Source: an uncultured delta proteobacterium (GTDB taxonomy: Bacteria > Myxococcota_A > UBA9160 > JAFDET01). Taken from it: 58,355 nucleotides of DNA. Below are positions 1 to 58,355 of the stretch, piece after piece. The notes below the pieces were generated by a model. That model was not told the DNA's origin and searched no databases. It saw nothing but the letters and a program-made list of their open reading frames with translations. The translations under genes were made by a program, and so were the position numbers. Position 1 is the stretch's first letter. Every line of letters starts with the position of its first letter. Where the stretch lies: positions 1 through 58,355 of the forward strand of contig CAMYLJ010000035.1 in NCBI GenBank assembly GCA_947259215.1. Reading direction: 5' to 3'.

Positions 1-2
1 CG

Positions 3-98
3 GCGCCCGACGCGGACCGCTTCCTCGGCAAGACCGTCCGTGCCCAGAAGCTGGTCGCCGACCTCGGCCTCGTCCCGGGCTGGCCCCCGGAGAGCTAG
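3..98 (+). CDS. C-terminal end of an unidentified protein (partial)
   Basis: Only the last 31 codons are in the window, ending at a TAG at 96-98. The visible tail is GC-rich coding-like sequence with the residues DADRFLGKTVRAQKL followed by LVPGWPPES. No family is recognisable from this fragment. It is convergent with the next gene, and the stop codons share one CTAG (95-98), which supports this being a real gene end rather than chance. Everything else about it lies outside the window. Confidence 0.45.
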   Translation, partial: APDADRFLGKTVRAQKLVADLGLVPGWPPES

Positions 99-895
99 CG
101 GTACGCTCCGCCGCCGGCCTGGGGGAAGCCGGTGATCCGGGTCCCCGCCGTGAGCCCGCCGTCCACCACCAGGGACGCTCCGGTCATGGCCGACGACTCG
201 TCGCTGGCCAGGAAGAGCACCACGTTGGCGATCTCCCGGGGCTCGAGGCAGCGGCCGAGCGCATGCATGTCCGCCATCTCCGCCGGCGTGCGCGGCGAGA
301 CCTGGTGGATCAAGGCCAGCAGCGGCGTGTCCACCGCGCCCGGGCAGATGGCGTTGCAGCGGATGCCCTGGCGCCCGTACTCGATGGCCACGGTGCGCGT
401 CAGGTTCAGCACACCGGCCTTGGCCGTCGCGTAGGGCGCGGAGAGCATCTCTCCGTAGAATCCCGCCACCGATGACGTGTTGATGATCGAGCCGCCGCCG
501 CGCTCCAGCATGGCGGGAATCCCCGCCTTGCAGCCGAAGAAGACCGCGTCGAGCATCACCGCCAGGCTCTGGCGCCAGACCTCGGGGTCGATGTCCGCGA
601 CGTAGCCGCCGCCGGTCGAGGCGGCGTTGTTGTGCAGTACGTCGAGCCCGCCGAACTCGGAGACCGTGGAGGCCACGGTCTCCTCCAGCTCCGCCAGCGA
701 GGTGACGTCGCAGTGTCGGTAGGCGACCCGCAGCCCTTCCCCCGCGAGGTCCTTGGCCAGGGTCTCGCCCTTGTCGTCCTGGATGTCCGCGGCCACCACC
801 GCGGCGCCTTCCTCGGCGAGCCGGCGCACCGTCGCCGCGCCGATGCCCGACGCGCCGCCAGTCACCAGCGCCACCTTGCCCTCGACCCGTCCCAT
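95..895 (-). CDS. Short-chain dehydrogenase/reductase (SDR)
   Basis: A classical SDR of 266 aa, an NAD(P)-dependent oxidoreductase of unknown substrate. It has the Rossmann glycine motif GGASGIGAA near residue 13, the HNNAAS segment (NNAG-type), a Ser in NTSSVAG and the YATAK catalytic Tyr/Lys pair. It ends with the usual DGG segment. The ATG at 893-895 is chosen because the SDR fold starts there and a strong GGAGGTG ribosome site precedes it; a longer frame exists upstream but lies inside the neighbouring gene. The start overlaps the stop of the upstream hydrolase-like gene (ATGA), so the three genes at 95-2468 form an operon. An acid at residues 60-63 (ADIQDD) suggests NAD preference (inference). 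Confidence 0.9.
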   Translation of the reverse strand: MGRVEGKVALVTGGASGIGAATVRRLAEEGAAVVAADIQDDKGETLAKDLAGEGLRVAYRHCDVTSLAELEETVASTVSEFGGLDVLHNNAASTGGGYVADIDPEVWRQSLAVMLDAVFFGCKAGIPAMLERGGGSIINTSSVAGFYGEMLSAPYATAKAGVLNLTRTVAIEYGRQGIRCNAICPGAVDTPLLALIHQVSPRTPAEMADMHALGRCLEPREIANVVLFLASDESSAMTGASLVVDGGLTAGTRITGFPQAGGGAYR

Positions 896-1545
896 CACGT
901 CACCTCCGCGTAGCGAACCAGCGCATCCGCCAGGGTTGATTGCTCCACACCGGGCTCTTCCACCACCGCGCGCAGCCACTGGGGCCGCTCGCTGGCGCAC
1001 ACCCGGATCGGGATCTCGAGCTCCGACAGCTGCACCGCCTGGCGCACGTACGCGGTGGCGTAGTCCGGAGGCCGCACGTCGGTGGAGAGCTCCACCAGTG
1101 CCAACGGATCGGGCGGCGCCACGGCAAAGGGGTCGGCGGTCAGGATCTGCGGCGTTCCCGGCAGCGCGCTCCCGCCCGCCAGCCCGGGGCCGTCACGCAG
1201 GATGGCGCCGCGCACATGCTGATGGCGGGCCCCCGCCAGCAGCAGCGCGATGTACGCGCCGAGACCGCGCCCGACGACGGTGGCCTCACCCAGGTGCGCC
1301 AGGGCGTGGTCCGCGTCCGAGAGCAGCAGCTCGCAGGTGTAGCCTCCGCCACGGGGCACGCTGGACGCGCCGTGTCCGGTGAAGTCGAGGGCGTGGACCG
1401 GGCCCGGCCACTTGCCGAGCTCCTCGGGCACGGCGGCCGGCGAGCGCTCTGCCAACGCGTGAAGCAGCAGCAGGGGACAGCCGTCACCGGGGCGCAGCTC
1501 GTGCAGCGCCAGGCGCACCTTGTAGTGGGAGAGCCAATGGATCAC
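895..1545 (-). CDS. Degenerate alpha/beta-hydrolase-like protein
   Basis: 216 aa with an alpha/beta-hydrolase pattern: LLLLHALAE (oxyanion strand), ALDFTGHGAS (beta4) and VVGRGLGAY at the nucleophile elbow. The elbow serine of G-x-S-x-G is replaced by glycine, and no catalytic histidine is evident near the C-terminus, so it is probably not a hydrolase. The GTG start at 1543-1545 overlaps the TGA of the intact hydrolase upstream (GTGA), and its own stop overlaps the SDR start. Such tight coupling suggests a partner or regulatory role for the intact hydrolase (inference). Confidence 0.75.
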   Translation of the reverse strand: MIHWLSHYKVRLALHELRPGDGCPLLLLHALAERSPAAVPEELGKWPGPVHALDFTGHGASSVPRGGGYTCELLLSDADHALAHLGEATVVGRGLGAYIALLLAGARHQHVRGAILRDGPGLAGGSALPGTPQILTADPFAVAPPDPLALVELSTDVRPPDYATAYVRQAVQLSELEIPIRVCASERPQWLRAVVEEPGVEQSTLADALVRYAEVT

Positions 1546-2468
1546 GCCAGGAAGTCCGCCACCAGCTCGGCCACGCCGTGCGGGTGCTCGATGTGAACGA
1601 AGTGGCCGGCGTCCTCGTACTCCACCAGCTCGGCCGCGACAGGCAGGTGCTTCTCGAGATCGCCCTTGCGGGTTCCCCAGCCCATCTCCTCCTGGACCGT
1701 GGCCAGGATCCCGAGCAGCGGAACCGGGAAGCCCGGCAGTCGTCCCAGATACCAGTCCGGGCGCCAGGGGCCGAAGCCGCCGAAGCGCATGATCGGGTCG
1801 AGCTTCCAGCGCCAGCCGTCCGGATCCTGGCGTGCGCCGATCTCCACCAGGTAGCGAAGCCACTCGAAGGAGAGCCGCGGGTTCATGCGCCCGCGGCGGC
1901 GCGCCAGGTCGTCGGGGTCTCCGGGCTTGCGCGAGAGCTCTCCGGACCGCAGCCGGCGGTCGAGCCAGGAGGCGATCTCTTCGTCGCGCATGCGGCTGCG
2001 CTCGTGGTCCGCCACGTCGGGCGCCCGGAAGCGTGACGGCATGCCGTCGATGTTCACGTAGCGCATCACCCGGTGGGGGCGCGCCTCGCAGAGCTGCATC
2101 AGCACGGCGCCGCCCTTCGAGTGGCCCACCATCGGGATGGGTGCCGACGTGACGGAGTTGAGGACCGCCAGCGCGTCGCGCAGGTCGGCGTGCCAGGAGT
2201 AGAGCGGCGCGTGGTCCGAGTCGCCGTGGCCGCGGTGGTCCCAGGACACCACCCGGTAGCCCGCGTCGGCCAGCAGCGGCGCGAAGACGTCGAAGGTGCC
2301 GGCGAAGTCGAAGCCGCCGTGGGCCAGCAGCAAGGGGGTGGCGGTGGCGTCGCCCCACTCGTAGACGGCGATCCCGATGCCGTCGGAGTCGACGCTTCGC
2401 CGCCGCTCGGGACGCCGGGCGCCCGGGTACGTGTACGAAACGGCCGGGGGGGAAGCAGTCACGGGCAC
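1542..2468 (-). CDS. Alpha/beta hydrolase
   Basis: 308 aa alpha/beta-hydrolase-fold enzyme with a complete set of motifs: LLLAHGGFDF (oxyanion), SWDHRGHGDSD, nucleophile elbow GHSKGG (Ser about residue 117) and C-terminal DAGHFVHIEHP with the catalytic His. The substrate is not predictable; the family includes lipases, esterases and C-C hydrolases. The frame begins with GTG at 2466-2468, with a second in-frame GTG two codons later. It is the first gene of the three-gene operon running to 95. Confidence 0.85.
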   Translation of the reverse strand: MPVTASPPAVSYTYPGARRPERRRSVDSDGIGIAVYEWGDATATPLLLAHGGFDFAGTFDVFAPLLADAGYRVVSWDHRGHGDSDHAPLYSWHADLRDALAVLNSVTSAPIPMVGHSKGGAVLMQLCEARPHRVMRYVNIDGMPSRFRAPDVADHERSRMRDEEIASWLDRRLRSGELSRKPGDPDDLARRRGRMNPRLSFEWLRYLVEIGARQDPDGWRWKLDPIMRFGGFGPWRPDWYLGRLPGFPVPLLGILATVQEEMGWGTRKGDLEKHLPVAAELVEYEDAGHFVHIEHPHGVAELVADFLA

Positions 2469-2521
2469 AGCATCCCGGACGCGCGCTGTGCCCGCAAGCG
2501 GGGGCGGCGGCTGGGGTCGGG

Positions 2522-3472
2522 CTAGCGACCCGGGGTCGGACGCTCGCCGCTGCCGTTCGTATCGCCGCGCACCACGCGCGTGGCGAGCGCCAGCATCGAC
2601 GCGATGTCCGACAGGTTGGCCGGCACCACCAGCGTGTTCGACTCCTTCGCCAGCTCGCCGAACTGGGACACGTACTGCTCGGCCACACGCAGCTGCATGG
2701 CTTCGTTTCCGCCGGGCTCGTTGAGTGACCTGGCCACCTGGCGCAGTCCCTCGGCGGTGGCAGTGGCCACGGCCAGGATCGCCTGGGCCTGGCCCTCGGC
2801 CTCGTTGATCTGCTGCTGGCGCGCGGCCTCGGACTCCTTGATGACCTTCTGCTTGTCGCCGTCGGCGCGGTTGATCTCGGAGTCGCGCGCGCCCTCGGAC
2901 TCGAGGATCACGGCGCGCTTCTCGCGCTCGGCGCGCATCTGCTTCTCCATGGCCTCGATCACGTCGTTCGGCGGGTTGATGTTCTTGATCTCGTAGCGCA
3001 GCACCTTCACGCCCCAGGGCTGGGTCGCCTGGTCGAGCTCGTTCACCACGTTGGAGTTGATCATGGCCCGCTCCTCGAAGGTGCGGTCCAGGTCGATCTT
3101 GCCGATCTCGCTGCGCAGGGTGGTCTGGGCCAGCTGAGAGATGGCGAAGGTGTAGTCCACGATCCCGTAGGAGGCGCGCTCCGGGTCGAGGACCTGGAGG
3201 TACAGCACTCCGTCCACCCCCACCTGCACGTTGTCCCTGGTGATGCAGACCTGCTCGGGGATGTCGAAGGCCATTTCCTTGAGCGTGTGCTTGTAGGCCA
3301 CCCGATCGACGAACGGGATCAGGATGTGGAAGCCGGCGCGCAGGGTCCGGCTGTACTTGCCGAGGTTCTCGATCACGAAGGCGCTCTGCTGGGGCACCAC
3401 GGTGGCGGTCTTGGCGACCACTACGATGCCGAGAACCACGAGGCCCAGGACTCCGAACGTGAAGACGTCCAT
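2522..3472 (-). CDS. SPFH/stomatin-family membrane protein (QmcA-like)
   Basis: 316 aa. One N-terminal membrane segment (VFTFGVLGLVVLGIVVVAKT) is followed by an SPFH/band-7 domain beginning near VVPQQSAFVIENLGKY and a charged coiled-coil region rich in RAEREKRAVILESEG-type repeats. Such proteins form large oligomeric rings on the inner membrane and associate with FtsH or with NfeD partners. The ATG at 3470-3472 is preceded by a GGAGGAGG ribosome site and follows the nfeD stop by two bases, so the two are translationally coupled. The ORF extends further upstream but that part is the shadow of nfeD. Confidence 0.92.
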   Translation of the reverse strand: MDVFTFGVLGLVVLGIVVVAKTATVVPQQSAFVIENLGKYSRTLRAGFHILIPFVDRVAYKHTLKEMAFDIPEQVCITRDNVQVGVDGVLYLQVLDPERASYGIVDYTFAISQLAQTTLRSEIGKIDLDRTFEERAMINSNVVNELDQATQPWGVKVLRYEIKNINPPNDVIEAMEKQMRAEREKRAVILESEGARDSEINRADGDKQKVIKESEAARQQQINEAEGQAQAILAVATATAEGLRQVARSLNEPGGNEAMQLRVAEQYVSQFGELAKESNTLVVPANLSDIASMLALATRVVRGDTNGSGERPTPGR

Positions 3473-3474
3473 GC

Positions 3475-3915
3475 TCAACCCTCCTCCAGGTCGCCGCGCA
3501 CGCGCAGGATCACGCCCTCGGTACGCTCGACCTTGACGCGGGCGCCGGCTTCGATGGCCGCGTCGCCGTCGTTGCGGGCGGTCCAGGGCGTGCCGCGCAG
3601 GGTCGCCCGCCCCTGTGCGCCGGGCTCGATGCGCTCGTCCGCCACGGCCCAGGCCCCTTCCACGCCTTCCGGCAGCTCCGTCTGTCGGCGCACGCGGGAG
3701 GAGACCCGCTGGCGGAAGAAGACGAGGGAGACCACGGCCAGGGCGGAGAAGAGCAGCCACTGGAGCCAGACGGGACCGCCCAGCCCCGCCATCCCAAGCA
3801 TGCCTACGAGCAGAGCCGAGACGCCGAGGAAGACCAGGTAGAACTCAGCGTCGACAAAGGCCATCTCGGCGGCGAGCAGCAGCCCGCCGGCTGTCATCCA
3901 GGCCCACCACGGCAT
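3475..3915 (-). CDS. NfeD-family membrane protein
   Basis: 146 aa with three hydrophobic segments in the first 75 residues (WWAWMTAGGLLLAAEMAF; YLVFLGVSALLVGMLGMAGL; WLQWLLFSALAVVSLVFF) and a C-terminal OB-like NfeD domain with GAWAVADERIEPGAQG and GARVKVERTEG. This is the short NfeD form without protease domain, the usual partner of a stomatin/SPFH protein, which is the next gene. The ATG at 3913-3915 has an AGGAG site six bases upstream; an upstream in-frame Met lacks one. Confidence 0.9.
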   Translation of the reverse strand: MPWWAWMTAGGLLLAAEMAFVDAEFYLVFLGVSALLVGMLGMAGLGGPVWLQWLLFSALAVVSLVFFRQRVSSRVRRQTELPEGVEGAWAVADERIEPGAQGRATLRGTPWTARNDGDAAIEAGARVKVERTEGVILRVRGDLEEG

Positions 3916-3959
3916 GGCAACTCCTATCGGTGATCCTACGCGTCGGCTGGAGGATCCGT

Positions 3960-6900
3960 TCAACGAATCGCGCCGAGGGGATCGTCCCCCACGGCGTCAC
4001 CCAGGCTGCGCAGCGCCTGCGCGAGCGCGGGATCGATCAGCGTGTCCGCCAGCTGCCGCGTGAGCTCCCGGGCCTCGCTGACGCGGCGCGCCGCCTGCTC
4101 GTCGTCGCCGCGGCGGCGGTCCAGCTCCGCCTGGAGCGCAAGGGCGCGCCAGAGCGCGGGCGGGTACTCGATGCGACGCGCCACGCGCACGGCGGCGTCC
4201 AGCGCTTCGTCTGCCTCGTCGCGGCGGTCGCTCGCCACCAGCGCGTGTCCCCGCGCGGCCAGCGCCCGGGCCTCGATCTTCGCGGCGCTGTGCTCGCGCG
4301 CGCCGACCAGCTCCGCTTCCAGGAGCGGCAGCGCCGCTTCCGGGTCGCCCTGAGCGATGAGCAGCCGCGCACACGCGTCGTGGCGGTGCAGGCGGTAGCG
4401 CCAGCGCATCCAGGGGTCGTCGTGGGTCTCCATCTCGGTGTCCAGGCGGTCGAGCTGCTCGTCCGCCTCAGCGAGGTCGCCCAGGACGATCAGGTTCCCG
4501 ACCAGGTTGACCGTGGCGTTGGCGTGGGGCTCCGGCGCGCTGGCGACCAGACCCAGCTCCAGCATCTCGTCGGCCACCTCGACCGAGGCGCGGTTCAGCT
4601 CCACGGCGCGCTCCGGGCAGCCGAGCTCGGCCATGCACCAGCACAGCGTGTTCAGCATCCGTGTCTTCCAGGCCCGGTCGCCGATGTTCCGCGACAGCTC
4701 GAGCCCCTCGCCGATCGCCTCCATCCCCCGCTGGTAGTCGCCCAGACAGATGCTCGACTTGCCCAGCAGCCACAGGCTCGCGATCAGCACCGGCCCGTTG
4801 CGCGTCCCCCGCGCCAGCTCGATGCCGCGCTCCTGCGTGTCGCGGGCGCGTCGGTAGTCGCCGGACCAGTCCGCGTGGTGACCCATCCAGAGCATCAACA
4901 GCGGGGTCAGGATCGGGTGGTCGGGGACCATCGCCGCGGCGCGCTCGAGCGCCGCGCCGAAGTGCGGGATGGCGCCGCGGTTGGTGGCCTGGGTGTACCC
5001 TTCCATGGCGATCGCGAGTGCCTGGCCCGCCTCGTCGTCTTCTGCGCGCGCGCGTTCCAGCGCCCGGGCCAGCAGCTCCTGTGCGCGATCGTAGTCGTGG
5101 CCCCAGTGGAACGCGTAGGCCGACTGGCACAGGCTGAAGGCCTCCTCGCGGGGGGTTTCGGCGAAGCCCGACGCCTGGAGGTAGGCCTCGCCGGCGGGCC
5201 GGAAGTCGCTGACGGCTTCGGTCACCTCGCCGAGCAGCCGCGCCAGGTCGCGACGCCGCGTGCGCGGCACGGCGTCGCCCAGTCGCTCCGCGATGGCCAG
5301 CGCTTCGCGGCAGTGCTCCGCGGCGGTGTGGTTGGCGTAGACTTCGGCCGCCTTGGTGGCCGCACGTGTGTGGTACTCCAGCGCCTTCTGCCACTGCTCC
5401 GCGCGGGCGAAGTGGTGGGCCAGGGCCTCGTAGTGCTCCTCCAGGCGATCGGCGTAGAGCTCCTCGATCGCGCTGCCGACGATGCCGTGGAGCGCCCGCC
5501 TCCGCTGCACCAGCACGCTGTCGTAGGCCACGTCGTGGGTCAGCGCGTGCTTGAACATGAAGGCCAGCTCGGGATGTGCGGCCTTCTCGTAGATCAGCTC
5601 GAGGGCGCGCAGGTCGTCCACCACGTCGCGCATCCGCTCGCCGGCCTCGCTGATGCGCTCGAGCAGCCGCATGGCGAACTCGCGCCCGATCACGGACGCC
5701 AGCTGGATCGCGCGCTTGGGCTCCGCGTCCAGCCGGTCGATGCGCGCCATCAGGATGTCCTGGATGCGATCCGGTACCGCGATGGCGGAGAGGTCGCGCG
5801 CCAGCGAGATCTTTCCGTCCTCTACCTTCAATACGCCCTCTTCCAGCAAGGACTGGGTGACCTCCTCGACGAAGAACGGGTTGCCCTCCGCCTTCTTCAC
5901 GATCAGGTCGCGCAGGGCGTCGGGCACCCCGGAGGCGCGGAGCAGGGCGCCCGCCATGGCGGCCGTCTGATCCGGCTGGAGGCCGCGCAGCGGAATCCGC
6001 AGCTGGAAGCTGCGGTCGCCGAACGGCGCCTTGTAGCCGGGCCGCCAGGTGAAGATCAGGAGGATGCGATGGGCGGGCACCGAGTCCGCCAGGAAGGTGA
6101 GAAACTCCTCCGAGGCCGGGTCGATCCAGTGCAGGTCCTCCACCAGGAAGACCAGCGGCGCCTCGCGCGCGGCGCGCAGCACGCGTTCGCGCAGCGCGCG
6201 CACCGTCTCGCTGCGGCGGGTCGCCGCGTCCATGGCGTCCACCTCCGCGTCGCCCGAGGGCAGCGACAGCAGGCGGCGGGCGAAGGGCAGGGTCCAGGCC
6301 AGCTCGTTGCCGCGAGAGGCCTCGATCGATTCGAGCTTGGCCAGGGCCGCGTCGTCGTCGTCCTGTTCGCCGATACCGAAGCGCCGCCGCCAGGCGTCGC
6401 GGATCGGCTCGAAGGAGCTGGTGCGCCCGAAGGGGCTGCAATGTCCCTCCATCCAGATGTGTGGCTCGTCCTGGAGGCTGTTGCGGAACTCGTAGAGCAG
6501 CCGGGACTTGCCCAGGCCCGCGTCTCCGATCACGAACGCGACGCGGCCCTCGCCGGCCTTGGCGTCTTCGAAGGCGTCGCGCAGGCTCGTCAGCTCGCGC
6601 TCTCGCCCGACGTACGGCGTGAGACCGGTCTTCGCCGCCACCTCGAGCCGCCCGCTGACGTCGCGCTCGGCCAGCACCTCCCAGGCGCGAACGGGTTGGG
6701 ACTTGCCCTTCAGCGCGAGGGCGCCGGCGTCGCGCACGTCGAAGAAGCCCGCCACCAGGTCGGCCGTGACGTCTGACATCAGGATCGTCCCCGGCTGCGC
6801 CGCCCCCTGAAGCCGCGCGGCCAGGTTCATGGTGTCCCCGACGGCCGTGTAGTCCATGCGCAGGTCGTCACCGATCCGGCCCACCACGACCGGGCCCGTG

Positions 6901-7469
6901 TGGATGCCGATGCGCATCTGGAACGGCATGCCGTGGCGCTGCATCACGTCGGCGTGCATGGACTCGAGGCCGTGCAGGATGCCGAGCGAGGCCAGCACCG
7001 CCCTGCGCGGTGCGTCCTCCAGCGCCAGCGGCGCGCCGAAGAGCGCCAGCACGCCGTCGCCCAGGAACTGGTTGACGGTGCCCTCGTAGAGGTGCACCTG
7101 CTCCAGAATGTGCGAGAAGCACAGGTCCATCAGCTGGTGCATCTCCTCCGGGTCGATGCGCTCGGCCATCGGCGTCGAATCCACCAGGTCCGCGAACAGC
7201 ACGCTCACGTGCTTGCGCTCGCCCTCGAGCGCGTCCTTGTTGTGCAGAATCTTCTCGGCCAGGTGGCGGGGGGTGTACTCGCGCGGGTCGCGGACCTCGG
7301 CCGTCTGCGCGGGCTCCGCCGCAACGGCGCTGCCGCAGCCGTCGCAGAAGCGCGCGCCCGGGCGCAGCGCGCGCTCGCAGGCGGGGCAGCGGAGCTCCAG
7401 GCGAGCCCCGCAGCCGTCGCAGAACTGCGCGTCGTCGCGGTTGCTGCGTCGACAGCTCGGGCAATCCAC
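3960..7469 (-). CDS. Class III adenylate/guanylate cyclase with zinc ribbons, AAA ATPase and TPR-like region
   Basis: 1169 aa. Two CxxC...CxxC zinc ribbons occupy residues 3-46. The cyclase homology domain (about 85-225) has FADLVD (Asp94), LGDG (Asp138) as metal ligands and GDTMNLAAR (Asn215, Arg219) as transition-state residues, so it looks catalytically intact. An AAA/STAND ATPase follows, with Walker A GDAGLGKS (315-322) and Walker B LVFLVEDLHW. The remaining half is helical, TPR-like. It should make cAMP or cGMP under control of the ATPase module. A Crp/Fnr regulator lies 3 kb away. The start is GTG at 7467-7469 without a Shine-Dalgarno; a TAGAAT hexamer ends seven bases upstream (leaderless candidate). 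It is transcribed divergently from the aldo/keto reductase. Confidence 0.9.
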   Translation of the reverse strand: MDCPSCRRSNRDDAQFCDGCGARLELRCPACERALRPGARFCDGCGSAVAAEPAQTAEVRDPREYTPRHLAEKILHNKDALEGERKHVSVLFADLVDSTPMAERIDPEEMHQLMDLCFSHILEQVHLYEGTVNQFLGDGVLALFGAPLALEDAPRRAVLASLGILHGLESMHADVMQRHGMPFQMRIGIHTGPVVVGRIGDDLRMDYTAVGDTMNLAARLQGAAQPGTILMSDVTADLVAGFFDVRDAGALALKGKSQPVRAWEVLAERDVSGRLEVAAKTGLTPYVGRERELTSLRDAFEDAKAGEGRVAFVIGDAGLGKSRLLYEFRNSLQDEPHIWMEGHCSPFGRTSSFEPIRDAWRRRFGIGEQDDDDAALAKLESIEASRGNELAWTLPFARRLLSLPSGDAEVDAMDAATRRSETVRALRERVLRAAREAPLVFLVEDLHWIDPASEEFLTFLADSVPAHRILLIFTWRPGYKAPFGDRSFQLRIPLRGLQPDQTAAMAGALLRASGVPDALRDLIVKKAEGNPFFVEEVTQSLLEEGVLKVEDGKISLARDLSAIAVPDRIQDILMARIDRLDAEPKRAIQLASVIGREFAMRLLERISEAGERMRDVVDDLRALELIYEKAAHPELAFMFKHALTHDVAYDSVLVQRRRALHGIVGSAIEELYADRLEEHYEALAHHFARAEQWQKALEYHTRAATKAAEVYANHTAAEHCREALAIAERLGDAVPRTRRRDLARLLGEVTEAVSDFRPAGEAYLQASGFAETPREEAFSLCQSAYAFHWGHDYDRAQELLARALERARAEDDEAGQALAIAMEGYTQATNRGAIPHFGAALERAAAMVPDHPILTPLLMLWMGHHADWSGDYRRARDTQERGIELARGTRNGPVLIASLWLLGKSSICLGDYQRGMEAIGEGLELSRNIGDRAWKTRMLNTLCWCMAELGCPERAVELNRASVEVADEMLELGLVASAPEPHANATVNLVGNLIVLGDLAEADEQLDRLDTEMETHDDPWMRWRYRLHRHDACARLLIAQGDPEAALPLLEAELVGAREHSAAKIEARALAARGHALVASDRRDEADEALDAAVRVARRIEYPPALWRALALQAELDRRRGDDEQAARRVSEARELTRQLADTLIDPALAQALRSLGDAVGDDPLGAIR

Positions 7470-7473
7470 GCGC

Positions 7474-7518
7474 CCATTCTACGCGCGCTTGGGATCGGAG
7501 GCGATCTGGGCCATTCTA
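7474..7518. promoter_or_regulatory. Divergent promoter region with an 8-bp direct repeat
   Basis: The 54 bases between the two GTG starts contain CCATTCTA twice (7474-7481 and 7511-7518). Read on the minus strand, each gives TAGAAT, a plausible -10 element; the one at 7476-7481 would put the transcription start at or next to the cyclase GTG. No clear -35 is visible. The second copy is just upstream of the reductase GTG at 7524. Confidence 0.3.
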
Positions 7519-7523
7519 GGCCT

Positions 7524-8732
7524 GTGGCGCTGCATCGACGCGACTTCCTGGCCCGCTCCGCCGCCGCGGGCCTGGGTCTCTCGCTCTGGCCCCTCGGCGC
7601 GGCCTCCGGCGCCCCGGAGTCCGGAGTCCGGCGCCGGGTGCGGCTCGGGCGCACCGGTCTCGAGGTCTCGGACATCGGGTTCGGCTCGAGCCGCCTGGCG
7701 GGCGACGAGTCTCTGGTCCGCCACGCTCTCGACCGGGGTGTCAGCCACTTCGACAGCGCCGCCGGCTATCAGGGCGGACAGTCGGAGGAGACCCTCGGCC
7801 GGGCGCTCCGCGGCGTGCGCGACCGGGTGGTGCTGACCAGCAAGGTCAAGGCCGGCGCGGGGGAGCGGAAGGAGTCGCTGATGGAGCGGCTCGAAGCCAG
7901 CCTGCGGCGCCTCCAGACCGACCGGGTGGACCTCTACTACAACCACGCGGTCAACGACCCCGACCGCATGGCGAACCCGGAGTGGGCCGAGTTCAGCCAG
8001 CGCGCGAAGGAGCAGGGCAAGATCCTCTGGCGCGGCATGTCGGGCCACGGCGGGCGCCTGGTGGAGTGCCTGGACTACGCGCTCGACCACGACCTGGTGG
8101 ACGTGGTGCTGGTGGCCTTCAACTTCGGCCAGGACCCGGCCTTCCACGAGCGCCTGACCCGGCGGCTCGACTTCGTCGCGACCCAGCCGGAGCTGCCCCG
8201 GGTGCTGGCCCGCGCCCGGGAAAAGGACGTCGGGATCGTCGCCATGAAGACCCTGCGCGGCGCGCGCCTGAACGACCTGCGCCCCTACGAGACCGGCGGT
8301 GCGACCTTTGCCCAGGCGGCCTTCCGCTGGGTGCTGTCGTACCCGAACGTGGACGGACTCGTGGTGACCATGAAGTCGCCGGAGATGGTGGACGAGTACC
8401 TGGGCGCGTCGGGCTGGACGCGCACCGCGTCGGGAGATGCACGTCTGCTGCTCGCCTACGAGGCCAGGAACGGCGCCCGCCAGTGCCGCTATGGCTGCTC
8501 CGCCTGCGTGGCCGCCTGTCCCCACGGCGTGCCGGTGCCCGAGGTGCTGCGCAGCCGCATGTACGACCGCGACTACGGCGACCGCGAGCTTGCGCGCGAG
8601 GACTACGCGCGGCTCGCTCCCGGCGCCGAGGCCTGTCTCGCCTGCGACGGCAGCCCCTGCGCGGGCGCCTGCCCCTTCGGCCTGCCCATCGACGATCTCA
8701 CCCGCGACGCCGCCCGGCGCCTCGGCGGCTGA
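7524..8732 (+). CDS. Tat-exported aldo/keto reductase with C-terminal 4Fe-4S domain
   Basis: 402 aa. Begins with a twin-arginine signal (RRDFLARSAAAGLGLSLWP), then an aldo/keto reductase barrel with FDSAAGY (Asp, Tyr), SKVKAG (Lys) and YNHAVND (His), the full catalytic tetrad. The last 90 residues hold two cysteine clusters, CRYGCSACVAACP and CLACDGSPCAGACP, typical of two 4Fe-4S centres. The enzyme is therefore probably an exported or folded-exported redox protein in which NAD(P)H-type barrel chemistry is coupled to Fe-S electron transfer. GTG at 7524 is the only start that retains the RR motif at the N-terminus. Confidence 0.87.
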   Translation: MALHRRDFLARSAAAGLGLSLWPLGAASGAPESGVRRRVRLGRTGLEVSDIGFGSSRLAGDESLVRHALDRGVSHFDSAAGYQGGQSEETLGRALRGVRDRVVLTSKVKAGAGERKESLMERLEASLRRLQTDRVDLYYNHAVNDPDRMANPEWAEFSQRAKEQGKILWRGMSGHGGRLVECLDYALDHDLVDVVLVAFNFGQDPAFHERLTRRLDFVATQPELPRVLARAREKDVGIVAMKTLRGARLNDLRPYETGGATFAQAAFRWVLSYPNVDGLVVTMKSPEMVDEYLGASGWTRTASGDARLLLAYEARNGARQCRYGCSACVAACPHGVPVPEVLRSRMYDRDYGDRELAREDYARLAPGAEACLACDGSPCAGACPFGLPIDDLTRDAARRLGG

Positions 8733-8739
8733 CGCCGCC
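8724..8739 (+). terminator. GC hairpin around the aldo/keto reductase stop codon
   Basis: GGCGGC (8724-8729) pairs with GCCGCC (8734-8739) around a four-base loop TGAC that contains the stop codon TGA. There is no T tract, so it could be a 3' stabiliser or a rho-assisted terminator. Confidence 0.4.
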
Positions 8740-8781
8740 CGGGCACATCCGCGTCTCCGCGCCGCGCGTACCATCCGAGGC

Positions 8782-8867
8782 TGCGGCCCCGCAAGCCCGG
8801 CGCCCGGCAGCCCGAACAAGCCCAGAGCCACGACGCCGGGCGCGCAGCGGGCCGAAGGCGAGCGAAG
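8782..8867 (-). repeat. Dispersed 3'-end repeat, copy A
   Basis: Read on the minus strand this stretch begins CTTCGCTCGCCTTCGGCCCG and ends with GGCGCCGGGCTTGCGGGGC. The same two blocks, the first 34 bases with two mismatches, occur at 19822-19904. This copy lies 10 bases after the stop of the PDZ gene on the same strand. The middle of the element is less conserved. It fills most of the 144-base gap between the reductase and the PDZ gene. Confidence 0.75.
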
Positions 8868-8876
8868 TTCATCAAA

Positions 8877-9383
8877 CTAGGTCCGGTCGACGTCGTCCTC
8901 GTCGAGCTTGCGCTCGATGCGCTCGAGGCGTTCGTCCAGCTTGTGGAGCAGGCCGCGCAGCTCGCGCAGCAGCTCGGACTGGCCGGGGCCCCAGAGGTCG
9001 TCCCGGTCCCACACGGGGGGTGCGGGGCGGCCGCGGGGGATGACGGAGACCTCCACGCGCTCGCCGCGGCGTAGGAGCACGAGGGCCAGCGCCTCGCCCT
9101 CCGGCGCCTTCCCGACCACCCGCCGCAGCGCCTTCGACCCGTCCACCTCCTGGCCCCCGGCCTCCAGGATCACGTCCCCGGCCTCGATCCCCGCGCCCGC
9201 GGCCGGGGTCCCGGGCTCGACCTGGGCGACCAGGACGCCGCGATCCTCGGGGGCGTCGAAGTAGGCGCGCAGGGCGGGGGTCATCTCCTGCACCCGTAGG
9301 CCGAGGCGGCCCTGGCCGGCAGACGCCGCAGCGGGGAGAAGCAGGACGGTCAGGATGGCGAGGGCGAGCGGCGCGGGACGCAT
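8877..9383 (-). CDS. Secreted PDZ-domain protein
   Basis: 168 aa. An N-terminal signal peptide (LALAILTVLLLPAAASA) is followed by a PDZ domain with RLGLRVQEMTP at its start, GTPAAGAGIEAGDVILEAGG in the ligand loop region and a final coiled-coil helix (LLRELRGLLHKLDERLERIE). There is no protease domain, so it is likely a periplasmic adaptor or a solo PDZ module. The ATG at 9381-9383 has AGGAGGT five bases upstream. Repeat copy A follows its stop codon directly. Confidence 0.82.
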   Translation of the reverse strand: MRPAPLALAILTVLLLPAAASAGQGRLGLRVQEMTPALRAYFDAPEDRGVLVAQVEPGTPAAGAGIEAGDVILEAGGQEVDGSKALRRVVGKAPEGEALALVLLRRGERVEVSVIPRGRPAPPVWDRDDLWGPGQSELLRELRGLLHKLDERLERIERKLDEDDVDRT

Positions 9384-9429
9384 GGGGACCTCCTGTGATC
9401 GCTCCGCTTCGACGCAGCCGGGCTCGCGC

Positions 9430-10242
9430 CTATTCGCCCCCTTCGCCCGGCATGGCTCGCAGGGCGCGGCTGAAGTTGTTCTGCCCGGTCCAGCAGGTCA
9501 CGCCCCCGTCGACCACGATGCAGGCGCCGTTGACGTAGGAGGCGTCCTCGGACGCCAGGAAGGCCACGACGCCGGCCACCTCGTCGGCCCGCCCGAGCCG
9601 GCCCATGGGGATGTTGCGCTCGAACTCCTCCACCAGGCTCGGGATCTCGAGCAGGGGCCGGGTCAGGGCCGTCTCGATCGGCCCGGGGCAGACGGCGTTG
9701 GTCCGGATCCCGTCGCGGGCGTGGTCCAGGGCCAGGGTGCGCGTCAGGTTCACGACCCCGCCCTTGGCGGCGTTGTAGGCCGCCAGACCGTAGTCGCCGT
9801 GGAGCCCGGAGATCGACGCCGTGTTGATGATGGCGCCGCCGCCGGCCGCGCGCAGGTGGGGAACCGCGGCGCGGCAGCCGTAGTAGACCGAGTCCAGGTC
9901 GACGGACAGGATCCGGCGCCAGGTGTCGGGATCCAGGTCCGGCACCTCGCCGTAGGCGCCGATCCCGGCGTTGTTGAAGACTACGTCCAGGCGGCCGAAG
10001 GCGGCGGCGGCCGCGTCGGTGGCCGCCCCCACCTCCTCGCGCTGGCCGACGTCCACGCGCCAGAAGCGAGCCCGCTCGCCGCTCGGGTCGAGCTCTTTGG
10101 CTAGGGCGCTGCCCCCCGCCTCGTCCAGATCGAGCAGCGCCAGCCGCGCGCCCTCGGCGCCCAGGCGCCGCGCGCTGGCCGCGCCGATCCCCGAGGCCGC
10201 GCCGGTGATGAGCGCAACCGTTCCCTCGAAACGTTTCGACAT
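9430..10242 (-). CDS. Short-chain dehydrogenase/reductase (SDR)
   Basis: 270 aa classical SDR with GAASGIGAA (cofactor loop), LLDLDEAGG at the end of beta2 (acidic, so NAD-type), NNAGIGAYG, NTASISG (catalytic Ser) and YNAAKGG (Tyr/Lys). The C-terminus has VNGACIVVDGGVT. The substrate is unknown. ATG 10240-10242 is preferred over an upstream in-frame Met because the SDR N-terminus begins there and GAGCGGAGC lies just upstream. It is on the same strand as the Crp/Fnr gene 88 bases upstream, so the two may be co-transcribed. Confidence 0.9.
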   Translation of the reverse strand: MSKRFEGTVALITGAASGIGAASARRLGAEGARLALLDLDEAGGSALAKELDPSGERARFWRVDVGQREEVGAATDAAAAAFGRLDVVFNNAGIGAYGEVPDLDPDTWRRILSVDLDSVYYGCRAAVPHLRAAGGGAIINTASISGLHGDYGLAAYNAAKGGVVNLTRTLALDHARDGIRTNAVCPGPIETALTRPLLEIPSLVEEFERNIPMGRLGRADEVAGVVAFLASEDASYVNGACIVVDGGVTCWTGQNNFSRALRAMPGEGGE

Positions 10243-10330
10243 GCTCCGCTCCTCTTCCGACGCCGCGGGTCCAGGATAGTGGTGCGCCCCCGAATCGACC
10301 ATCGGGTGGCGGTGCTGGCCTCCGGGCTGG

Positions 10331-11041
10331 CTACGGGTTCACGAACCCGGCCAGCTCCTCCAGCTCACGAGGTCGCTGGATCGTGACGAAGCCCTGCTTG
10401 CTGGTGACGAGGCCCTGCTCTTCCCAGATCCGCATCTGCTTGTTCACGCTCTCGCGGCTGGTGCCGACCATGGTGCCGAGATCGTGCTGCGAGAGCTTGA
10501 GCTCGATCCGGACGCCGGAATCGACGTCGCGTCCGTAGGCCCGCGCCAGGTGCGTCAGGCGTTTGGCGAGCCGTGTCGGCAGGTTCAGGAAGACGGTGTC
10601 CTCGACGAACTCGGAGACGCGGATCACCTGCTTCGCCAGGACCTGGAGCAGCTCCGCCGCCACCTCCGGGTGCCCGTGCAGGAAGGGCAGGAAGTCGCGC
10701 CGGTCGAGGCCCAGCAGCTCGCAGTCCTCGAGGGCCGTCACCGTGGCGGTGCGTTGTCCGCCGGCCAGGAGCGACAGCTCGCCGATCACCTCGCCCGGGT
10801 TCATGAGGTTCAGCACCACGTCGGCGCCATCGGCGGAAGTGGTGGTCACCCGCAGCCGGCCAGCGATGACGACGTACACCTGGCTGGCGTCGTCGCCCTT
10901 GTGCATCAGCTCGTCGCGCGCCGCGAGGCGTCGGGTGTGTGCCACCCGGGCCAGCTCGTCGAGATCGCGCTCACGGAGCCCCGAGAAGATGGGAACGCGG
11001 GCCAGTGCCTCGCGGCGGGCGATGGCGCTCGAGGTCGGCAT
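10331..11041 (-). CDS. Crp/Fnr-family transcription regulator
   Basis: 236 aa. N-terminal cyclic-nucleotide-binding fold with GEVIGELSLL and QRTATV, the phosphate-binding cassette whose Glu, Arg and Thr match cAMP-binding CRP proteins; no Fnr-type cysteine cluster. A dimer helix follows, then a winged helix with recognition helix TSRESVNKQM, which keeps the Arg-Glu pair that reads TGTGA in CRP. A perfect TGTGA-N6-TCACA site is found 1.2 kb away at 12261-12276. With the nucleotide cyclase at 3960-7469 this makes a plausible local cAMP circuit (inference). It is 30 bases downstream of the P450-like gene on the same strand. Confidence 0.9.
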   Translation of the reverse strand: MPTSSAIARREALARVPIFSGLRERDLDELARVAHTRRLAARDELMHKGDDASQVYVVIAGRLRVTTTSADGADVVLNLMNPGEVIGELSLLAGGQRTATVTALEDCELLGLDRRDFLPFLHGHPEVAAELLQVLAKQVIRVSEFVEDTVFLNLPTRLAKRLTHLARAYGRDVDSGVRIELKLSQHDLGTMVGTSRESVNKQMRIWEEQGLVTSKQGFVTIQRPRELEELAGFVNP

Positions 11042-11071
11042 GCGTCGGGGGCATGGTACACCCCCGGGGCG

Positions 11072-12226
11072 CTATTCGCCGACGATCGCGGGCAGCAGGG
11101 CGGGGCGGCGCACCTGCCACGAGCCGCCGGGCGCGACCGACTGGCAGGCCAGTCGCAGACGCGGGAAGCGCCGCACCAGCAGCCGCAGCGCGATCTGTGC
11201 CTCCATCCGCGCGAGGTGGCTGCCGAGGGCCAGGTGACTCCCGAAGCCGAAGGCCAGGTGCGGCGGACTCTGGCGCTCGATCTCGAAGGCGTCCGGGTCG
11301 TCGAAGAACTCGCCGTCCCGGTTGGCCGAGGCCAGGAGCGCCCACACCCGCTCGCCGGCCTGGATCGCCACGTCCCGGAAGACGACGTCCGTCCGGGCCA
11401 CCCGCGCGGTCAGCTGGATCGGCGAGCTCCAGCGCGCGCACTCCTCCACCGCAGCCGCGATGCAGCTCGGGTCGCGACGGAGGCGCCGGGCCTGTGTCCG
11501 GTGGCCGAGCAGCGCCAGGGCACCGCCCGCGAGAAGCGCGGACCCGAGCTCGTGGGCGCCGCGTGCGAGCGCCACGCAGAACTCCACCAGCTCGGCGTCG
11601 TCCGCCTCCTCGCACAGGATGAGCTCCGAGAGCAGATCGAGCGCCGGCGCGCGCCGGCACGCGCGCACGTGTTCGGCGAAGTAGTCGGCCAGCGCCTCCC
11701 GGGCCTCGCTCGTGCGTTCCGGCTCGTCCGCCCAGGCGGCCACCAGCGGGCGGTCGCCGGCCGCCACGCCCAGGAGCTCGCAGGCGCCGACGGAGGCGAT
11801 GGGCGAGGCGTAGTCGTGCACCAGGTCGAAGGCGCCGCGCCGCTCCGCATGGTCGAGGGCGCCGATCACGAACTCGGCCACGTGCAGCCGCAGCGCCTCG
11901 ATGGCGCGTGGCTTCAGGGCCGCCGCGACCCGGCCCTCGGCGACGTACGCGCCGTCGGCGTCGTGGAAGAGCAGAGGGTCGGCAGGGTCTCCGCCGGGCC
12001 GGAAGTGGGGGTGCGTCAGGAGCGCGAGGCAGTCCTCATAGCGCGGCACCACCCAGGTCTGCTGGCCGTCCAGCGGGGCGCGCAGGATCGGGCCGACGCT
12101 CCGCAGCAGCGCGTAATGGGGGTACGGATCCTCCCGCACCGCCCGTCCGGCGAGGTCCGGTCCGGGCTCGCTCGCCGCCGACCGGCGCGAATTCCGCTCC
12201 GCGCTGACTTCGCCCGAGGCTGCCAT
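11072..12226 (-). CDS. Cytochrome P450-like protein lacking the heme-ligand cysteine
   Basis: 384 aa, bacterial P450 length and fold. K-helix ExxR is present (E262-C-A-R265), as are the PERF-like region FDDPDAFEIER and the heme loop FGFGSHLALG. In that loop the invariant cysteine of FGxGxHxCxG is alanine (Ala333, codon at 11228-11230, read as GCC on the minus strand). The I-helix AGxxT motif is also missing (ARGAHELGSALLAGG, 221-235). It therefore cannot form the normal heme-thiolate centre; a non-redox or histidine-ligated role are options. The frame is intact, without stops, so this is not obvious decay. A CRP-type palindrome lies 33 bases upstream of the ATG. Confidence 0.85.
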   Translation of the reverse strand: MAASGEVSAERNSRRSAASEPGPDLAGRAVREDPYPHYALLRSVGPILRAPLDGQQTWVVPRYEDCLALLTHPHFRPGGDPADPLLFHDADGAYVAEGRVAAALKPRAIEALRLHVAEFVIGALDHAERRGAFDLVHDYASPIASVGACELLGVAAGDRPLVAAWADEPERTSEAREALADYFAEHVRACRRAPALDLLSELILCEEADDAELVEFCVALARGAHELGSALLAGGALALLGHRTQARRLRRDPSCIAAAVEECARWSSPIQLTARVARTDVVFRDVAIQAGERVWALLASANRDGEFFDDPDAFEIERQSPPHLAFGFGSHLALGSHLARMEAQIALRLLVRRFPRLRLACQSVAPGGSWQVRRPALLPAIVGE

Positions 12227-12258
12227 GGGTCGGAGGATCGGGCAGCCCGGCCCCGGCT

Positions 12259-12278
12259 CCTGTGAAGTAGTTCACAGG
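12259..12278. promoter_or_regulatory. CRP-type operator palindrome
   Basis: CCTGTGAAGTAGTTCACAGG is a perfect 8-bp inverted repeat with a 4-bp spacer and matches the CRP consensus TGTGA-N6-TCACA exactly. It lies in the 169-base divergent region between the P450-like gene (33 bases from its start) and the DUF3604 gene (118 bases from its start). The Crp/Fnr gene at 10331-11041 is the obvious candidate binder (inference). No other element stands out in this region. Confidence 0.75.
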
Positions 12279-12395
12279 CGGCTCCCGCCGCTGCTCAGGG
12301 GGCGATCCGCTCGCTGGCCCCACGTGGGCGGGCCGCAGGGACGGCCTCGGCCGCGGCCAGGGCGCCCGCGGGGGCGGCGTGGTACAAAGCCGACG

Positions 12396-14279
12396 ATGAG
12401 TCTCCGGCCTGTGGCCGTCGCGCTCGCCCGCTGCGGGGTCCGATTGGCGCTGGCCTGTCTGACGGGCGCCGTCTCGACGGGGTCGGCGGCGGATGCCGCC
12501 GGCGCGCGGTCTTCCACGCCGCCGGACGTGCGGGAGCCGTGCGCGCAGCACGATCCGTTGCGCCGACCGCTGTTCGGCGATCTGCACGTCCACACCGCTC
12601 TCTCCCACGACGCCAGCACCCAGGCGACGCGCAACCTGCCGCGCGACGCCTATCGCTTCGCGCGGGGCGAGCCGCTGGGCATCCAGCCGTACGCCGCCGA
12701 CGGCAGCCCCATGCGCACACTCCAGCTCGATCGGCCCCTCGACTTCGCGGCCGTCACCGACCACGCGGAGCTGCTGGGCGAGGTGCGCGTATGCGAGACC
12801 CCGGGGCTGCCGGGGTACGACGCGTGGCTGTGTCGCCTGCACCGGCGTTGGCCGCGGGCGTCGTTCTTCCTGATCAGCACCCACGTCGCGCGCGGTACGG
12901 GGCGACGCATGGGCTTCTGCGGCCCGGACGGAAGCCTCTGTCTCGAGGCGGCCGTCACGCCCTGGAACGAGATCCGCTCCGCCGCCGAGGCGGCCTACGA
13001 TCGCACGGCCGCGTGTCGCTTCACCAGCTTCGTCGGCTACGAGTGGACCGCCTCGATCATCGGGCGCAACCTGCACCGCAACGTCATCTTCCGCAACACT
13101 CGCGTCCCGACGCTCCCGACCAGCTACTACGAGGCCACGACGCACGAGGACCTTTGGGCCGACCTGCGCGAGCAGTGCACCGAGGCGGACACCGGCTGCG
13201 ACGCCCTGGCGATTCCCCACAACTCGAATCTCTCCGCCGGCCTGATGTTCCGGCTCGAAGACGACCTCTCCGCCGACCAGGCGCGAGAGCGCTCCTGGTG
13301 GGAGCCCGTCGTGGAGGTGATGCAGCACAAGGGCGACTCCGAGTGTCTCTGGCAGCCGGGAGGCACGGACGAGGAGTGCGCCTTCGAGCAGCTGCCCTTC
13401 GACAGCTTCCGGGGCAAGTTCTTCGGGTTCCTCAAGCACGCGCCGCGGCGCGAGGACGGCGTGCGCTACGCGCTGCTGGAGGGGCTGCGAAGCCAGGCCG
13501 AGCGGGGTGCCAATCCCTTCAAGCTGGGTCAGGTGGGGAGCACGGACACGCACCTGGGAACGCCGGGCTACGTGGACGAGACCGCGCACCCGGGTCACGG
13601 CGGCGCCGGCGCCCCTTCGCCGGACAGCCTGCCGCCCGGCCTGCCCGACGACGCGTTCTTCAATCCGGGCGGCCTGGCGGTGGTGTGGGCCGAGGAGAAC
13701 TCCCGCGACGCCATCTTCGAGGCGCTGCGGCGGCGCGAGGTCTACGGCACCAGCGGTCCGCGCCTGGTGGTGCGTCTGTTCGGCGGCTGGGGCTACCCGC
13801 AGGACCTGTGCCAGCGTGCGGATCTGGCCGCCGCCGGCTACGCGCAGGGTGTTCCCATGGGCGGCGATCTGCCGGCGCGAGACGGCGAGCGCAGCCCGGC
13901 CTTCGTCGTCTCCGCCCTGCGCGATCCCGGAAGCGGCTCCCGCCCCGGCGCGCTGCTGGAGCGCATCCAGATCGTGAAGGGCTGGCTCGAGGACGGAGAG
14001 CCCCGCGAGCAGGTCGTCGACGTGGTGGGAGCGCCGGGCGAGAAGCGCGACGGCCTCTGCCGCGTGTGGCGGGATCCCGACTTCGACCCCGCCGCCCCGG
14101 CCTTCTGGTACGCGCGCGTGCTCGAGACGCCGACGCCTCGCTGGCACACGTACGTGTGTCGGTCCAAGAACGTGGATTGCGACGACCCCGGCGAGGGCCT
14201 CGAGGCGTGCTGCGACCCGGCGATCCCCCAGTTCATCCGCGAGCGCGCCTGGACCTCTCCCATCTGGTGGACGCCGTGA
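12396..14279 (+). CDS. DUF3604 (PHP-like) exported metalloprotein
   Basis: 627 aa. A hydrophobic N-terminus (ALARCGVRLALACLTGAVS) suggests a signal peptide. The DUF3604 family shares PHP-type metal motifs: GDLHVHTALSHDA near residue 65, TDHAELLG, AIPHNSN and STDTHLGTPG are all present and would bind two or three metals. The activity of the family is not established; hydrolysis of a phosphate or other ester is likely. ATG 12396 was chosen because the signal begins there. The next gene, a parvulin, overlaps by a GTGA, a pairing that suggests a foldase dedicated to this exported protein. Confidence 0.85.
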   Translation: MSLRPVAVALARCGVRLALACLTGAVSTGSAADAAGARSSTPPDVREPCAQHDPLRRPLFGDLHVHTALSHDASTQATRNLPRDAYRFARGEPLGIQPYAADGSPMRTLQLDRPLDFAAVTDHAELLGEVRVCETPGLPGYDAWLCRLHRRWPRASFFLISTHVARGTGRRMGFCGPDGSLCLEAAVTPWNEIRSAAEAAYDRTAACRFTSFVGYEWTASIIGRNLHRNVIFRNTRVPTLPTSYYEATTHEDLWADLREQCTEADTGCDALAIPHNSNLSAGLMFRLEDDLSADQARERSWWEPVVEVMQHKGDSECLWQPGGTDEECAFEQLPFDSFRGKFFGFLKHAPRREDGVRYALLEGLRSQAERGANPFKLGQVGSTDTHLGTPGYVDETAHPGHGGAGAPSPDSLPPGLPDDAFFNPGGLAVVWAEENSRDAIFEALRRREVYGTSGPRLVVRLFGGWGYPQDLCQRADLAAAGYAQGVPMGGDLPARDGERSPAFVVSALRDPGSGSRPGALLERIQIVKGWLEDGEPREQVVDVVGAPGEKRDGLCRVWRDPDFDPAAPAFWYARVLETPTPRWHTYVCRSKNVDCDDPGEGLEACCDPAIPQFIRERAWTSPIWWTP

Positions 14280-15100
14280 CCCGTCACCCCGGGGTCCACT
14301 TCCTGTTGCTCGGGGCCGTGCTGTTCGGACTGGTCCGCTGGAACGAGGGCCCGGCTCCGGGAGCGGCGGACGCGTCCGACGAGGAGCGGCTCTTCCGCGC
14401 CGCCCTGGATCGCGGGGTCGCGCGCGCGGATCCCATCGTGCGTCGGCGCCTGCTGCGGGACATGCGGTTTCTCGTGCCCGGGGATCCGCGCGACGAGGCG
14501 GCGCTCCTGGCCGAGGCCTGGCGCCTGGGGCTCGATCGCGCCGATCCCGTGGTGCGCCGCCGCCTGATCCAGCGCATGGAGTTCGTGGCCTTCGCCCGGG
14601 CCGATGCCCGGGAGCCCGACGACGCGGAGCTGCGGGCCGTCCTGGCCCGGGATCCCGAGCGCTGGCGTCGTCCCGCGCGGGTGCGGCTGTCCCACGTCCA
14701 TCTCTCCCGCGATCGCTGGGGCACGCAGCTGGAGGCTGCTGCACGCGCGCTGCAGGCGCGCCTCGAATCCCACCCCGCAGACGGAGCGGAGCGCTTTGGC
14801 GACCCCTTCCTGTGGGGGAGCCACTGGCCGCTGCTCTCCGAAGCGGAGCTGGCCGCCCGGGTCGGGCCCGAGCTCGCCCGCGCCGCCTTCGCAGCCCCGG
14901 TGGGGCGCTGGTCCGGTCCCCACCCCTCGAGCTACGGCATGCACCTGGTCTGGGTGCACGAAGCCGATCCCGCCGGCCCCGCCGCCTTCGAGGACGTGCG
15001 CGACGCCCTGCGCGAGCGCGTGCGCGAACACCGACGCCGCGAAGAGCGCACCCGCCTCCTCGCCTCCCTCAGCGCAATCGGCGGGGACGTTCCTCGATAG
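14276..15100 (+). CDS. Membrane-anchored PpiC-type peptidyl-prolyl isomerase
   Basis: 274 aa. A single N-terminal membrane segment (VHFLLLGAVLFGLVRW) leads to a SurA/PpiC-like helical region (two RADPxVRRRLxxxM repeats) and a parvulin domain (RVRLSHVHLS to YGMHLVWVHEADP). It likely assists folding of exported proteins in the periplasm, probably the DUF3604 protein with which it overlaps (GTG start 14276 inside the upstream stop). Its last residues GDVPR and stop codon are encoded inside the left arm of the inverted repeat at 15083-15162. Confidence 0.85.
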   Translation: MTRHPGVHFLLLGAVLFGLVRWNEGPAPGAADASDEERLFRAALDRGVARADPIVRRRLLRDMRFLVPGDPRDEAALLAEAWRLGLDRADPVVRRRLIQRMEFVAFARADAREPDDAELRAVLARDPERWRRPARVRLSHVHLSRDRWGTQLEAAARALQARLESHPADGAERFGDPFLWGSHWPLLSEAELAARVGPELARAAFAAPVGRWSGPHPSSYGMHLVWVHEADPAGPAAFEDVRDALRERVREHRRREERTRLLASLSAIGGDVPR

Positions 15101-15162
15101 TTGCGGTTGGGGACAGTCCTCGAGAGGAGTGGCACCAAGCGCAACTCTCAAGGAACGTCCCC
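15083..15162. repeat. REP-like inverted repeat containing both stop codons of a convergent pair
   Basis: The left arm 15083-15105 and right arm 15140-15162 are 23-base complements with two mismatches (GGGGACGTTCCTCGATAG against its partner). The interior carries a further GGGGACAGTCCTCGAGAGG that resembles the arm. Both flanking genes end inside it: the isomerase with GDVPR-stop and Aat with GDVP-stop. This looks like a bidirectional terminator or a REP-type element of the kind mobilised by REP-associated transposases; no transposase is nearby. Confidence 0.8.
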
Positions 15163-15867
15163 GTTCTTGCGCCAGGGGGTGAGGGGGTCGCGGTCGAAGT
15201 GCCAGGCTCCGCGGCGGGTGGGACGGCGGACGCTCGTGGCGAGCGCGGCCAGGAAGCGTTCCCGGGGCCAGTCCTGTGCGCCCAGTCGCATCACGTGCTC
15301 CGTCCGCACCTGGCAGTCCAGCAAGTCGAAGCCCCACGCGTCGAGCTGGCTGACGAGGCCGGCCAGGGCCAGCTTCGAAGCGTCGCCCGCGCGCGTGAAC
15401 ATGGACTCGCCGAAGAAGGCGCCTCCGAGCGAGACGCCGTAGACGCCGCCGACGAGCTCGCTCCCGCGCCAGGTCTCGACGGAGTGGGCGAAGCCCAGGG
15501 CGTGGAGCGCGACGTAGGCCTCCAGCATGTCCGGCGTGATCCAGGTGCCGTCCTGGCCGGGCCGCGGGGCGGCGGCGCAGCCCGCGATCACGGATTCGAA
15601 CGCGCTGTCCATGCGCAGGTCGAAGCTGCAGCTCGCCACGGCGCGGCGCAGGCTGCGTGTCGCCCGCAGGGCTCCGGGCACGAGCACGGTGCGCGGGTCG
15701 GGCGAGTACCAGAGCGGCGGACTGCCCTGCCACGGAAAGATTCCCCGGGCGTAGGCCAGCAGCAGGCGCTCCGGGCGCAGGTCGCCCCCGATGGCCAGCA
15801 GCCCGTCGGGCTCCGCCTCGGAGGGATCGGGGAAGACCAGCCGCTCGTCGAGCCGGTAGACGGTCAG
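15148..15867 (-). CDS. aat: Leucyl/phenylalanyl-tRNA-protein transferase
   Basis: 239 aa. Transfers Leu or Phe from aminoacyl-tRNA to N-terminal Arg or Lys of proteins, tagging them for ClpS/ClpAP. The family signatures are present: FPDPSEAEPDGLLAIGGDL, YARGIFPW, WYSPDPR, TWITPDMLEAYVALHALG, GGVYGVSLGGAFFGESMF and LDCQVRTEHVMRLGA. The N-terminus expected for the family (TVYRLDERLVFPDP) is preceded only by CTG; no ATG or GTG is near. CTG at 15865-15867 forms a CTGA overlap with the upstream dehydrogenase stop and has GAGGT six bases upstream, so a rare CTG start is the best choice. The C-terminus lies inside the inverted repeat. Confidence 0.92.
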   Translation of the reverse strand: MTVYRLDERLVFPDPSEAEPDGLLAIGGDLRPERLLLAYARGIFPWQGSPPLWYSPDPRTVLVPGALRATRSLRRAVASCSFDLRMDSAFESVIAGCAAAPRPGQDGTWITPDMLEAYVALHALGFAHSVETWRGSELVGGVYGVSLGGAFFGESMFTRAGDASKLALAGLVSQLDAWGFDLLDCQVRTEHVMRLGAQDWPRERFLAALATSVRRPTRRGAWHFDRDPLTPWRKNGDVP

Positions 15868-16868
15868 GGGCGGACCTCGAGGACCGCGGCGCCCCGGATG
15901 CGGTCGTGCTTCAGGTCGGCCAGGGCGGCGTTGGCCTGGCTCAGGGGATAGGCGCGGGTGTGCGTCCGCAGCGGGATCTCCCGGGCCAGGGCCAGCAGGC
16001 GCCGGCCGTCTTCGCGCGTGTTGGCGCTGACGCTTCGCAGCTCGCGTTCCTGGAAGAGATGACGAGCGTAGTCGAGGGGCGGAACGTCGGAGAGGTGGAT
16101 GCCGGCGACGGCGAGGGCCGCGCCGCGATCGAGCGCCTCCAGGGCCGGCGGCACCAGCTCGCCCGCCGGCGCGAACAGGATGGCGCCGTCCAGGGGCTCG
16201 GGCGGCGGGTCGAAGCTCCCGCCCACCCAGCTCGCGCCGAGCTCGCGCGCCAGTCCACGGTGCCCCTCCTCGCGGCTGAAGACATAGACCTCGCAGCCGT
16301 GGTGGACCGCCACCTGGATCGTGATGTGGGCCGAGCCGCCGAAGCCCCAGAGCCCGAGGCGACCGCCGGGCGGAACGCCGGAGCGCAGGTAGGCGCGGTA
16401 GCCGATGATCCCGGCGCACAGGAGCGGCGCCAGCTCGCGCGCCGGGAGCTCCTCCGGCAGCGGGTAGGCGAACGCCTCGGGCACGCGGAGGAACTCGGCG
16501 TAGCCGCCGTCGGCGTCCCAGCCGGTGAAGCGCGGGGCCAGGCACAGGTTCTCCGCGTCCCGGCGGCAGAAACGGCAGTCGCCGCAGGCGCGGTGCAGCC
16601 AGGCCACGCCCACGCGCTCGCCCTGGGCGAGGCGCCCCGCACCCGGGCCGTGTGCGACGACCCGCCCCACCACCTCGTGGCCCGGCACGACGCGCGGGCG
16701 CCGGGGCGCAAGGTCGCCCTCGGCCAGGTGCAGGTCCGTGCGGCAGACGCCACAGACCTCCACCTGCACCAGCACCTCGCCCGCCGCGGGCGTCGGCGTC
16801 GGGAGCTCCAGCTCCCGCAGGGGATCCTCCTCGATGGGGCTCGGACGCTCCAGCGCCATGGCGCGCAT
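15864..16868 (-). CDS. Zinc-dependent alcohol dehydrogenase (MDR family)
   Basis: 334 aa medium-chain dehydrogenase. Catalytic zinc ligands are CGVCRTDLH and GHE near residues 38-65; structural zinc ligands are CGDCRFCRRDAENLC. The NAD(P) loop is GLWGFGGSAH. The pattern (CRTDLH, GWDADGGYAEF, GHRGLARELGA) is that of AdhA/AdhP-like primary alcohol dehydrogenases. Substrate is unknown. It is first in a two-gene unit with aat, overlapping by four bases. Confidence 0.87.
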   Translation of the reverse strand: MRAMALERPSPIEEDPLRELELPTPTPAAGEVLVQVEVCGVCRTDLHLAEGDLAPRRPRVVPGHEVVGRVVAHGPGAGRLAQGERVGVAWLHRACGDCRFCRRDAENLCLAPRFTGWDADGGYAEFLRVPEAFAYPLPEELPARELAPLLCAGIIGYRAYLRSGVPPGGRLGLWGFGGSAHITIQVAVHHGCEVYVFSREEGHRGLARELGASWVGGSFDPPPEPLDGAILFAPAGELVPPALEALDRGAALAVAGIHLSDVPPLDYARHLFQERELRSVSANTREDGRRLLALAREIPLRTHTRAYPLSQANAALADLKHDRIRGAAVLEVRP

Positions 16869-16924
16869 GCACCCATTCCTACCGCAAACCGCCGGCCCCG
16901 AAAGAGGGGCTATGTTGGGTCGCC

Positions 16925-17911
16925 GTGCCGCGAGCCGCCCGAACCGCTCTCCTCCGCCGGGTCCTGCCGTGGGTCGTGTCGGCGGGCCTGCTCTTCTACG
17001 TCTTCGGTTGGCTGACCGACTGGCAGACCCTCACGGCGAGCATCGGGCGCGCCAACGTGCCCCTGTTCGTGGCGGTCACCTTCGCCGACAAGATGCTCTT
17101 CTTCCTGCTCTGGACCACGCTCCAGGTGACCGCCATCCGGCGTCTGGTGGGGCCGCTGTCCGTGCGCTCGCTGCTGGCGCTGCGGGGCGGCTCGGAGCTC
17201 CTGCGCACCATCAGCAACCCACTGGCCGACGGCGCCTTCCTGGTGGCTCTGATCCGGGTGACCGGCGGCAGCGTCGGCCGCGTGGTCCTGGCCGCCTCGG
17301 TGCCGGGCCTGGTGCACGGCATCGTGCTCGTGTTCCAGATCACCCTGGCGCTCTTCCTGCTGGAAGGCGGGGTCGCCGCCAATCGGGACGTGGCGATCAC
17401 CGCGGCCGTCGGCTGGGGCCTGATCCTCGGGACGGCGTTCGGCGTGCGCCGGGCCCGCCACAGCGCCTCCGGCCGGCTGGCCCGGGTGCGCGCCACCCTG
17501 GAAGCCATCGACTTCCGCGCGTTCGCACCGATGCTCGGCTGGTTCCTGGTGCTCGGGTTCCTCGACATCACGGTGCAGTGCATCGCCACCCACGCCTTCG
17601 GTGCGCCGATCCCCTTCCTGTCCCTGATGGCGCGGATCCCGATCCTCTACGCGGCGTTCCTGATCCCCTCGTTCGGGAACTTCGGCACCCGCGAGCTGGC
17701 CTGGGCCGGTCTCTTCGGCGAGTACCACGACCGGGACGTCCTGATCGCCTACGCGTTCGCGACCAACACGCTGTTCCTGATGTTCCACGTGCTGATCGGG
17801 GCGACCTTCCTGCCGAGCGCGATCTCGCTGATCCGGCAGGTGCGCAAGGCCCAGCGCGAGGGCGAGCCCATGCCCAAGGGGCCGCTGGTGCACGACCCCG
17901 GCGAGCCCTAG
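16925..17911 (+). CDS. Polytopic membrane protein, flippase/LPG-synthase-like (UPF0104 type)
   Basis: 328 aa with six to eight hydrophobic segments, from VLPWVVSAGLLFYVFGWL to FMFHVLIGATFLPSAI (residue order approximate). The layout and motifs such as RGGSELLRTISNPLADG and IPSFGNFGTRELAWAGLFG recall the lysylphosphatidylglycerol synthase transmembrane family, which includes lipid flippases. It may move a lipid or lipid-linked sugar across the inner membrane (inference). The GTG at 16925 is the only start giving a normal N-terminus; no strong ribosome site is seen. Confidence 0.7.
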   Translation: MPRAARTALLRRVLPWVVSAGLLFYVFGWLTDWQTLTASIGRANVPLFVAVTFADKMLFFLLWTTLQVTAIRRLVGPLSVRSLLALRGGSELLRTISNPLADGAFLVALIRVTGGSVGRVVLAASVPGLVHGIVLVFQITLALFLLEGGVAANRDVAITAAVGWGLILGTAFGVRRARHSASGRLARVRATLEAIDFRAFAPMLGWFLVLGFLDITVQCIATHAFGAPIPFLSLMARIPILYAAFLIPSFGNFGTRELAWAGLFGEYHDRDVLIAYAFATNTLFLMFHVLIGATFLPSAISLIRQVRKAQREGEPMPKGPLVHDPGEP

Positions 17912-17943
17912 CCGCCAGCTCGGCTTCGTCCCGAGCGGTGGCT
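17910..17943. terminator. Hairpin shared by two convergent genes, stops in both arms
   Basis: AGCCGCC-A-GCTCGG pairs with CCGAGCGGTGGCT around a 7-base loop: 13 pairs including one G-U, with one bulged A. The + stop TAG (17909-17911) and the minus stop (17943-17945) lie at the two feet of the stem. Probably a bidirectional terminator. Confidence 0.6.
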
Positions 17944-18488
17944 CAGGCGCCCTCTCGCGTGCGGGTGTGGGCGCCTTGCTCGACGGGCAGGTTCTGGACC
18001 TCGCGCGGGAAGTGATCGACCAGGAAGTCCACCACGTCGCGGACCGAGATCACGCACACCGGGCAGCCTTCCGCGTTCACGATCGGCACGTGCCGGTACC
18101 CGCCGGTGCTCATGCGGTTGAGCACGTAGGCGACGCTGGAGTCCACCAGCAGCCCTTCCGGGTCCGGCGTCATCACCTCCTCGACCGGGAGCACGGCGGG
18201 ATTGCGACCCCGGTTGACGATCTTGTAGAGCACGTCGCGCTCCGTGAAGATGCCCACCAGGCGGCTCCGGTCCGTGCCGTCCTCGGTCACGAGCACGCAG
18301 CCCCGGTGCTCGCGTTGCATGGTGGCCATGGCTTCGGTGATCGAGGACCGGGGTGCCATGATGATCGGCTTGCGGACCGGCAGCACCGAGAGCGGGCGGC
18401 GCAACAACGCCGAATCGAAGACGCGCGAGGCGCGCCGCTCTTCCTGGAAGTACACCTCGTCGCCGAGGTCGTCGAATTCGTTCGACAT
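17943..18488 (-). CDS. CBS-domain protein
   Basis: 181 aa with a tandem CBS pair: first repeat IIMAPRSSITEAMATMQREH to LVGIFTERDVLYKIV, second VEEVMTPDPEGLLVDSSV to VCVISVRDVVDFLVDHFP. Such pairs bind adenosyl ligands (AMP, ATP, SAM) and sense energy or nucleotide status; no enzyme domain is fused. ATG 18486-18488 has AAAGGAG upstream. The 33-base gap to the TOPRIM-like gene on the same strand, which lies upstream, suggests co-transcription. Confidence 0.85.
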   Translation of the reverse strand: MSNEFDDLGDEVYFQEERRASRVFDSALLRRPLSVLPVRKPIIMAPRSSITEAMATMQREHRGCVLVTEDGTDRSRLVGIFTERDVLYKIVNRGRNPAVLPVEEVMTPDPEGLLVDSSVAYVLNRMSTGGYRHVPIVNAEGCPVCVISVRDVVDFLVDHFPREVQNLPVEQGAHTRTREGA

Positions 18489-18521
18489 GACGCGCTCCTT
18501 TCTCGCTGGCCCCACAGGATA

Positions 18522-19115
18522 CTACGACCTGCGGAACGCGACGAGCGCGCGCTCCAGCAGCCGGCGCACCTCCGGGTGCAGGTCGTCCTCGCGCATGGCG
18601 CGGGCGATCCGGCCCGTCTGCAGCGGTCTGCCAACTGCCCGTGCCAGCTCACCTTCGGGCGCCAGCAGTCGCTTGGCGTCCAGGTCCTGAAACGCGTTCT
18701 CGTCGTCCTCGGCGGGCAGCAGGCGCCGGCAGGCGCGCGTCACCCGGCCGTCGGCGGACGGCAGGCGCAGGCTGCGGCGGATGGCCTCCGGCACCAGCAG
18801 GTAGCTCTCGATGTGCCTGCGGCCCCAGACGTGGAACTCGAGCCCGGGCTCCGCCTCGGGCAGCGCCAGGGCGTGGCCGTTGCCGTCGCGGTCGAGCACG
18901 CACAGGCCGCGGGCGTCCGGGTGTGCGTCGCGCAGCTCCCGGAAATGGGCCCTGGCGCGCCCCGGCTGGCGGCCCCCGAGGATCACCGCCGCACGGGCCA
19001 TGGCACGCCCCAGCGGGGCGTGCAGGCGCTGGGCCCAGACACGCAGGACGTCGCGATCGCGAGGCCCTTCGACGTAGAACACGAACATGGGGTGAAAGTC
19101 CGCCCGCGCCCACAT
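18522..19115 (-). CDS. Stand-alone TOPRIM-like protein
   Basis: 197 aa. It starts with FVFYVEGPRDRDVLRVWA (acidic Glu of a TOPRIM-like strand) and has ARGLCVLDRDGNG about 60 residues later, the DxD of a TOPRIM centre, followed by WGRRHIESYLLVPEAIRR. This matches the C-terminal nuclease half of OLD-like or related proteins but without any ATPase domain. It might be a nuclease, a primase-like factor or part of a defence pair (inference). ATG 19113-19115 is used; an in-frame Met nine codons later is possible. It is divergent from the response regulator. Confidence 0.55.
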   Translation of the reverse strand: MWARADFHPMFVFYVEGPRDRDVLRVWAQRLHAPLGRAMARAAVILGGRQPGRARAHFRELRDAHPDARGLCVLDRDGNGHALALPEAEPGLEFHVWGRRHIESYLLVPEAIRRSLRLPSADGRVTRACRRLLPAEDDENAFQDLDAKRLLAPEGELARAVGRPLQTGRIARAMREDDLHPEVRRLLERALVAFRRS

Positions 19116-19190
19116 GCTAGCCCCGTCGGCCCCGAATCCCCAGCCATGGCGGGATTGCTCGCGCCGGGGCTCGGGGGATACCCTGGGACG

Positions 19191-20393
19191 ATGCACTCGG
19201 TGCTGGTGGCGGATGACCACGGGATCGTGCGGGAGGGGCTGCGAAGGCTGCTCGATGCGGAGGACGATCTGACCGTCTGCGGCGAGGCGCGTGACGGGCG
19301 CGAGGTGCTGGAGCAGGTCGAGCGCTGCCGCCCGGATTGCGTGGTGCTGGACATCAGCATGCCCCGGCTCGGCGGGCTCGAGGCCCTGGAGCGGATCCGC
19401 GGCAAGCATCCCCGCACCAAGGTCGTCCTGCTCTCGATGCACGCGGACGCCCCGTTCATCCAGGGCGCGGTCAACCTCGGTGCCGACGGCTACGTGCTGA
19501 AGAACGGGCGCGCGGGCGAGGTGGTCTCGGCGGTGCACGCGGTGCTGGCCGGAGGCAACTACTTCAGCCCGCCGGTGGCACGCGAGATCGTCGAGCAGCT
19601 GCGCGAGCCGCGCAGCGCCGGCTCCGAACCCTACACGCTGCTCTCGAGCCGCGAGCGCGAGGTGCTGCTGTTGATCGCCGAAGGCCTCTCCGCCAAGGAG
19701 GTGGCTCGCGAGCTCGACATCAGCACCAAGACCGTGGAGGCCCACCGCACGAGCTTGATGCGCAAGGTGGGCGTGCGAAAGGCGACGGAGCTCGTTCGCT
19801 ACGCGGTGAAGCACCGAGCCGCTTCGCTCGCCTGCGGCTCGCTGCGCGCCCGGCGACCCGCGCCGTGCTCGGCCCTGCGCTTCGGCGCCGGGCTTGCGGG
19901 CCGCGGGGTCCGGAGCCACGGCGAGCCGGTCAGGGCTTGGGGCCTTGGGCGCGTGAGTCGACGCGAGCCGGTCAGGGCTTGCTGGTTTGTGGTCGCGCCG
20001 TTTCCTTGGTCAACGTTGCCACGGCTTCCAGATGAGGGGTTTGGGGGAACAGGTCGAAGCCCCGGACGTTTGCGAGGGTGTAGCCCGCGTGTGAGAGCTG
20101 GCCGAGGTCGCGTGCCAGGGTGGCGGGGTCGCAGGAGACGTAGACCAGGCGTTCGGGGGCGAGCTCTGCCAGGGCTTCGGTGCATCCCGGCGGGAGTCCG
20201 GTGCGCGGCGGGTCCACCACGACCACGTCCACCGGTCGGGGCAGGGCGGCGAGCACACGCTCGGCGCGCGCTCCCCGCACCTCCACGTTGCGACAGCCGC
20301 TCCGCAGCAGGTTGCGGCGCAGGTCGGACACGGCCCTGCCCTCGCTCTCCACCACCACGAGGCGCGCGAAGCGGCGCGCCAGGCCCACGCTGA
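19191..20393 (+). CDS. NarL/FixJ-type response regulator with a long readthrough tail
   Basis: Residues 1-120 form a receiver domain (VLVADDHG, phosphoacceptor in CVVLDISMPRLGG, Lys in YVLKNGRAG). Residues about 145-209 form a LuxR-type HTH (LSSREREVLLLIAEGLSAK, DISTKTVEAHRTSLMRKVG). The family normally stops near residue 210. Here the frame runs from KHR209 straight into a dispersed repeat and stays open for 191 further, Arg/Pro-rich codons to 20393, antisense to the end of the RlmD gene. The tail has no domain and is the reading of a repeat plus a shadow frame. The functional part is 19191-19817. The stop was probably lost when the repeat arrived; the protein may really carry the tail or be trimmed. 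Confidence 0.8.
   Translation: MHSVLVADDHGIVREGLRRLLDAEDDLTVCGEARDGREVLEQVERCRPDCVVLDISMPRLGGLEALERIRGKHPRTKVVLLSMHADAPFIQGAVNLGADGYVLKNGRAGEVVSAVHAVLAGGNYFSPPVAREIVEQLREPRSAGSEPYTLLSSREREVLLLIAEGLSAKEVARELDISTKTVEAHRTSLMRKVGVRKATELVRYAVKHRAASLACGSLRARRPAPCSALRFGAGLAGRGVRSHGEPVRAWGLGRVSRREPVRACWFVVAPFPWSTLPRLPDEGFGGTGRSPGRLRGCSPRVRAGRGRVPGWRGRRRRRPGVRGRALPGLRCIPAGVRCAAGPPRPRPPVGAGRRAHARRALPAPPRCDSRSAAGCGAGRTRPCPRSPPPRGARSGAPGPR
19822..19904 (+). repeat. Dispersed 3'-end repeat, copy B
   Basis: Begins CTTCGCTCGCCTGCGGCTCG and ends GGCGCCGGGCTTGCGGGCC, matching copy A at 8782-8867 in two blocks. Like copy A it sits at the 3' end of a gene in the same orientation, but here no stop codon precedes it and the response-regulator frame reads through it. 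Confidence 0.75.
19921..19981. repeat. 19-bp direct repeat at the end of the RlmD gene
   Basis: GCGAGCCGGTCAGGGCTTG occurs at 19921-19939 and at 19963-19981. The second copy contains the last two codons and stop (TGA, 19972-19974) of the methyltransferase on the minus strand. It may be a duplication left by insertion or slippage beside repeat copy B. Confidence 0.7.
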
Positions 20394-21156
20394 AGAAGCC
20401 GCCGCCCGCGAAGAGCTCTACGCAGCGCTCGCCCGAGCCCGCCGCCTCGTGTACGGAGCGCGCCAGGGCATCGTGCAGCAGCGCGTTCCCCTGGACGAAG
20501 ACGCCCGGCGAGAACTCCAGGCGATCCCCCAGCACGTCGATCGCGATGCGCGGGTCGTCGGCGAGCGGATGGGCGAGGGGCAGCGCGCGGGTGCTGCCGT
20601 CGGCTCCTGCGACCAGCTCCCACTCCTCTTCACCCTCCGGGCGTGCAGCGGCGAGTGCCGCCAGCCTGCGCTCGAGGGCGGGCGCGAGCACCGGACAGGC
20701 GGACGTTTCGCACAGGTCGTGCGAGCGCCGGCGCCGGTACCCGACGCGCCCCGCCTTGGCGACGACGCGCGTGCGGCTGCGGTAGCCGTACGGCCGGGGA
20801 CAGGGAACCACGTCGGGCGGCGCGTCGAGCCGCAAGTCCCCGAGCCGTTCCAGCGCGTCGCGCAAGAGGGCTTGCTTGGCGGCCAGCTGTGCGGGGTAGG
20901 CGACGTGCTGCCAGGCACAGCCCCCGCAAGCGCCGTAGACGGGGCACTTCGGCTCCACGCGGTCGTCCCCGTCGGCGATTCGGGTGATCACCTGAGCGCG
21001 CGCAAAGCGTTTCCGCTCCTCCACGATGCGAACGCGCACCCGATCGCCCGGTGCGGTTTCGGGCACGAACACCACGCGCCCGTTCTCCGCGCGCGCCACC
21101 CCGTCGCCACCGGCGGCCAGGCGTTCGATTCGCAGCTGGCAGGGGTCATCGGTCAC
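19972..21156 (-). CDS. rlmD: 23S rRNA (uracil-C5)-methyltransferase, RlmD/TrmA family
   Basis: 394 aa SAM-dependent RNA m5U methyltransferase. A TRAM-like N-terminus (LRIERLAAGGDGVARAENGR) is followed by the 4Fe-4S cysteines CPVYGACGGCAWQH and a later CETSACPVL. The catalytic domain has GVFVQGNALLHDAL, ELFAGGGFFSVGLA (SAM), VVVDPPRTGLPPG and VYVSCDPATLARDL with the nucleophilic Cys. The GTG at 21154-21156 is chosen because the TRAM domain begins there; an ATG at 21267 would add 37 residues without homology and overlap the divergent activator start. RlmD or TrmA-like paralogue cannot be settled from sequence alone. Confidence 0.85.
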   Translation of the reverse strand: MTDDPCQLRIERLAAGGDGVARAENGRVVFVPETAPGDRVRVRIVEERKRFARAQVITRIADGDDRVEPKCPVYGACGGCAWQHVAYPAQLAAKQALLRDALERLGDLRLDAPPDVVPCPRPYGYRSRTRVVAKAGRVGYRRRRSHDLCETSACPVLAPALERRLAALAAARPEGEEEWELVAGADGSTRALPLAHPLADDPRIAIDVLGDRLEFSPGVFVQGNALLHDALARSVHEAAGSGERCVELFAGGGFFSVGLARRFARLVVVESEGRAVSDLRRNLLRSGCRNVEVRGARAERVLAALPRPVDVVVVDPPRTGLPPGCTEALAELAPERLVYVSCDPATLARDLGQLSHAGYTLANVRGFDLFPQTPHLEAVATLTKETARPQTSKP

Positions 21157-21265
21157 GCGCAGGAGCCTGCCGTCGTCGCGCGGCTTCGGCAAGCGGGACG
21201 CGAATTCAGGCCATCTTGAAGGGCGGCTGACCCCGTACGCCACGCGCTGTGGTGTCCTCGGGGCC

Positions 21266-22117
21266 ATGAACGCTGCACTCGAGGAGTTGGCCAGGATCTT
21301 CGTCGGGACCAGCGGAGCGGCGGTCCGCGTGCGGGATCGGCTGGCGGTGCTGGCCTCCCTGGGCGTGCCGGTGTTGCTGTCGGGCGAGCCGGGCTCCGGT
21401 CGCGAGTGCGCCGCCCGCGCTCTTCACCGCGCCGGTCCCTGGCGGCACGTGCCCTTCACCCGCGCGGCCTGCGCCGGCGGAGTCACGCCTCCGCCGCGGG
21501 TCGCCGGCGTCTTCTACCTGGACGCGATCGAGTCGCTGCCTCCCGACGACCAGCGCGCGTGGCGCGCCTGGCTGGAGCGCCACCTGCGCGCGAACCGCGT
21601 GCGGGTGATTGCGTCCACCGGGCTCGACCTGGCCAGGCTGCCGGAGTTCGATCCGGCGCTGGCCGCCCGGCTGGCGCGCTTCCAGGTATCGCTGCCTCCT
21701 CTGCGCGAGCGGGCGGAGGACGTGCCCCTCCTCGCGCGCCGGCTCCTGCATCAGCACGCGGAGCGCCTGGGGTGCAAGCCACCGCAGCTGGGCGACGCGG
21801 CGATCCGGCGGCTCGCCCGGCACGCCTGGCCCGGGAACGTGCGCGAGCTGTCCGAGGTGCTCGAGCGCCTGGCCGCCCGCGCGACGGACGGGCCCGTCGC
21901 CGCGGCCGAGGTCGGGCGCGCGCTTCGCGCCGACGCGCCCAGCATCGCCGAGCTGCGCGCGCGGGGCGCCCGGCGCGAGCGCGACGAGCTGGTGGCTGCG
22001 CTCGACGTCTGCCGCGGCAATCTGGCCGCGGCGGCGCGACGCCTCGGGCTCTCGCGCAGCGCCGTGGTGTACCGGGCGCGCAAGCACGGCCTGCTGCGGG
22101 GTCCGGATGAGGGCTGA
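21266..22117 (+). CDS. Degenerate sigma-54 activator-like AAA protein with HTH
   Basis: 283 aa resembling the AAA and Fis-type HTH parts of NtrC-family activators, but broken in key places. Walker A is GEPGSGRE with Lys changed to Arg46, Walker B is FYLDAI with Glu changed to Ala87, and the whole segment that should hold GAFTGA is absent: only about 20 residues (FTRAACAGGVTPPPRVAG) link the two motifs. The C-terminus is normal (WPGNVRELSEVLE; NLAAAARRLGLSRSAVVYRA). It should still bind DNA but not hydrolyse ATP or open sigma-54 complexes, so it is probably a co-regulator or repressor. The next activator starts inside its last codons. Confidence 0.8.
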   Translation: MNAALEELARIFVGTSGAAVRVRDRLAVLASLGVPVLLSGEPGSGRECAARALHRAGPWRHVPFTRAACAGGVTPPPRVAGVFYLDAIESLPPDDQRAWRAWLERHLRANRVRVIASTGLDLARLPEFDPALAARLARFQVSLPPLRERAEDVPLLARRLLHQHAERLGCKPPQLGDAAIRRLARHAWPGNVRELSEVLERLAARATDGPVAAAEVGRALRADAPSIAELRARGARRERDELVAALDVCRGNLAAAARRLGLSRSAVVYRARKHGLLRGPDEG

Positions 22118-23417
22118 GGCCGGGTCGCGGGGCAGCACCGGTTCGCTGTCGGTGCTGCTGGTGGAGCCCGACGAGGCGTGGGCCGCGAGGATCGCGGGCG
22201 TCGTCGCGCCACGGGTGGCTCTGCTGGAGCGCGTCGCGGACGCGGCCGGTGCCTTCGCCCGGCTCACGGGCGGGGCCTGGGACGTGGTGTTCGCCGCCGC
22301 GGAGCTGCCGGGCCTGGAGTCGGCGGCGCTGGCCCGCTGGGTCGCCGCCACCGCACGCGACGCGGCCGTCGTCCTGCTGGCACGGCGGGCCACGGCCCAG
22401 GAGGCCGTGCGCGCCATGCTCGCCGGGGCCGCCCTCTACCGCGCCAAGGGCGCGGAGCTCGAAGCCATCCTCGCGACGGACCTCGCCTGGCTGGCGCGGC
22501 GCCGGAACCTGGAGGCCGAGCCGGCGCCCACCGGCTTCGTGGGCGCCAGCGCCGACGCCGCGCGGGTGCTTGAGCTCGTGGCGGACTACGCGTGCGAGGC
22601 GTCGCCGGTGCTCGTCACCGGCGAGAGCGGGACCGGCAAGGACGTGGTGGCGCGGGCTCTGCACGAGCGCAGCCCGCGAGGCGGGGGTCCCTTCGTGGCG
22701 GTGAACTGTGCCGCCGTCCCCGAGGCGCTCTTCGAGGGGGAGCTCTTCGGCGCCACCCGCGGCGCCTACACGGGTGCCGATCGGGACCGCAAGGGCCTGC
22801 TCGGCGAGGCGTGTGGCGGCACGATCTTCCTGGACGAGATCGCCGAGCTGCTCCCGGCCACCCAGGCCAAGCTGCTGCGCTTCCTGGACGGCGGGCGCCT
22901 GCGTCCCGTCGGCGGCAGCCGCGAGCAGGAGCTGGACGTGCGGGTCGTGGCCGCGACCCACCGGGATCTGGAGCGCATGGTTTGCAGCCGGACCTTTCGC
23001 GAGGACCTCTGGTTCCGACTCGATGTGCTCCGCATCCACATCCCTCCCCTGCGCGCGCGCCCGGTGGACGTGCCGCTCCTCGCCCGCCACTTCGCCGAGC
23101 GCGCCGCGGGTCCCGGGGTGCGCTTCGGGCCCCGGGCCGTGGCCGACATGCTGGCCTTCCCCTGGCCCGGCAACGCGCGCCAGGTGCAGAACGTGGTGCT
23201 GCGCGCGCTGGCGCGGCAGGGGCGCGACATCGAGTCCCTGGAGCGCGAGCTCGCTGCCGGCGGCTCTCCCCACGCGCAGCTCGACGAGCTGCTGCGCCGC
23301 CACGCGGGCGATCTCGCGGAGGTGTCGCGGGCGCTGGGCGTGAGCCGCCGCACCGTCCAGCGTCGCCTGGCGCGGATCGGTCTGCGGGCCGCGGCCTATC
23401 GCTCGACCGGCCTCTGA
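22107..23417 (+). CDS. Sigma-54-dependent activator with pseudo-receiver domain
   Basis: 436 aa NtrC-type regulator. Residues 14-130 form a receiver-like domain (VLLVEPDEAW) whose phosphoacceptor position is Ala64 (DVVFAAAELPGL), so it cannot be phosphorylated normally. The AAA domain is complete: Walker A GESGTGKD (172-179), GAYTGA (219-224, Tyr for Phe) and Walker B FLDEI. The C-terminal HTH is SRALGVSRRTVQRRLARIG. It should activate sigma-54 RNA polymerase, perhaps under control of the degenerate partner upstream, with which it overlaps by 11 bases. The sigma-54 promoter at 32072 is a possible target (inference). Confidence 0.88.
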   Translation: MRAEAGSRGSTGSLSVLLVEPDEAWAARIAGVVAPRVALLERVADAAGAFARLTGGAWDVVFAAAELPGLESAALARWVAATARDAAVVLLARRATAQEAVRAMLAGAALYRAKGAELEAILATDLAWLARRRNLEAEPAPTGFVGASADAARVLELVADYACEASPVLVTGESGTGKDVVARALHERSPRGGGPFVAVNCAAVPEALFEGELFGATRGAYTGADRDRKGLLGEACGGTIFLDEIAELLPATQAKLLRFLDGGRLRPVGGSREQELDVRVVAATHRDLERMVCSRTFREDLWFRLDVLRIHIPPLRARPVDVPLLARHFAERAAGPGVRFGPRAVADMLAFPWPGNARQVQNVVLRALARQGRDIESLERELAAGGSPHAQLDELLRRHAGDLAEVSRALGVSRRTVQRRLARIGLRAAAYRSTGL

Positions 23418-23429
23418 TCCGGGCCGGGC

Positions 23430-23918
23430 TCACGCCTCGGGCCGGGCGAGCTCCGGCCGGTATTCCGGGTGATCGGTCAGCCACTGGGACAGGGCCCGCA
23501 TGGACTGCTCGTTCTTGCGGTTGATGAAGCGGTAGATGGGACCCTCGAACCAGCGCCAGGGCGCGGACGCCAGCCGGTAGCGTTCCTCGAAGTGGAGCCG
23601 GGTGCGGTTGCTCGCCAGCTGCTCCAGGCGCAGCCGCCCGGTCTGGTCGTTTCCGGGCTCCCGGGACAGCATCGTGTACGCATAGCCGCCGCCGGGCACC
23701 ACGTCGGTGACCAGTTCGAGCGCCGCACCCCGGCGTCCGAAGGGCAGCGGGTAGATCACCCGGCGCAGCAGGCCGTTGCCGCCGGCGTCGCCCGGATGCA
23801 CCACCTGCACCTCGATCACGGCGGGCGCGAACTCCGGCCAGCGCGCGTAGTCCTGCATCAGGGCCCAGACGCGCGCCGGGGCGTGGGGCAGGTCCAGCGT
23901 GTAGCGATGCTCGCGCAT
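23430..23918 (-). CDS. SRPBCC-family (START-like) protein
   Basis: 162 aa. Begins REHRYTLDLPHAPARVWALMQDYARWPEF, the classic N-terminus of the polyketide-cyclase/START-like fold, and ends with a long helix (FINRKNEQSMRALSQWL). Such proteins bind hydrophobic ligands such as lipids or polyketides. Function is unknown. It is convergent with the activator gene, and the two stops lie 12 bases apart in an imperfect palindrome (23415-23432). Confidence 0.75.
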   Translation of the reverse strand: MREHRYTLDLPHAPARVWALMQDYARWPEFAPAVIEVQVVHPGDAGGNGLLRRVIYPLPFGRRGAALELVTDVVPGGGYAYTMLSREPGNDQTGRLRLEQLASNRTRLHFEERYRLASAPWRWFEGPIYRFINRKNEQSMRALSQWLTDHPEYRPELARPEA

Positions 23919-23940
23919 CGGCGCCTATCATACAGGCCCC

Positions 23941-24732
23941 ATGAGCTACGAGACCCTCCGCTTCGAGATCGACCAGGGCGTGGGACGCATCACCCTGGCC
24001 CGCCCGGATGCGGCCAACGCCGTCAACCTGCAGCTCGCGAAGGACCTGATGTACGCCGTCCTGCGCTGCGACGAGGACCGCGCCGTGCGGGCGGTGCTCG
24101 TCGGGGCAGAGGGAAAGTTCTTCTGCTCCGGCGGCGACCTGGCGTCCTTCGCCGAGGCCAAGGACGGCGGCATGCCGGCCCTCATCAAGGAGATCACCAC
24201 CTACCTGCACGCGGCGGTATCGCGTCTCGCACGCATGCGCGCGCCGGTGGTGATGGCGGTGAACGGCATGGCCGCGGGCGCGGGCATGAGCCTGGCGTGC
24301 GCCGGCGACCTGGCCCTGGCGGCCGAGTCGGCGCGCTTCACCATGGCGTACACCCGGGTCGGGCTGACGCCGGACGGCAGCAGCACCTGGTACCTGCCCC
24401 GGCTGATCGGCACCCGCCGCAGCGCCGAGCTGGTGCTGACGAACCGCGTGCTCTCGTCTCACGAGGCGCTCGAATGGGGCATCGTGAACCGGGTCGTGGC
24501 GGACGACGCGCTCGCCGACGAGGCCTTCGCCCTGGCGAAGAGCCTGGCGACGGGGCCGACCCAGGCCCACGGCATGGCCAAGGGCCTGCTGCTCGGCGCG
24601 CCCAGTCAGTCGCTCGAAACCCAGATGGAGCTCGAGACCCGCGCCATCTCCGACGCAGCGCGCAGCGCGGACGCGCTCGAGGGGGTCCGCGCCTTCCTCG
24701 ACAAGCGCAAGCCCGACTTCCGCGGCGAATGA
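23941..24732 (+). CDS. Enoyl-CoA hydratase/isomerase family protein (PaaG-like)
   Basis: 263 aa crotonase-fold enzyme. The oxyanion-hole segments are [12 protein letters not shown] and [16 protein letters not shown]. At the catalytic position it has [16 protein letters not shown], the Asp-containing pattern of PaaG-type isomerases rather than the two Glu of hydratases, so an isomerase role is likely. It is followed 16 bases later by the haloalkane dehalogenase gene, probably in one transcript. Confidence 0.88.
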
Positions 24733-24748
24733 TCCAGGAGAACCCCCG

Positions 24749-25627
24749 ATGACCACCGCAGCCGAGCTCCCCAAGCAGCACACGACCATCCTGGGACGCG
24801 AGATGGCCTGGCACGAGCGGGGCGAGGGAGATCCGATCGTGTTCCTGCACGGGAACCCGACGTCGTCCTACCTGTGGCGCAACGTGATCCCGCACCTGGC
24901 GGACCAGGGCCGCTGCATCGCGCCGGACCTGATCGGCATGGGCGATTCCGCGAAGCTTCCGGACTCCGGTCCGGACCGCTACACGTTCGTCGAGCACCGG
25001 GCGCATCTCGACGCCCTGCTCGGTGCGCTGGGCGTGCGCCAGACCGTGACCTTCGTGATCCACGACTGGGGATCGGCCCTGGGCTTCGACTGGGCCCGCC
25101 GCCACCCGGACGCCGTCCTGGGCATCGCCTACATGGAGGCGATCGTGCAGCCGCTCTCGTGGGACGACTGGCCGAAGGCCGCCCGGGGCGTCTTCGAGGC
25201 CTTCCGCTCGCCCCAGGGCGAGGCCCTGATCCTGGAGCAGAACGCCTTCGTGGAGCAGGTGCTTCCGACCTCCATCCTGCGAAAGCTGTCCGACGAGGAG
25301 ATGGCCGCCTACCGCCGGCCCTTCGCCGAGGCGGGCGAAGCGCGGCGCCCCACCCTGACCTGGCCCCGCCAGATCCCCATCGACGGCGAGCCGGCTGACG
25401 TGACGCAGATCGTCCGCGAGTACGGCGAGTGGCTCACGGGGAGCGAGCTTCCGAAGCTCTTCATCGACGCGGAGCCGGGCGCCATCCTGCGTGGGCCGCA
25501 GCGCGAGTTCTGCCGCCGCTGGCCCAACCAGACCGAGGTCCAAGTGAAGGGCATCCACTTCGTCCAGGAGGACTCGCCGGACGAGATCGGCCTCGCGCTG
25601 GCCCGCTGGAGGCGCGGGCTCCGCTAG
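24749..25627 (+). CDS. Haloalkane dehalogenase (subfamily HLD-II type)
   Basis: 292 aa alpha/beta hydrolase with the haloalkane dehalogenase pentad: halide-binding Asn in [14 protein letters not shown], nucleophile Asp and halide-binding Trp in [16 protein letters not shown], Glu in [10 protein letters not shown], and His in [13 protein letters not shown]. This places it with the DhaA/LinB-like group that hydrolyses halogenated alkanes to alcohols. AGGAG precedes the ATG. Its stop codon is in the left arm of a hairpin shared with the convergent small gene. Confidence 0.92.
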
Positions 25628-25648
25628 AGCCCGACGCGCGCTCTAGCG
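25622..25648. terminator. Perfect hairpin with both convergent stop codons in its arms
   Basis: CGCTAGAGC (25622-25630) pairs perfectly with GCTCTAGCG (25640-25648) around a 9-base loop. The TAG stops of the dehalogenase (+) and of the small basic protein (-) each form part of one arm; both genes end with the codons CGC TAG. Confidence 0.7.
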
Positions 25649-25750
25649 CTGCGCCTCCTGCCGGGCCGCCTTCTTGCGGGCGACGCGGCGCTTGCGGCGC
25701 TGCTTGTTGCGGTGGCGCTTGACCTTCTGCTTGCTCTTGGAACGCGGCAT
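25643..25750 (-). CDS. Small highly basic protein (35 aa)
   Basis: ATG at 25748-25750 opens a 35-residue frame with about half Arg and Lys: it starts MPRSKSKQKVKRHRNKQRRK and ends ARKKAARQEAQR. The composition is typical of ribosomal or rRNA-binding peptides such as the bS22/AURKAIP1-like group, but no family can be assigned with confidence. It follows the PilZ gene by 17 bases, which are filled by a palindrome, and ends in a shared hairpin. The tight position between two certain genes and the protein-like lysine/arginine pattern make it likely real. Confidence 0.7.
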   Translation of the reverse strand: MPRSKSKQKVKRHRNKQRRKRRVARKKAARQEAQR

Positions 25751-25752
25751 GG

Positions 25753-25767
25753 CGTGCTTATAGCACG
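25753..25767. promoter_or_regulatory. Palindrome between the PilZ gene and the small basic gene
   Basis: CGTGCT-TAT-AGCACG is a perfect 6-bp inverted repeat filling the 17 bases between the PilZ stop and the ATG of the 35-aa gene. It could be an operator, an autoregulatory RNA hairpin for a ribosome-like protein, or an attenuating hairpin. No Shine-Dalgarno is visible for the small gene, so the hairpin may control its translation. Confidence 0.4.
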
Positions 25768-26919
25768 TCAGTCGCGAACGATCTCGGCCACGACCGTGCC
25801 CATGGCCTCGGTCTCGCCGTCGGCCAGGCGCTCCACTTCGGGCAGGGCCCCGACCAGGGCCTCGAGGCGGGCGGCGTCGGCGTCGGAGACGTCGAAGAAC
25901 TGGAGCGCCAGGCCGCCCGTGTCCTCGCGCACGGCTCGCGCCCTCACCAGGATCGGCTCGTCGCCGTCGCGGCCGAAGATGGCGAGTCGCGTCTCGTCGC
26001 CCTGGCCGAGCTCGAGGGTCTGCTCCACCAGCATGCCGCCCATGGAGAGGTTGCGACCCATCAGGACCCGCGCGGCCTGGTCCTGGATGGCCAGCACCTG
26101 CCGGGAGTAGCTGCCGCGCGGGGCCGAGCGGCGGTCGTCCGAGTCGTCGTCCGCGAAGGCCGCGTCTTCGCTGGACGCGTCGACCTCGCCGGTCGGCTCG
26201 GGCTCGTCGCTGTGGATCTCGCTGGCGTGGATCTTGGCCTTGAGCACCTCGCGCAGCGCGGCCTCGACGCTGTGCTTCAGCGTTTCGAAGGCGACGGCCG
26301 CCTCGAAGCCCTCTCCGCCCCGGGGCGCCGGCTCGCAGCGCACCACCCAGCCCGGCAGCACGATCCGCGTGCCGCCGGTGAAGGGCTTGGGCAGGTAGAC
26401 GCTGATGCGGGTGTCGGGCTCCACGGTCTCCTCGAGCTGGAGTCGGCAGCCGCGCAGCGCGATCTCCACCAGCACGGCGCTCCGCTTGCGAAGCCCGGTG
26501 CGGTAGGCGACCTCGCCGCCCACCGGGTAGCGCACGGCCACCCGGCGTTCGGGTCCGCGGTAGAGCGCGCGCAGCAGCAGCAGTCGCAGTGCCGAAGGAT
26601 GCACGGGCTGGCGCACGAGGTAGTCGAATCCCACGGCGCGCAGCCGGTCGCGCAGGGCGTTGGAGTCCTCGTTCGTCACCACGATGCGCACCGCCGCGCC
26701 GCCGTTCGCGCCGGGAGGAGAGCCCTCCTGGGCGTCACGCGTCGCCAGGGAGAGGGCGCGGCGCGCGTTCGCGACCAGCAGGTGCCGGGGCTCCACCACG
26801 TCGAGTCCCTCCACCGCGCTGCCGCGCAGGTAGGTGTACTCGATCCCGATCTCCTCCAGGGCGCGCCGGACCTCTCCCAGCTCGCCGTCGTCGAGGACCA
26901 GGGTGCCGGGTGTGGGCAT
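25768..26919 (-). CDS. Protein with two PilZ domains and a receiver-like N-terminus
   Basis: 383 aa. Residues 1-115 look like a response-regulator-type alpha/beta domain (TLVLDDGELGEVRRALEEIG; LLVANARRALSLA) without a clear phosphoacceptor Asp. A first PilZ domain starts near RGPERRVAVRYPVGGEVAYR (RxxxR c-di-GMP motif). After an acidic linker (about 240-265) a second PilZ has DRRSAPRGSYSR and NLSMGGMLV. The protein probably responds to c-di-GMP. It starts three bases after the stop of the CPBP protease gene and so belongs to a CPBP-PilZ-small protein operon. Confidence 0.8.
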   Translation of the reverse strand: MPTPGTLVLDDGELGEVRRALEEIGIEYTYLRGSAVEGLDVVEPRHLLVANARRALSLATRDAQEGSPPGANGGAAVRIVVTNEDSNALRDRLRAVGFDYLVRQPVHPSALRLLLLRALYRGPERRVAVRYPVGGEVAYRTGLRKRSAVLVEIALRGCRLQLEETVEPDTRISVYLPKPFTGGTRIVLPGWVVRCEPAPRGGEGFEAAVAFETLKHSVEAALREVLKAKIHASEIHSDEPEPTGEVDASSEDAAFADDDSDDRRSAPRGSYSRQVLAIQDQAARVLMGRNLSMGGMLVEQTLELGQGDETRLAIFGRDGDEPILVRARAVREDTGGLALQFFDVSDADAARLEALVGALPEVERLADGETEAMGTVVAEIVRD

Positions 26920-26922
26920 TGG

Positions 26923-27750
26923 CTACGAGTCGGCCGACCGCGGACCCATCTGAAGCGGATTCGGGGGCGGGGCCTCGGGGAGGCGCTGGCGGCTTCGCCA
27001 GGCGGGCAGCAGCGCGGCGGCGGCCACCCCGGTCCCCAGGGCGAGCGTCAGGGCAGCGTGCTCTCCGAGTCCGATCTCCGCGCCGAGGTACGCACCCAGG
27101 ACGGCGACGGCGTTGTTGAGCACGTGACACAGCATCGCCGCACGCGTGCTCCCGGCCAGCCAGGCCACCAGGCCCAGGTAGATCCCCAGGGCCAGTGCGC
27201 CGGGAGACTGGACGGGGTCGAAGTGGGCCAGGGCGAACAGCAGCGCCGCGGTCCCGATGGCCAGCGCGCTGGCGGCGAGGCCCGGGCCGAGCCGCGCGGC
27301 GATGCCGCGCTGCACCAGGCCGCGAAAGAAGAGCTCCTCGGCCAGGCCGGGAGCCAGCGCGAGGCCCGCCAGGGCCAGCGGCAGCTCGGCCGCGGTCATG
27401 CTGCCGAGCACGTGCTCGAGCTCCGCCAGGGTGCCGACGTCGCTCGCTCCGGCCAGGTGGATGGCGGCGTCGACGGCGTGCGACAAGGCGACGGTGCCCA
27501 GCGCGAGCGCCGCCAGGCTGCGGCGATCGAGCGCGCTGGGCCCGAGCCCGAGGCGGCCTGCGCGCATGCCGGGAGGCAGGGGCTCGAGTCCCGCGAAGCC
27601 CACCGCCAGCACCGCGAACACGCCGGACATCGCCGCGGCGACGATCGAGATCTGAAGCGCGGGCGACGCGATCGCAAGCGCGCGGTTTGCGGCGACGACG
27701 AGTGCGACGCATGCGAGCAGCATGCTTGCGATTCGCCCGGCCGGACCCAC
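26923..27750 (-). CDS. CPBP-family (CAAX protease-like) intramembrane protease
   Basis: 275 aa polytopic membrane protein with the CPBP motifs EELFFRG, a following AHFDPV and HVLNNAVAV, which hold the Glu, Arg and His residues of the active site. Eight or so hydrophobic stretches are visible. Members process prenylated peptides or act in bacteriocin immunity; the substrate here is unknown. The frame begins with GTG at 27748-27750; an in-frame ATG at 27723 is an alternative. Confidence 0.85.
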   Translation of the reverse strand: MGPAGRIASMLLACVALVVAANRALAIASPALQISIVAAAMSGVFAVLAVGFAGLEPLPPGMRAGRLGLGPSALDRRSLAALALGTVALSHAVDAAIHLAGASDVGTLAELEHVLGSMTAAELPLALAGLALAPGLAEELFFRGLVQRGIAARLGPGLAASALAIGTAALLFALAHFDPVQSPGALALGIYLGLVAWLAGSTRAAMLCHVLNNAVAVLGAYLGAEIGLGEHAALTLALGTGVAAAALLPAWRSRQRLPEAPPPNPLQMGPRSADS

Positions 27751-27805
27751 GCGATGAGCCTAGCGTGTGTGGGCCGCTCCCGTCCCGGACTGCTACCTTC
27801 GGATC

Positions 27806-28363
27806 GTGTCGGAGTCCTCCATCGCATCGTCGTTGCTCGTGGCCATGCCGCAGCTCGAGGATCCCAACTTCCACCGCTGCGTCGTCCAGATCGTGCATCA
27901 CGACGAGGAGGGCGCGTTCGGACTGGTGCTGAACCGGCCGAGCGGCGTCGCGGCGGGCCAGCTTTGCGACAGCCTCGAGATCGAGTGGGGCGGCGATCCG
28001 GACGCCGAGGTGGGCTCCGGAGGTCCCGTGCAGCCGAACACGGGCTGGCTGCTCTTCGGAGAAGGCGCGCCCGACGATCTGCCCGACACCACTCCCATCG
28101 TGGAAGGCGTGCACTTCGCCGGGTCGCTCGAAACCCTGCGGCGCATCGGCGCGGAACCGCCGGAGCGGGTGCGGCTCTTCCTCGGCTATGCGGGCTGGGG
28201 GCCGGGGCAGCTCGAGCTGGAGCTGGCCCAGGGAGCCTGGCTGCTGGTGCCCGCCAGTGCGGAGGTGGCCTTCGCGCCGTGCGAGGACGAGCTGTGGCTG
28301 CGCGTGATCCGCGACCTCGGCGTGGATCCAGCTACCTTGATCTCCACACCCGGAGTCCACTGA
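27806..28363 (+). CDS. YqgE/AlgH family protein
   Basis: 185 aa, the usual length for the family. Signatures: LVAMPQLEDPNFHRCVVQI near the N-terminus, GAFGLVLNRPSG, GSGGPVQP, and LFLGYAGWGPGQLE in the C-terminal half. The family's molecular function is uncertain; AlgH is linked to alginate regulation. GTG 27806 is the start that gives a standard N-terminus (SESSIASSLLVAMP). It heads a same-strand group with the two following genes. Confidence 0.9.
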   Translation: MSESSIASSLLVAMPQLEDPNFHRCVVQIVHHDEEGAFGLVLNRPSGVAAGQLCDSLEIEWGGDPDAEVGSGGPVQPNTGWLLFGEGAPDDLPDTTPIVEGVHFAGSLETLRRIGAEPPERVRLFLGYAGWGPGQLELELAQGAWLLVPASAEVAFAPCEDELWLRVIRDLGVDPATLISTPGVH

Positions 28364-28403
28364 GCCAGGCGCGCCAGGCGGGTGGAAGGCGCGAGGGGAA
28401 ACC

Positions 28404-29486
28404 ATGGGCGCACCCGCTGCATCCGACGCTCCGCTCGAGTACGCCGTCGACGAGCTGCTGGCCGACGGCCCCTACGAGGCTCCGCTCGTCGCAGGTCAGG
28501 TGCGTTGCCACGGCGGCTTCGACGCCGAGGGCCGCTACCGCTCGCCCCGCACCCTGCAGCGGGCTCCGGCCATCCGGGCCTGGCAGGCGCAGCTCGCGCG
28601 GGACGGGCACGAGCTGCTCGCGATCGACGCGGCGCTGATGCCGCCCCAGTATCCGAACGTGGAGCAGGCGAAGCTCCTGCTGCGGGAAGGCGTGCGGGAT
28701 CCCGTGGTGCGCCGGCTCACGATCATCAGCATCGTGGAGGGCTTCGGCGCGATCATCCGCGACGTGAAGGTCCCGGATCTCGCGGCACTGGTCGTGGAGC
28801 CGATCGAGGGGACGGCCCTGGCGCACCTGCGCGGGGGCCTGTTCGAGGCGCACGCCCGCGACGAGGCCGGCTACCGGGACGAGGGCGGCCACAAGCAGAT
28901 GTGGGAAGCCGCGCGCGACCTGGCGCTGGAGAATCCCAGGATCCCCGGCGACGTGCTCATGCGCATGCTGGGTCAGGGTCCCGGTCGCCGGCGCGAGCGG
29001 CGGCGCGCCCTGCCCCGGCTCGACGAGGCCCTGGAGACGATGCTGGCCACCATGGCCCAGGTGCTGGCGGTCGAGGTCTTCGCCATGGGGGCCTTCGACT
29101 GGGGCGAGCGGCTGCTGTCCGACCCGGAGGTCTCGGCAAATCCCGAGGCGGCGGGAAGTCTCGTCTCCTACATCCGCAGCGACGAGAGCCCCCACGTGGA
29201 GTACCTGCGCAGCGCGCTCTCGGAGGTGTCGGCGCGCAGCCTGCGCTGCGTCGACGGGGGTACGATCCCGGGGCGCGAGGCGGTGCGCGTCCTGCTGCAC
29301 GCGACCCTGCGCGGCCTGACCCGTGAGCGCCGCGAGGAGCAGCGGCAGGCGATCCGCGAGAGCCTGCTGGATTCCATGCAGGCGCACGCCCAGCCGGAGA
29401 GCCTGCTCGAGCGCTACGACGCGCTCGAGTCCGCCTGGACGCCGCCCGCGAAGACCGGCTTCGAGCCCGAGACGCCCGAGGCATGA
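28404..29486 (+). CDS. Unknown helical protein, possibly ferritin-like or heme-oxygenase-like
   Basis: 360 aa, no sure family. The sequence is mostly helical, with Glu and His spaced as in di-iron helical bundles: SIVEGFGAII, LFEAHARDEAGY, VEVFAMGAFDWGE and YIRSDESPHVEYLRSAL. This suggests a ferritin-like or TenA/heme-oxygenase-like fold that binds iron, but that is inference. ATG 28404 has GAGGGGAAA upstream. The stop overlaps the start of the ABC1 kinase gene (ATGA), so the two are coupled and may act together, for example in quinone or lipid redox chemistry. Confidence 0.6.
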   Translation: MGAPAASDAPLEYAVDELLADGPYEAPLVAGQVRCHGGFDAEGRYRSPRTLQRAPAIRAWQAQLARDGHELLAIDAALMPPQYPNVEQAKLLLREGVRDPVVRRLTIISIVEGFGAIIRDVKVPDLAALVVEPIEGTALAHLRGGLFEAHARDEAGYRDEGGHKQMWEAARDLALENPRIPGDVLMRMLGQGPGRRRERRRALPRLDEALETMLATMAQVLAVEVFAMGAFDWGERLLSDPEVSANPEAAGSLVSYIRSDESPHVEYLRSALSEVSARSLRCVDGGTIPGREAVRVLLHATLRGLTRERREEQRQAIRESLLDSMQAHAQPESLLERYDALESAWTPPAKTGFEPETPEA

Positions 29487-30754
29487 GGCTGCTCGTCCGG
29501 CTCTACCGGAGCCTGCGGATCGCTGCGACGGCCGCCCGCGTCTACCTGCTCTACAAGCTGCCCGCCTGGGGGCGCAGGCTCCTGCGCCGGCCGGAGCCCG
29601 AGGATCTCGACGCCAGCCACGAGCGGGCGGCGCGGATCCTGCTGGGAACGGCGCTCTCCCTGCGCGGCGTCACCATCAAGTTCTGCCAGGTGGTGGCGAC
29701 GCGGGCGGACGTGTTTCCGCCGGCCGTGATCGAGGTGCTGAAGCAGTGCCACGACGCGGTGCCGCCCCAGCCCTTCCCGCGGATCCGGGCTCACGTGGAG
29801 GCGGAGCTCGGACGCCCGCTCGATCAGGTGTTCCGCGCCTTCGAGCCCGAGCCCATGGCGGCGGCGTCCCTGGCCCAGGTGCACCGGGCGGAGCTGCTGG
29901 ACGGCACCCCGCTGGCGGTGAAGGTGCAGTACCCCGACATCGAGCAGATCGTGCGCACGGACCTGGCCAACATGCGCCGCGTCTGCGCCGTGTACGAGTT
30001 CTTCGATCCCCAGCCGCTGGAGCTGCGGCCGCTGGTGAAGGAGCTGACGAACCACCTGGCGCTCGAGCTGGACTTCCTGCGGGAGGCCGACTGCGCCGAC
30101 CGCGTGCGTGAGCTCTTCGCCCGGGACGGCACGGTGGTGGTGCCGGAGATGCACCGCGAGTGGTCGACGCGCCGCGTCCTCAGCATGCAGCTCGTGGACG
30201 GCATCAAGATCACGGAGAAGGAGAAGATCCAGGCCGCGGGCCTGGATCCTGCCGACGTGGTGCAGGAGCTCATGCGCATCTACACGCGCATGATCCTGGC
30301 CGCGGGCTTCTTCCAGGCGGACCCCCATCCCGGGAACCTCTTCGTGCAGCCCGACGGCCAGGTGGTGCTGCTCGACTTCGGGCTCTCGAAGGAGCTGCCC
30401 GAGGGATTCGGCCTCGGGCTCTTCGAGCTGATGTTCTCGATGATGACCTTGAACGAGTCGGCCATGATCCGGGCCTTCCAGGAGCTCGGCTTCGAGACGA
30501 AGAACGGCGACCCGTCCACCTTCCTGCTCATCACGCGGCGCATGATGAAGCGCAGCGACACGGGCCGCTTCGAGGGCGAGTTCACCGAGCAGATGACCGA
30601 CGAGCTCTTCGACGCGATCCGCGAGAACCCGGTGGTGCAGGTGCCGAGCGACTTCGTGCTGGTGGGCCGGGTGTTCAGTCTGCTCTCCGGCATCGCCCAC
30701 ACGCTGGGGTCGCGCGCCAACGTGCTGGAGGCCATGGGCGCCTCGACCGGCTAG
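29483..30754 (+). CDS. ABC1/UbiB/AarF-family atypical kinase
   Basis: 423 aa protein-kinase-like protein of the UbiB group, usually needed for ubiquinone biosynthesis or other prenyl-lipid traffic. Motifs: KFCQ (the KxGQ motif with Gly replaced by Cys), alanine loop AAASLAQVH, LAVKVQYP (ATP Lys), LELDFLREAD, FFQADPHPGNL and LDFGLSK. The final segment lacks an obvious membrane pair. Start overlaps the preceding stop. The Gly to Cys change in KxGQ is unusual and could affect the ADP-selective fold. Confidence 0.9.
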   Translation: MRLLVRLYRSLRIAATAARVYLLYKLPAWGRRLLRRPEPEDLDASHERAARILLGTALSLRGVTIKFCQVVATRADVFPPAVIEVLKQCHDAVPPQPFPRIRAHVEAELGRPLDQVFRAFEPEPMAAASLAQVHRAELLDGTPLAVKVQYPDIEQIVRTDLANMRRVCAVYEFFDPQPLELRPLVKELTNHLALELDFLREADCADRVRELFARDGTVVVPEMHREWSTRRVLSMQLVDGIKITEKEKIQAAGLDPADVVQELMRIYTRMILAAGFFQADPHPGNLFVQPDGQVVLLDFGLSKELPEGFGLGLFELMFSMMTLNESAMIRAFQELGFETKNGDPSTFLLITRRMMKRSDTGRFEGEFTEQMTDELFDAIRENPVVQVPSDFVLVGRVFSLLSGIAHTLGSRANVLEAMGASTG

Positions 30755-30805
30755 TCGCCCTCGGGAGGCCGCGCCGAACCCGCGGGCCGGACGTATACTC
30801 GGCGC

Positions 30806-31921
30806 ATGAAGGTACGAGCCGCCGTTGCGTTCGAAGCCGCCCGTCCCCTGGAGCTCGCCGAGATCGACCTCGAGGGGCCGAAGCAGGGCGAGTGCCTGGT
30901 GCGCCTGCATGCCACGGGCGTCTGCCACACCGATGCCTACACGCTCTCCGGGCGCGACCCGGAGGGCCTGTTTCCCGCGGTGCTGGGCCACGAGGGAGGC
31001 GGCGTCGTGGAGGAGATCGGCGCGGGCGTCACCTCGCTGGCCCCGGGCGACCACGTGATCCCGCTCTACATCCCTGAGTGCGGAAGCTGCGCCTACTGCA
31101 CGTCGGGCAAGACCAATCTCTGCATCACCCTTCGGGCCACCCAGGGTCAGGGCGTCATGCCCGACGGCACCAGCCGCATCTCCCACGAGGGCCGCACGCT
31201 GCACCACTACATGGGCACTTCCACCTTCGCCGACTACACGGTCGTGCCGGAGATCGCCCTCGCAAAGATCCGCAACGACGCGCCCCTGGAGAAGGTGTGC
31301 CTCCTCGGCTGCGGCATCACCACGGGCATCGGGGCGGTGCTGAACACCGCCAAGGTCGAGCCCGGCGCCAGCGTGGCCGTCTTCGGCCTGGGCGGCGTCG
31401 GCCTTTCGGTGGTGCAGGGGTCGACGATGGCGAAGGCCGGGCGCATCTTCGTCGTGGACAGCAACCCCAAGAAGTTCGAGCTGGCCCGGCAGCTCGGCGC
31501 CAGCGACTGCATCGACCCTGCGGAGGTGGGCGACGTGGTCGAGGCGCTGGTCGAGATGACCGGCGGCGGCGTCGACTACAGCTTCGAAGCCATCGGGAAC
31601 GTGGAGACCATGGGCCAGGCGCTGGCCTGCACGCGGCGCGGCTGGGGACAGTCGATCATCATCGGTGTGGCCGGCGCCGGCGAGGAGATCCACGCGCGCC
31701 CCTTCCTGCTGGTCACCGGCCGCAGCTGGCGCGGCACGGCGTTCGGCGGCACCCGCGGCCGCAGCCAGCTCCCGGGCTACGTGGATCAGTACATGGAGGG
31801 GAGCCTCGAGATCGACGCCTTCGTCAGCGGCAGCCTGCCGCTCGAGCGGATCAACGAGGCCTTCGACCGCATGCACGAAGGCGAGGCGATCCGGACGGTG
31901 ATCGACCTCACAGCCGAGTAG
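30806..31921 (+). CDS. frmA: S-(hydroxymethyl)glutathione dehydrogenase / class III alcohol dehydrogenase
   Basis: 371 aa zinc-dependent dehydrogenase that oxidises the glutathione-formaldehyde adduct and is the main formaldehyde detoxification enzyme in many Proteobacteria. Signatures: [31 protein letters not shown], structural zinc [60 protein letters not shown] and [18 protein letters not shown]. Almost full-length identity to class III ADH patterns. A terminator-like hairpin follows at once. Confidence 0.95.
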
Positions 31922-31926
31922 GGTTC

Positions 31927-31952
31927 GGCCCGCATCGGGCCTGAAACCTTTT
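31927..31952 (+). terminator. Intrinsic-type terminator after frmA
   Basis: GGCCCG-CAT-CGGGCC (31927-31941), extendable by an imperfect TTC/GAA, is followed by TGAAACCTTTTT. It lies five bases after the frmA stop and should separate frmA from the promoter downstream. Confidence 0.65.
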
Positions 31953-32071
31953 TCACACCCTGGGAAAATTTGTTCCGCGATTGGGAAAGGACTTTCGGCC
32001 AGGGTCGGGAAGTACCCGCGGAGAATCCATAATATTCAATGATTACAGATGGTTATATATACGCAAACGCG

Positions 32072-32087
32072 TGGCACGCCGGTTGCA
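32072..32087 (+). promoter_or_regulatory. Consensus sigma-54 (-24/-12) promoter
   Basis: TGGCACGCCGGTTGCA matches the sigma-54 consensus TGGCACR-N4-TTGCW at every fixed position, with correct spacing between GG and GC. Transcription should start near 32097 on the + strand. The 120 bases upstream are unusually AT-rich for this genome (for example CCATAATATTCAATGATTA and GGTTATATATACG), as expected for a bendable region between activator sites and promoter. Small GGAA/TTCC repeats at 31963-31987 are possible activator sites but weak. Confidence 0.8.
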
Positions 32088-32096
32088 AGCACAATG

Positions 32097-32257
32097 GGCG
32101 TCTGTCGAGTTGTCCCAGCTGAAGTTGAGTGGATGCTGAGCGGCCCATGCGGTGTTCCCGTGGAGCGGTTGCAGATGGGGACCCTCGACCGAAAGCGCGG
32201 ATTGACGCGAGCCGTGCGCCACGAACGCCCCGGTGAGAGCCGGGGCGTTCCCTTTTT
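32097..32257 (+). ncRNA. Candidate sigma-54-dependent small RNA
   Basis: This interval runs from the predicted start of the sigma-54 promoter to the end of a perfect 11-bp intrinsic terminator. The only + strand frame with a start near here reads through the terminator and has no ribosome site, and the next gene is on the other strand, so the transcript is probably a free-standing non-coding RNA of about 160 bases. The promoter class suggests nitrogen, stress or quorum control as in Qrr or CrcZ RNAs, but no sequence relation to those is claimed. The rest of the gap 31922-32280 holds only the frmA terminator and the AT-rich stretch. Confidence 0.6.
32223..32257 (+). terminator. Strong rho-independent terminator
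   Basis: GAACGCCCCGG (32223-32233) pairs perfectly with CCGGGGCGTTC (32240-32250) around a six-base loop, followed by CCTTTTTC. The T tract follows only on the + strand, so it terminates a + transcript and does not serve the minus-strand gene at 32281. Confidence 0.88.
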
Positions 32258-32280
32258 CGGGCGCCGCGACGGGCTCCGGG

Positions 32281-32928
32281 CTATCGCAGGTCGAGCTGAC
32301 GCCTCTCCCAGCTGGCGGTGGGAGCCCGGAAGATCAGGAGCCGCCGGGAGGTGCGCACCGTCGCGGAGTTGGCCACCGCGTGCGTGCCCTCGTAGCGCTC
32401 GTTCAGCTGCAGCCGGGCCTCGAAGAAGCCCCCGCGGAACGGTGAGAGGCCGAGCACCCGGCGGTCGGTGACCGCCACCGCCACGTTCTCCCCGACGACG
32501 GCGTCGACCAGCGACTCGTTCGGCCCGAGGCCGCTCTCCACCAGGTTGCCGCTCCCGCCGTCGAAGCCGATGACCCGCAGCCGGGTGGTCAGCAGGGCCA
32601 CGCGCGCCCCGAGCAGCGGCTTCTCGGGCAGGCGCTCCCCGCGACGCCAGCGCTTCTGGGCCCACGAGCCGCTCGTCGTGGTGACGGCGAGGGCGCGTCG
32701 ATCGGTGAGAACGACGCCGACCCGCCCGCGCGCCCGGGTGAAGAGCACCTGCTCGTCGATCTCCAGGTCCGCCGCCAGCTGCCCGCCGTTCCGCGCGTCG
32801 ATGGAGAGGACCTCGCGTTTCAGCACCACGAGTTCGAGATCGTCGGCGACGACCCGCTCGTCGGCGAGCTGCGCCGCCGCCGTGCCCGCCAACGCCAGGC
32901 ACGCGAGGATGAGGACCTTCCGGAGCAT
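32281..32928 (-). CDS. Exported protein built of four internal repeats
   Basis: 215 aa with a signal peptide (LILACLALAGTAAA). After it, four units of roughly 40-45 residues end in related strands: VGVVLTDRRALAVTT, VALLTTRLRVIGF, VAVAVTDRRVLGLSP and ATVRTSRRLLIFRA. The first half of each has an acidic stretch such as LEIDEQVL. This is probably a small beta-propeller or beta-solenoid in the periplasm. No family is recognised. Its 3' end lies 23 bases past the sRNA terminator on the opposite strand. Confidence 0.65.
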   Translation of the reverse strand: MLRKVLILACLALAGTAAAQLADERVVADDLELVVLKREVLSIDARNGGQLAADLEIDEQVLFTRARGRVGVVLTDRRALAVTTTSGSWAQKRWRRGERLPEKPLLGARVALLTTRLRVIGFDGGSGNLVESGLGPNESLVDAVVGENVAVAVTDRRVLGLSPFRGGFFEARLQLNERYEGTHAVANSATVRTSRRLLIFRAPTASWERRQLDLR

Positions 32929-33001
32929 GGGCGTTCTCGACCAGGGTAGCGCGCGGGCGCTCCCTTGGGCGGCGCGCCGGGGGCGCTACCGTGCCGGGGC
33001 C

Positions 33002-33796
33002 GTGGCCCGCAAGCGCTTCGTCGTCGAGTTCACCGGTTCGCCCGGCGCAGGCAAGAGCACCGTGGCCAGCCGCTGCGCCGAGCTCGCGCGCGCACGCGGG
33101 CTGCGGGTGCCCGAGCGCGAGGCGGTGCGCGACCTCTACCTGCGCCACGGTTGGCTGGGCCGCCTCGCAGGTCCGCAGCTCGCCGAGCGCGAGGTGGCGG
33201 GACAGCGTCTCGAGTACTTCAAGGAGGTGGAGACCCCGCGCCTCCTGCGCGGCTTCCGGCTGAGGCACCCGCGCGGGTGGCGTGGCTACCGCGCTGCCCT
33301 CGAAGAGATCCGGGCCGACGATCCGGACGAGGCCGAGGTGCTGGAACGCTGGGTCGACCAGAGCATCCTGACCTGGCGGATGCTGCGGCGCCGGGCGTCG
33401 CGGGTCGACTTCTTCGCCTGGGAGGAGGGGATCGCGCACCGCGCGCTCAACCTGTTCGTGCGCCCGGGACGTCCGCTCGACGAGGACGCGGTGCGCGCGT
33501 TCCTGCGCCGTTGGGCCCTCCCCGACGCGCTGGTGTGGGTGCAGGCAGACACGGATGCGTGTCTGTCGCGGATGGCGGCCCGCGGCCTGCCCGAGCGCCT
33601 CGTGGGTCACGGGCCCGAGGCGGTGCGCGCCTTCGTCGAGTCCGGGGCCCGGGTCTCCGCCGCCATCGCCGCCGAGGCGCGTCGGCGCGGGCTGCCGGTG
33701 TTGGAGCTCGAGAATCGCCAGCCGGACCGGGCTGCGCTGCTGGCCTCGGGGGCGTGCGAAGAGCTGCTGGAGCGGCTGCTGGCGGCGCTGGCCTAG
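33002..33796 (+). CDS. P-loop kinase-like protein (deoxynucleoside/thymidylate kinase-like)
   Basis: 264 aa. Walker A is FTGSPGAGKST at residues 9-19. Later segments (VDQSILTWRMLRRRAS; VWVQADTDACLSRMAARG; LPVLELENRQ) fit the NMP/deoxynucleoside-kinase fold with its base- and LID-like parts. It lies beside a triple-domain protein that also has a kinase domain and ends sharing the stop tetranucleotide CTAG with it. Likely role is phosphorylation of a sugar, lipid or nucleoside in surface-polymer synthesis (inference). GTG 33002 is the only suitable start. Confidence 0.65.
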   Translation: MARKRFVVEFTGSPGAGKSTVASRCAELARARGLRVPEREAVRDLYLRHGWLGRLAGPQLAEREVAGQRLEYFKEVETPRLLRGFRLRHPRGWRGYRAALEEIRADDPDEAEVLERWVDQSILTWRMLRRRASRVDFFAWEEGIAHRALNLFVRPGRPLDEDAVRAFLRRWALPDALVWVQADTDACLSRMAARGLPERLVGHGPEAVRAFVESGARVSAAIAAEARRRGLPVLELENRQPDRAALLASGACEELLERLLAALA

Positions 33797-35967
33797 AGCA
33801 GGTCCCAGATCCCCCGCTTCAGGTCCAGCAGGACGTCCGGGTACTCCCGGTTTCCGTCCACCACGGCGACGGCGTCCGACGGCGCGAGTGCGTTCACGCT
33901 GCGCGCCTTGCGGGCCTGGACCTCCGGGTCGAGGTCGTCCTTGCGCGCGCGCAGGACGGCGGGCTCGGTGCGGAGCGCGAAGGCCCGGGTGGGCGGCGGG
34001 ATGCGGTCGTAGAGCGCCCGCTCCCGCGCCGCCCCTCGCCCGCCGACGAGGCGCGGCCCGTCCATGGGCTCCGGTGGCTCCCACAGGCTCGGCAGCGGGT
34101 AGCGGTCCGCCACCACCACGCCGCCGCGCGCGGCGATCCGCTCGGCGCGCCGCGACTCGCGCACCCGGTGGCAGGCCACCAGCCGCCAGCGCTTGCCCTC
34201 GAGCCAGGCGGCGCCGAAGCGGCGGCTCGCCCAGCGAAGCAGCCGGTAGCGCCGCGAGGCCTTCGGGATGCCGAAGTAGGCGGGTGCGACCTCGAGCTTC
34301 CAGCCGAGCCAGCTCCGGAGGTCCTCGGCCAGGCTGCTCTTGCCCGCTCCGTCGGCGCCGACCAGCGCCACCACCGGACCGCGTCCCGGCAGGCGCTTCC
34401 TGCGCGGCGCCACCCAGCCGCGGCGAGCGGCGCTGGCGAGGGCCCACGCTCGGAGCGCGTCCAGCGTCGCCCGCCAGGCCGGCGCGCGCTGGTACGCGCC
34501 CAGGGCGCGCAGCACGTAGCGTCGGGCGCGCGCGATGTCGGGCGTGGTCACGCTGCGCGCCGCCACGGCGCGGGCGAAGCCGAGCAGCCGATCCGCGTCG
34601 AGCGGCAGCCCGGTCTTGCCCAGGAGCGCCCGGAAGCGCTCGTCGTCGATGCGGGCGACGAGATGGTCGAACTCGCGCACCAGGCTGCTGGGCAGCGTCT
34701 TGGCGCCGTCGCGACGCCAGCGCCGGGCCAGGCGCGGCAGCGAGACCTTCTGCGGCGCCCGGATCGCCAGCAGCAGGAGCTCGAGCTCCGGCGACGGCGC
34801 CCGCACACCCTCCACCTGGGCGACGTCCGAGAGGAGCAGGCCCTCGATGGGCAGGTGGAGGTTCTTGGCCCAGCGCCCGCCCACGACGAGCTGCTCGTGC
34901 AGGTGCAGGTGGGCGAGGCGCCCGCTGTCGCGGTCGAATCCCAGGCGGTCCGACATGCCCGGGAAGCGCCGCTCCGGCGGCGAGACGACGGTCTTGAAGC
35001 CCAGCGCGGCGAGGATGGCGTCCAGCCGCGCGCGCTCCTCCGGCGCCACCAGCAGGTCGAGGTCCGTGCGGCCCGCCAGGGCGGCGCCCAGGTGCTCGTT
35101 GCTCTTCCAGTGGCAGTAGCGCAGTCCCTCTGCGTCGAGCCGGTCGAAGAGGCTGCGGCACAGGGCCAGCGGTGCGTCACCTCCCGCGGCCTGGTCGAGC
35201 AGCTCGCGGCGCTTGCGGGCCACCCGCTCCGGCGCCAGCCCTCCCGCGCGCTGCAAGGTCGCCAGCGCTCGCAGCTTGCCGCGGGCCCGCTCGGCCGCGT
35301 GCACGCGCGACACGTTGGCGTCGTGGATGCGGCGCTGGCAGAGCACGCGCGGCAGGTGGGCGATCGGGAAGCGGCGCGCCAGCCGCACCCAGAACTCCCA
35401 GTCCTCGCCGCCGAAGAGCGAGGTGTCGAAGCCGCCCACCTCCTGGAACGCGCGCCGCCGCACCGCGGCCGAGGCCAGGCGGATGGTCGTGTGTTCGAAG
35501 AGGCGCTCGGCGAGGCCCGGCCCCCAGTCGAGGGCGGCGCGGCGCGCGTTCTCGGCATCCGCCGCTCCCGGGATGGGTCGGCCGTCGGCGGCGATCCACT
35601 CGACGTCGGTGTGCACGGCCGCGAGCGCCGGATCTGCGTCGAGGCGTGCCAGCTGGGCCTCGAGCTTCTCGGGCAGCCAGCGGTCGTCCTGGTCGAGGAA
35701 GGCCAGCACCTCCCCGGATCCGAGGGCCACCGCGTGGGCGCGCGCTCCGGCGGCCCGCTGCGACTCGGCGAGGCGCACGAGCTCGATCCGCTCGGGATGC
35801 GCGGCGAGGTAGGGCGCCACGCGCTCGGCGCTCGCGTCCGGCGACGCGTCGTCCACCACCCACAGCCGCCAGTGCGGCCACGTCTGGGCGAGCACGCTCT
35901 CGATCGCTTCCGCCACCCAGCGCTCGCCGCCGTACACCGGGAGGATCACGTCGACCCTCGGGGTCAC
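33793..35967 (-). CDS. Fusion: family-2 glycosyltransferase + nucleotidyltransferase-like + thymidylate-kinase-like
   Basis: 724 aa. Residues 1 to about 250 are a GT2 domain (VDVILPVYGG, WVVDDASPD, FLDQDDRW, FGGEDWEFWVRLA). Residues about 290-480 resemble the nucleotidyltransferase fold (YCHWKSNEHLGAALAGRTDL with DLDLLVAPEE). Residues about 560-724 are a kinase with Walker A GADGAGKSS and DRYPLPSLW like thymidylate kinase. The GT makes the sugar transfer; the other two may activate or phosphorylate a precursor (inference). GTG 35965-35967 overlaps the stop of the sulfotransferase upstream. All three parts are in one uninterrupted frame, so it is a true fusion. Confidence 0.8.
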   Translation of the reverse strand: MTPRVDVILPVYGGERWVAEAIESVLAQTWPHWRLWVVDDASPDASAERVAPYLAAHPERIELVRLAESQRAAGARAHAVALGSGEVLAFLDQDDRWLPEKLEAQLARLDADPALAAVHTDVEWIAADGRPIPGAADAENARRAALDWGPGLAERLFEHTTIRLASAAVRRRAFQEVGGFDTSLFGGEDWEFWVRLARRFPIAHLPRVLCQRRIHDANVSRVHAAERARGKLRALATLQRAGGLAPERVARKRRELLDQAAGGDAPLALCRSLFDRLDAEGLRYCHWKSNEHLGAALAGRTDLDLLVAPEERARLDAILAALGFKTVVSPPERRFPGMSDRLGFDRDSGRLAHLHLHEQLVVGGRWAKNLHLPIEGLLLSDVAQVEGVRAPSPELELLLLAIRAPQKVSLPRLARRWRRDGAKTLPSSLVREFDHLVARIDDERFRALLGKTGLPLDADRLLGFARAVAARSVTTPDIARARRYVLRALGAYQRAPAWRATLDALRAWALASAARRGWVAPRRKRLPGRGPVVALVGADGAGKSSLAEDLRSWLGWKLEVAPAYFGIPKASRRYRLLRWASRRFGAAWLEGKRWRLVACHRVRESRRAERIAARGGVVVADRYPLPSLWEPPEPMDGPRLVGGRGAARERALYDRIPPPTRAFALRTEPAVLRARKDDLDPEVQARKARSVNALAPSDAVAVVDGNREYPDVLLDLKRGIWDLL

Positions 35968-36794
35968 GGAGCGCCGCCGTAGGCCAGGCGCTGCATCAGC
36001 GGATGGTCGGCCCGGGCGCGGCGCAGCTGGCTCCACTCGGCGTCCCCAGGCCGGGCGTCGTTGCGGCCCGGGTCGACCTCGGCGGCCGCGGCGCGCGCGT
36101 CCGACTCCGACAGGTCCACACCGGCGAAGCTCGCCAGCTCCCGGATCTGCGTCTCCGGCTTCTCCACCAGCGCCTCGTACCGGACGTCGCGCACCTGGCG
36201 CGGCGTCAGGTCCTCGGTGACCCGCAGGCTCGCCTCCACGTACTCGGCCCACAGGTCGAAGGCTCGCTCGGGGTCGAGGCAGCGCGAGGAGCGGATCGGG
36301 TTGGCCAGGCGCCCGCTCCGCTTGCGCTCACGCGTCACCAGGCTCGCCGCGACGTCCACACCGTCGCGGTAGACGTTCACCACCCGCGCCTCGGGAAAGA
36401 CCCGCAGCCAGAGCGGCAAGCTGTAGGTGTTGCGCGGGTCCTTCCAGCCCCAGGGGCCGGTCTGCGCGCCCAGCTCCCGCGCTGCGAGCCAGCGGCGCCA
36501 GCCGAGGAATCTCCGCGCACCGCTGCTCCCGCAGGCCGCCCGGAGCTCCGCCTCCAGGGCTTCGCAGGTGTCCGAGTCCGCGAGCAGGGCTTCCATGCCC
36601 GCAGGCCAGTCCCAGTCCGCGTGGGCCGCCTGGAAGATCCGCTTGTTCTGCTCGCGAAAGAAGTCCGACTCGTCGTGGACGTTGGTGTCGCTGCCGAGGT
36701 GAACGCCCGCCTGCTGAAGCACCCGCGTCACCAGAGAGGTGCCGGAGCGGTGCATGCCCATCACGATGAGCGGCGGACGGCCGGCGAGCGCCAT
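35964..36794 (-). CDS. PAPS-dependent sulfotransferase
   Basis: 276 aa. The 5'-phosphosulfate loop is VMGMHRSGTSLVTRVL and the 3'-phosphate motif is VVNVYRDGVDVAASL. Transfers sulfate from PAPS to a hydroxyl, most likely on a surface glycan or lipid. It is transcribed with the glycosyltransferase fusion downstream (GTGA overlap). A second, different sulfotransferase is 1.5 kb away. Confidence 0.82.
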   Translation of the reverse strand: MALAGRPPLIVMGMHRSGTSLVTRVLQQAGVHLGSDTNVHDESDFFREQNKRIFQAAHADWDWPAGMEALLADSDTCEALEAELRAACGSSGARRFLGWRRWLAARELGAQTGPWGWKDPRNTYSLPLWLRVFPEARVVNVYRDGVDVAASLVTRERKRSGRLANPIRSSRCLDPERAFDLWAEYVEASLRVTEDLTPRQVRDVRYEALVEKPETQIRELASFAGVDLSESDARAAAAEVDPGRNDARPGDAEWSQLRRARADHPLMQRLAYGGAP

Positions 36795-36849
36795 CGCGAC
36801 ACCATAGCGCCTTGGCCCCGTGGGGGGGCAGACGCTGCCCGGTGCGGCG

Positions 36850-38037
36850 TCAGCGGCGGAGCGCGGTGCTGGAGCGGGGCGACTCGCCGACGGTGTTGAA
36901 GCTCGAGATCTTGAACAAGGCGGACGGCGCCGGCCGGTCGAAGTCCAGGGTGAAGCTGACGGCGTTGCCGCTCTGCCCGCGCTGGACGGGCGCGACGAAC
37001 TTGCCGCCGCTGATCGTGTTGCTGTCGAGCGCCAGGAACGAGTAGTCGACGACCTCGGTGTTGCCGACCATGCGCGGGGGCCAGATCAGGATGCGCTCCA
37101 CCTGCTGGTACTTGCTCCCCCCGTCGTCGAGGCGCCAGATGTTGAGACCGGCGACCTTGCTGGTCTCGTAGTCGGGAATGCGAAGCTTCAGCGAGACGGT
37201 GGCGACCGAGGTCGGCGGCGGGCTGCCGCCCCCGGGAAGCGCCGCCTGCATGACGCCCGAGAAGACCATGCCGCTGCTGCCGACCAGCTCGAGCCGGAGA
37301 CCCCGCGGGTCGACGCTCAGGGCTGCCGCCTGCTTCCGGGTCGCGCGGGAGCCGAGGGACAGCCTGCCCTTCGTGTGCTTGCGCTTGCGGGTCACGCTCA
37401 GCGTGGCCCGGGAGGTCCCGTCGATCCGGACGCTGTAGTCGCCTTCGGGAAGGTCCTTGGCGTCGATGTCGAGGAACCGCGAGCCCTTCTTGGCGGTGCG
37501 GTAGCGCGCCGTCGCGGTGGCGCCGCCCGCGCCCGCCGCGGGCGTGAGCTCCACCTGCTCTACGAAGGTGGTCTTCGGAGGCTCCAGCGGGCCGTACAGG
37601 ACGGCGCTCAAGAGGTCGTTGCCCGACGTGTCGGACACGCTGATCAGCATGCCGCGGGGATCGAAGTCCAGGACCGGCTGCGTGCCGTCGCCCACGAGCA
37701 CTCCGAACGTGACCTTCGCGTTGCCCTTCTTCCTGGTCGTGAACGTGGCCCGGTCGACGCCGTTTGCACGGAGCCGGTACGTGGTGTTGCCGAGAAGCCT
37801 GGCCACGTGGAGCTTCAGCTGGGCGTGCGCGGGGATCGAAACCTTCTTGACGGATTTCTGGGGCTGGATCGTGAAGGACAGACTGCCGCGGGCCTTGCTG
37901 TCGGCCTGGAGGGCGTCCATCGGAACGGTGATGCTGGAACGATCGTCCCCGCGGGAGTCAGCTGCCCACAGGCACGTCGCGGCAGCGAGAAGCGATACTG
38001 TCAGCGCTCGGCGGATCACCAACGTCCAACTCGACAT
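36850..38037 (-). CDS. Large secreted protein with internal beta repeats, unknown
   Basis: 395 aa after start at ATG 38035-38037, preceded by GGGGGTGG. Signal peptide ALTVSLLAAATCLWAADS. Two related segments are seen: LDFDPRGMLISVSDTSGN (about 140-160) and LSVDPRGLRLELVGSSG (about 245-265), each preceded by a basic stretch (TTRKKGNAKV; SVTRKRKHTKG). The rest looks beta-rich and adhesin- or surface-like, with a fibronectin-like final part (ISSFNTVGESPRSS). No family assigned. A CRP-like site lies 61 bases upstream of the start. Confidence 0.6.
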   Translation of the reverse strand: MSSWTLVIRRALTVSLLAAATCLWAADSRGDDRSSITVPMDALQADSKARGSLSFTIQPQKSVKKVSIPAHAQLKLHVARLLGNTTYRLRANGVDRATFTTRKKGNAKVTFGVLVGDGTQPVLDFDPRGMLISVSDTSGNDLLSAVLYGPLEPPKTTFVEQVELTPAAGAGGATATARYRTAKKGSRFLDIDAKDLPEGDYSVRIDGTSRATLSVTRKRKHTKGRLSLGSRATRKQAAALSVDPRGLRLELVGSSGMVFSGVMQAALPGGGSPPPTSVATVSLKLRIPDYETSKVAGLNIWRLDDGGSKYQQVERILIWPPRMVGNTEVVDYSFLALDSNTISGGKFVAPVQRGQSGNAVSFTLDFDRPAPSALFKISSFNTVGESPRSSTALRR

Positions 38038-38097
38038 CCAACCACCCCCAGACCCATGCTCCGTCCTGGGGTGTTTCGCACGCACGCTACGGCGGCT

Positions 38098-38116
38098 CCG
38101 TGACCGCAATCACAGG
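38098..38116. promoter_or_regulatory. Second CRP-like palindrome
   Basis: CCGTGACCGCAATCACAGG has CGTGA-N6-TCACA, one mismatch to the CRP consensus, and shares the TCACAGG half with the site at 12259-12278. It is 61 bases upstream of the secreted protein on the minus strand and 140 bases upstream of the sulfotransferase on the plus strand. The rest of the 218-base gap shows nothing clear. Confidence 0.5.
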
Positions 38117-38255
38117 CCGCCAAAGGCGCGACCTGGATCCATCACCGGGAGTTCGTTAGCACCACACTGCCACTGTGCGCCCGGGATTCGCGCAGATTTT
38201 CCGGGAATTTCTCACCGGGGTTGCGCATTCCTGAAGCCCCGCCGCCGGGAGCCGT

Positions 38256-39104
38256 GTGTACCGCGAAAAGAAGACCGAACTCCCGCGAATCCGCCTGGCG
38301 ACGGCGGGGCTGCGCGTCCTGCCCCGCTTCCTGATCGTGAGCGTCGAGCGCGGGGGCACCACCTCGCTCTACCGCTACCTGGCCCAGCACCCGTGCGTCG
38401 GCGAGTCCTTCCGCAAGGAGGTGGACTTCTTCGACTTCAACTGGTCGCTGGGGCTCGGCTGGTATCGGGCCCACTTCCCCACGCGTGCGCAGGCGGTCTG
38501 GACCCGGCTGCGCCGCCGGCAGGCGCTCGTCGCCGGCGAGGCCACGCCCTACTACCTGTATCACCCGCAGGTGCCCGCCCGGGTCGCGCGCACGCTCCCC
38601 GACGCCAGAATGGTGGCCTTGGTGCGCAACCCGGTGGACCGGGCCTGGTCCCATTACAACATGAACTGCCGGCAGCAGAAGGAGACGCTCTCGTTCGAGC
38701 AGGCGATCGAGCGCGAAGAGGAGCGGCTGGCGGGTGAGGAAGAGCGCCTGGCTCGCGGCGAGATCGCGTTCAGCGAGAACCACTACAAGTTCGGCTACAA
38801 GCTCCGCGGTCGCTACGCGGAACGCCTCGAGCGCTGGCACGCGCACGTTCCCCGGGAGCGTCTGCTGGTGGTCCCGAGCGAGGATCTCTACGCGGAGCCC
38901 CAGGCGGTGGTGGACCGGGTCTTCGAGTTCCTCGGCCTGGCGCCCTTCCGGCTGCACTCCGTGAAGGCCTACAACCAGAAGCCCTACGACGAGATCGATC
39001 CCGCCACCCGGCGTCGCCTGAGCGAGTACTTCGCGCCCCACAACGCCCGCCTGTACGAGCTGCTGGGCCGCGATCTGGGCTGGGATCGCCCTCCCCCGGG
39101 GTAG
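38256..39104 (+). CDS. Sulfotransferase (heparan sulfate/N-sulfotransferase-like)
   Basis: 282 aa. Motifs are LPRFLIVSVERGGTTSLY (5'-PSB), VALVRNPVDRAWSHYNM (3'-PB), and YKFGYKLRGRYAERLERWHAH to VVPSEDLYAEPQAVVDRVFEFLGL, which resemble bacterial and animal heparan-type sulfotransferases. Acts with PAPS on a glycan acceptor. The GTG at 38256 is used; the frame has no better start. It forms part of the surface-sugar region. Confidence 0.82.
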   Translation: MYREKKTELPRIRLATAGLRVLPRFLIVSVERGGTTSLYRYLAQHPCVGESFRKEVDFFDFNWSLGLGWYRAHFPTRAQAVWTRLRRRQALVAGEATPYYLYHPQVPARVARTLPDARMVALVRNPVDRAWSHYNMNCRQQKETLSFEQAIEREEERLAGEEERLARGEIAFSENHYKFGYKLRGRYAERLERWHAHVPRERLLVVPSEDLYAEPQAVVDRVFEFLGLAPFRLHSVKAYNQKPYDEIDPATRRRLSEYFAPHNARLYELLGRDLGWDRPPPG

Positions 39105-39177
39105 CTGGCTTCATCGTCCCTTCAGGCGACCGCAACGGGGCTTCGGTATTCCAGGAGCCGCTTCAGGAGGGGGGCTC

Positions 39178-39339
39178 GTGAGAGGTGCACTCGCAGTGGT
39201 GATCGTGGCGGCCGCGCTGGCCGCCGCCTGGCTCCAGTCGAAGACGGATCCGAACGCGGCGACGCCGCCCGGCGCCACGTCCGCGGCGGAGGCCGGGCTG
39301 CTCGATTCCGAGCCGTGGAGCGCGCCGCGCGAACGCTAG
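39178..39339 (+). CDS. Small single-pass membrane protein (53 aa)
   Basis: GTG 39178 with CAGGAGGGG just upstream opens a 53-residue frame: an N-terminal hydrophobic helix (GALAVVIVAAALAAAWLQ) then a short Thr/Pro/Ala-rich tail. It ends inside the start region of the next gene (25-base overlap), which supports translation coupling. No homologue is recognised; it could be a membrane tether or a subunit of the neighbouring lipoprotein system. Confidence 0.55.
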   Translation: MRGALAVVIVAAALAAAWLQSKTDPNAATPPGATSAAEAGLLDSEPWSAPRER

Positions 39340-41825
39340 AACCCGCGGCGGCCGCGCCCGCGCCCGCTGCGCGCGATCCTGCCGCCACGCCCCTGCTTCG
39401 CGCACCCGTCGCCGGCCTGCTGGCGATCGCGCTGGCCCTGGTCGCGTGCTCGGAAGCCCCGGTCGACCCGCCGCCCGCGGCTCCTTCCGACGCCGAGATC
39501 GCACGCCTCGAGGCCCTGGGCTACGTGGACTTCGCCGGGGTGGCGCGGGGTGGCGACGCGGCGGGCGTCGCGCTCCACGACGCCTCGCGTGCCCACGGCG
39601 GCTACAGCCTCTTCACCTATCCCGCCCTCACGCGCGCGGAGCTGGTGGACGCGAGCGGGCGCGTGATCCGAAGCTGGCAGGGCACGGTCCCGGGTAAATG
39701 GGAGCGGGCGCTCCTCAGCGCGGACGGCCACCTGCTCGTGGTGGCGGCGGAGGAAGGCCCCGGCGAGCCGGGATCCGCCCGGCGTCGGGTCATCCTGAAG
39801 CTCGCCCCGGACGGCGGCCAGGTGTGGCGGCGGGTCCTCCCGGCCCACCATCACGTCGTGGCCCGGCAGGACGGCACGATCGCGGCCCTGACCCGCCGCC
39901 TGCGCAGCGACGACGACGAGGCTCGCCTGCTGGACAACGGCATCGCGCTGCTCGACGCAGACGGCGAGCTGCTCGAGGAGCGCTCGATCCTCGACATGCT
40001 GCGCGCCCGTCCCGACGTGCTGGTCCCGCGCCCCCGCGTGGACGCGGAAGGCGCGCCCATCCCCGACCTGCTGCACGCCAACTACCTGCACTGGCTGGCC
40101 GACCCCGTGCTGGCCGCGCGCGACCCCTTCTACGCCGAAGGCCGGGTCCTCGTCACCCTCCGCAACCAGGACGCCGTCGTCCTCTTCGACTGGCAGCGCG
40201 GCGAGGCGGTCTGGGCCTGGGGTCCGGGGCAGCTCAGCGCGCCCCACGACGCCTCGCTGCTGGCCGACGGCCACGTGCTGATCTTCGACAACCGGCCCGG
40301 CGAGGGCGCCTCGCGGATCGTCGAGCTCGACCCGCTGGCGCGCGAGATCGTGTGGCAGTACCGCGCCCCGGGGCCCGGCGAGTTCGCGTCGGACACCCGC
40401 GGCACCGTCCAGCGGCTCGCGAACGGCAGCACGCTGATCGGAGAGTCGAACGCCGGACGCGCCTTCGAGGTCACAGCCGGCGGCGAGGTCGTGTGGGAGT
40501 ACTGGGTTCCGCACCGCGACGACCGGGGCTTCCGCGCGGCCTTCCGGGTGCGGCGCTACGAGCCCGCCGAGGTGCGCGCTCTCGTGGGCGCCGACTCCGC
40601 CTCGCTCTCCGAAGCCGAGCTGGAGCGCCTCTCGACCCTCGGCTACCTGGACTACTCGCTGGAGGCCGTCGATCCCGCGCGCAGCGGGCTGGTGGCCTTC
40701 GACCCGCAGCGCTCGCAGCCCGGGTACACGCTCTACAGCCTGCGCGCCCTGCGCCGGGCCGAGCTGGTCGACTGGCGCGGGGATCGGGTGCACGCCTGGG
40801 AGCAGTCGGCTCCGGGTCACTGGGACCGCGCCGTACTGGTGGCCGACGGCGGGCTGCTCGTCGTGGGAAGCGAGCACGATCTCGACGCCGCGGGCCAGGT
40901 GGCTTCGTCGCGGCCCTTCCTGCGGCGGCTCGAGCCGGACGGCGCGATCGCCTGGAGCCTGGCGCTGCCCGCCCATCACGACGTGGCCCCGGGGCCGGGC
41001 GATCGCTGGTCCGTGCTGACGCGCCGGCTGCGGAGCCTGCCCGGCGTCGGGTCGGACGTCCCCGTGCGAGACGACGGCGTCGCGCTGGTGTCGGGGGAGG
41101 GGGCCGTTCTCGAGGAGCGCTCGCTCTACGAGATGCTGGCCGCAGACCCCGAGCGCTTCCGCTTCGCCGACGTCGAGCCGCGGCTGCTGAAGCCCGCCTT
41201 CGGCGACCTGGTGGACGGCCGCCCGGACCTCGCCGCGAGCGCGGCGCGCGGCTTCGTCGACCTGCTGCACGCCAACGCGGTCCAGTGGATGGACCGGCCC
41301 GAGCTGGCGGCCCGTTCCCCGCTCTACGCGCCGGGAAACGTGATCGTCACCCTGCGCAACCAGGACACCGTCGCGGTCTTCGACTGGCAGGCCGGGCGCG
41401 TGGTCTGGGCCTGGGGCCCGGGCGAGATCCACCAGCCCCACGACGCCAGCCTGCTTGCCGACGGACGCTTCCTGGTCTTCGACAACCGCCGCCACCGCGG
41501 CTGGTCCCGCGTCGTAGAGGTGGACCCGCAGACGCGTCGCATCGTGTGGGAGTACCGCGCGCCGACCCCCGAGGATTTCTATACGGGCACGCGCGGCTCG
41601 GCCCAGCGCCTCCCGAACGGGAACACCCTGATCGCGGACTCGGACTCGGGACGTGGGTTCGAGGTGACCCCCGACGGCGCGGTCGTCTGGGACTTCCGCG
41701 TGCCCCACGTGGACGCCGCCTCGCGCCGTGCCACGGTCGTGCGCATGCGGCGCTACGACGACGGCTTCGTGAGCGCGCTTCTCGCGCGCCAGAAGGCGCC
41801 GACCGCCAGCGAGCCGATTCCGTAG
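39315..41825 (+). CDS. Duplicated arylsulfotransferase-like (ASST/PQQ-propeller) lipoprotein
   Basis: 836 aa. A lipobox LALVACSEA near residue 40 marks it as an outer-surface or periplasmic lipoprotein. The rest is two tandem copies of a beta-propeller unit. Each starts with an LGY motif (EIARLEALGYVDF; ELERLSTLGYLDY), then GYSLFTYPAL / GYTLYSLRAL, and later NQDAVVLFDWQRGEAVWAWG / NQDTVAVFDWQAGRVVWAWG, PHDASLLADG and FEVTAGGEVVWEY / FEVTPDGAVVWDF. This is the arylsulfate sulfotransferase-type fold, so each half may transfer sulfate or bind a ligand; catalytic His candidates include AHHHV and AHHDV. It begins with GTG 39315 and overlaps the small membrane-protein frame. Confidence 0.78.
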   Translation: MERAARTLEPAAAAPAPAARDPAATPLLRAPVAGLLAIALALVACSEAPVDPPPAAPSDAEIARLEALGYVDFAGVARGGDAAGVALHDASRAHGGYSLFTYPALTRAELVDASGRVIRSWQGTVPGKWERALLSADGHLLVVAAEEGPGEPGSARRRVILKLAPDGGQVWRRVLPAHHHVVARQDGTIAALTRRLRSDDDEARLLDNGIALLDADGELLEERSILDMLRARPDVLVPRPRVDAEGAPIPDLLHANYLHWLADPVLAARDPFYAEGRVLVTLRNQDAVVLFDWQRGEAVWAWGPGQLSAPHDASLLADGHVLIFDNRPGEGASRIVELDPLAREIVWQYRAPGPGEFASDTRGTVQRLANGSTLIGESNAGRAFEVTAGGEVVWEYWVPHRDDRGFRAAFRVRRYEPAEVRALVGADSASLSEAELERLSTLGYLDYSLEAVDPARSGLVAFDPQRSQPGYTLYSLRALRRAELVDWRGDRVHAWEQSAPGHWDRAVLVADGGLLVVGSEHDLDAAGQVASSRPFLRRLEPDGAIAWSLALPAHHDVAPGPGDRWSVLTRRLRSLPGVGSDVPVRDDGVALVSGEGAVLEERSLYEMLAADPERFRFADVEPRLLKPAFGDLVDGRPDLAASAARGFVDLLHANAVQWMDRPELAARSPLYAPGNVIVTLRNQDTVAVFDWQAGRVVWAWGPGEIHQPHDASLLADGRFLVFDNRRHRGWSRVVEVDPQTRRIVWEYRAPTPEDFYTGTRGSAQRLPNGNTLIADSDSGRGFEVTPDGAVVWDFRVPHVDAASRRATVVRMRRYDDGFVSALLARQKAPTASEPIP

Positions 41826-43189
41826 GCGGCGACCGTCGCCAGCACCGTCGCCGCCGGCAGCAGCTGCACGAGCATCCGGGAGTTTCCGATCACCAGCAGC
41901 AGGCCCGCGCTGTAGTAGGCCGCGAAGAGCGCCACCAGCGCCGTGGCGAACGTCCAGCGACGGGCGAAGAGCAGGGCGAGCGGGGCGAATGCCAGCAGGC
42001 TGCGGTTCATGCGCCACGCCCAGCGTTCCGCCCGCCACAGTGGCTCGCCCCCCGGATCGATCTCCTGCCAGCGCGGACGCCTGCGCGCCTTGGTGAGATA
42101 GGACTGCTCGAGCTGGTGGACCAGCTTGAGTCGCATGCGCCGAGCCAGGTCGCCCGGGTCCACCTCCGCCAGGTAGGCGAGCACCCGTTGCCGGGCCAGC
42201 GACTCGCGCTCGACGGAGTCGTCGCTGTAGCGGTAGTACGGCTTCCGCACCTCGTTCAGGGGACGGTCGCCCCAGGTGACTCCGGTCTCCACGTTCAGCC
42301 AGAAGTTCGTCGCCAGGGCCGTCGTGCCGTGGCGCAGCTGGTTCGCGGCGCGCTGGGGCAGCAGGGTGGCCTGGAACGCCAGCAGGTACGCCGCGAGACA
42401 CCACGCCAGCGCGTGCAGCGGGGCGCGCTCCCGGCGCTGCCGGAACGCGAGCGCCGCCAGGGCGCCGCCGGCGAGGAGCGCATAGGTCCCCGCGATGCCC
42501 TTGGTCAGGGCGGCGAGCCCCAGCAGCACGCCCGCGCCCGCCCCGGACAGCGCCGCCGCGCGTGGCCGCGCGTCGCGGCCGTGCCGGGAGGCCTTCGCCA
42601 GCACGAGCACGCCCGCCCACAGCAGGACCGCGTGCAGGAGCTCCGGCCAGAGCGCGGTCGCGTAGAAGCCGAGGCGCGGGTTGGCGTAGAGGGCGAGCAT
42701 GCCCGCGAGTGCCAGCGGGACGGGGCAGCCGCAGAGTCGGCAGAGCGCGTAGACGAGCACACCCAGCGCGGCCAGGAGCGCGCTGTTGGTGAGCGCGATG
42801 CGCCGGAGTGTCTCCCCGGCCTGCGCGGGATCGACCGGGAAGTGGAACGCCTCTTCGAACTCCGGGTGCTGGCGCATGCCGCTCGTCGGGTCGCGCGTGC
42901 GCTGTGACCGGAATTCGCGGAAGGCCGCCTTGGAGCGCTCCGGCGCCACTTCGCAGCGGGCCAGCAGGCCGTACACGCCGAAGGCGAAGGGCGGCCAGAC
43001 CTCGAAGAGCATTCCGCCGGGAAGCGCGTGGGCGATCCGCTGCTCACACGCGAGCTCGGCGTACCGCAGGTAGGTCCGCTCGTCGCCCCACAGCCGCTCG
43101 AGAGGATGGGCGCGGAGCCACAGCACGTGGCTGCCGAATGCGAGCGCCGCCAGGACCACGGCCGCCATGCGACCCGCTCGCGGGCTCAC
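41753..43189 (-). CDS. Polytopic membrane glycosyltransferase-like protein (GT39/ArnT type)
   Basis: 478 aa with about ten membrane segments. Near the N-terminus, in the first periplasmic loop, is RLWGDERTYLRYAELACE, the acidic pair of GT-C enzymes that transfer sugar from a polyprenyl phosphate. The length and pattern fit the ArnT/PMT group, though the substrate is unknown. GTG 43187-43189 is used, with an in-frame ATG at 43168 as alternative. Its last 73 bases overlap the convergent ASST-like gene. Confidence 0.65.
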   Translation of the reverse strand: MSPRAGRMAAVVLAALAFGSHVLWLRAHPLERLWGDERTYLRYAELACEQRIAHALPGGMLFEVWPPFAFGVYGLLARCEVAPERSKAAFREFRSQRTRDPTSGMRQHPEFEEAFHFPVDPAQAGETLRRIALTNSALLAALGVLVYALCRLCGCPVPLALAGMLALYANPRLGFYATALWPELLHAVLLWAGVLVLAKASRHGRDARPRAAALSGAGAGVLLGLAALTKGIAGTYALLAGGALAALAFRQRRERAPLHALAWCLAAYLLAFQATLLPQRAANQLRHGTTALATNFWLNVETGVTWGDRPLNEVRKPYYRYSDDSVERESLARQRVLAYLAEVDPGDLARRMRLKLVHQLEQSYLTKARRRPRWQEIDPGGEPLWRAERWAWRMNRSLLAFAPLALLFARRWTFATALVALFAAYYSAGLLLVIGNSRMLVQLLPAATVLATVAAYGIGSLAVGAFWRARSALTKPSS

Positions 43190-43306
43190 GCGATCCCCAC
43201 CGTGGGCGGGCTGGAGCCCCCATGGGGGTGCCGTGCCGATTCAGGAAGCCTTAACATCGCTCTCCGTCCCATCCGGTATCTACCCCTTCCAGGAGGTCGA
43301 GCGAGC

Positions 43307-43711
43307 ATGAGGTGCAGCGGATTCGTCGTCGTCGGCATCGCGTGCCTGCTTGCCGCGCCCGCGCCGGCGGACGACGTGGGGCCCGAGAGGCTGTCGGAGG
43401 CCGAGGTGAAGGCGCTCTTCGAGGGCAACACCGAGGAAGGCGTCTACTGGCGCGGCGAGCGCGACACCGGCAAGTCCTGGAAGACCTTCTACGCCGCGGA
43501 CGGCACCTTCCGCAAGGTCTCCGGGAAGGGCGAGAAGACGGGCGGGGTGTGGTTCGTGGATCCGATCGGGCGTCACTGCTTTCGCGGCGAGAAGAAGCAG
43601 ACGACCAAGTGCGACCTCATCGTGCGCGATGGGGACCACTACCTGCGCGTCCGTGACGAAGAGCGGCGGGGCCGCATCCGGATCGAGCAGGGCAACCCGG
43701 GCAACCTCTAG
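43307..43711 (+). CDS. Small exported protein, DUF995-like
   Basis: 134 aa with signal peptide GFVVVGIACLLAAPAPA. The mature part has the pattern of DUF995 proteins: ALFEGNTEEGVYW, SWKTFYAADGTFRKVSG, GGVWFVDPIGRHCFRG and a later CDLIVRDGDHY. Two Cys could form a disulfide. Function unknown. AGGAGG precedes the ATG by ten bases. Its stop shares CTAG with the convergent glycosyltransferase. Confidence 0.65.
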   Translation: MRCSGFVVVGIACLLAAPAPADDVGPERLSEAEVKALFEGNTEEGVYWRGERDTGKSWKTFYAADGTFRKVSGKGEKTGGVWFVDPIGRHCFRGEKKQTTKCDLIVRDGDHYLRVRDEERRGRIRIEQGNPGNL

Positions 43712-44736
43712 CCCGCACCGTCCACGTAGCGCCGCAAGAGGACCCGCACGTGCTCGCACAGCGCGCGGATCTCGCGCACGCCGGGAGCCTCGCCGGCCAG
43801 CCTGCGCCAGGCGCGGGCCGCGCGCCCGCGCAGGCCGGGCGGATACACGTGCTCCAGCACGAACCGCTCGTAGAGGTCCACTTCGCGCAGCCAGTCCGGT
43901 CCCCCTCCGCCCAGGCGCAGCAGGTGCACGGCGTGGTACAGGCGCGCATCGGCCAGGCTGACGTCGCCGGCCATCAGGTGCATCCAGGTGCCGTGGAGCG
44001 ACCCGGGCAGCCGGACCAGCGGCAGCCCCTGGCGCCGGCAGCGGCCGACCGTGAGCGCGAACCCGAACTGGTCCTCGATCGAGATCTTGCGGTGGGTCGG
44101 ATCGTCGAGGGGAAACTGCCTGGCCAGCCGGTCCTGGTAGTCCTCCCAGGTCTCGACGAAGCCGGGCACGTCCCGCCAGGGGAGCGCCAGCACACCCGAG
44201 TTGTAGTAGGGGACCATGGGCTCCAGGTGCCGGCGTCCGTGCCAGGCACGCTCGGGGAGTCGATCCGCCAGCTCGGCGCGCACGCACAGGATCCGCTCCT
44301 CGGGGAGCGGCTCGCCGACGGCGGCGTAGACGCGTTCCGACATGTCGAGGCGGATGCGGTGGCTGCCCGCCGGCGCCACCGCCAGGCCCGGCTCCAGGGC
44401 GAGCACCGGAGAGGGGTCGCCCAGCACCAGCACGTCCACGTCGAGGAGCAGGATGCGGTCCGTTTCGGGCTTGACGTCGAACCCGCGCAGCTTGTTGCGG
44501 GTGGGCGCCTGGCCGCGGGCCACGGGGGCGTGGACGCTGATCCGGGCGCCGCAGCGCTCGGCGAGGGCACGCACCCGCGGCGGGGGCTCGCCGATGCACG
44601 CGAGATGGAGCGGCCATTCGCGCGCGGCGCCCGCGTTCTCGAGCCACGATCCCAGGAACAGCAGGCTTCGGGCTTCGAACAGCGCGGAGGTGGAGCCCTG
44701 GAAATCCGGTACAGTGACGACGTCCGCGCCCCGCAT
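43708..44736 (-). CDS. Glycosyltransferase-like protein (GT8-type DxD fold)
   Basis: 342 aa. ILLLDVDVLVLGDP supplies the DxD metal motif and MVPYYNSGVLALPW, HGTWMH are typical of GT-A enzymes acting on NDP-sugars, closest in style to GT8. ATG 44734-44736 has AGAGAGG upstream; the longer frame lacks a suitable start. It is divergent from the lipoprotein gene and convergent with the DUF995-like gene. Confidence 0.65.
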   Translation of the reverse strand: MRGADVVTVPDFQGSTSALFEARSLLFLGSWLENAGAAREWPLHLACIGEPPPRVRALAERCGARISVHAPVARGQAPTRNKLRGFDVKPETDRILLLDVDVLVLGDPSPVLALEPGLAVAPAGSHRIRLDMSERVYAAVGEPLPEERILCVRAELADRLPERAWHGRRHLEPMVPYYNSGVLALPWRDVPGFVETWEDYQDRLARQFPLDDPTHRKISIEDQFGFALTVGRCRRQGLPLVRLPGSLHGTWMHLMAGDVSLADARLYHAVHLLRLGGGGPDWLREVDLYERFVLEHVYPPGLRGRAARAWRRLAGEAPGVREIRALCEHVRVLLRRYVDGAG

Positions 44737-44810
44737 CGGCCTCTCTTTCGCCGGTTCGGCGCCTGATCTTACCGGGCGACGACGGGGGCGCAACGCGCGA
44801 GGAGGGCAGG

Positions 44811-45746
44811 ATGATCGCGACGACGGCGTCACGCGTGGCGCGTCTGTTCCTGGGGCTGTCGCTGGTCGCGGGCGTGGGCTGCGTCTACCGCTCGTCGCCG
44901 GAGACCGGGCTCTGCCGGGATCGGACCCTCGACTCCAAGCCGTTCCGCGGATCCCGGGTCTTCTCGGGAGACATCGAGAACCTCGTCTACGTGAACGAGG
45001 AGGACACCCTCTGGATCAGCGACGACAACGCCAACCAGATCTACCAGGCGGATCGCGACTCCGGCGAGTTCAAGGCCCGGCTGCGGGCGCGGGACATGGT
45101 GGCCGCGTTTCCGGACGCCGGTCGCTGCGACGACGGGGACGACGACCCCGAGACCGAGTGCTCCTACGTCGAGGAGCTGGAGACCCTGGCCTACGACGCG
45201 CAGGCCCGGACCCTCTACGTGATCAACACCGTGGGCGATCCGGAGAAGACACCGCCCACGGACAAGCCCGCGATCTTCCGGCTGCGAAAGCGCGAGGCCG
45301 ACCAGAACTTCCGCTTCCGCAACTGGCAGGAGCTGCCGAGCGGGCCGCGCTACGACGCCGCGGTGGTCGCAGACGGCACGCTCTACGTGGCCGTGGACGC
45401 CGAGCTGCGCGCCTACACCTGGAGCGACAACCGCCTCGACGGCACGGCCGCCATCTCGACCCCCCACGGCAACATCGTGGGGGCCGGCTACGACGGCGAG
45501 CACGTGTGGCTCCTGACCGCGTCGAACAAGCTGGTGCGGATCCGCTGGCAGGATCGCAGCGAGGACGGCGTCTGGGACCTGGAGGCCCAGAAGATCGGCA
45601 AGCCCAAGGGGCTCGCGGTGGTACCGGGCGAACTCTTCGTGGCCGACGGGGACCAGCCGAACCCGATCTACGCCTTGCGTTTCGACACGGCGCAGGGGTT
45701 GGGACGAGCGGCCTGGCTGGGAGGCTGGCCGCGGTCCTGCCCCTAG
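44811..45746 (+). CDS. Beta-propeller lipoprotein, unknown
   Basis: 311 aa with lipobox LVAGVGC at residues 18-24. The mature protein has NHL/SMP-30-like repeats: ENLVYVNEEDTLWISDDNAN, LETLAYDAQARTLYVINT, AAVVADGTLYVAVDAELRAY and KGLAVVPGELFVADGD. This suggests a beta-propeller, perhaps esterase- or lectin-like. An acidic Cys-containing loop (RCDDGDDDPETEC) could bind calcium. No enzyme signature is clear. Confidence 0.65.
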   Translation: MIATTASRVARLFLGLSLVAGVGCVYRSSPETGLCRDRTLDSKPFRGSRVFSGDIENLVYVNEEDTLWISDDNANQIYQADRDSGEFKARLRARDMVAAFPDAGRCDDGDDDPETECSYVEELETLAYDAQARTLYVINTVGDPEKTPPTDKPAIFRLRKREADQNFRFRNWQELPSGPRYDAAVVADGTLYVAVDAELRAYTWSDNRLDGTAAISTPHGNIVGAGYDGEHVWLLTASNKLVRIRWQDRSEDGVWDLEAQKIGKPKGLAVVPGELFVADGDQPNPIYALRFDTAQGLGRAAWLGGWPRSCP

Positions 45747-45749
45747 CTG

Positions 45750-45810
45750 ACGGAGCCCGAAGGGCTCCGTTTGCGGCGCAAGCCGACCCAAGACTTCGTC
45801 TTGGGTCGGC
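45750..45810. terminator. Double-hairpin bidirectional terminator
   Basis: ACGGAGCCC-GAA-GGGCTCCGT (45750-45770) has a perfect 9-bp stem and GCCGACCCAAGAC-TTC-GTCTTGGGTCGGC (45782-45810) a perfect 13-bp stem. They lie between the convergent lipoprotein and otsAB genes. No long T tract, but the stem strength is high. Confidence 0.7.
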
Positions 45811-45813
45811 CTG

Positions 45814-48006
45814 CTAGGCGCCCGCCACGGGGCGCTTCGCCAGCCACGAGAGCACCGCGGCCACCGCATCCACGTTCGCGAGCCGGCGCCGGGCCGCGGT
45901 CAGGGTCTCCGCCGGGCCCACCCGGAAGGTCATGGCCATTCCCGCCAGCTGGCGGAAGGCGTCCTCGTCCGTGTGGTCGTCGCCCACGTAGATGACCCGA
46001 GCCTGTTCGGGCCAGCCGGGTCCGTAGCGCGCGCGCAGCACGTGGAGCACGGCGCGTCCCTTGTCCCAGCCGATGGGCGGGCGGGCCTCCAGCGCCTTGT
46101 GGGCCTCGCGGGCCTGGAAGCCCGATCCCTCGATGATCTGCCGGGCGTGTTCCAGCAGCGCCCCGGCGTCGCCGCGCACCGCCCGGTAGTGCCAGGTGAG
46201 GGTGTGTCCCTTGGGCTCGACCCAGGCGCCGCCGCTGCAGACCTCGTCCAGTGCCTCCGCCAGCTCGACGACGCGGTGGTGGTAGTGCTCCGCGTCCTCG
46301 TGGCGGAAGGGCGGCAGGTCCGGTGCCTCCACTTCGAGACCGTGGTTGCCGGCGTAGGTGAGGCCCGGTAGATCCACCAGCTCGCGTACGTCTGCCAGCG
46401 CGCGGCCGCTGATGATCGCCACTTCGGTGTCGTCCCGCTTCGCCAGGTGCGCGATGGTCTGGCGGATTTCGTCCGACAGACGCGCCTTGGAGGGATGGTC
46501 CACCAGCGGCGTGAGCGTCCCATCGTAGTCGAGGAAGAGCGAAACGCGGTAGCTCTGGAGATAGCTGGTCAGCCACGAGCCGATCTCCTCGTCGGTCAGG
46601 GGCGTCAGCTCGCCGGTGTCTGCGCGCGACTCGTCCAGGAAGTGCGAAACCCAGGCGTGCACGTTGTCGCGACGCTCCCGCCGGCGCAGGGCGCCCATGC
46701 GCGACCGCCGCTCCGTCTCGTCCATGGTGAGCGCCCGGTGCATGGCCTCGGCGGTCTCGTCGATGTTGTAGGGGTTGACCTGGAGCGCCTCGCGCATCGT
46801 CGAGGCGGCGCCCGCCAGCTCCGACAGCACCAGCACGCCCGGGTCGTCCACCTGGCAGGCCACGAACTCCTTCGCGACCAGGTTCATGCCGTCGCGCAGG
46901 GGGGTCACCAGCGCCACGTCGGCGTCCCGGTACATGGCGGTCAGCCGGTCCAGGGGGACGGTGCGGTACAGGTACCGGATCGGCGACCAGGTGTCCGTGG
47001 CGAAGCGGCCGTTCACCCGGCCCACGAGCTCATCGATCTCCCGCTTGAGATCGCGGTAGTCGCTGACCTGGGAGCGGCTGGGGACCGCCAGTTGCAGCAG
47101 CACCACCCCGCCGCGATGCCGGGGATGCAGCTCGAGCAGGCGCTCGAGGCCGCGGATGCGTTGGGGGATGCCCTTCGTGTAGTCCAGCCGGTCCACTCCC
47201 AGGATCACGCGCTCGGCACCGTGCGACTTGGGCTGCGGAGCGCTCTGCGCCGATTCCTCGAACATGTCGAAGTCGATGCCGAGGGGGAACGCGCCGGCCT
47301 TCACGACGCGGCCGCCGTAGTCCACCAGGCCGGCCGCGCGATCGACGCGGGCGCCGAGGCGCTTCTCCACGCAGTCGAGGAAGTTCTGGACGTAGCCGTC
47401 CACGTGGAAGCCCACCAGGTCGCAGGCCAGGAGCCCGCGCAGCAGATCGCGATCCCACGGCAGCAGACGGAAGAGATCCCACGGCGGGAACGGGATGTGC
47501 AGGAAGAAGGCCAGCCGTGCGTCCGGCGCCGCCTCCCGCAGATGGTGGGGGGACAACATCAGGTGATAGTCGTGCACCCAGACCAGCTCCGATTCCAGGG
47601 CGGAGGCGGCCGCGGCCTCGGCGAAGCGCACGTTCACCTTCTCGTAGGTGATCCAGTCTCGCCGGTCGAAGTGCGCCCGGGCGGGGAGCGAGTGGAAGAG
47701 CGGCCAGAGGGTGCCGTTGGAGAATCCGTGGTAGTAGCGGGCCACCTCCGTCTCGCTGAGGGAGACGGGAACCACCTTGTACGGGTCCTTCGAGGACCCG
47801 ATGCGCTCGCCCCGGCGCAGCTCCACGCCCGGCCACCCGATCCAGGTGCCGCCCCGCTTGCGCAGGGCGGGCTCCAGGGCCTTCACGAGTCCGCCGGTCG
47901 ACGGCTTGCGCTCGAGCCGCCCGCGGTTGCGCTGCACCGTGAAGGGCAGGCGATTGCTCAGCACGCAGAGGGCGCGGCCGCTCGAGCGCTTCGAGGAGGG
48001 TGCCAT
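45814..48006 (-). CDS. otsAB: Bifunctional trehalose-6-phosphate synthase/phosphatase
   Basis: 730 aa fusion. The first 480 residues are GT20 OtsA (LCVLSNRLPFT, WIGWPGVE, VWVHDYHLML, FFLHIPFPPWDLFRLLPW, DRLDYTKGIPQRI, LRDGMNLVAKEFVA), which makes trehalose-6-phosphate from UDP-glucose and glucose-6-phosphate. The last 240 are HAD phosphatase OtsB (LFLDYDGTLTPLVDHPSKA, SGRALADV, YVGDDHTDEDAF). Both activities look intact, so a single protein gives trehalose for osmotic and desiccation protection. ATG 48004-48006 follows a GTG; weak ribosome site. Confidence 0.93.
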   Translation of the reverse strand: MAPSSKRSSGRALCVLSNRLPFTVQRNRGRLERKPSTGGLVKALEPALRKRGGTWIGWPGVELRRGERIGSSKDPYKVVPVSLSETEVARYYHGFSNGTLWPLFHSLPARAHFDRRDWITYEKVNVRFAEAAAASALESELVWVHDYHLMLSPHHLREAAPDARLAFFLHIPFPPWDLFRLLPWDRDLLRGLLACDLVGFHVDGYVQNFLDCVEKRLGARVDRAAGLVDYGGRVVKAGAFPLGIDFDMFEESAQSAPQPKSHGAERVILGVDRLDYTKGIPQRIRGLERLLELHPRHRGGVVLLQLAVPSRSQVSDYRDLKREIDELVGRVNGRFATDTWSPIRYLYRTVPLDRLTAMYRDADVALVTPLRDGMNLVAKEFVACQVDDPGVLVLSELAGAASTMREALQVNPYNIDETAEAMHRALTMDETERRSRMGALRRRERRDNVHAWVSHFLDESRADTGELTPLTDEEIGSWLTSYLQSYRVSLFLDYDGTLTPLVDHPSKARLSDEIRQTIAHLAKRDDTEVAIISGRALADVRELVDLPGLTYAGNHGLEVEAPDLPPFRHEDAEHYHHRVVELAEALDEVCSGGAWVEPKGHTLTWHYRAVRGDAGALLEHARQIIEGSGFQAREAHKALEARPPIGWDKGRAVLHVLRARYGPGWPEQARVIYVGDDHTDEDAFRQLAGMAMTFRVGPAETLTAARRRLANVDAVAAVLSWLAKRPVAGA

Positions 48007-48047
48007 CACCGGAGGCTAGCGTGACACCCCCCGCGGTGCGATGCAGA

Positions 48048-48890
48048 TCAGCGGGCTTGCCGAAGCCCGTTGCGAGCGCGGAAGCGCCGCCAGCGGCGCC
48101 GGAAGTAGTAGGCGTCGTTGACGCTCTGGGGCGGCCCCTCTTGCCCCAGGTTCGGACGCGGCTCCGGCTTGTGATACATGTGGAACGCGCGCGCAGCGGC
48201 GATCGCCGAGCGACCCATCACGCCGGCGAGCTGGAGCCGCAGGGCGAGGTCGTGGTCCTCGCGTCCCCAGTTCGTGAAGTGCTCGTCGAAGCCGTTCACG
48301 CGCTCGAAGGCGGCCCGCGGTATCCCGCACTGGATCGTGATGAGACGCAGCTTGCGCATGCGCGCCTCGAACAGGCGCAGCCAGGGGTCCTGGGAGCGTC
48401 TGCGGAACTTGGCCTCCATGCGCTCGATCTTTGCGATCCGCGGGTCTTCCGGCGGCGGCCACAGCTCGTGCAGCTTGCCGTCCCGGATGCAGGCCTCGTC
48501 GATCTTCTCCGAATCGGCCGCGTCCAGACGCACGGCCTGACCCGGCGTCCAGAAGCGTCCCTCGGACAGCGCCTCGTGCTGCGCGACGGCGTCGGGAAAC
48601 ATCGCCACGTCCCCGTCCACGAACAGCAGGAAGTCGCAGCGGGCTGCCCGGGCGCCGTTGTTGCGGCTGGCGGCCGCCCGGTAGCCGAGGTTCTCCTGCT
48701 GCACGTAGCGCGTGTCCATCGGGCAGGCGCGCATGACCTCGCGCACGGCCTCCTGATGGGCCTCGTCGGAGCCGTCGTCGGTGATCACGATCTCGTCCGG
48801 CGGTCGCGTCTGCACTTCGAGCGCGGCGAGGCAGCGGCGCAGGTGATACGGGCGCATGTAGGTGGTGACGATGGCGGAGATGCTGTTCAC
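48048..48890 (-). CDS. Family-2 glycosyltransferase
   Basis: 280 aa GT-A enzyme: ISAIVTTYMRPYHLRRCLAA, EIVITDDGSDE, ENLGYRAAASRNNGARAA, FLLFVDGDVAMFPDA (DGD metal motif) and FTNWGREDHDLALRLQLAG (acceptor-side ED). Uses an NDP-sugar to extend a glycan. GTG at 48888-48890 is the start. It lies 41 bases upstream of otsAB on the same strand and may share its transcript. Confidence 0.82.
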   Translation of the reverse strand: MNSISAIVTTYMRPYHLRRCLAALEVQTRPPDEIVITDDGSDEAHQEAVREVMRACPMDTRYVQQENLGYRAAASRNNGARAARCDFLLFVDGDVAMFPDAVAQHEALSEGRFWTPGQAVRLDAADSEKIDEACIRDGKLHELWPPPEDPRIAKIERMEAKFRRRSQDPWLRLFEARMRKLRLITIQCGIPRAAFERVNGFDEHFTNWGREDHDLALRLQLAGVMGRSAIAAARAFHMYHKPEPRPNLGQEGPPQSVNDAYYFRRRWRRFRARNGLRQAR

Positions 48891-48952
48891 GACGGCGGCA
48901 GAAGATAGCGTGGTAGAGTCGGAGTCGCCGAGCAGGGGCGGCGGAGGGAGCC

Positions 48953-50215
48953 GTGGGTGCCATCCTGGACCTGGCCGAGCGCAGCTGGCAGGGGGAGTTC
49001 GTGGGCGGCGGGGTGGGCCTGCTGCGCCCGACCTTCGAGACGGAGGAGGTGGCCCCGGACCTGGTCTTCCTCCAGGGCTTCGCCAACGTCAGCGCCGTGC
49101 GCAGCGACGACGGGCTGCTGCTCGTCGATACCGGGAACTACCTGAGCGCGCGCCAGAGCTTCGACGGGATCCGCCGGGTCGACCCGGCGCGCGTGCACAC
49201 CGCCGTCTACACCCACGGCCACGTGGACCACGCCTTCGGCCTGCCGCCTTTCCTGGAGGAGGCCGAGGGGCGCGGCTGGGCGGCGCCGCGGGTCGTGGGA
49301 CACGCCAACGTCGCCTCGCGCTTCGATCGCTACCGCCGCACACGGGGTTACAACGCCTGCATCAACGCCCGCCAGTTCTCGCTCAGCGGTGCGCTTGCCT
49401 GGCCCGAGCGCTACGACTACCCGGACGTGGTTTACCGGGAGGACCTGCACCTCGAGGTGGGCTGCTTCCGATTCGAGCTGCACCACGCCCTGGGCGAGAC
49501 CGACGACCACACCTGGATCTTCTGGCCCGAGCGCAAGGTCCTCTTCAGCGGCGACCAGTTCATCTGGGTGACGCCCAACGCGGGAAACCCACAGAAGGTG
49601 CAGCGCTTCGCCGACGCCTGGGCGGAGTCGCTGCGGGTCATGGAGGCCTGCGGGGCGGAGGTGCTGATCCCCGGCCACGGCCCGCCCATCCTGGGGGTGG
49701 ATCGGGTCCGGCAGGCGCTCTCCGATACCGCCGAGTGGCTGGAGACGCTGGTGCGCGACACCCTGGAGCGAATGAACGCCGGTGCGCCGCTCGACGAGAT
49801 TCTGCACGAGGTGAAGCCGCCGGCGCGGCTGGCGGAGCGGCCCTACCTCCAACCCAGCTACGACGATCCGGAATACGTGGTGCGAAACGTCTGGCGGCTC
49901 TACGGAGGCTGGTACGACGGCGTGCCGTCGCACCTGCGTCCGGCGCGGGAGTCGGGGATCGGGCGGGAGGTGGCGCGCCTCGCGGGCGGCGCCGGCGCCC
50001 TGGTGCAGCGCGCGCGGGCATTGGCGGACGCCGGCGACGCTCGGCTGGCGGGGCACCTGATCGACTGGGCGGCGGCGGCCGAGCCCGAGAGCAGCGAGAT
50101 CCACGCCGCCCGAGCGGAGATCTACGAGGCCCGCGCGCGCCGCGCCAGCGCGCTCATGACGAAGGGCGTCTTCAACGCCGCGGCGCGGGAGTCCCGCGAG
50201 AAGGCCGGCGGCTAG
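48953..50215 (+). CDS. Metallo-beta-lactamase-fold hydrolase, alkylsulfatase-like
   Basis: 420 aa. Zinc motif YTHGHVDHAFG with further ligands in GHANVASRFDRY, FELHHALGETDDHTW, VLFSGDQF and IPGHGPPI. A helical domain follows (from about 290 on) like the dimerisation domain of SdsA/BDS1-type alkyl sulfatases. Hydrolysis of an alkyl sulfate or of another ester is likely. GTG 48953 has GGAGGGAG upstream. The next gene starts inside the stop (TAGTG). Confidence 0.75.
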   Translation: MGAILDLAERSWQGEFVGGGVGLLRPTFETEEVAPDLVFLQGFANVSAVRSDDGLLLVDTGNYLSARQSFDGIRRVDPARVHTAVYTHGHVDHAFGLPPFLEEAEGRGWAAPRVVGHANVASRFDRYRRTRGYNACINARQFSLSGALAWPERYDYPDVVYREDLHLEVGCFRFELHHALGETDDHTWIFWPERKVLFSGDQFIWVTPNAGNPQKVQRFADAWAESLRVMEACGAEVLIPGHGPPILGVDRVRQALSDTAEWLETLVRDTLERMNAGAPLDEILHEVKPPARLAERPYLQPSYDDPEYVVRNVWRLYGGWYDGVPSHLRPARESGIGREVARLAGGAGALVQRARALADAGDARLAGHLIDWAAAAEPESSEIHAARAEIYEARARRASALMTKGVFNAAARESREKAGG

Positions 50216-51090
50216 TGCCGCTGTCGTCGGACAGCACCGGCGCCGCCACCGGCGCCGTCCCGGTGGCGGTGGACGCGCGCTGGACCATGGCCTACGCCGC
50301 GGCGCTCGGCGACGACCGGGCCTGCTACTTCGACACCCGTCGCGGCGGCGGGGTGGTGGCGCACCCACTGTTTCCGGTGACGTTCGAGTGGCCGGTCTTC
50401 CTCGCCACCCACGGGCTTCCGGGCAACGAGACCCTCGCCGCCGGCGAGCGCCTGCGCGGAGTCCACGCCACCCACGACCTCCACCTCGCGCGTCCGATCC
50501 GCGCCGGCGAGACGCTCGCGACGCGGGCCCGGGTGGCGGGCGTCGAGCGCCGCACGCCGGGCGCCTACCAGCTCGTGTGCCTGGACACCTGCGACGCGGC
50601 TGGCGAGCCCGTCTGCACCACCTGGTACGGCTCGCTCTACCGGGGCGTCGAGGTCGCGGGTCCGGACCGGCCACCCGACGGAGCGCCGCCGCCGCCGGGG
50701 CCACTGGATCCGGGGACGCTCGCCCGCGAGATCGAGATCCCCGTCTCCGCCGGCATGCCCCACGTCTACACCGAGTGCGCGCGGATCTGGAACCCGATCC
50801 ACACCGATGCGGCGGCGGCCGAACGCGCCGGCCTGCCGGGTATCGTGCTCCACGGCACCGCCAGCCTGGCCCTCGCGGTCTCGCAGGCGGTCGCCGCCGC
50901 CGGCGGGGATCCCACGCGGGTGGTTCGCGTCGCCGCCCGCTTTGGCGCCCTGGTGCGCGTGCCCTCGACGCTCCTGCTGCGGATCGCGGAGCCCACGCCC
51001 ACCCCCGAGGGCGACGCGCTGCGCTTCGAGATCCGCAACGCCGACGGGAAGCCGGCGATCCGGGACGGGCTCGTGACCCTGCGGGGCTGA
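50215..51090 (+). CDS. MaoC-type double hot-dog dehydratase/hydratase
   Basis: 291 aa with two hot-dog halves. The N-terminal part has YAAALGDDRACYFDTR and HPLFPVTFEW; the C-terminal half has the hydratase-2 motif RIWNPIHTDAAAAERAGLPG and VLHGTASLALAVSQA, with Asp and His as the likely catalytic pair. It hydrates an enoyl-CoA or dehydrates a 3-hydroxyacyl thioester. Starts with GTG at 50215, which shares one base with the stop of the hydrolase. Confidence 0.82.
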   Translation: MPLSSDSTGAATGAVPVAVDARWTMAYAAALGDDRACYFDTRRGGGVVAHPLFPVTFEWPVFLATHGLPGNETLAAGERLRGVHATHDLHLARPIRAGETLATRARVAGVERRTPGAYQLVCLDTCDAAGEPVCTTWYGSLYRGVEVAGPDRPPDGAPPPPGPLDPGTLAREIEIPVSAGMPHVYTECARIWNPIHTDAAAAERAGLPGIVLHGTASLALAVSQAVAAAGGDPTRVVRVAARFGALVRVPSTLLLRIAEPTPTPEGDALRFEIRNADGKPAIRDGLVTLRG

Positions 51091-51093
51091 GGA

Positions 51094-51116
51094 CCCGAGG
51101 GCTTGCGGCCCTCGGG
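51094..51116 (+). terminator. Hairpin after the MaoC gene
   Basis: CCCGAGGGC (51094-51102) pairs perfectly with GCCCTCGGG (51108-51116) around TTGCG, four bases after the TGA stop. No T tract on this strand. It separates the MaoC unit from the UbiA gene. Confidence 0.55.
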
Positions 51117-51153
51117 CGCGTCCATCATCTTGCCGCGGCGAGGGGGGGATCCC

Positions 51154-52134
51154 GTGGAATCCAGCGCCGCCAGCGTCCGATCGGCCGCCTGGCCCTACGT
51201 CCGGATGGCGCGGGTCGATCACTGGTTCAAGAACGCCTTCATGCTGCTGGGGGTGTTCGTGGCCATGTTCTTCGATCCGTCGCGGATCAGCTGGTCCCAC
51301 GGCCCTGTGCTCCTGCTGGCGCTGCTCTCCACCTGCCTGGTGGCCTCCAGCAACTACGTCCTGAACGAGCTGCTCGACGCGCCCAGCGACCGCGAGCACC
51401 CGACGAAGCGCCACCGGCCCGCGGCGGCGGGCCTGGTGCGGCCCTCGATCGCCGTGGTCGAGTGGTTGCTGCTGGCCGTCGTGGGGCTGCTGCTCGGGCT
51501 GGCGGTGAACCCGCTGTTTGCGGCGTCGGCGCTGGCGCTCTGGGTGATGGGGCTGGTCTACAACGTGCCGCCCCTGCGCACCAAGGAGCTTCCCTACCTG
51601 GACGTGCTGTCGGAGTCGGTCAACAACCCGCTGCGGCTGCTGCTCGGCTGGTTCGTGGTGATTCCGGAGATCTTCCCGCCGGTCTCGCTCTTCATCGCCT
51701 ACTGGATGGCCGGCGCCTTCTTCATGGCCATCAAGCGCTTCGCCGAGTACCGGCAGATCGGCGATCCGGAGCGCGCCGCGCGCTACCGCGGCTCCTTCGC
51801 GCACTACGACGAGGAGCGCCTGCTGGTGAGCCTCTTCTTCTACGCGGTGGCGACGTCGCTCTTCGCCGGCGTATTCATCGTCCGTTATCACCTGGAGCTG
51901 ATCCTGGCCGTGCCGCTGCTGGCGGGCTTCTTCACCTACTACGTCAAGATCGGTTTGAAGCAGGACAGCCCCGTGCAGAACCCCGAGCGGCTCTACCGCG
52001 AGCGGGGCTTCGTGGTCTACGTGGGGGTGTGCGTGGCGGTCGTGACCCTGCTCATGTTCAGCCACGTCCCGGTCCTCTACGACCTCTTCAACGTGGAGGC
52101 CGCGAAGACGCCGGCGCTGTGGGTGCTGGAGTAG
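51154..52134 (+). CDS. UbiA-family prenyltransferase (DPPR synthase-like)
   Basis: 326 aa integral membrane protein with eight or nine hydrophobic helices. The first UbiA motif is NYVLNELLDAPSDREHPTKR, with HRPAAAG next, the HPTKxxRP pattern of decaprenylphosphoryl-5-phosphoribose synthase-type enzymes; the second is in VLSESVNNPLRLLLGW. It moves a prenyl group, perhaps onto phosphoribose, to give a lipid-linked sugar donor for the surface polymers. GTG 51154 with GAGGGGGGG upstream; no Met is available. Confidence 0.85.
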   Translation: MESSAASVRSAAWPYVRMARVDHWFKNAFMLLGVFVAMFFDPSRISWSHGPVLLLALLSTCLVASSNYVLNELLDAPSDREHPTKRHRPAAAGLVRPSIAVVEWLLLAVVGLLLGLAVNPLFAASALALWVMGLVYNVPPLRTKELPYLDVLSESVNNPLRLLLGWFVVIPEIFPPVSLFIAYWMAGAFFMAIKRFAEYRQIGDPERAARYRGSFAHYDEERLLVSLFFYAVATSLFAGVFIVRYHLELILAVPLLAGFFTYYVKIGLKQDSPVQNPERLYRERGFVVYVGVCVAVVTLLMFSHVPVLYDLFNVEAAKTPALWVLE

Positions 52135-52147
52135 GGATCCTCACTCC
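52128..52147. terminator. Palindrome holding both convergent stops (UbiA/sulfatase)
   Basis: GGAGTAGGGATCCTCACTCC is an imperfect palindrome (8 of 10 pairs). The + stop TAG is on one side and the minus stop TGA mirrors it on the other; only six bases separate the two genes. Function as a terminator is uncertain. Confidence 0.4.
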
Positions 52148-53547
52148 ACGTAGCCGAGGGAGCGCAGCACCTCGAGGGTCTCGGGGCTGAGGGCGGGCAG
52201 CGGCTCGCCGGCGTCGCCGCCCCCGCGTTCCCGCCATTCCGCCAGCGCCGCGCCCAGCCGATCGGCCAGCTCGGGATCCTCGTCGGCGCGGTTGGCGAGC
52301 TCGCCGGGGTCGCGCGAGAGGTCGAAGAGCTCCCGGTACCAGCCTCCGGCGCGCGTCGGGTACTCGATCAGCTTCCGGTCGCCGACCCGGATCGCGGAGA
52401 GGATCGCGCGGTCCCGGAGCGTCTCCGGGATGTGTCGCAACCGCGTCGGCTTGGTCACGGCCTGGCTGAAGCGGGCGCGCTCGGGATCGGGATCCCCCTC
52501 GCCGCGCAGGCGCCCGGCGAACGAACGGCCCTGCAGGCCCGTCGGGACCGGGAGGCCCAGCAGCTCGAGCACGCTCGGGAACAGGTCCACCTGGTGCACC
52601 GGGTCGCCCAGCCGCTGGCCGGCCAGGGCGCTTTCGGGCAGGCGCAGCAGCAGCGGGATCCGGATCTGCTCGTCGTAGACGCGGGCGCCGTGATCCGCGG
52701 GCCGTTCCCGCTCGAACAGGGTCTCCCCGTGGTCCGAGAGCACGACCACCAGGCTGCGGTCCCAGAGGCCGAGCTCCCGCAGGGTGTCGAAGAGATGGCC
52801 GGCGTGGCGGTCGCTGAAGCGGATCTCCCCGTCGTAGCGGGCCACGTAGTGGCGCTGCGTCTCCGGGTCGATGCTCCCGTAGCGCGCCGGGTCGCGCAGC
52901 GCCTTCGTGTCGAGTGGGCGCAGCCGTGTTCCCGGGGGCAGGAAGCGCAGCGCGTCTTCCTCGGGCGGCTCGTAGCGGTAGTGCGGGTCGTAGAAGTGGA
53001 TGAAGAGGAAGAAGGGCGTCGCGTCCGGAAGCGCTTCGAGCCAGCGCCGGGCCTCGGCCCACGTCTCGTCGGCCGGGCGCTGGGGGCGGGCCTTGTCGAG
53101 GGGCGCGTCGTAGACGTCGAAGCCGACGCCGAGCCCGGTGGCGCGGCCGAGGGTCCAGCCGCTGATGAAGCCCGCCGTGTGGTAGCCGCGGTCGCGCAGG
53201 ATCTCCTGGAGCGTGCGCACGCGCGGGTCGAGCGTCCTGCCGTTGCTCCGGATTCCGTGCGCGTCCGGGTAGAGGCCGGTCAGCATGCTGGCGTGGGACG
53301 GCGCGGTGGCGCTGAACGCCGCCAGCGCGTCGTCGAAGACCACCCCCTCGCGGGCCAGGGCGGCCAGGTTCGGCGCGGTGTCGCGCTCGTAGCCGTAGAA
53401 GGACAGGTGATCGCGCCGCAGGGTGTCGATGCTGAGGAGGACGAGGTTCCAGTCCGGCGGCTTCGACTCGGGCTCGGGCAGCGGCGGCGTGCCCCAGCAG
53501 CCTGCGGCCGCCAGCGCCAGCGCCGCGATGGCGACGGCGCGTCTCAC
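52141..53547 (-). CDS. Sulfatase-superfamily lipoprotein with Thr at the nucleophile site
   Basis: 468 aa with lipobox LALAAAGCWG. Alkaline-phosphatase-superfamily motifs: LVLLSIDTLRRDHLSFYGY (first metal Asp), FSATAPSHASMLTGLYPDAHG, IHFYDPHYRYEPP and VVVLSDHGETL. The Cys or Ser that is turned to formylglycine in true sulfatases (C-x-P-S-R) is Thr here (T-A-P-S-H), so it may be a phosphatase or transferase instead. It ends with SPETLEVLRSLGYVE. The GTG start overlaps the hydratase stop (GTGA). Confidence 0.82.
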   Translation of the reverse strand: MRRAVAIAALALAAAGCWGTPPLPEPESKPPDWNLVLLSIDTLRRDHLSFYGYERDTAPNLAALAREGVVFDDALAAFSATAPSHASMLTGLYPDAHGIRSNGRTLDPRVRTLQEILRDRGYHTAGFISGWTLGRATGLGVGFDVYDAPLDKARPQRPADETWAEARRWLEALPDATPFFLFIHFYDPHYRYEPPEEDALRFLPPGTRLRPLDTKALRDPARYGSIDPETQRHYVARYDGEIRFSDRHAGHLFDTLRELGLWDRSLVVVLSDHGETLFERERPADHGARVYDEQIRIPLLLRLPESALAGQRLGDPVHQVDLFPSVLELLGLPVPTGLQGRSFAGRLRGEGDPDPERARFSQAVTKPTRLRHIPETLRDRAILSAIRVGDRKLIEYPTRAGGWYRELFDLSRDPGELANRADEDPELADRLGAALAEWRERGGGDAGEPLPALSPETLEVLRSLGYVE

Positions 53548-54224
53548 GTCAGCCGCACCGCGACCCGGCCGAGCGGGCCGAGGTCCGCGGTCACTTCGTC
53601 GCCCGGCGCGACCGGCACCGGCTTCACCAGCGAGCCGGCCAGGATGCGGTCACCGGCCCGCAGGCCTTCGCCGAAGGCGCCGAGGGAGTCGGCCACGTGG
53701 CGCACCACCTCGCCCAGGTCCGCCGGGACCAGCGAGAGATCGCCGGGGCCGATGTCCTGTCCGTTCTTCCAGCCGCGCGCGTCCACGCCGTCGAGGGACG
53801 CGCCGGCGCGTCCGGCGGCGTTGTTGAAGACGGCGGCGTGGTGGAAGATGTCGTGCTCCAGGATCGCGCGCGGGCTCTCGAACGAGCGCGCGAAGTCCAC
53901 CAGCTCGAGGGCGGGGAGCAGTCGGGCAACGGCGGCGTGGGCGGCCTCCGGCGCGGCGCCGGCGGGAACGTCCTCGGCCAGCTCGATCGCGATCTCGATC
54001 TCGAGCATGCCCCGCGCGCCCGCCGGAAGCGCGCAGCTGCCGCCCGAGGCCACCACGCCGCTGGCGAGCACGCACCCGACGAGCGGCGCCGCGATGCCCA
54101 GCTTCTCGCGAGCGCCGGGATCGTTGAAGCCGATCTTCCAGCCGGCGCGCGCGTCCCCGGCGGCCAGGGCCTCGCGCCAGCGCGCGAGCAGCGTCTGCAT
54201 GCCGAGCCGCAGCTCGTCGTCCAT
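53544..54224 (-). CDS. 2-keto-4-pentenoate hydratase/FAH-like protein
   Basis: 226 aa member of the MhpD/fumarylacetoacetase-like family. Motifs: AGWKIGFNDPGAREKLGI near the N-terminus, ALPAGARGMLEIEIAIELAED (metal-binding Glu pair), LELVDFARSF and DRILAGSLVKPVPVAPGD. Such enzymes hydrate 2-hydroxypentadienoate-type acids or act as decarboxylases. ATG 54222-54224 has GGAGGAATC upstream. It is coupled to the sulfatase-like gene downstream. Confidence 0.82.
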   Translation of the reverse strand: MDDELRLGMQTLLARWREALAAGDARAGWKIGFNDPGAREKLGIAAPLVGCVLASGVVASGGSCALPAGARGMLEIEIAIELAEDVPAGAAPEAAHAAVARLLPALELVDFARSFESPRAILEHDIFHHAAVFNNAAGRAGASLDGVDARGWKNGQDIGPGDLSLVPADLGEVVRHVADSLGAFGEGLRAGDRILAGSLVKPVPVAPGDEVTADLGPLGRVAVRLT

Positions 54225-54277
54225 GATTCCTCCGGGTCCATCTGGATAGCGGAGTGTCGTGTGGCTGTCCCCCGCGC

Positions 54278-55354
54278 TCAGCCGTGACGGCCGCGAAGCA
54301 CCCACTGCGCGGATTCGCCGCGCTCGGCGGCCTCGCGGGCCGTCACGACCGCGGCGTGGGCGGGGGCCAGGGCGCAGGCCGGATCCGCCTCCGCCGCGTC
54401 GCCGGCCAGGGCGAAGGCCTGGCAGCGGCAGCCGCCGAAGTCGCGCTCGCGTTCGGGGCAGTCTCGGCAGGGCTCGCGCATCCACGCCTCTCCGCGGTAG
54501 GCGTTCATCCCCGGTGCGCGGGTCCAGCAGTCGGCCAGGGGGCGCTCCGCCGCGGACCAGAACTCGAGGGGCAGCGCCGCCGCCCCGTGACACGGCAGGA
54601 CGGTCCCGTCGGGCGCCACCACCAGGTTCTTGCGGCCCCAACCGCCCATGCAGGCCTTCGGCCTGTCCGCGTGGTAGTCGGGCAGCACGAATACGATCTC
54701 CGGTCGCGGAGCCTCGGCCCGCGCCGTGCGTACGGCCGCCGCGGCGGCGTCGAGCTGGCTCCGGGTCGGGAGCAGGGCAGCGCGGTTCGCGAGCGCCCAG
54801 CCGTGGAGCTGCACGTTGGCCAGCTCCAGCCGGTGCGCATCGAGGTCGCGCGCCAGGGCCACCACCGCGCCCACCCGCTCCAGGTTGTGGCGGTGGAGGA
54901 CCACGTTCAGCGTCAGGGGCAGCTCGAGCTCGCGCACCCAGGCCGCGAAGGCGAGCTTCCGCTCGTGGACCTCGGCGCCCGCGACCGCGTCGCCGTCCCC
55001 GGCGCGCACGTCCTGGAGCGAGAGCTGGACGCTGCACAGCCCCGCATCCCGCAGCGTGGCCAGCGCCGCGCGGTCCAGGGGCACGCCGGCGGTCACCAGG
55101 TGGACGTAGAGGCCTGCCGCGGCGGCGCCGGCCACGATCTCGCGCAGATCCGAGCGCACGCCGGGCTCGCCGCCGGTCAGCCCCGCATGCAGCACGCCCA
55201 GCTCCGCGGCCTCGCGGAAGACGCGGCTCCAGGCCGGGGCGTCGAGGCCGTCCCGGACGCGCTGCCAGTCGAGGGGATTCGAGCAGTAGGCGCAGCGCAG
55301 CGGGCAGCGATAGGTCAGCTCTGCGATCAGGTTGTAGGGTCGCGGTGCGCTCAC
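54278..55354 (-). CDS. pqqE: PQQ biosynthesis radical SAM protein PqqE
   Basis: 358 aa. Radical SAM motif CPLRCAYCSNPL near residue 17 and the SPASM-like cysteine set (CMGGWG, CHGAAAL, CRDCPERERDFGGCRCQ) are typical of PqqE, which forms the first C-C bond between Glu and Tyr of the PqqA peptide. GTG 55352-55354 overlaps the PqqCD stop (GTGA). It is last in the operon pqqB-pqqCD-pqqE. Confidence 0.93.
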   Translation of the reverse strand: MSAPRPYNLIAELTYRCPLRCAYCSNPLDWQRVRDGLDAPAWSRVFREAAELGVLHAGLTGGEPGVRSDLREIVAGAAAAGLYVHLVTAGVPLDRAALATLRDAGLCSVQLSLQDVRAGDGDAVAGAEVHERKLAFAAWVRELELPLTLNVVLHRHNLERVGAVVALARDLDAHRLELANVQLHGWALANRAALLPTRSQLDAAAAAVRTARAEAPRPEIVFVLPDYHADRPKACMGGWGRKNLVVAPDGTVLPCHGAAALPLEFWSAAERPLADCWTRAPGMNAYRGEAWMREPCRDCPERERDFGGCRCQAFALAGDAAEADPACALAPAHAAVVTAREAAERGESAQWVLRGRHG

Positions 55355-56289
55355 GCCGCCGACTCGAGCACGCCGAGCCGCTCCATCTCCGCCAGGAACC
55401 CGTGCACGTCGGGCTCGATGGCCTCCACGTCGGGATGCCGAAGCCGCAGCGTGCGCGCGATGGCGTCGGCGCTGCGCTTGCCGTCGCACAGGTCGAGGAT
55501 CTCGCGTCCGCTGTCGTTCAGCCGGACCGCGCGCTCGGGCAGGACCACGGTGGGCCGGCCGTCCTGGGGATCGTCGCGGCGCCGCGCCGCGGCCGTCAGG
55601 CGCGGCACCCGATGGGCTGCCGCCACGGCGTCCAGCAGGCGCCAGAGGATGTCGCACTTCGCCTCGAGCGCCGCCACGCAGCGGCCCTGCACGTCGGCGC
55701 GGGTGGCGTGGTCGAGGACCCAGGGCAGGCCCCAGTCCGCGTCCTTCGGCGCCTGGGTGGTGCGGCTGCGGAAGTAGCGCAGCCCCTCCTCGCCCACCCA
55801 GGGGTAGTGGCGCTCGAAGGCCTCGATGCGGACGTGCATGATCTTTCCCGCCCCGAGCTCCGTCAGGGAGGACGCCACGGCTTCCACCAGGTCCCGCTCC
55901 TCCACCAGCCGCACGTAGTCGTCGCACGCCTCGCGCACGCCGGGGAGCACGCCGGACAGGTCCTCCACCTCGGTGCGCTCCAGGCCGACGGCCTCGGCGA
56001 GGCGCAGCCAGAGCTCGAGGCCGCCCTCGCGCTCGGCGGTGCCGTCGTGATCGTGGATGCGCTGCACCCACTCGCGCCGGAAGGCGGGGTCGCCGCTCTT
56101 GGTGAGGATCACACTGTCCTTGAGCGGAATCCGCGTCTGGTAGTAGTAGCGGTTCCGGATCCACGTCTGGAGCTCCTCGCGGCTGAGGGCACCCTCGTGC
56201 ATGCGCCGGTTGAACGGATGCCGATCGTGGTAGCGCTCGTCCAGCACGCCGCGCAGGCGTGCCTCGAATTCGTCGCGGCTCCAGCTCAC
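55351..56289 (-). CDS. pqqCD: PqqC-PqqD fusion
   Basis: 312 aa. The first 225 residues are PqqC (ERYHDRHPFNRRMHEGAL, IRNRYYYQTRIPLKD, IHDHDGT, ERHYPWVGEEGLRYFRSR, DVQGRCVAALEAKCDILW), the oxidase for the last step of PQQ synthesis. The last 80 are PqqD (VVLPERAVRLNDSGREILDL, LCDGKRSADAIARTL), the peptide chaperone that presents PqqA to PqqE. Fusion of these two is known in some bacteria. GTG 56287-56289 overlaps the pqqB stop. Confidence 0.93.
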   Translation of the reverse strand: MSWSRDEFEARLRGVLDERYHDRHPFNRRMHEGALSREELQTWIRNRYYYQTRIPLKDSVILTKSGDPAFRREWVQRIHDHDGTAEREGGLELWLRLAEAVGLERTEVEDLSGVLPGVREACDDYVRLVEERDLVEAVASSLTELGAGKIMHVRIEAFERHYPWVGEEGLRYFRSRTTQAPKDADWGLPWVLDHATRADVQGRCVAALEAKCDILWRLLDAVAAAHRVPRLTAAARRRDDPQDGRPTVVLPERAVRLNDSGREILDLCDGKRSADAIARTLRLRHPDVEAIEPDVHGFLAEMERLGVLESAA

Positions 56290-57179
56290 ACCTCGAACTC
56301 CACGCCGTCTTCGGCGACCTCGACGCCGGCGCGCCCGACCACCTGCGCCTCCCGCGAGTCCGCGTCCAGCACGGGGTTGGTGTTGTTCATGTGGATGTAG
56401 AGCCGTCGCCCCGGGAGCGCCGCCAGCCGCTCGAGACTCCCCTCGCTGCCGACGATCGGGAGGTGGCCCATGGCCAGGGCGTCGGGCGCTCCCGGCCGGT
56501 GCGCCTGGAGCTCGTCCCGGGTATAGAAGGTGCCGTCCACGAAGGCGCAGTCGGCGGCTTCGATCTCGGCCCAGGTGGAGTCGTCCAGCGAACGCACGCC
56601 GGGCGCGAAGACCAGGCGGCGACCCGTGGCGAGGTCGCTGATCCGCAGCCCGACGCACGCCTCGGGATGCGGCTTCGCGACGTCGCGCAGATAGCCCGGC
56701 ACCTTGCCGGGCACGGGGAAGAGGCGCGCCTCCAGCCGCGCGTCCCGGTCGAGGGCCAGGGGCTGGTCGAGCCGTGCCAGGCCCCACGCGGGCTCGAGCA
56801 GGCGCCAGGCGGCGTTGTGCTCCAGCACGGCGTTGCGGACCCACGGCGTCGAGACCACGCGGTAGGAGAGGGCTTCCCGCAGCACCAGCAGTCCCATCAC
56901 GTGGTCGAGCTCCGCGCTCGTGAGCACGATGCTGTCCAGGGGCAGGTCGCGGGTTCCCGGCCGCGGGTGGAGGCCGGGGAAGTCGGCGAGCTGGTCGCGG
57001 ATGTCCGGACTCGCGTTCAGCAGGGACCAGCGCGCGCCATCGGCCGAGACGGCGACGGAAGGCTGGCTGCGGCGCGGCACCCGGGGATCCCTCGCGCGGG
57101 CGCGCACGCAGTTGTCGCAGCCGCAGTTCCACTGGGGCAGGCCGCCTCCCGCACAGCACCCGAGCACACGCACGCGCAT
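56286..57179 (-). CDS. pqqB: PQQ biosynthesis protein PqqB
   Basis: 297 aa metallo-beta-lactamase-fold protein. Signatures: [20 protein letters not shown] at the N-terminus, [50 protein letters not shown] and [11 protein letters not shown]. PqqB hydroxylates the Tyr of the processed precursor. ATG 57177-57179 fits the usual N-terminus; a longer frame begins upstream. No pqqA-like peptide (ExxxY) is seen next to it; the 73-base gap to ileS holds none. Confidence 0.93.
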
Positions 57180-57252
57180 GACTGCAAGGGTACTCGTCCC
57201 GCGCCACCTCGCGAGCGGCCCCTCCCGGGGCACCGTGGTAGATTCCAGCGCC

Positions 57253-58355
57253 ATGCCGGGCCCCCGATTCGAGCAGGTCGCGCCCCTCGTCCGCTTCCCG
57301 GAGCTGGAGTCCCGCATGCGCGAGCTGTGGCGCGAGCGGGACGTCTTCCACGAGAGCCTCCGCCGCCGGGAGGGTGCCCCCCGCTTCGTCTTCTACGAGG
57401 GGCCTCCGACCGCCAACGGCCTGCCCCACAACGGTCACGTGCTGACCCGCGTGATGAAGGACGTCTTCCCCCGCTACAAGACCATGCGCGGCTTCCACGT
57501 ACCGCGGAAGGCCGGCTGGGACACCCACGGACTGCCGGTCGAGACCGAAGTGGAGAAGCAGCTCCGGATCTCGGGCAAGGCGGCCATCGAGGAGTACGGC
57601 GTCGAGCGCTTCTCGCGCCGCTGCCTCCAGAGCGTCTTCCGCTACACCGAGGAGTGGTCACGCCTGACCGAGGCCCTGGGCTTCTGGGTCGATCTCGACC
57701 AGGCCTACGTCACCTTCCACAAGCCCTACGTGGAGAGCGTGTGGTGGGCGCTCGCCCAGCTCCACGAGCGCGGCCTCCTGTACCGCGGGCACAAGGTGGT
57801 CTGGTGGTGGGCGCAGGGCGGCACGGCGCTCTCGGCGGCCGAGGTGGGCCAGGGCTACCGCACGGTGGACGACCCCTCCATCTACGTCCGTTTCCCCCTG
57901 GTCGACGATCCCGAGCTGTCGCTGCTGGTCTGGACCACCACGCCCTGGACCCTGCCCTCGAACATGTTCGCGGCGGTGAAGCCCGACGTGGACTACGCGG
58001 TGGTGCGGGACGGAGACACGCGCCTCGTCGTGGCCGAGGCCCTGGTGGAGACCCTGGCGGAGAAGGCGGGTCGCGAGCTGCCTGTCGAACGCAGCCTGTC
58101 GGGCAGCGAGCTTGTCGGTCGCCGCTACCGGCCGCCGTTCGACTGGTACGCGGATGCGCCCGCCGCGGATCGGCTCTGGCAGGTGGTGTCGGCGGACTTC
58201 GTCGAGCTCGACGCCGGGACCGGCATCGTGCACGCGGCGCCGGCGTTCGGCGAGGTGGACTTCGATCTCCTGCGCGAGCGGCAGCGGGAGGACCCGGAGC
58301 TGCCGCTGCTGTGCGCCGTGCGTCCCGACGGGAGCTTCGACCCCGACGTGGCCGC
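57253..58355 (+). CDS. ileS: Isoleucyl-tRNA synthetase, IleS2 type (3' part outside the window)
   Basis: First 367 residues of a class I synthetase; the frame is open to the window end. [18 protein letters not shown] holds the HIGH motif as HNGH, followed by [20 protein letters not shown] and [10 protein letters not shown]; the editing domain begins with [10 protein letters not shown] and [12 protein letters not shown]. The HNGH pattern with DVFPRYKTM is that of the eukaryote-like IleRS type 2, known for mupirocin tolerance. ATG 57253 is divergent from pqqB. Confidence 0.93.

Follow-up and report, generated by a model that had tools for sequence, protein, structure and literature searches.

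Small RNAs under sigma-54 are a known kind, with Qrr, CrcZ, GlmY, Pxr and Dv_sRNA2 as described members. Qrr of Vibrio and CrcZ/CrcY of Pseudomonas are sigma-54-dependent and stand under an NtrC-type activator. Pxr of Myxococcus xanthus, a 108-nt RNA that restrains fruiting-body development, appears to have a sigma-54 promoter with an enhancer region ahead of it, and its neighbours are its activator gene nla19/pxrR and a gene for NADH dehydrogenase (PMC5568312, PMC5684412). In Enterobacteriaceae, QseF/GlrR drives both GlmY and rpoE, the sigma-54 promoter of GlmY carrying three activator sites (PMC6075780), and Dv_sRNA2 of Desulfovibrio vulgaris is a target of the response regulator DVU0679 (PMC3333781). 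Among protein genes, control by sigma-54 and an upstream, sometimes repeated activator motif is established for PEP-CTERM genes of Proteobacteria (Haft 2006, PMC1569441), and RpoN dependence has been measured for one of them (PMC9850573). Many environmental bacteria sort PEP-CTERM proteins to the cell surface or matrix, and little is known of how these proteins are regulated.

We analysed a gene-free gap next to frmA in a 58,355-nucleotide stretch of DNA from an uncultured delta proteobacterium (hereinafter the window). Judged by its sequence and that of its relatives, the gap very probably encodes a real sigma-54-dependent small RNA that represents a new family and is connected with a PEP-CTERM/exported-protein regulon. 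The initial annotation of the window had proposed such an RNA and had called the kind rare, with Qrr and CrcZ as the known cases; that list proved short, Pxr, GlmY and Dv_sRNA2 being of sigma-54 type as well. It saw no visible relation of the RNA to Qrr or CrcZ; the RNA matches no family of Rfam release 15 at gathering score, Qrr, CrcZ and GlmY/GlmZ included. The best Rfam score, 20 bits for sX6 against 40 needed, concerns the terminator region only.

Compared with the described systems, the locus shows partial likenesses. Like Pxr, the RNA belongs to Myxococcota, combines stem-loops with a 3′ hairpin and has a narrow range (one suborder for Pxr), but it is flanked by frmA and the gene of an exported 215-aa protein; it would be a second sigma-54 small RNA in Myxococcota beside Pxr, apparently unrelated to it, a distinction drawn from location and description. 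With GlmY it shares a sigma-54 promoter with upstream activator sites, a possible link to an ECF sigma factor gene and an envelope theme, whereas the activator motifs differ (TGT-N12-ACA at GlmY, GGAA-N6-TTCC here), no Rfam sequence match connects the two, and the ECF gene in the genomes with the RNA carries a weaker dyad of 7/8 bases. The parallel of this dyad-bearing ECF gene and the RNA with QseF-GlmY-rpoE is suggestive only. Dv_sRNA2, too, comes from a bacterium once classed as a deltaproteobacterium and is a small RNA controlled by a response regulator, but adjoins its own regulator gene, and the PEP-CTERM targets of that organism belong to DVUA0057 instead (PMC3333781). The Haft-type (PrsK-PrsR) arrangement agrees with the locus in a motif 32-92 bp upstream of the -24/-12 element, a response-regulator-type activator and an architecture shared with PEP-CTERM genes; it differs in that motif 1 ends in TTTACA where the RNA has GGAA-N6-TTCC, that PrsR and PrsK score below cut-off in our genomes, and that no non-coding regulon member is described there (PMC1569441, PMC9850573). 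In the literature searched, we found no description of a small RNA linked to PEP-CTERM promoters.

The predicted small-RNA unit and its conservation

The elements listed by the initial annotation, namely a consensus -24/-12 promoter, an AT-rich upstream segment unlike the rest of the window, a perfect 11-bp terminator with a T tract on the same strand and an oppositely directed next gene, were all recovered (Table 1). When the window was scanned with TGGCAC-N5-TTGCW, the promoter was the sole exact match, the remaining 17 matches each having 2 mismatches and together being about as numerous as expected by chance. The terminator stem-loop (32223-32250) forms 12 pairs including a G-T pair, 11 of them perfect, is followed by CCTTTTT and lies 152 bp from the promoter. 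AT content reaches 77.5% in the 40-base segment between activator sites and promoter, against 27.4% in the whole window; an IHF site in this spacer, mildly enriched across the order, is not significant at the RNA locus and not established. The frmA product matches TIGR02818 at 620 bits, above cut-off, and the minus-strand neighbour is a real gene, whose product is 62-68% identical in relatives, begins like a signal peptide and matches no known family.

Table 1 Features of the small-RNA locus and of the nearby activator-like genes in the window
Feature	Position	Strand	Remarks
Sigma-54-activator-like protein without GAFTGA loop	21026-22117	+	directly before the NtrC-like gene
NtrC-like sigma-54 activator, GAYTGA loop	22119-23417	+	candidate for the dyads by place alone; same neighbourhood in G001 and G002
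frmA/adhC, S-(hydroxymethyl)glutathione dehydrogenase	30806-31921	+	upstream neighbour; TIGR02818
Third, weakest putative activator dyad TGAAACCTTTTTCA	31942-31955	+	6/8 bases; 21 bp upstream of next dyad
Putative activator dyad GGAAAATTTGTTCC	31963-31976	+	8/8 bases; 109 bp upstream of -24
Putative activator dyad GGAAAGGACTTTCG	31984-31997	+	7/8 bases; 88 bp upstream of -24
AT-rich spacer between activator sites and promoter	32022-32061	+	most AT-rich 40 bases of the window
Sigma-54 -24/-12 promoter TGGCACgccggTTGCA	32072-32087	+	pattern match; conserved in G001, G002 and G003
Predicted small RNA, ~160 nt	32098-32257	+	start inferred from -12 element; no conserved reading frame
3′ hairpin GCGCGG..CCGUGC	32195-32219	+	stem identical in 4/4; invariant 17-mer GACGCGAGCCGTGCGCC (32204-32220) in loop and 3′ arm
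Intrinsic terminator GAACGCCCCGG..CCGGGGCGTTC with T tract	32223-32257	+	kept in 4/4 family genomes
Convergent neighbour, probably exported 215-aa protein	32281-32928	-	family unknown; conserved in relatives

The family of the window's genome comprises four genomes in our collection, the window's own (G000, 5.7 Mb) and three others (G001, G002 and G003), and the RNA unit is present in all of them. A DNA search with the gap sequence returned one strong match in each of the three relatives, always adjoining frmA. The -24/-12 site is at consensus in G000, G001 and G003 and has one change (TGGCAT) in G002, with GG/GC kept throughout; the distance from -24 is 130-134 bp to the 17-mer core and 150-154 bp to the terminator (AACGCCCCG..), which each genome has. 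The loop of the 3′ hairpin is 3-4 bases shorter in the window's genome than in the relatives. The RNA body between promoter and 3′ domain is poorly conserved, with many changes, and its predicted folding stability is not above that of shuffled sequence; a closing stem of the 5′ domain appears in predicted folds, with pairing of its own arms beating swapped arms only partly. Covariation is weak because the family sample amounts to four sequences, in effect three lineages, from two genera.

In G001, the whole unit including the upstream sites is inverted, with both neighbours unmoved. Such an inversion fits an independent transcription unit and would be hard to explain unless the RNA unit works autonomously. 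The initial annotation had named missing conservation of promoter and terminator in relatives as a result against its proposal; comparison of the frmA gap found the same unit in the three others, once inverted, with promoter, 3′ hairpin, terminator and spacing kept in all four genomes, which, together with the inversion, supports its reading of a sigma-54-dependent small RNA.

A covariance search, another of its suggestions, was made with a model of the 3′ domain. Family members reach 78-105 bits and the next best genome of order and class 43 bits (80 genomes searched order-wide, 91 class-wide), with no relative outside the family; the weaker matches that were read are generic terminators lacking the 17-mer and the promoter. 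A scan of 84,980 species for the exact core returned only the three family members and two chance matches in coding regions, and the combination of a -24/-12 element and a terminator downstream of frmA is absent from 26 loci examined in other families of the order. By these searches the RNA forms a separate family of narrow range. A possible paralogue on contig C17 of G000 was rejected, being only the terminator of a PEP-CTERM gene.

Upstream dyads and the sigma-54 regulon

Two further features, the upstream dyads and a shared regulon, are new here and go beyond the earlier reading of the sequence. All four genomes have in common a GGAA-N6-TTCC dyad pattern upstream of the promoter, a putative activator-binding site, positioned at -109/-88 in G000, -107/-86 in G002 and G003, and -108/-85 in G001. 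In G000, G002 and G003 the two dyads are 21 bp apart and a weaker third lies 21 bp further up, its counterparts in G002 and G003 (at -128) being stronger than that of the window; G001 has an additional 7/8 dyad at -138. At 31963-31997 stands the sole tandem of the 5.7-Mb genome that deviates from the pattern by no more than one mismatch (the one at 31942-31976 has 2 mismatches). G003 likewise has its single tandem of this quality upstream of the RNA unit, and so does G002 with its single perfect one. The RNA locus is the best tandem-dyad match genome-wide in three of the four genomes; G001 has a perfect match elsewhere (C236), before another exported-protein gene with its own -24/-12-like site.

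All four genomes encode rpoN (PF04552, 211-217 bits). Each genome has 11-25 exact TGGCAY-N5-TTGCW sites, compared with 0-2 matches to the pattern in reverse, and these sites precede genes for an ammonium transporter (amt), a pilin-like protein, an ECF sigma factor and exported proteins, the excess and the nature of these genes indicating a real RpoN regulon. A combined pattern (dyad, 67-97 bp, GGCA-N6-TTGC) matched 16 times across the four genomes, compared with none for its reversed control. After removal of one duplicate and one mirror match at C17, the matches consist of the four RNA loci, five intact PEP-CTERM genes (G000:C17, G000:C21, G002:C90, G002:C167 and G002:C255), one truncated PEP-CTERM gene (G003:C13), three genes for other exported proteins (G001:C236, G002:C9 and G003:C78) and one locus with an unclear leader (G002:C45). 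This evidence places the RNA, most probably as a non-coding component, in a sigma-54 envelope/PEP-CTERM regulon. The PEP-CTERM gene that is intact in G002:C90 is cut off after the signal peptide in G003:C13, promoter and dyad staying in place.

Across 80 genomes of the order, a stricter dyad and -24/-12 pattern gave about 130 matches against 1 in the control, with PEP-CTERM and exported-protein genes among those downstream. GGAA-N6-TTCC before a -24/-12 element appears from this distribution to define an order-wide regulon. A short unit ending in a terminator follows the promoter at none of the 26 order-wide loci of this architecture that were read. The element occurs at 3 of 30 PEP-CTERM loci sampled and so marks a sub-regulon. 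The best PrsR (TIGR02915) score is 438 bits against 502.6, and the best PrsK (TIGR02916) score 121 against 300; dozens of NtrC-like proteins are encoded, none above the PrsR cut-off. These scores and the different motif letters point to a PEP-CTERM-linked sigma-54 regulon and not to the Prs system itself.

In all four family genomes, a conserved sigma-54 promoter and a 7/8 dyad at -113 precede the ECF sigma factor gene. Within the 5′ leader of this gene, a conserved GGGAC..GTCCCCACTTCTGAGA element might base-pair with AGAAGTG, which lies immediately upstream of the start codon. On contig C11 of G000 (75703-75900), dyads with 2 mismatches and a -24/-12-like site AGGCACCAACTTGCT stand ahead of a PEP-CTERM gene, and a strong terminator hairpin with T8 follows within ~35 nt of that site; a leader attenuator and a second short RNA of the PEP-CTERM regulon are both compatible readings.

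A model for the RNA and its rivals

In the model we favour, and consider probable as a whole, RNA polymerase with sigma-54 would produce the ~160-nt non-coding RNA from its -24/-12 promoter once an NtrC-like enhancer-binding protein has bound the tandem dyads 85-130 bp upstream of -24. The same activator would also control several PEP-CTERM and other exported-protein genes, possibly along with the ECF sigma factor, and the RNA would accumulate while an envelope/extracellular-matrix programme is on, adjusting mRNAs in trans, most likely by base pairing through the invariant 3′ hairpin region.

A serious rival, if an unlikely one, is a GlmY- or CrcZ-like RNA that binds or titrates a protein instead of pairing with mRNAs. 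The most conserved part of the RNA is a hairpin with a conserved loop and not an open stretch, no complementary target stood out in the leaders of regulon genes or neighbours, and GlmY, the closest analogue in control logic, acts via RapZ (PMC6075780). Against such a role, the RNA offers no repeated protein-binding motif and no candidate protein: inspection of the four genomes found 2 to 5 GGA motifs at unconserved positions, on which ground a CsrA sponge was rejected. The locus might instead be the relic of a PEP-CTERM gene, with promoter, activator sites and terminator left behind and a functionless transcript. Its promoter is of the PEP-CTERM type, its terminator is resembled by that of the PEP-CTERM gene at G000:C17, and decay of this sort is seen at G003:C13, where promoter and gene start survive. 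However, decay would not have spared every base of the 17-mer, left both hairpin arms and held the length to within 4 bp across two genera, and the unit is still complete after inversion in G001; we regard a functionless remnant as improbable, and descent from such a remnant as a possible evolutionary origin of the RNA.

The position of the unit between two 3′ ends, in a gap where no minus-strand terminator was found, would also suit a cis element that serves frmA as 3′ UTR or terminator, or that counters read-through from the minus-strand neighbour as an antisense RNA. This is very unlikely: the unit carries a promoter and activator sites of its own, and its reversal between the same two genes in G001 means that neither cis relation is conserved. 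Hardly any weight falls on a transcript coding for a short peptide, as frames of 28-42 codons with GTG or ATG starts are present in G000 and G001, but frames, starts and stops are unshared, the frames listed for G002 and G003 have TTG starts only, and no reading frame in the RNA unit is common to the four family genomes.

A conserved RNA under the same type of activator site and the same sigma factor as PEP-CTERM genes would add a post-transcriptional arm to the PEP-CTERM regulon, and its promoter is a clean handle for finding the activator and its signal. More tentatively, and with some doubt on our part, a single tandem-dyad activator may drive the small RNA, PEP-CTERM matrix proteins and the ECF sigma factor together, which would make the system an independent Myxococcota counterpart of QseF-GlmY-RpoE and the RNA the first tied to PEP-CTERM.

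Activator-like genes and the wider neighbourhood

The two sigma-54 activator-like genes that the initial annotation had placed 9 kb away were both located, but a GAFTGA-type loop (GAYTGA) is present only in the second. The product of the first, lacking this loop, would probably not activate sigma-54 on its own.

Elsewhere in the window, a large protein encoded at 3960-7469 (-) has a partial match to a TOMM-system kinase/cyclase fusion (334 bits, below cut-off). The region adjoining the RNA (33793-36252 (-), 35964-36794 (-), 38256-39104 (+) and 39315-41825 (+)) encodes a fusion of glycosyltransferase 2, nucleotidyltransferase-like and P-loop parts, then sulfotransferases and an arylsulfotransferase-like protein, and looks by its predicted products like a locus for surface-polysaccharide modification.
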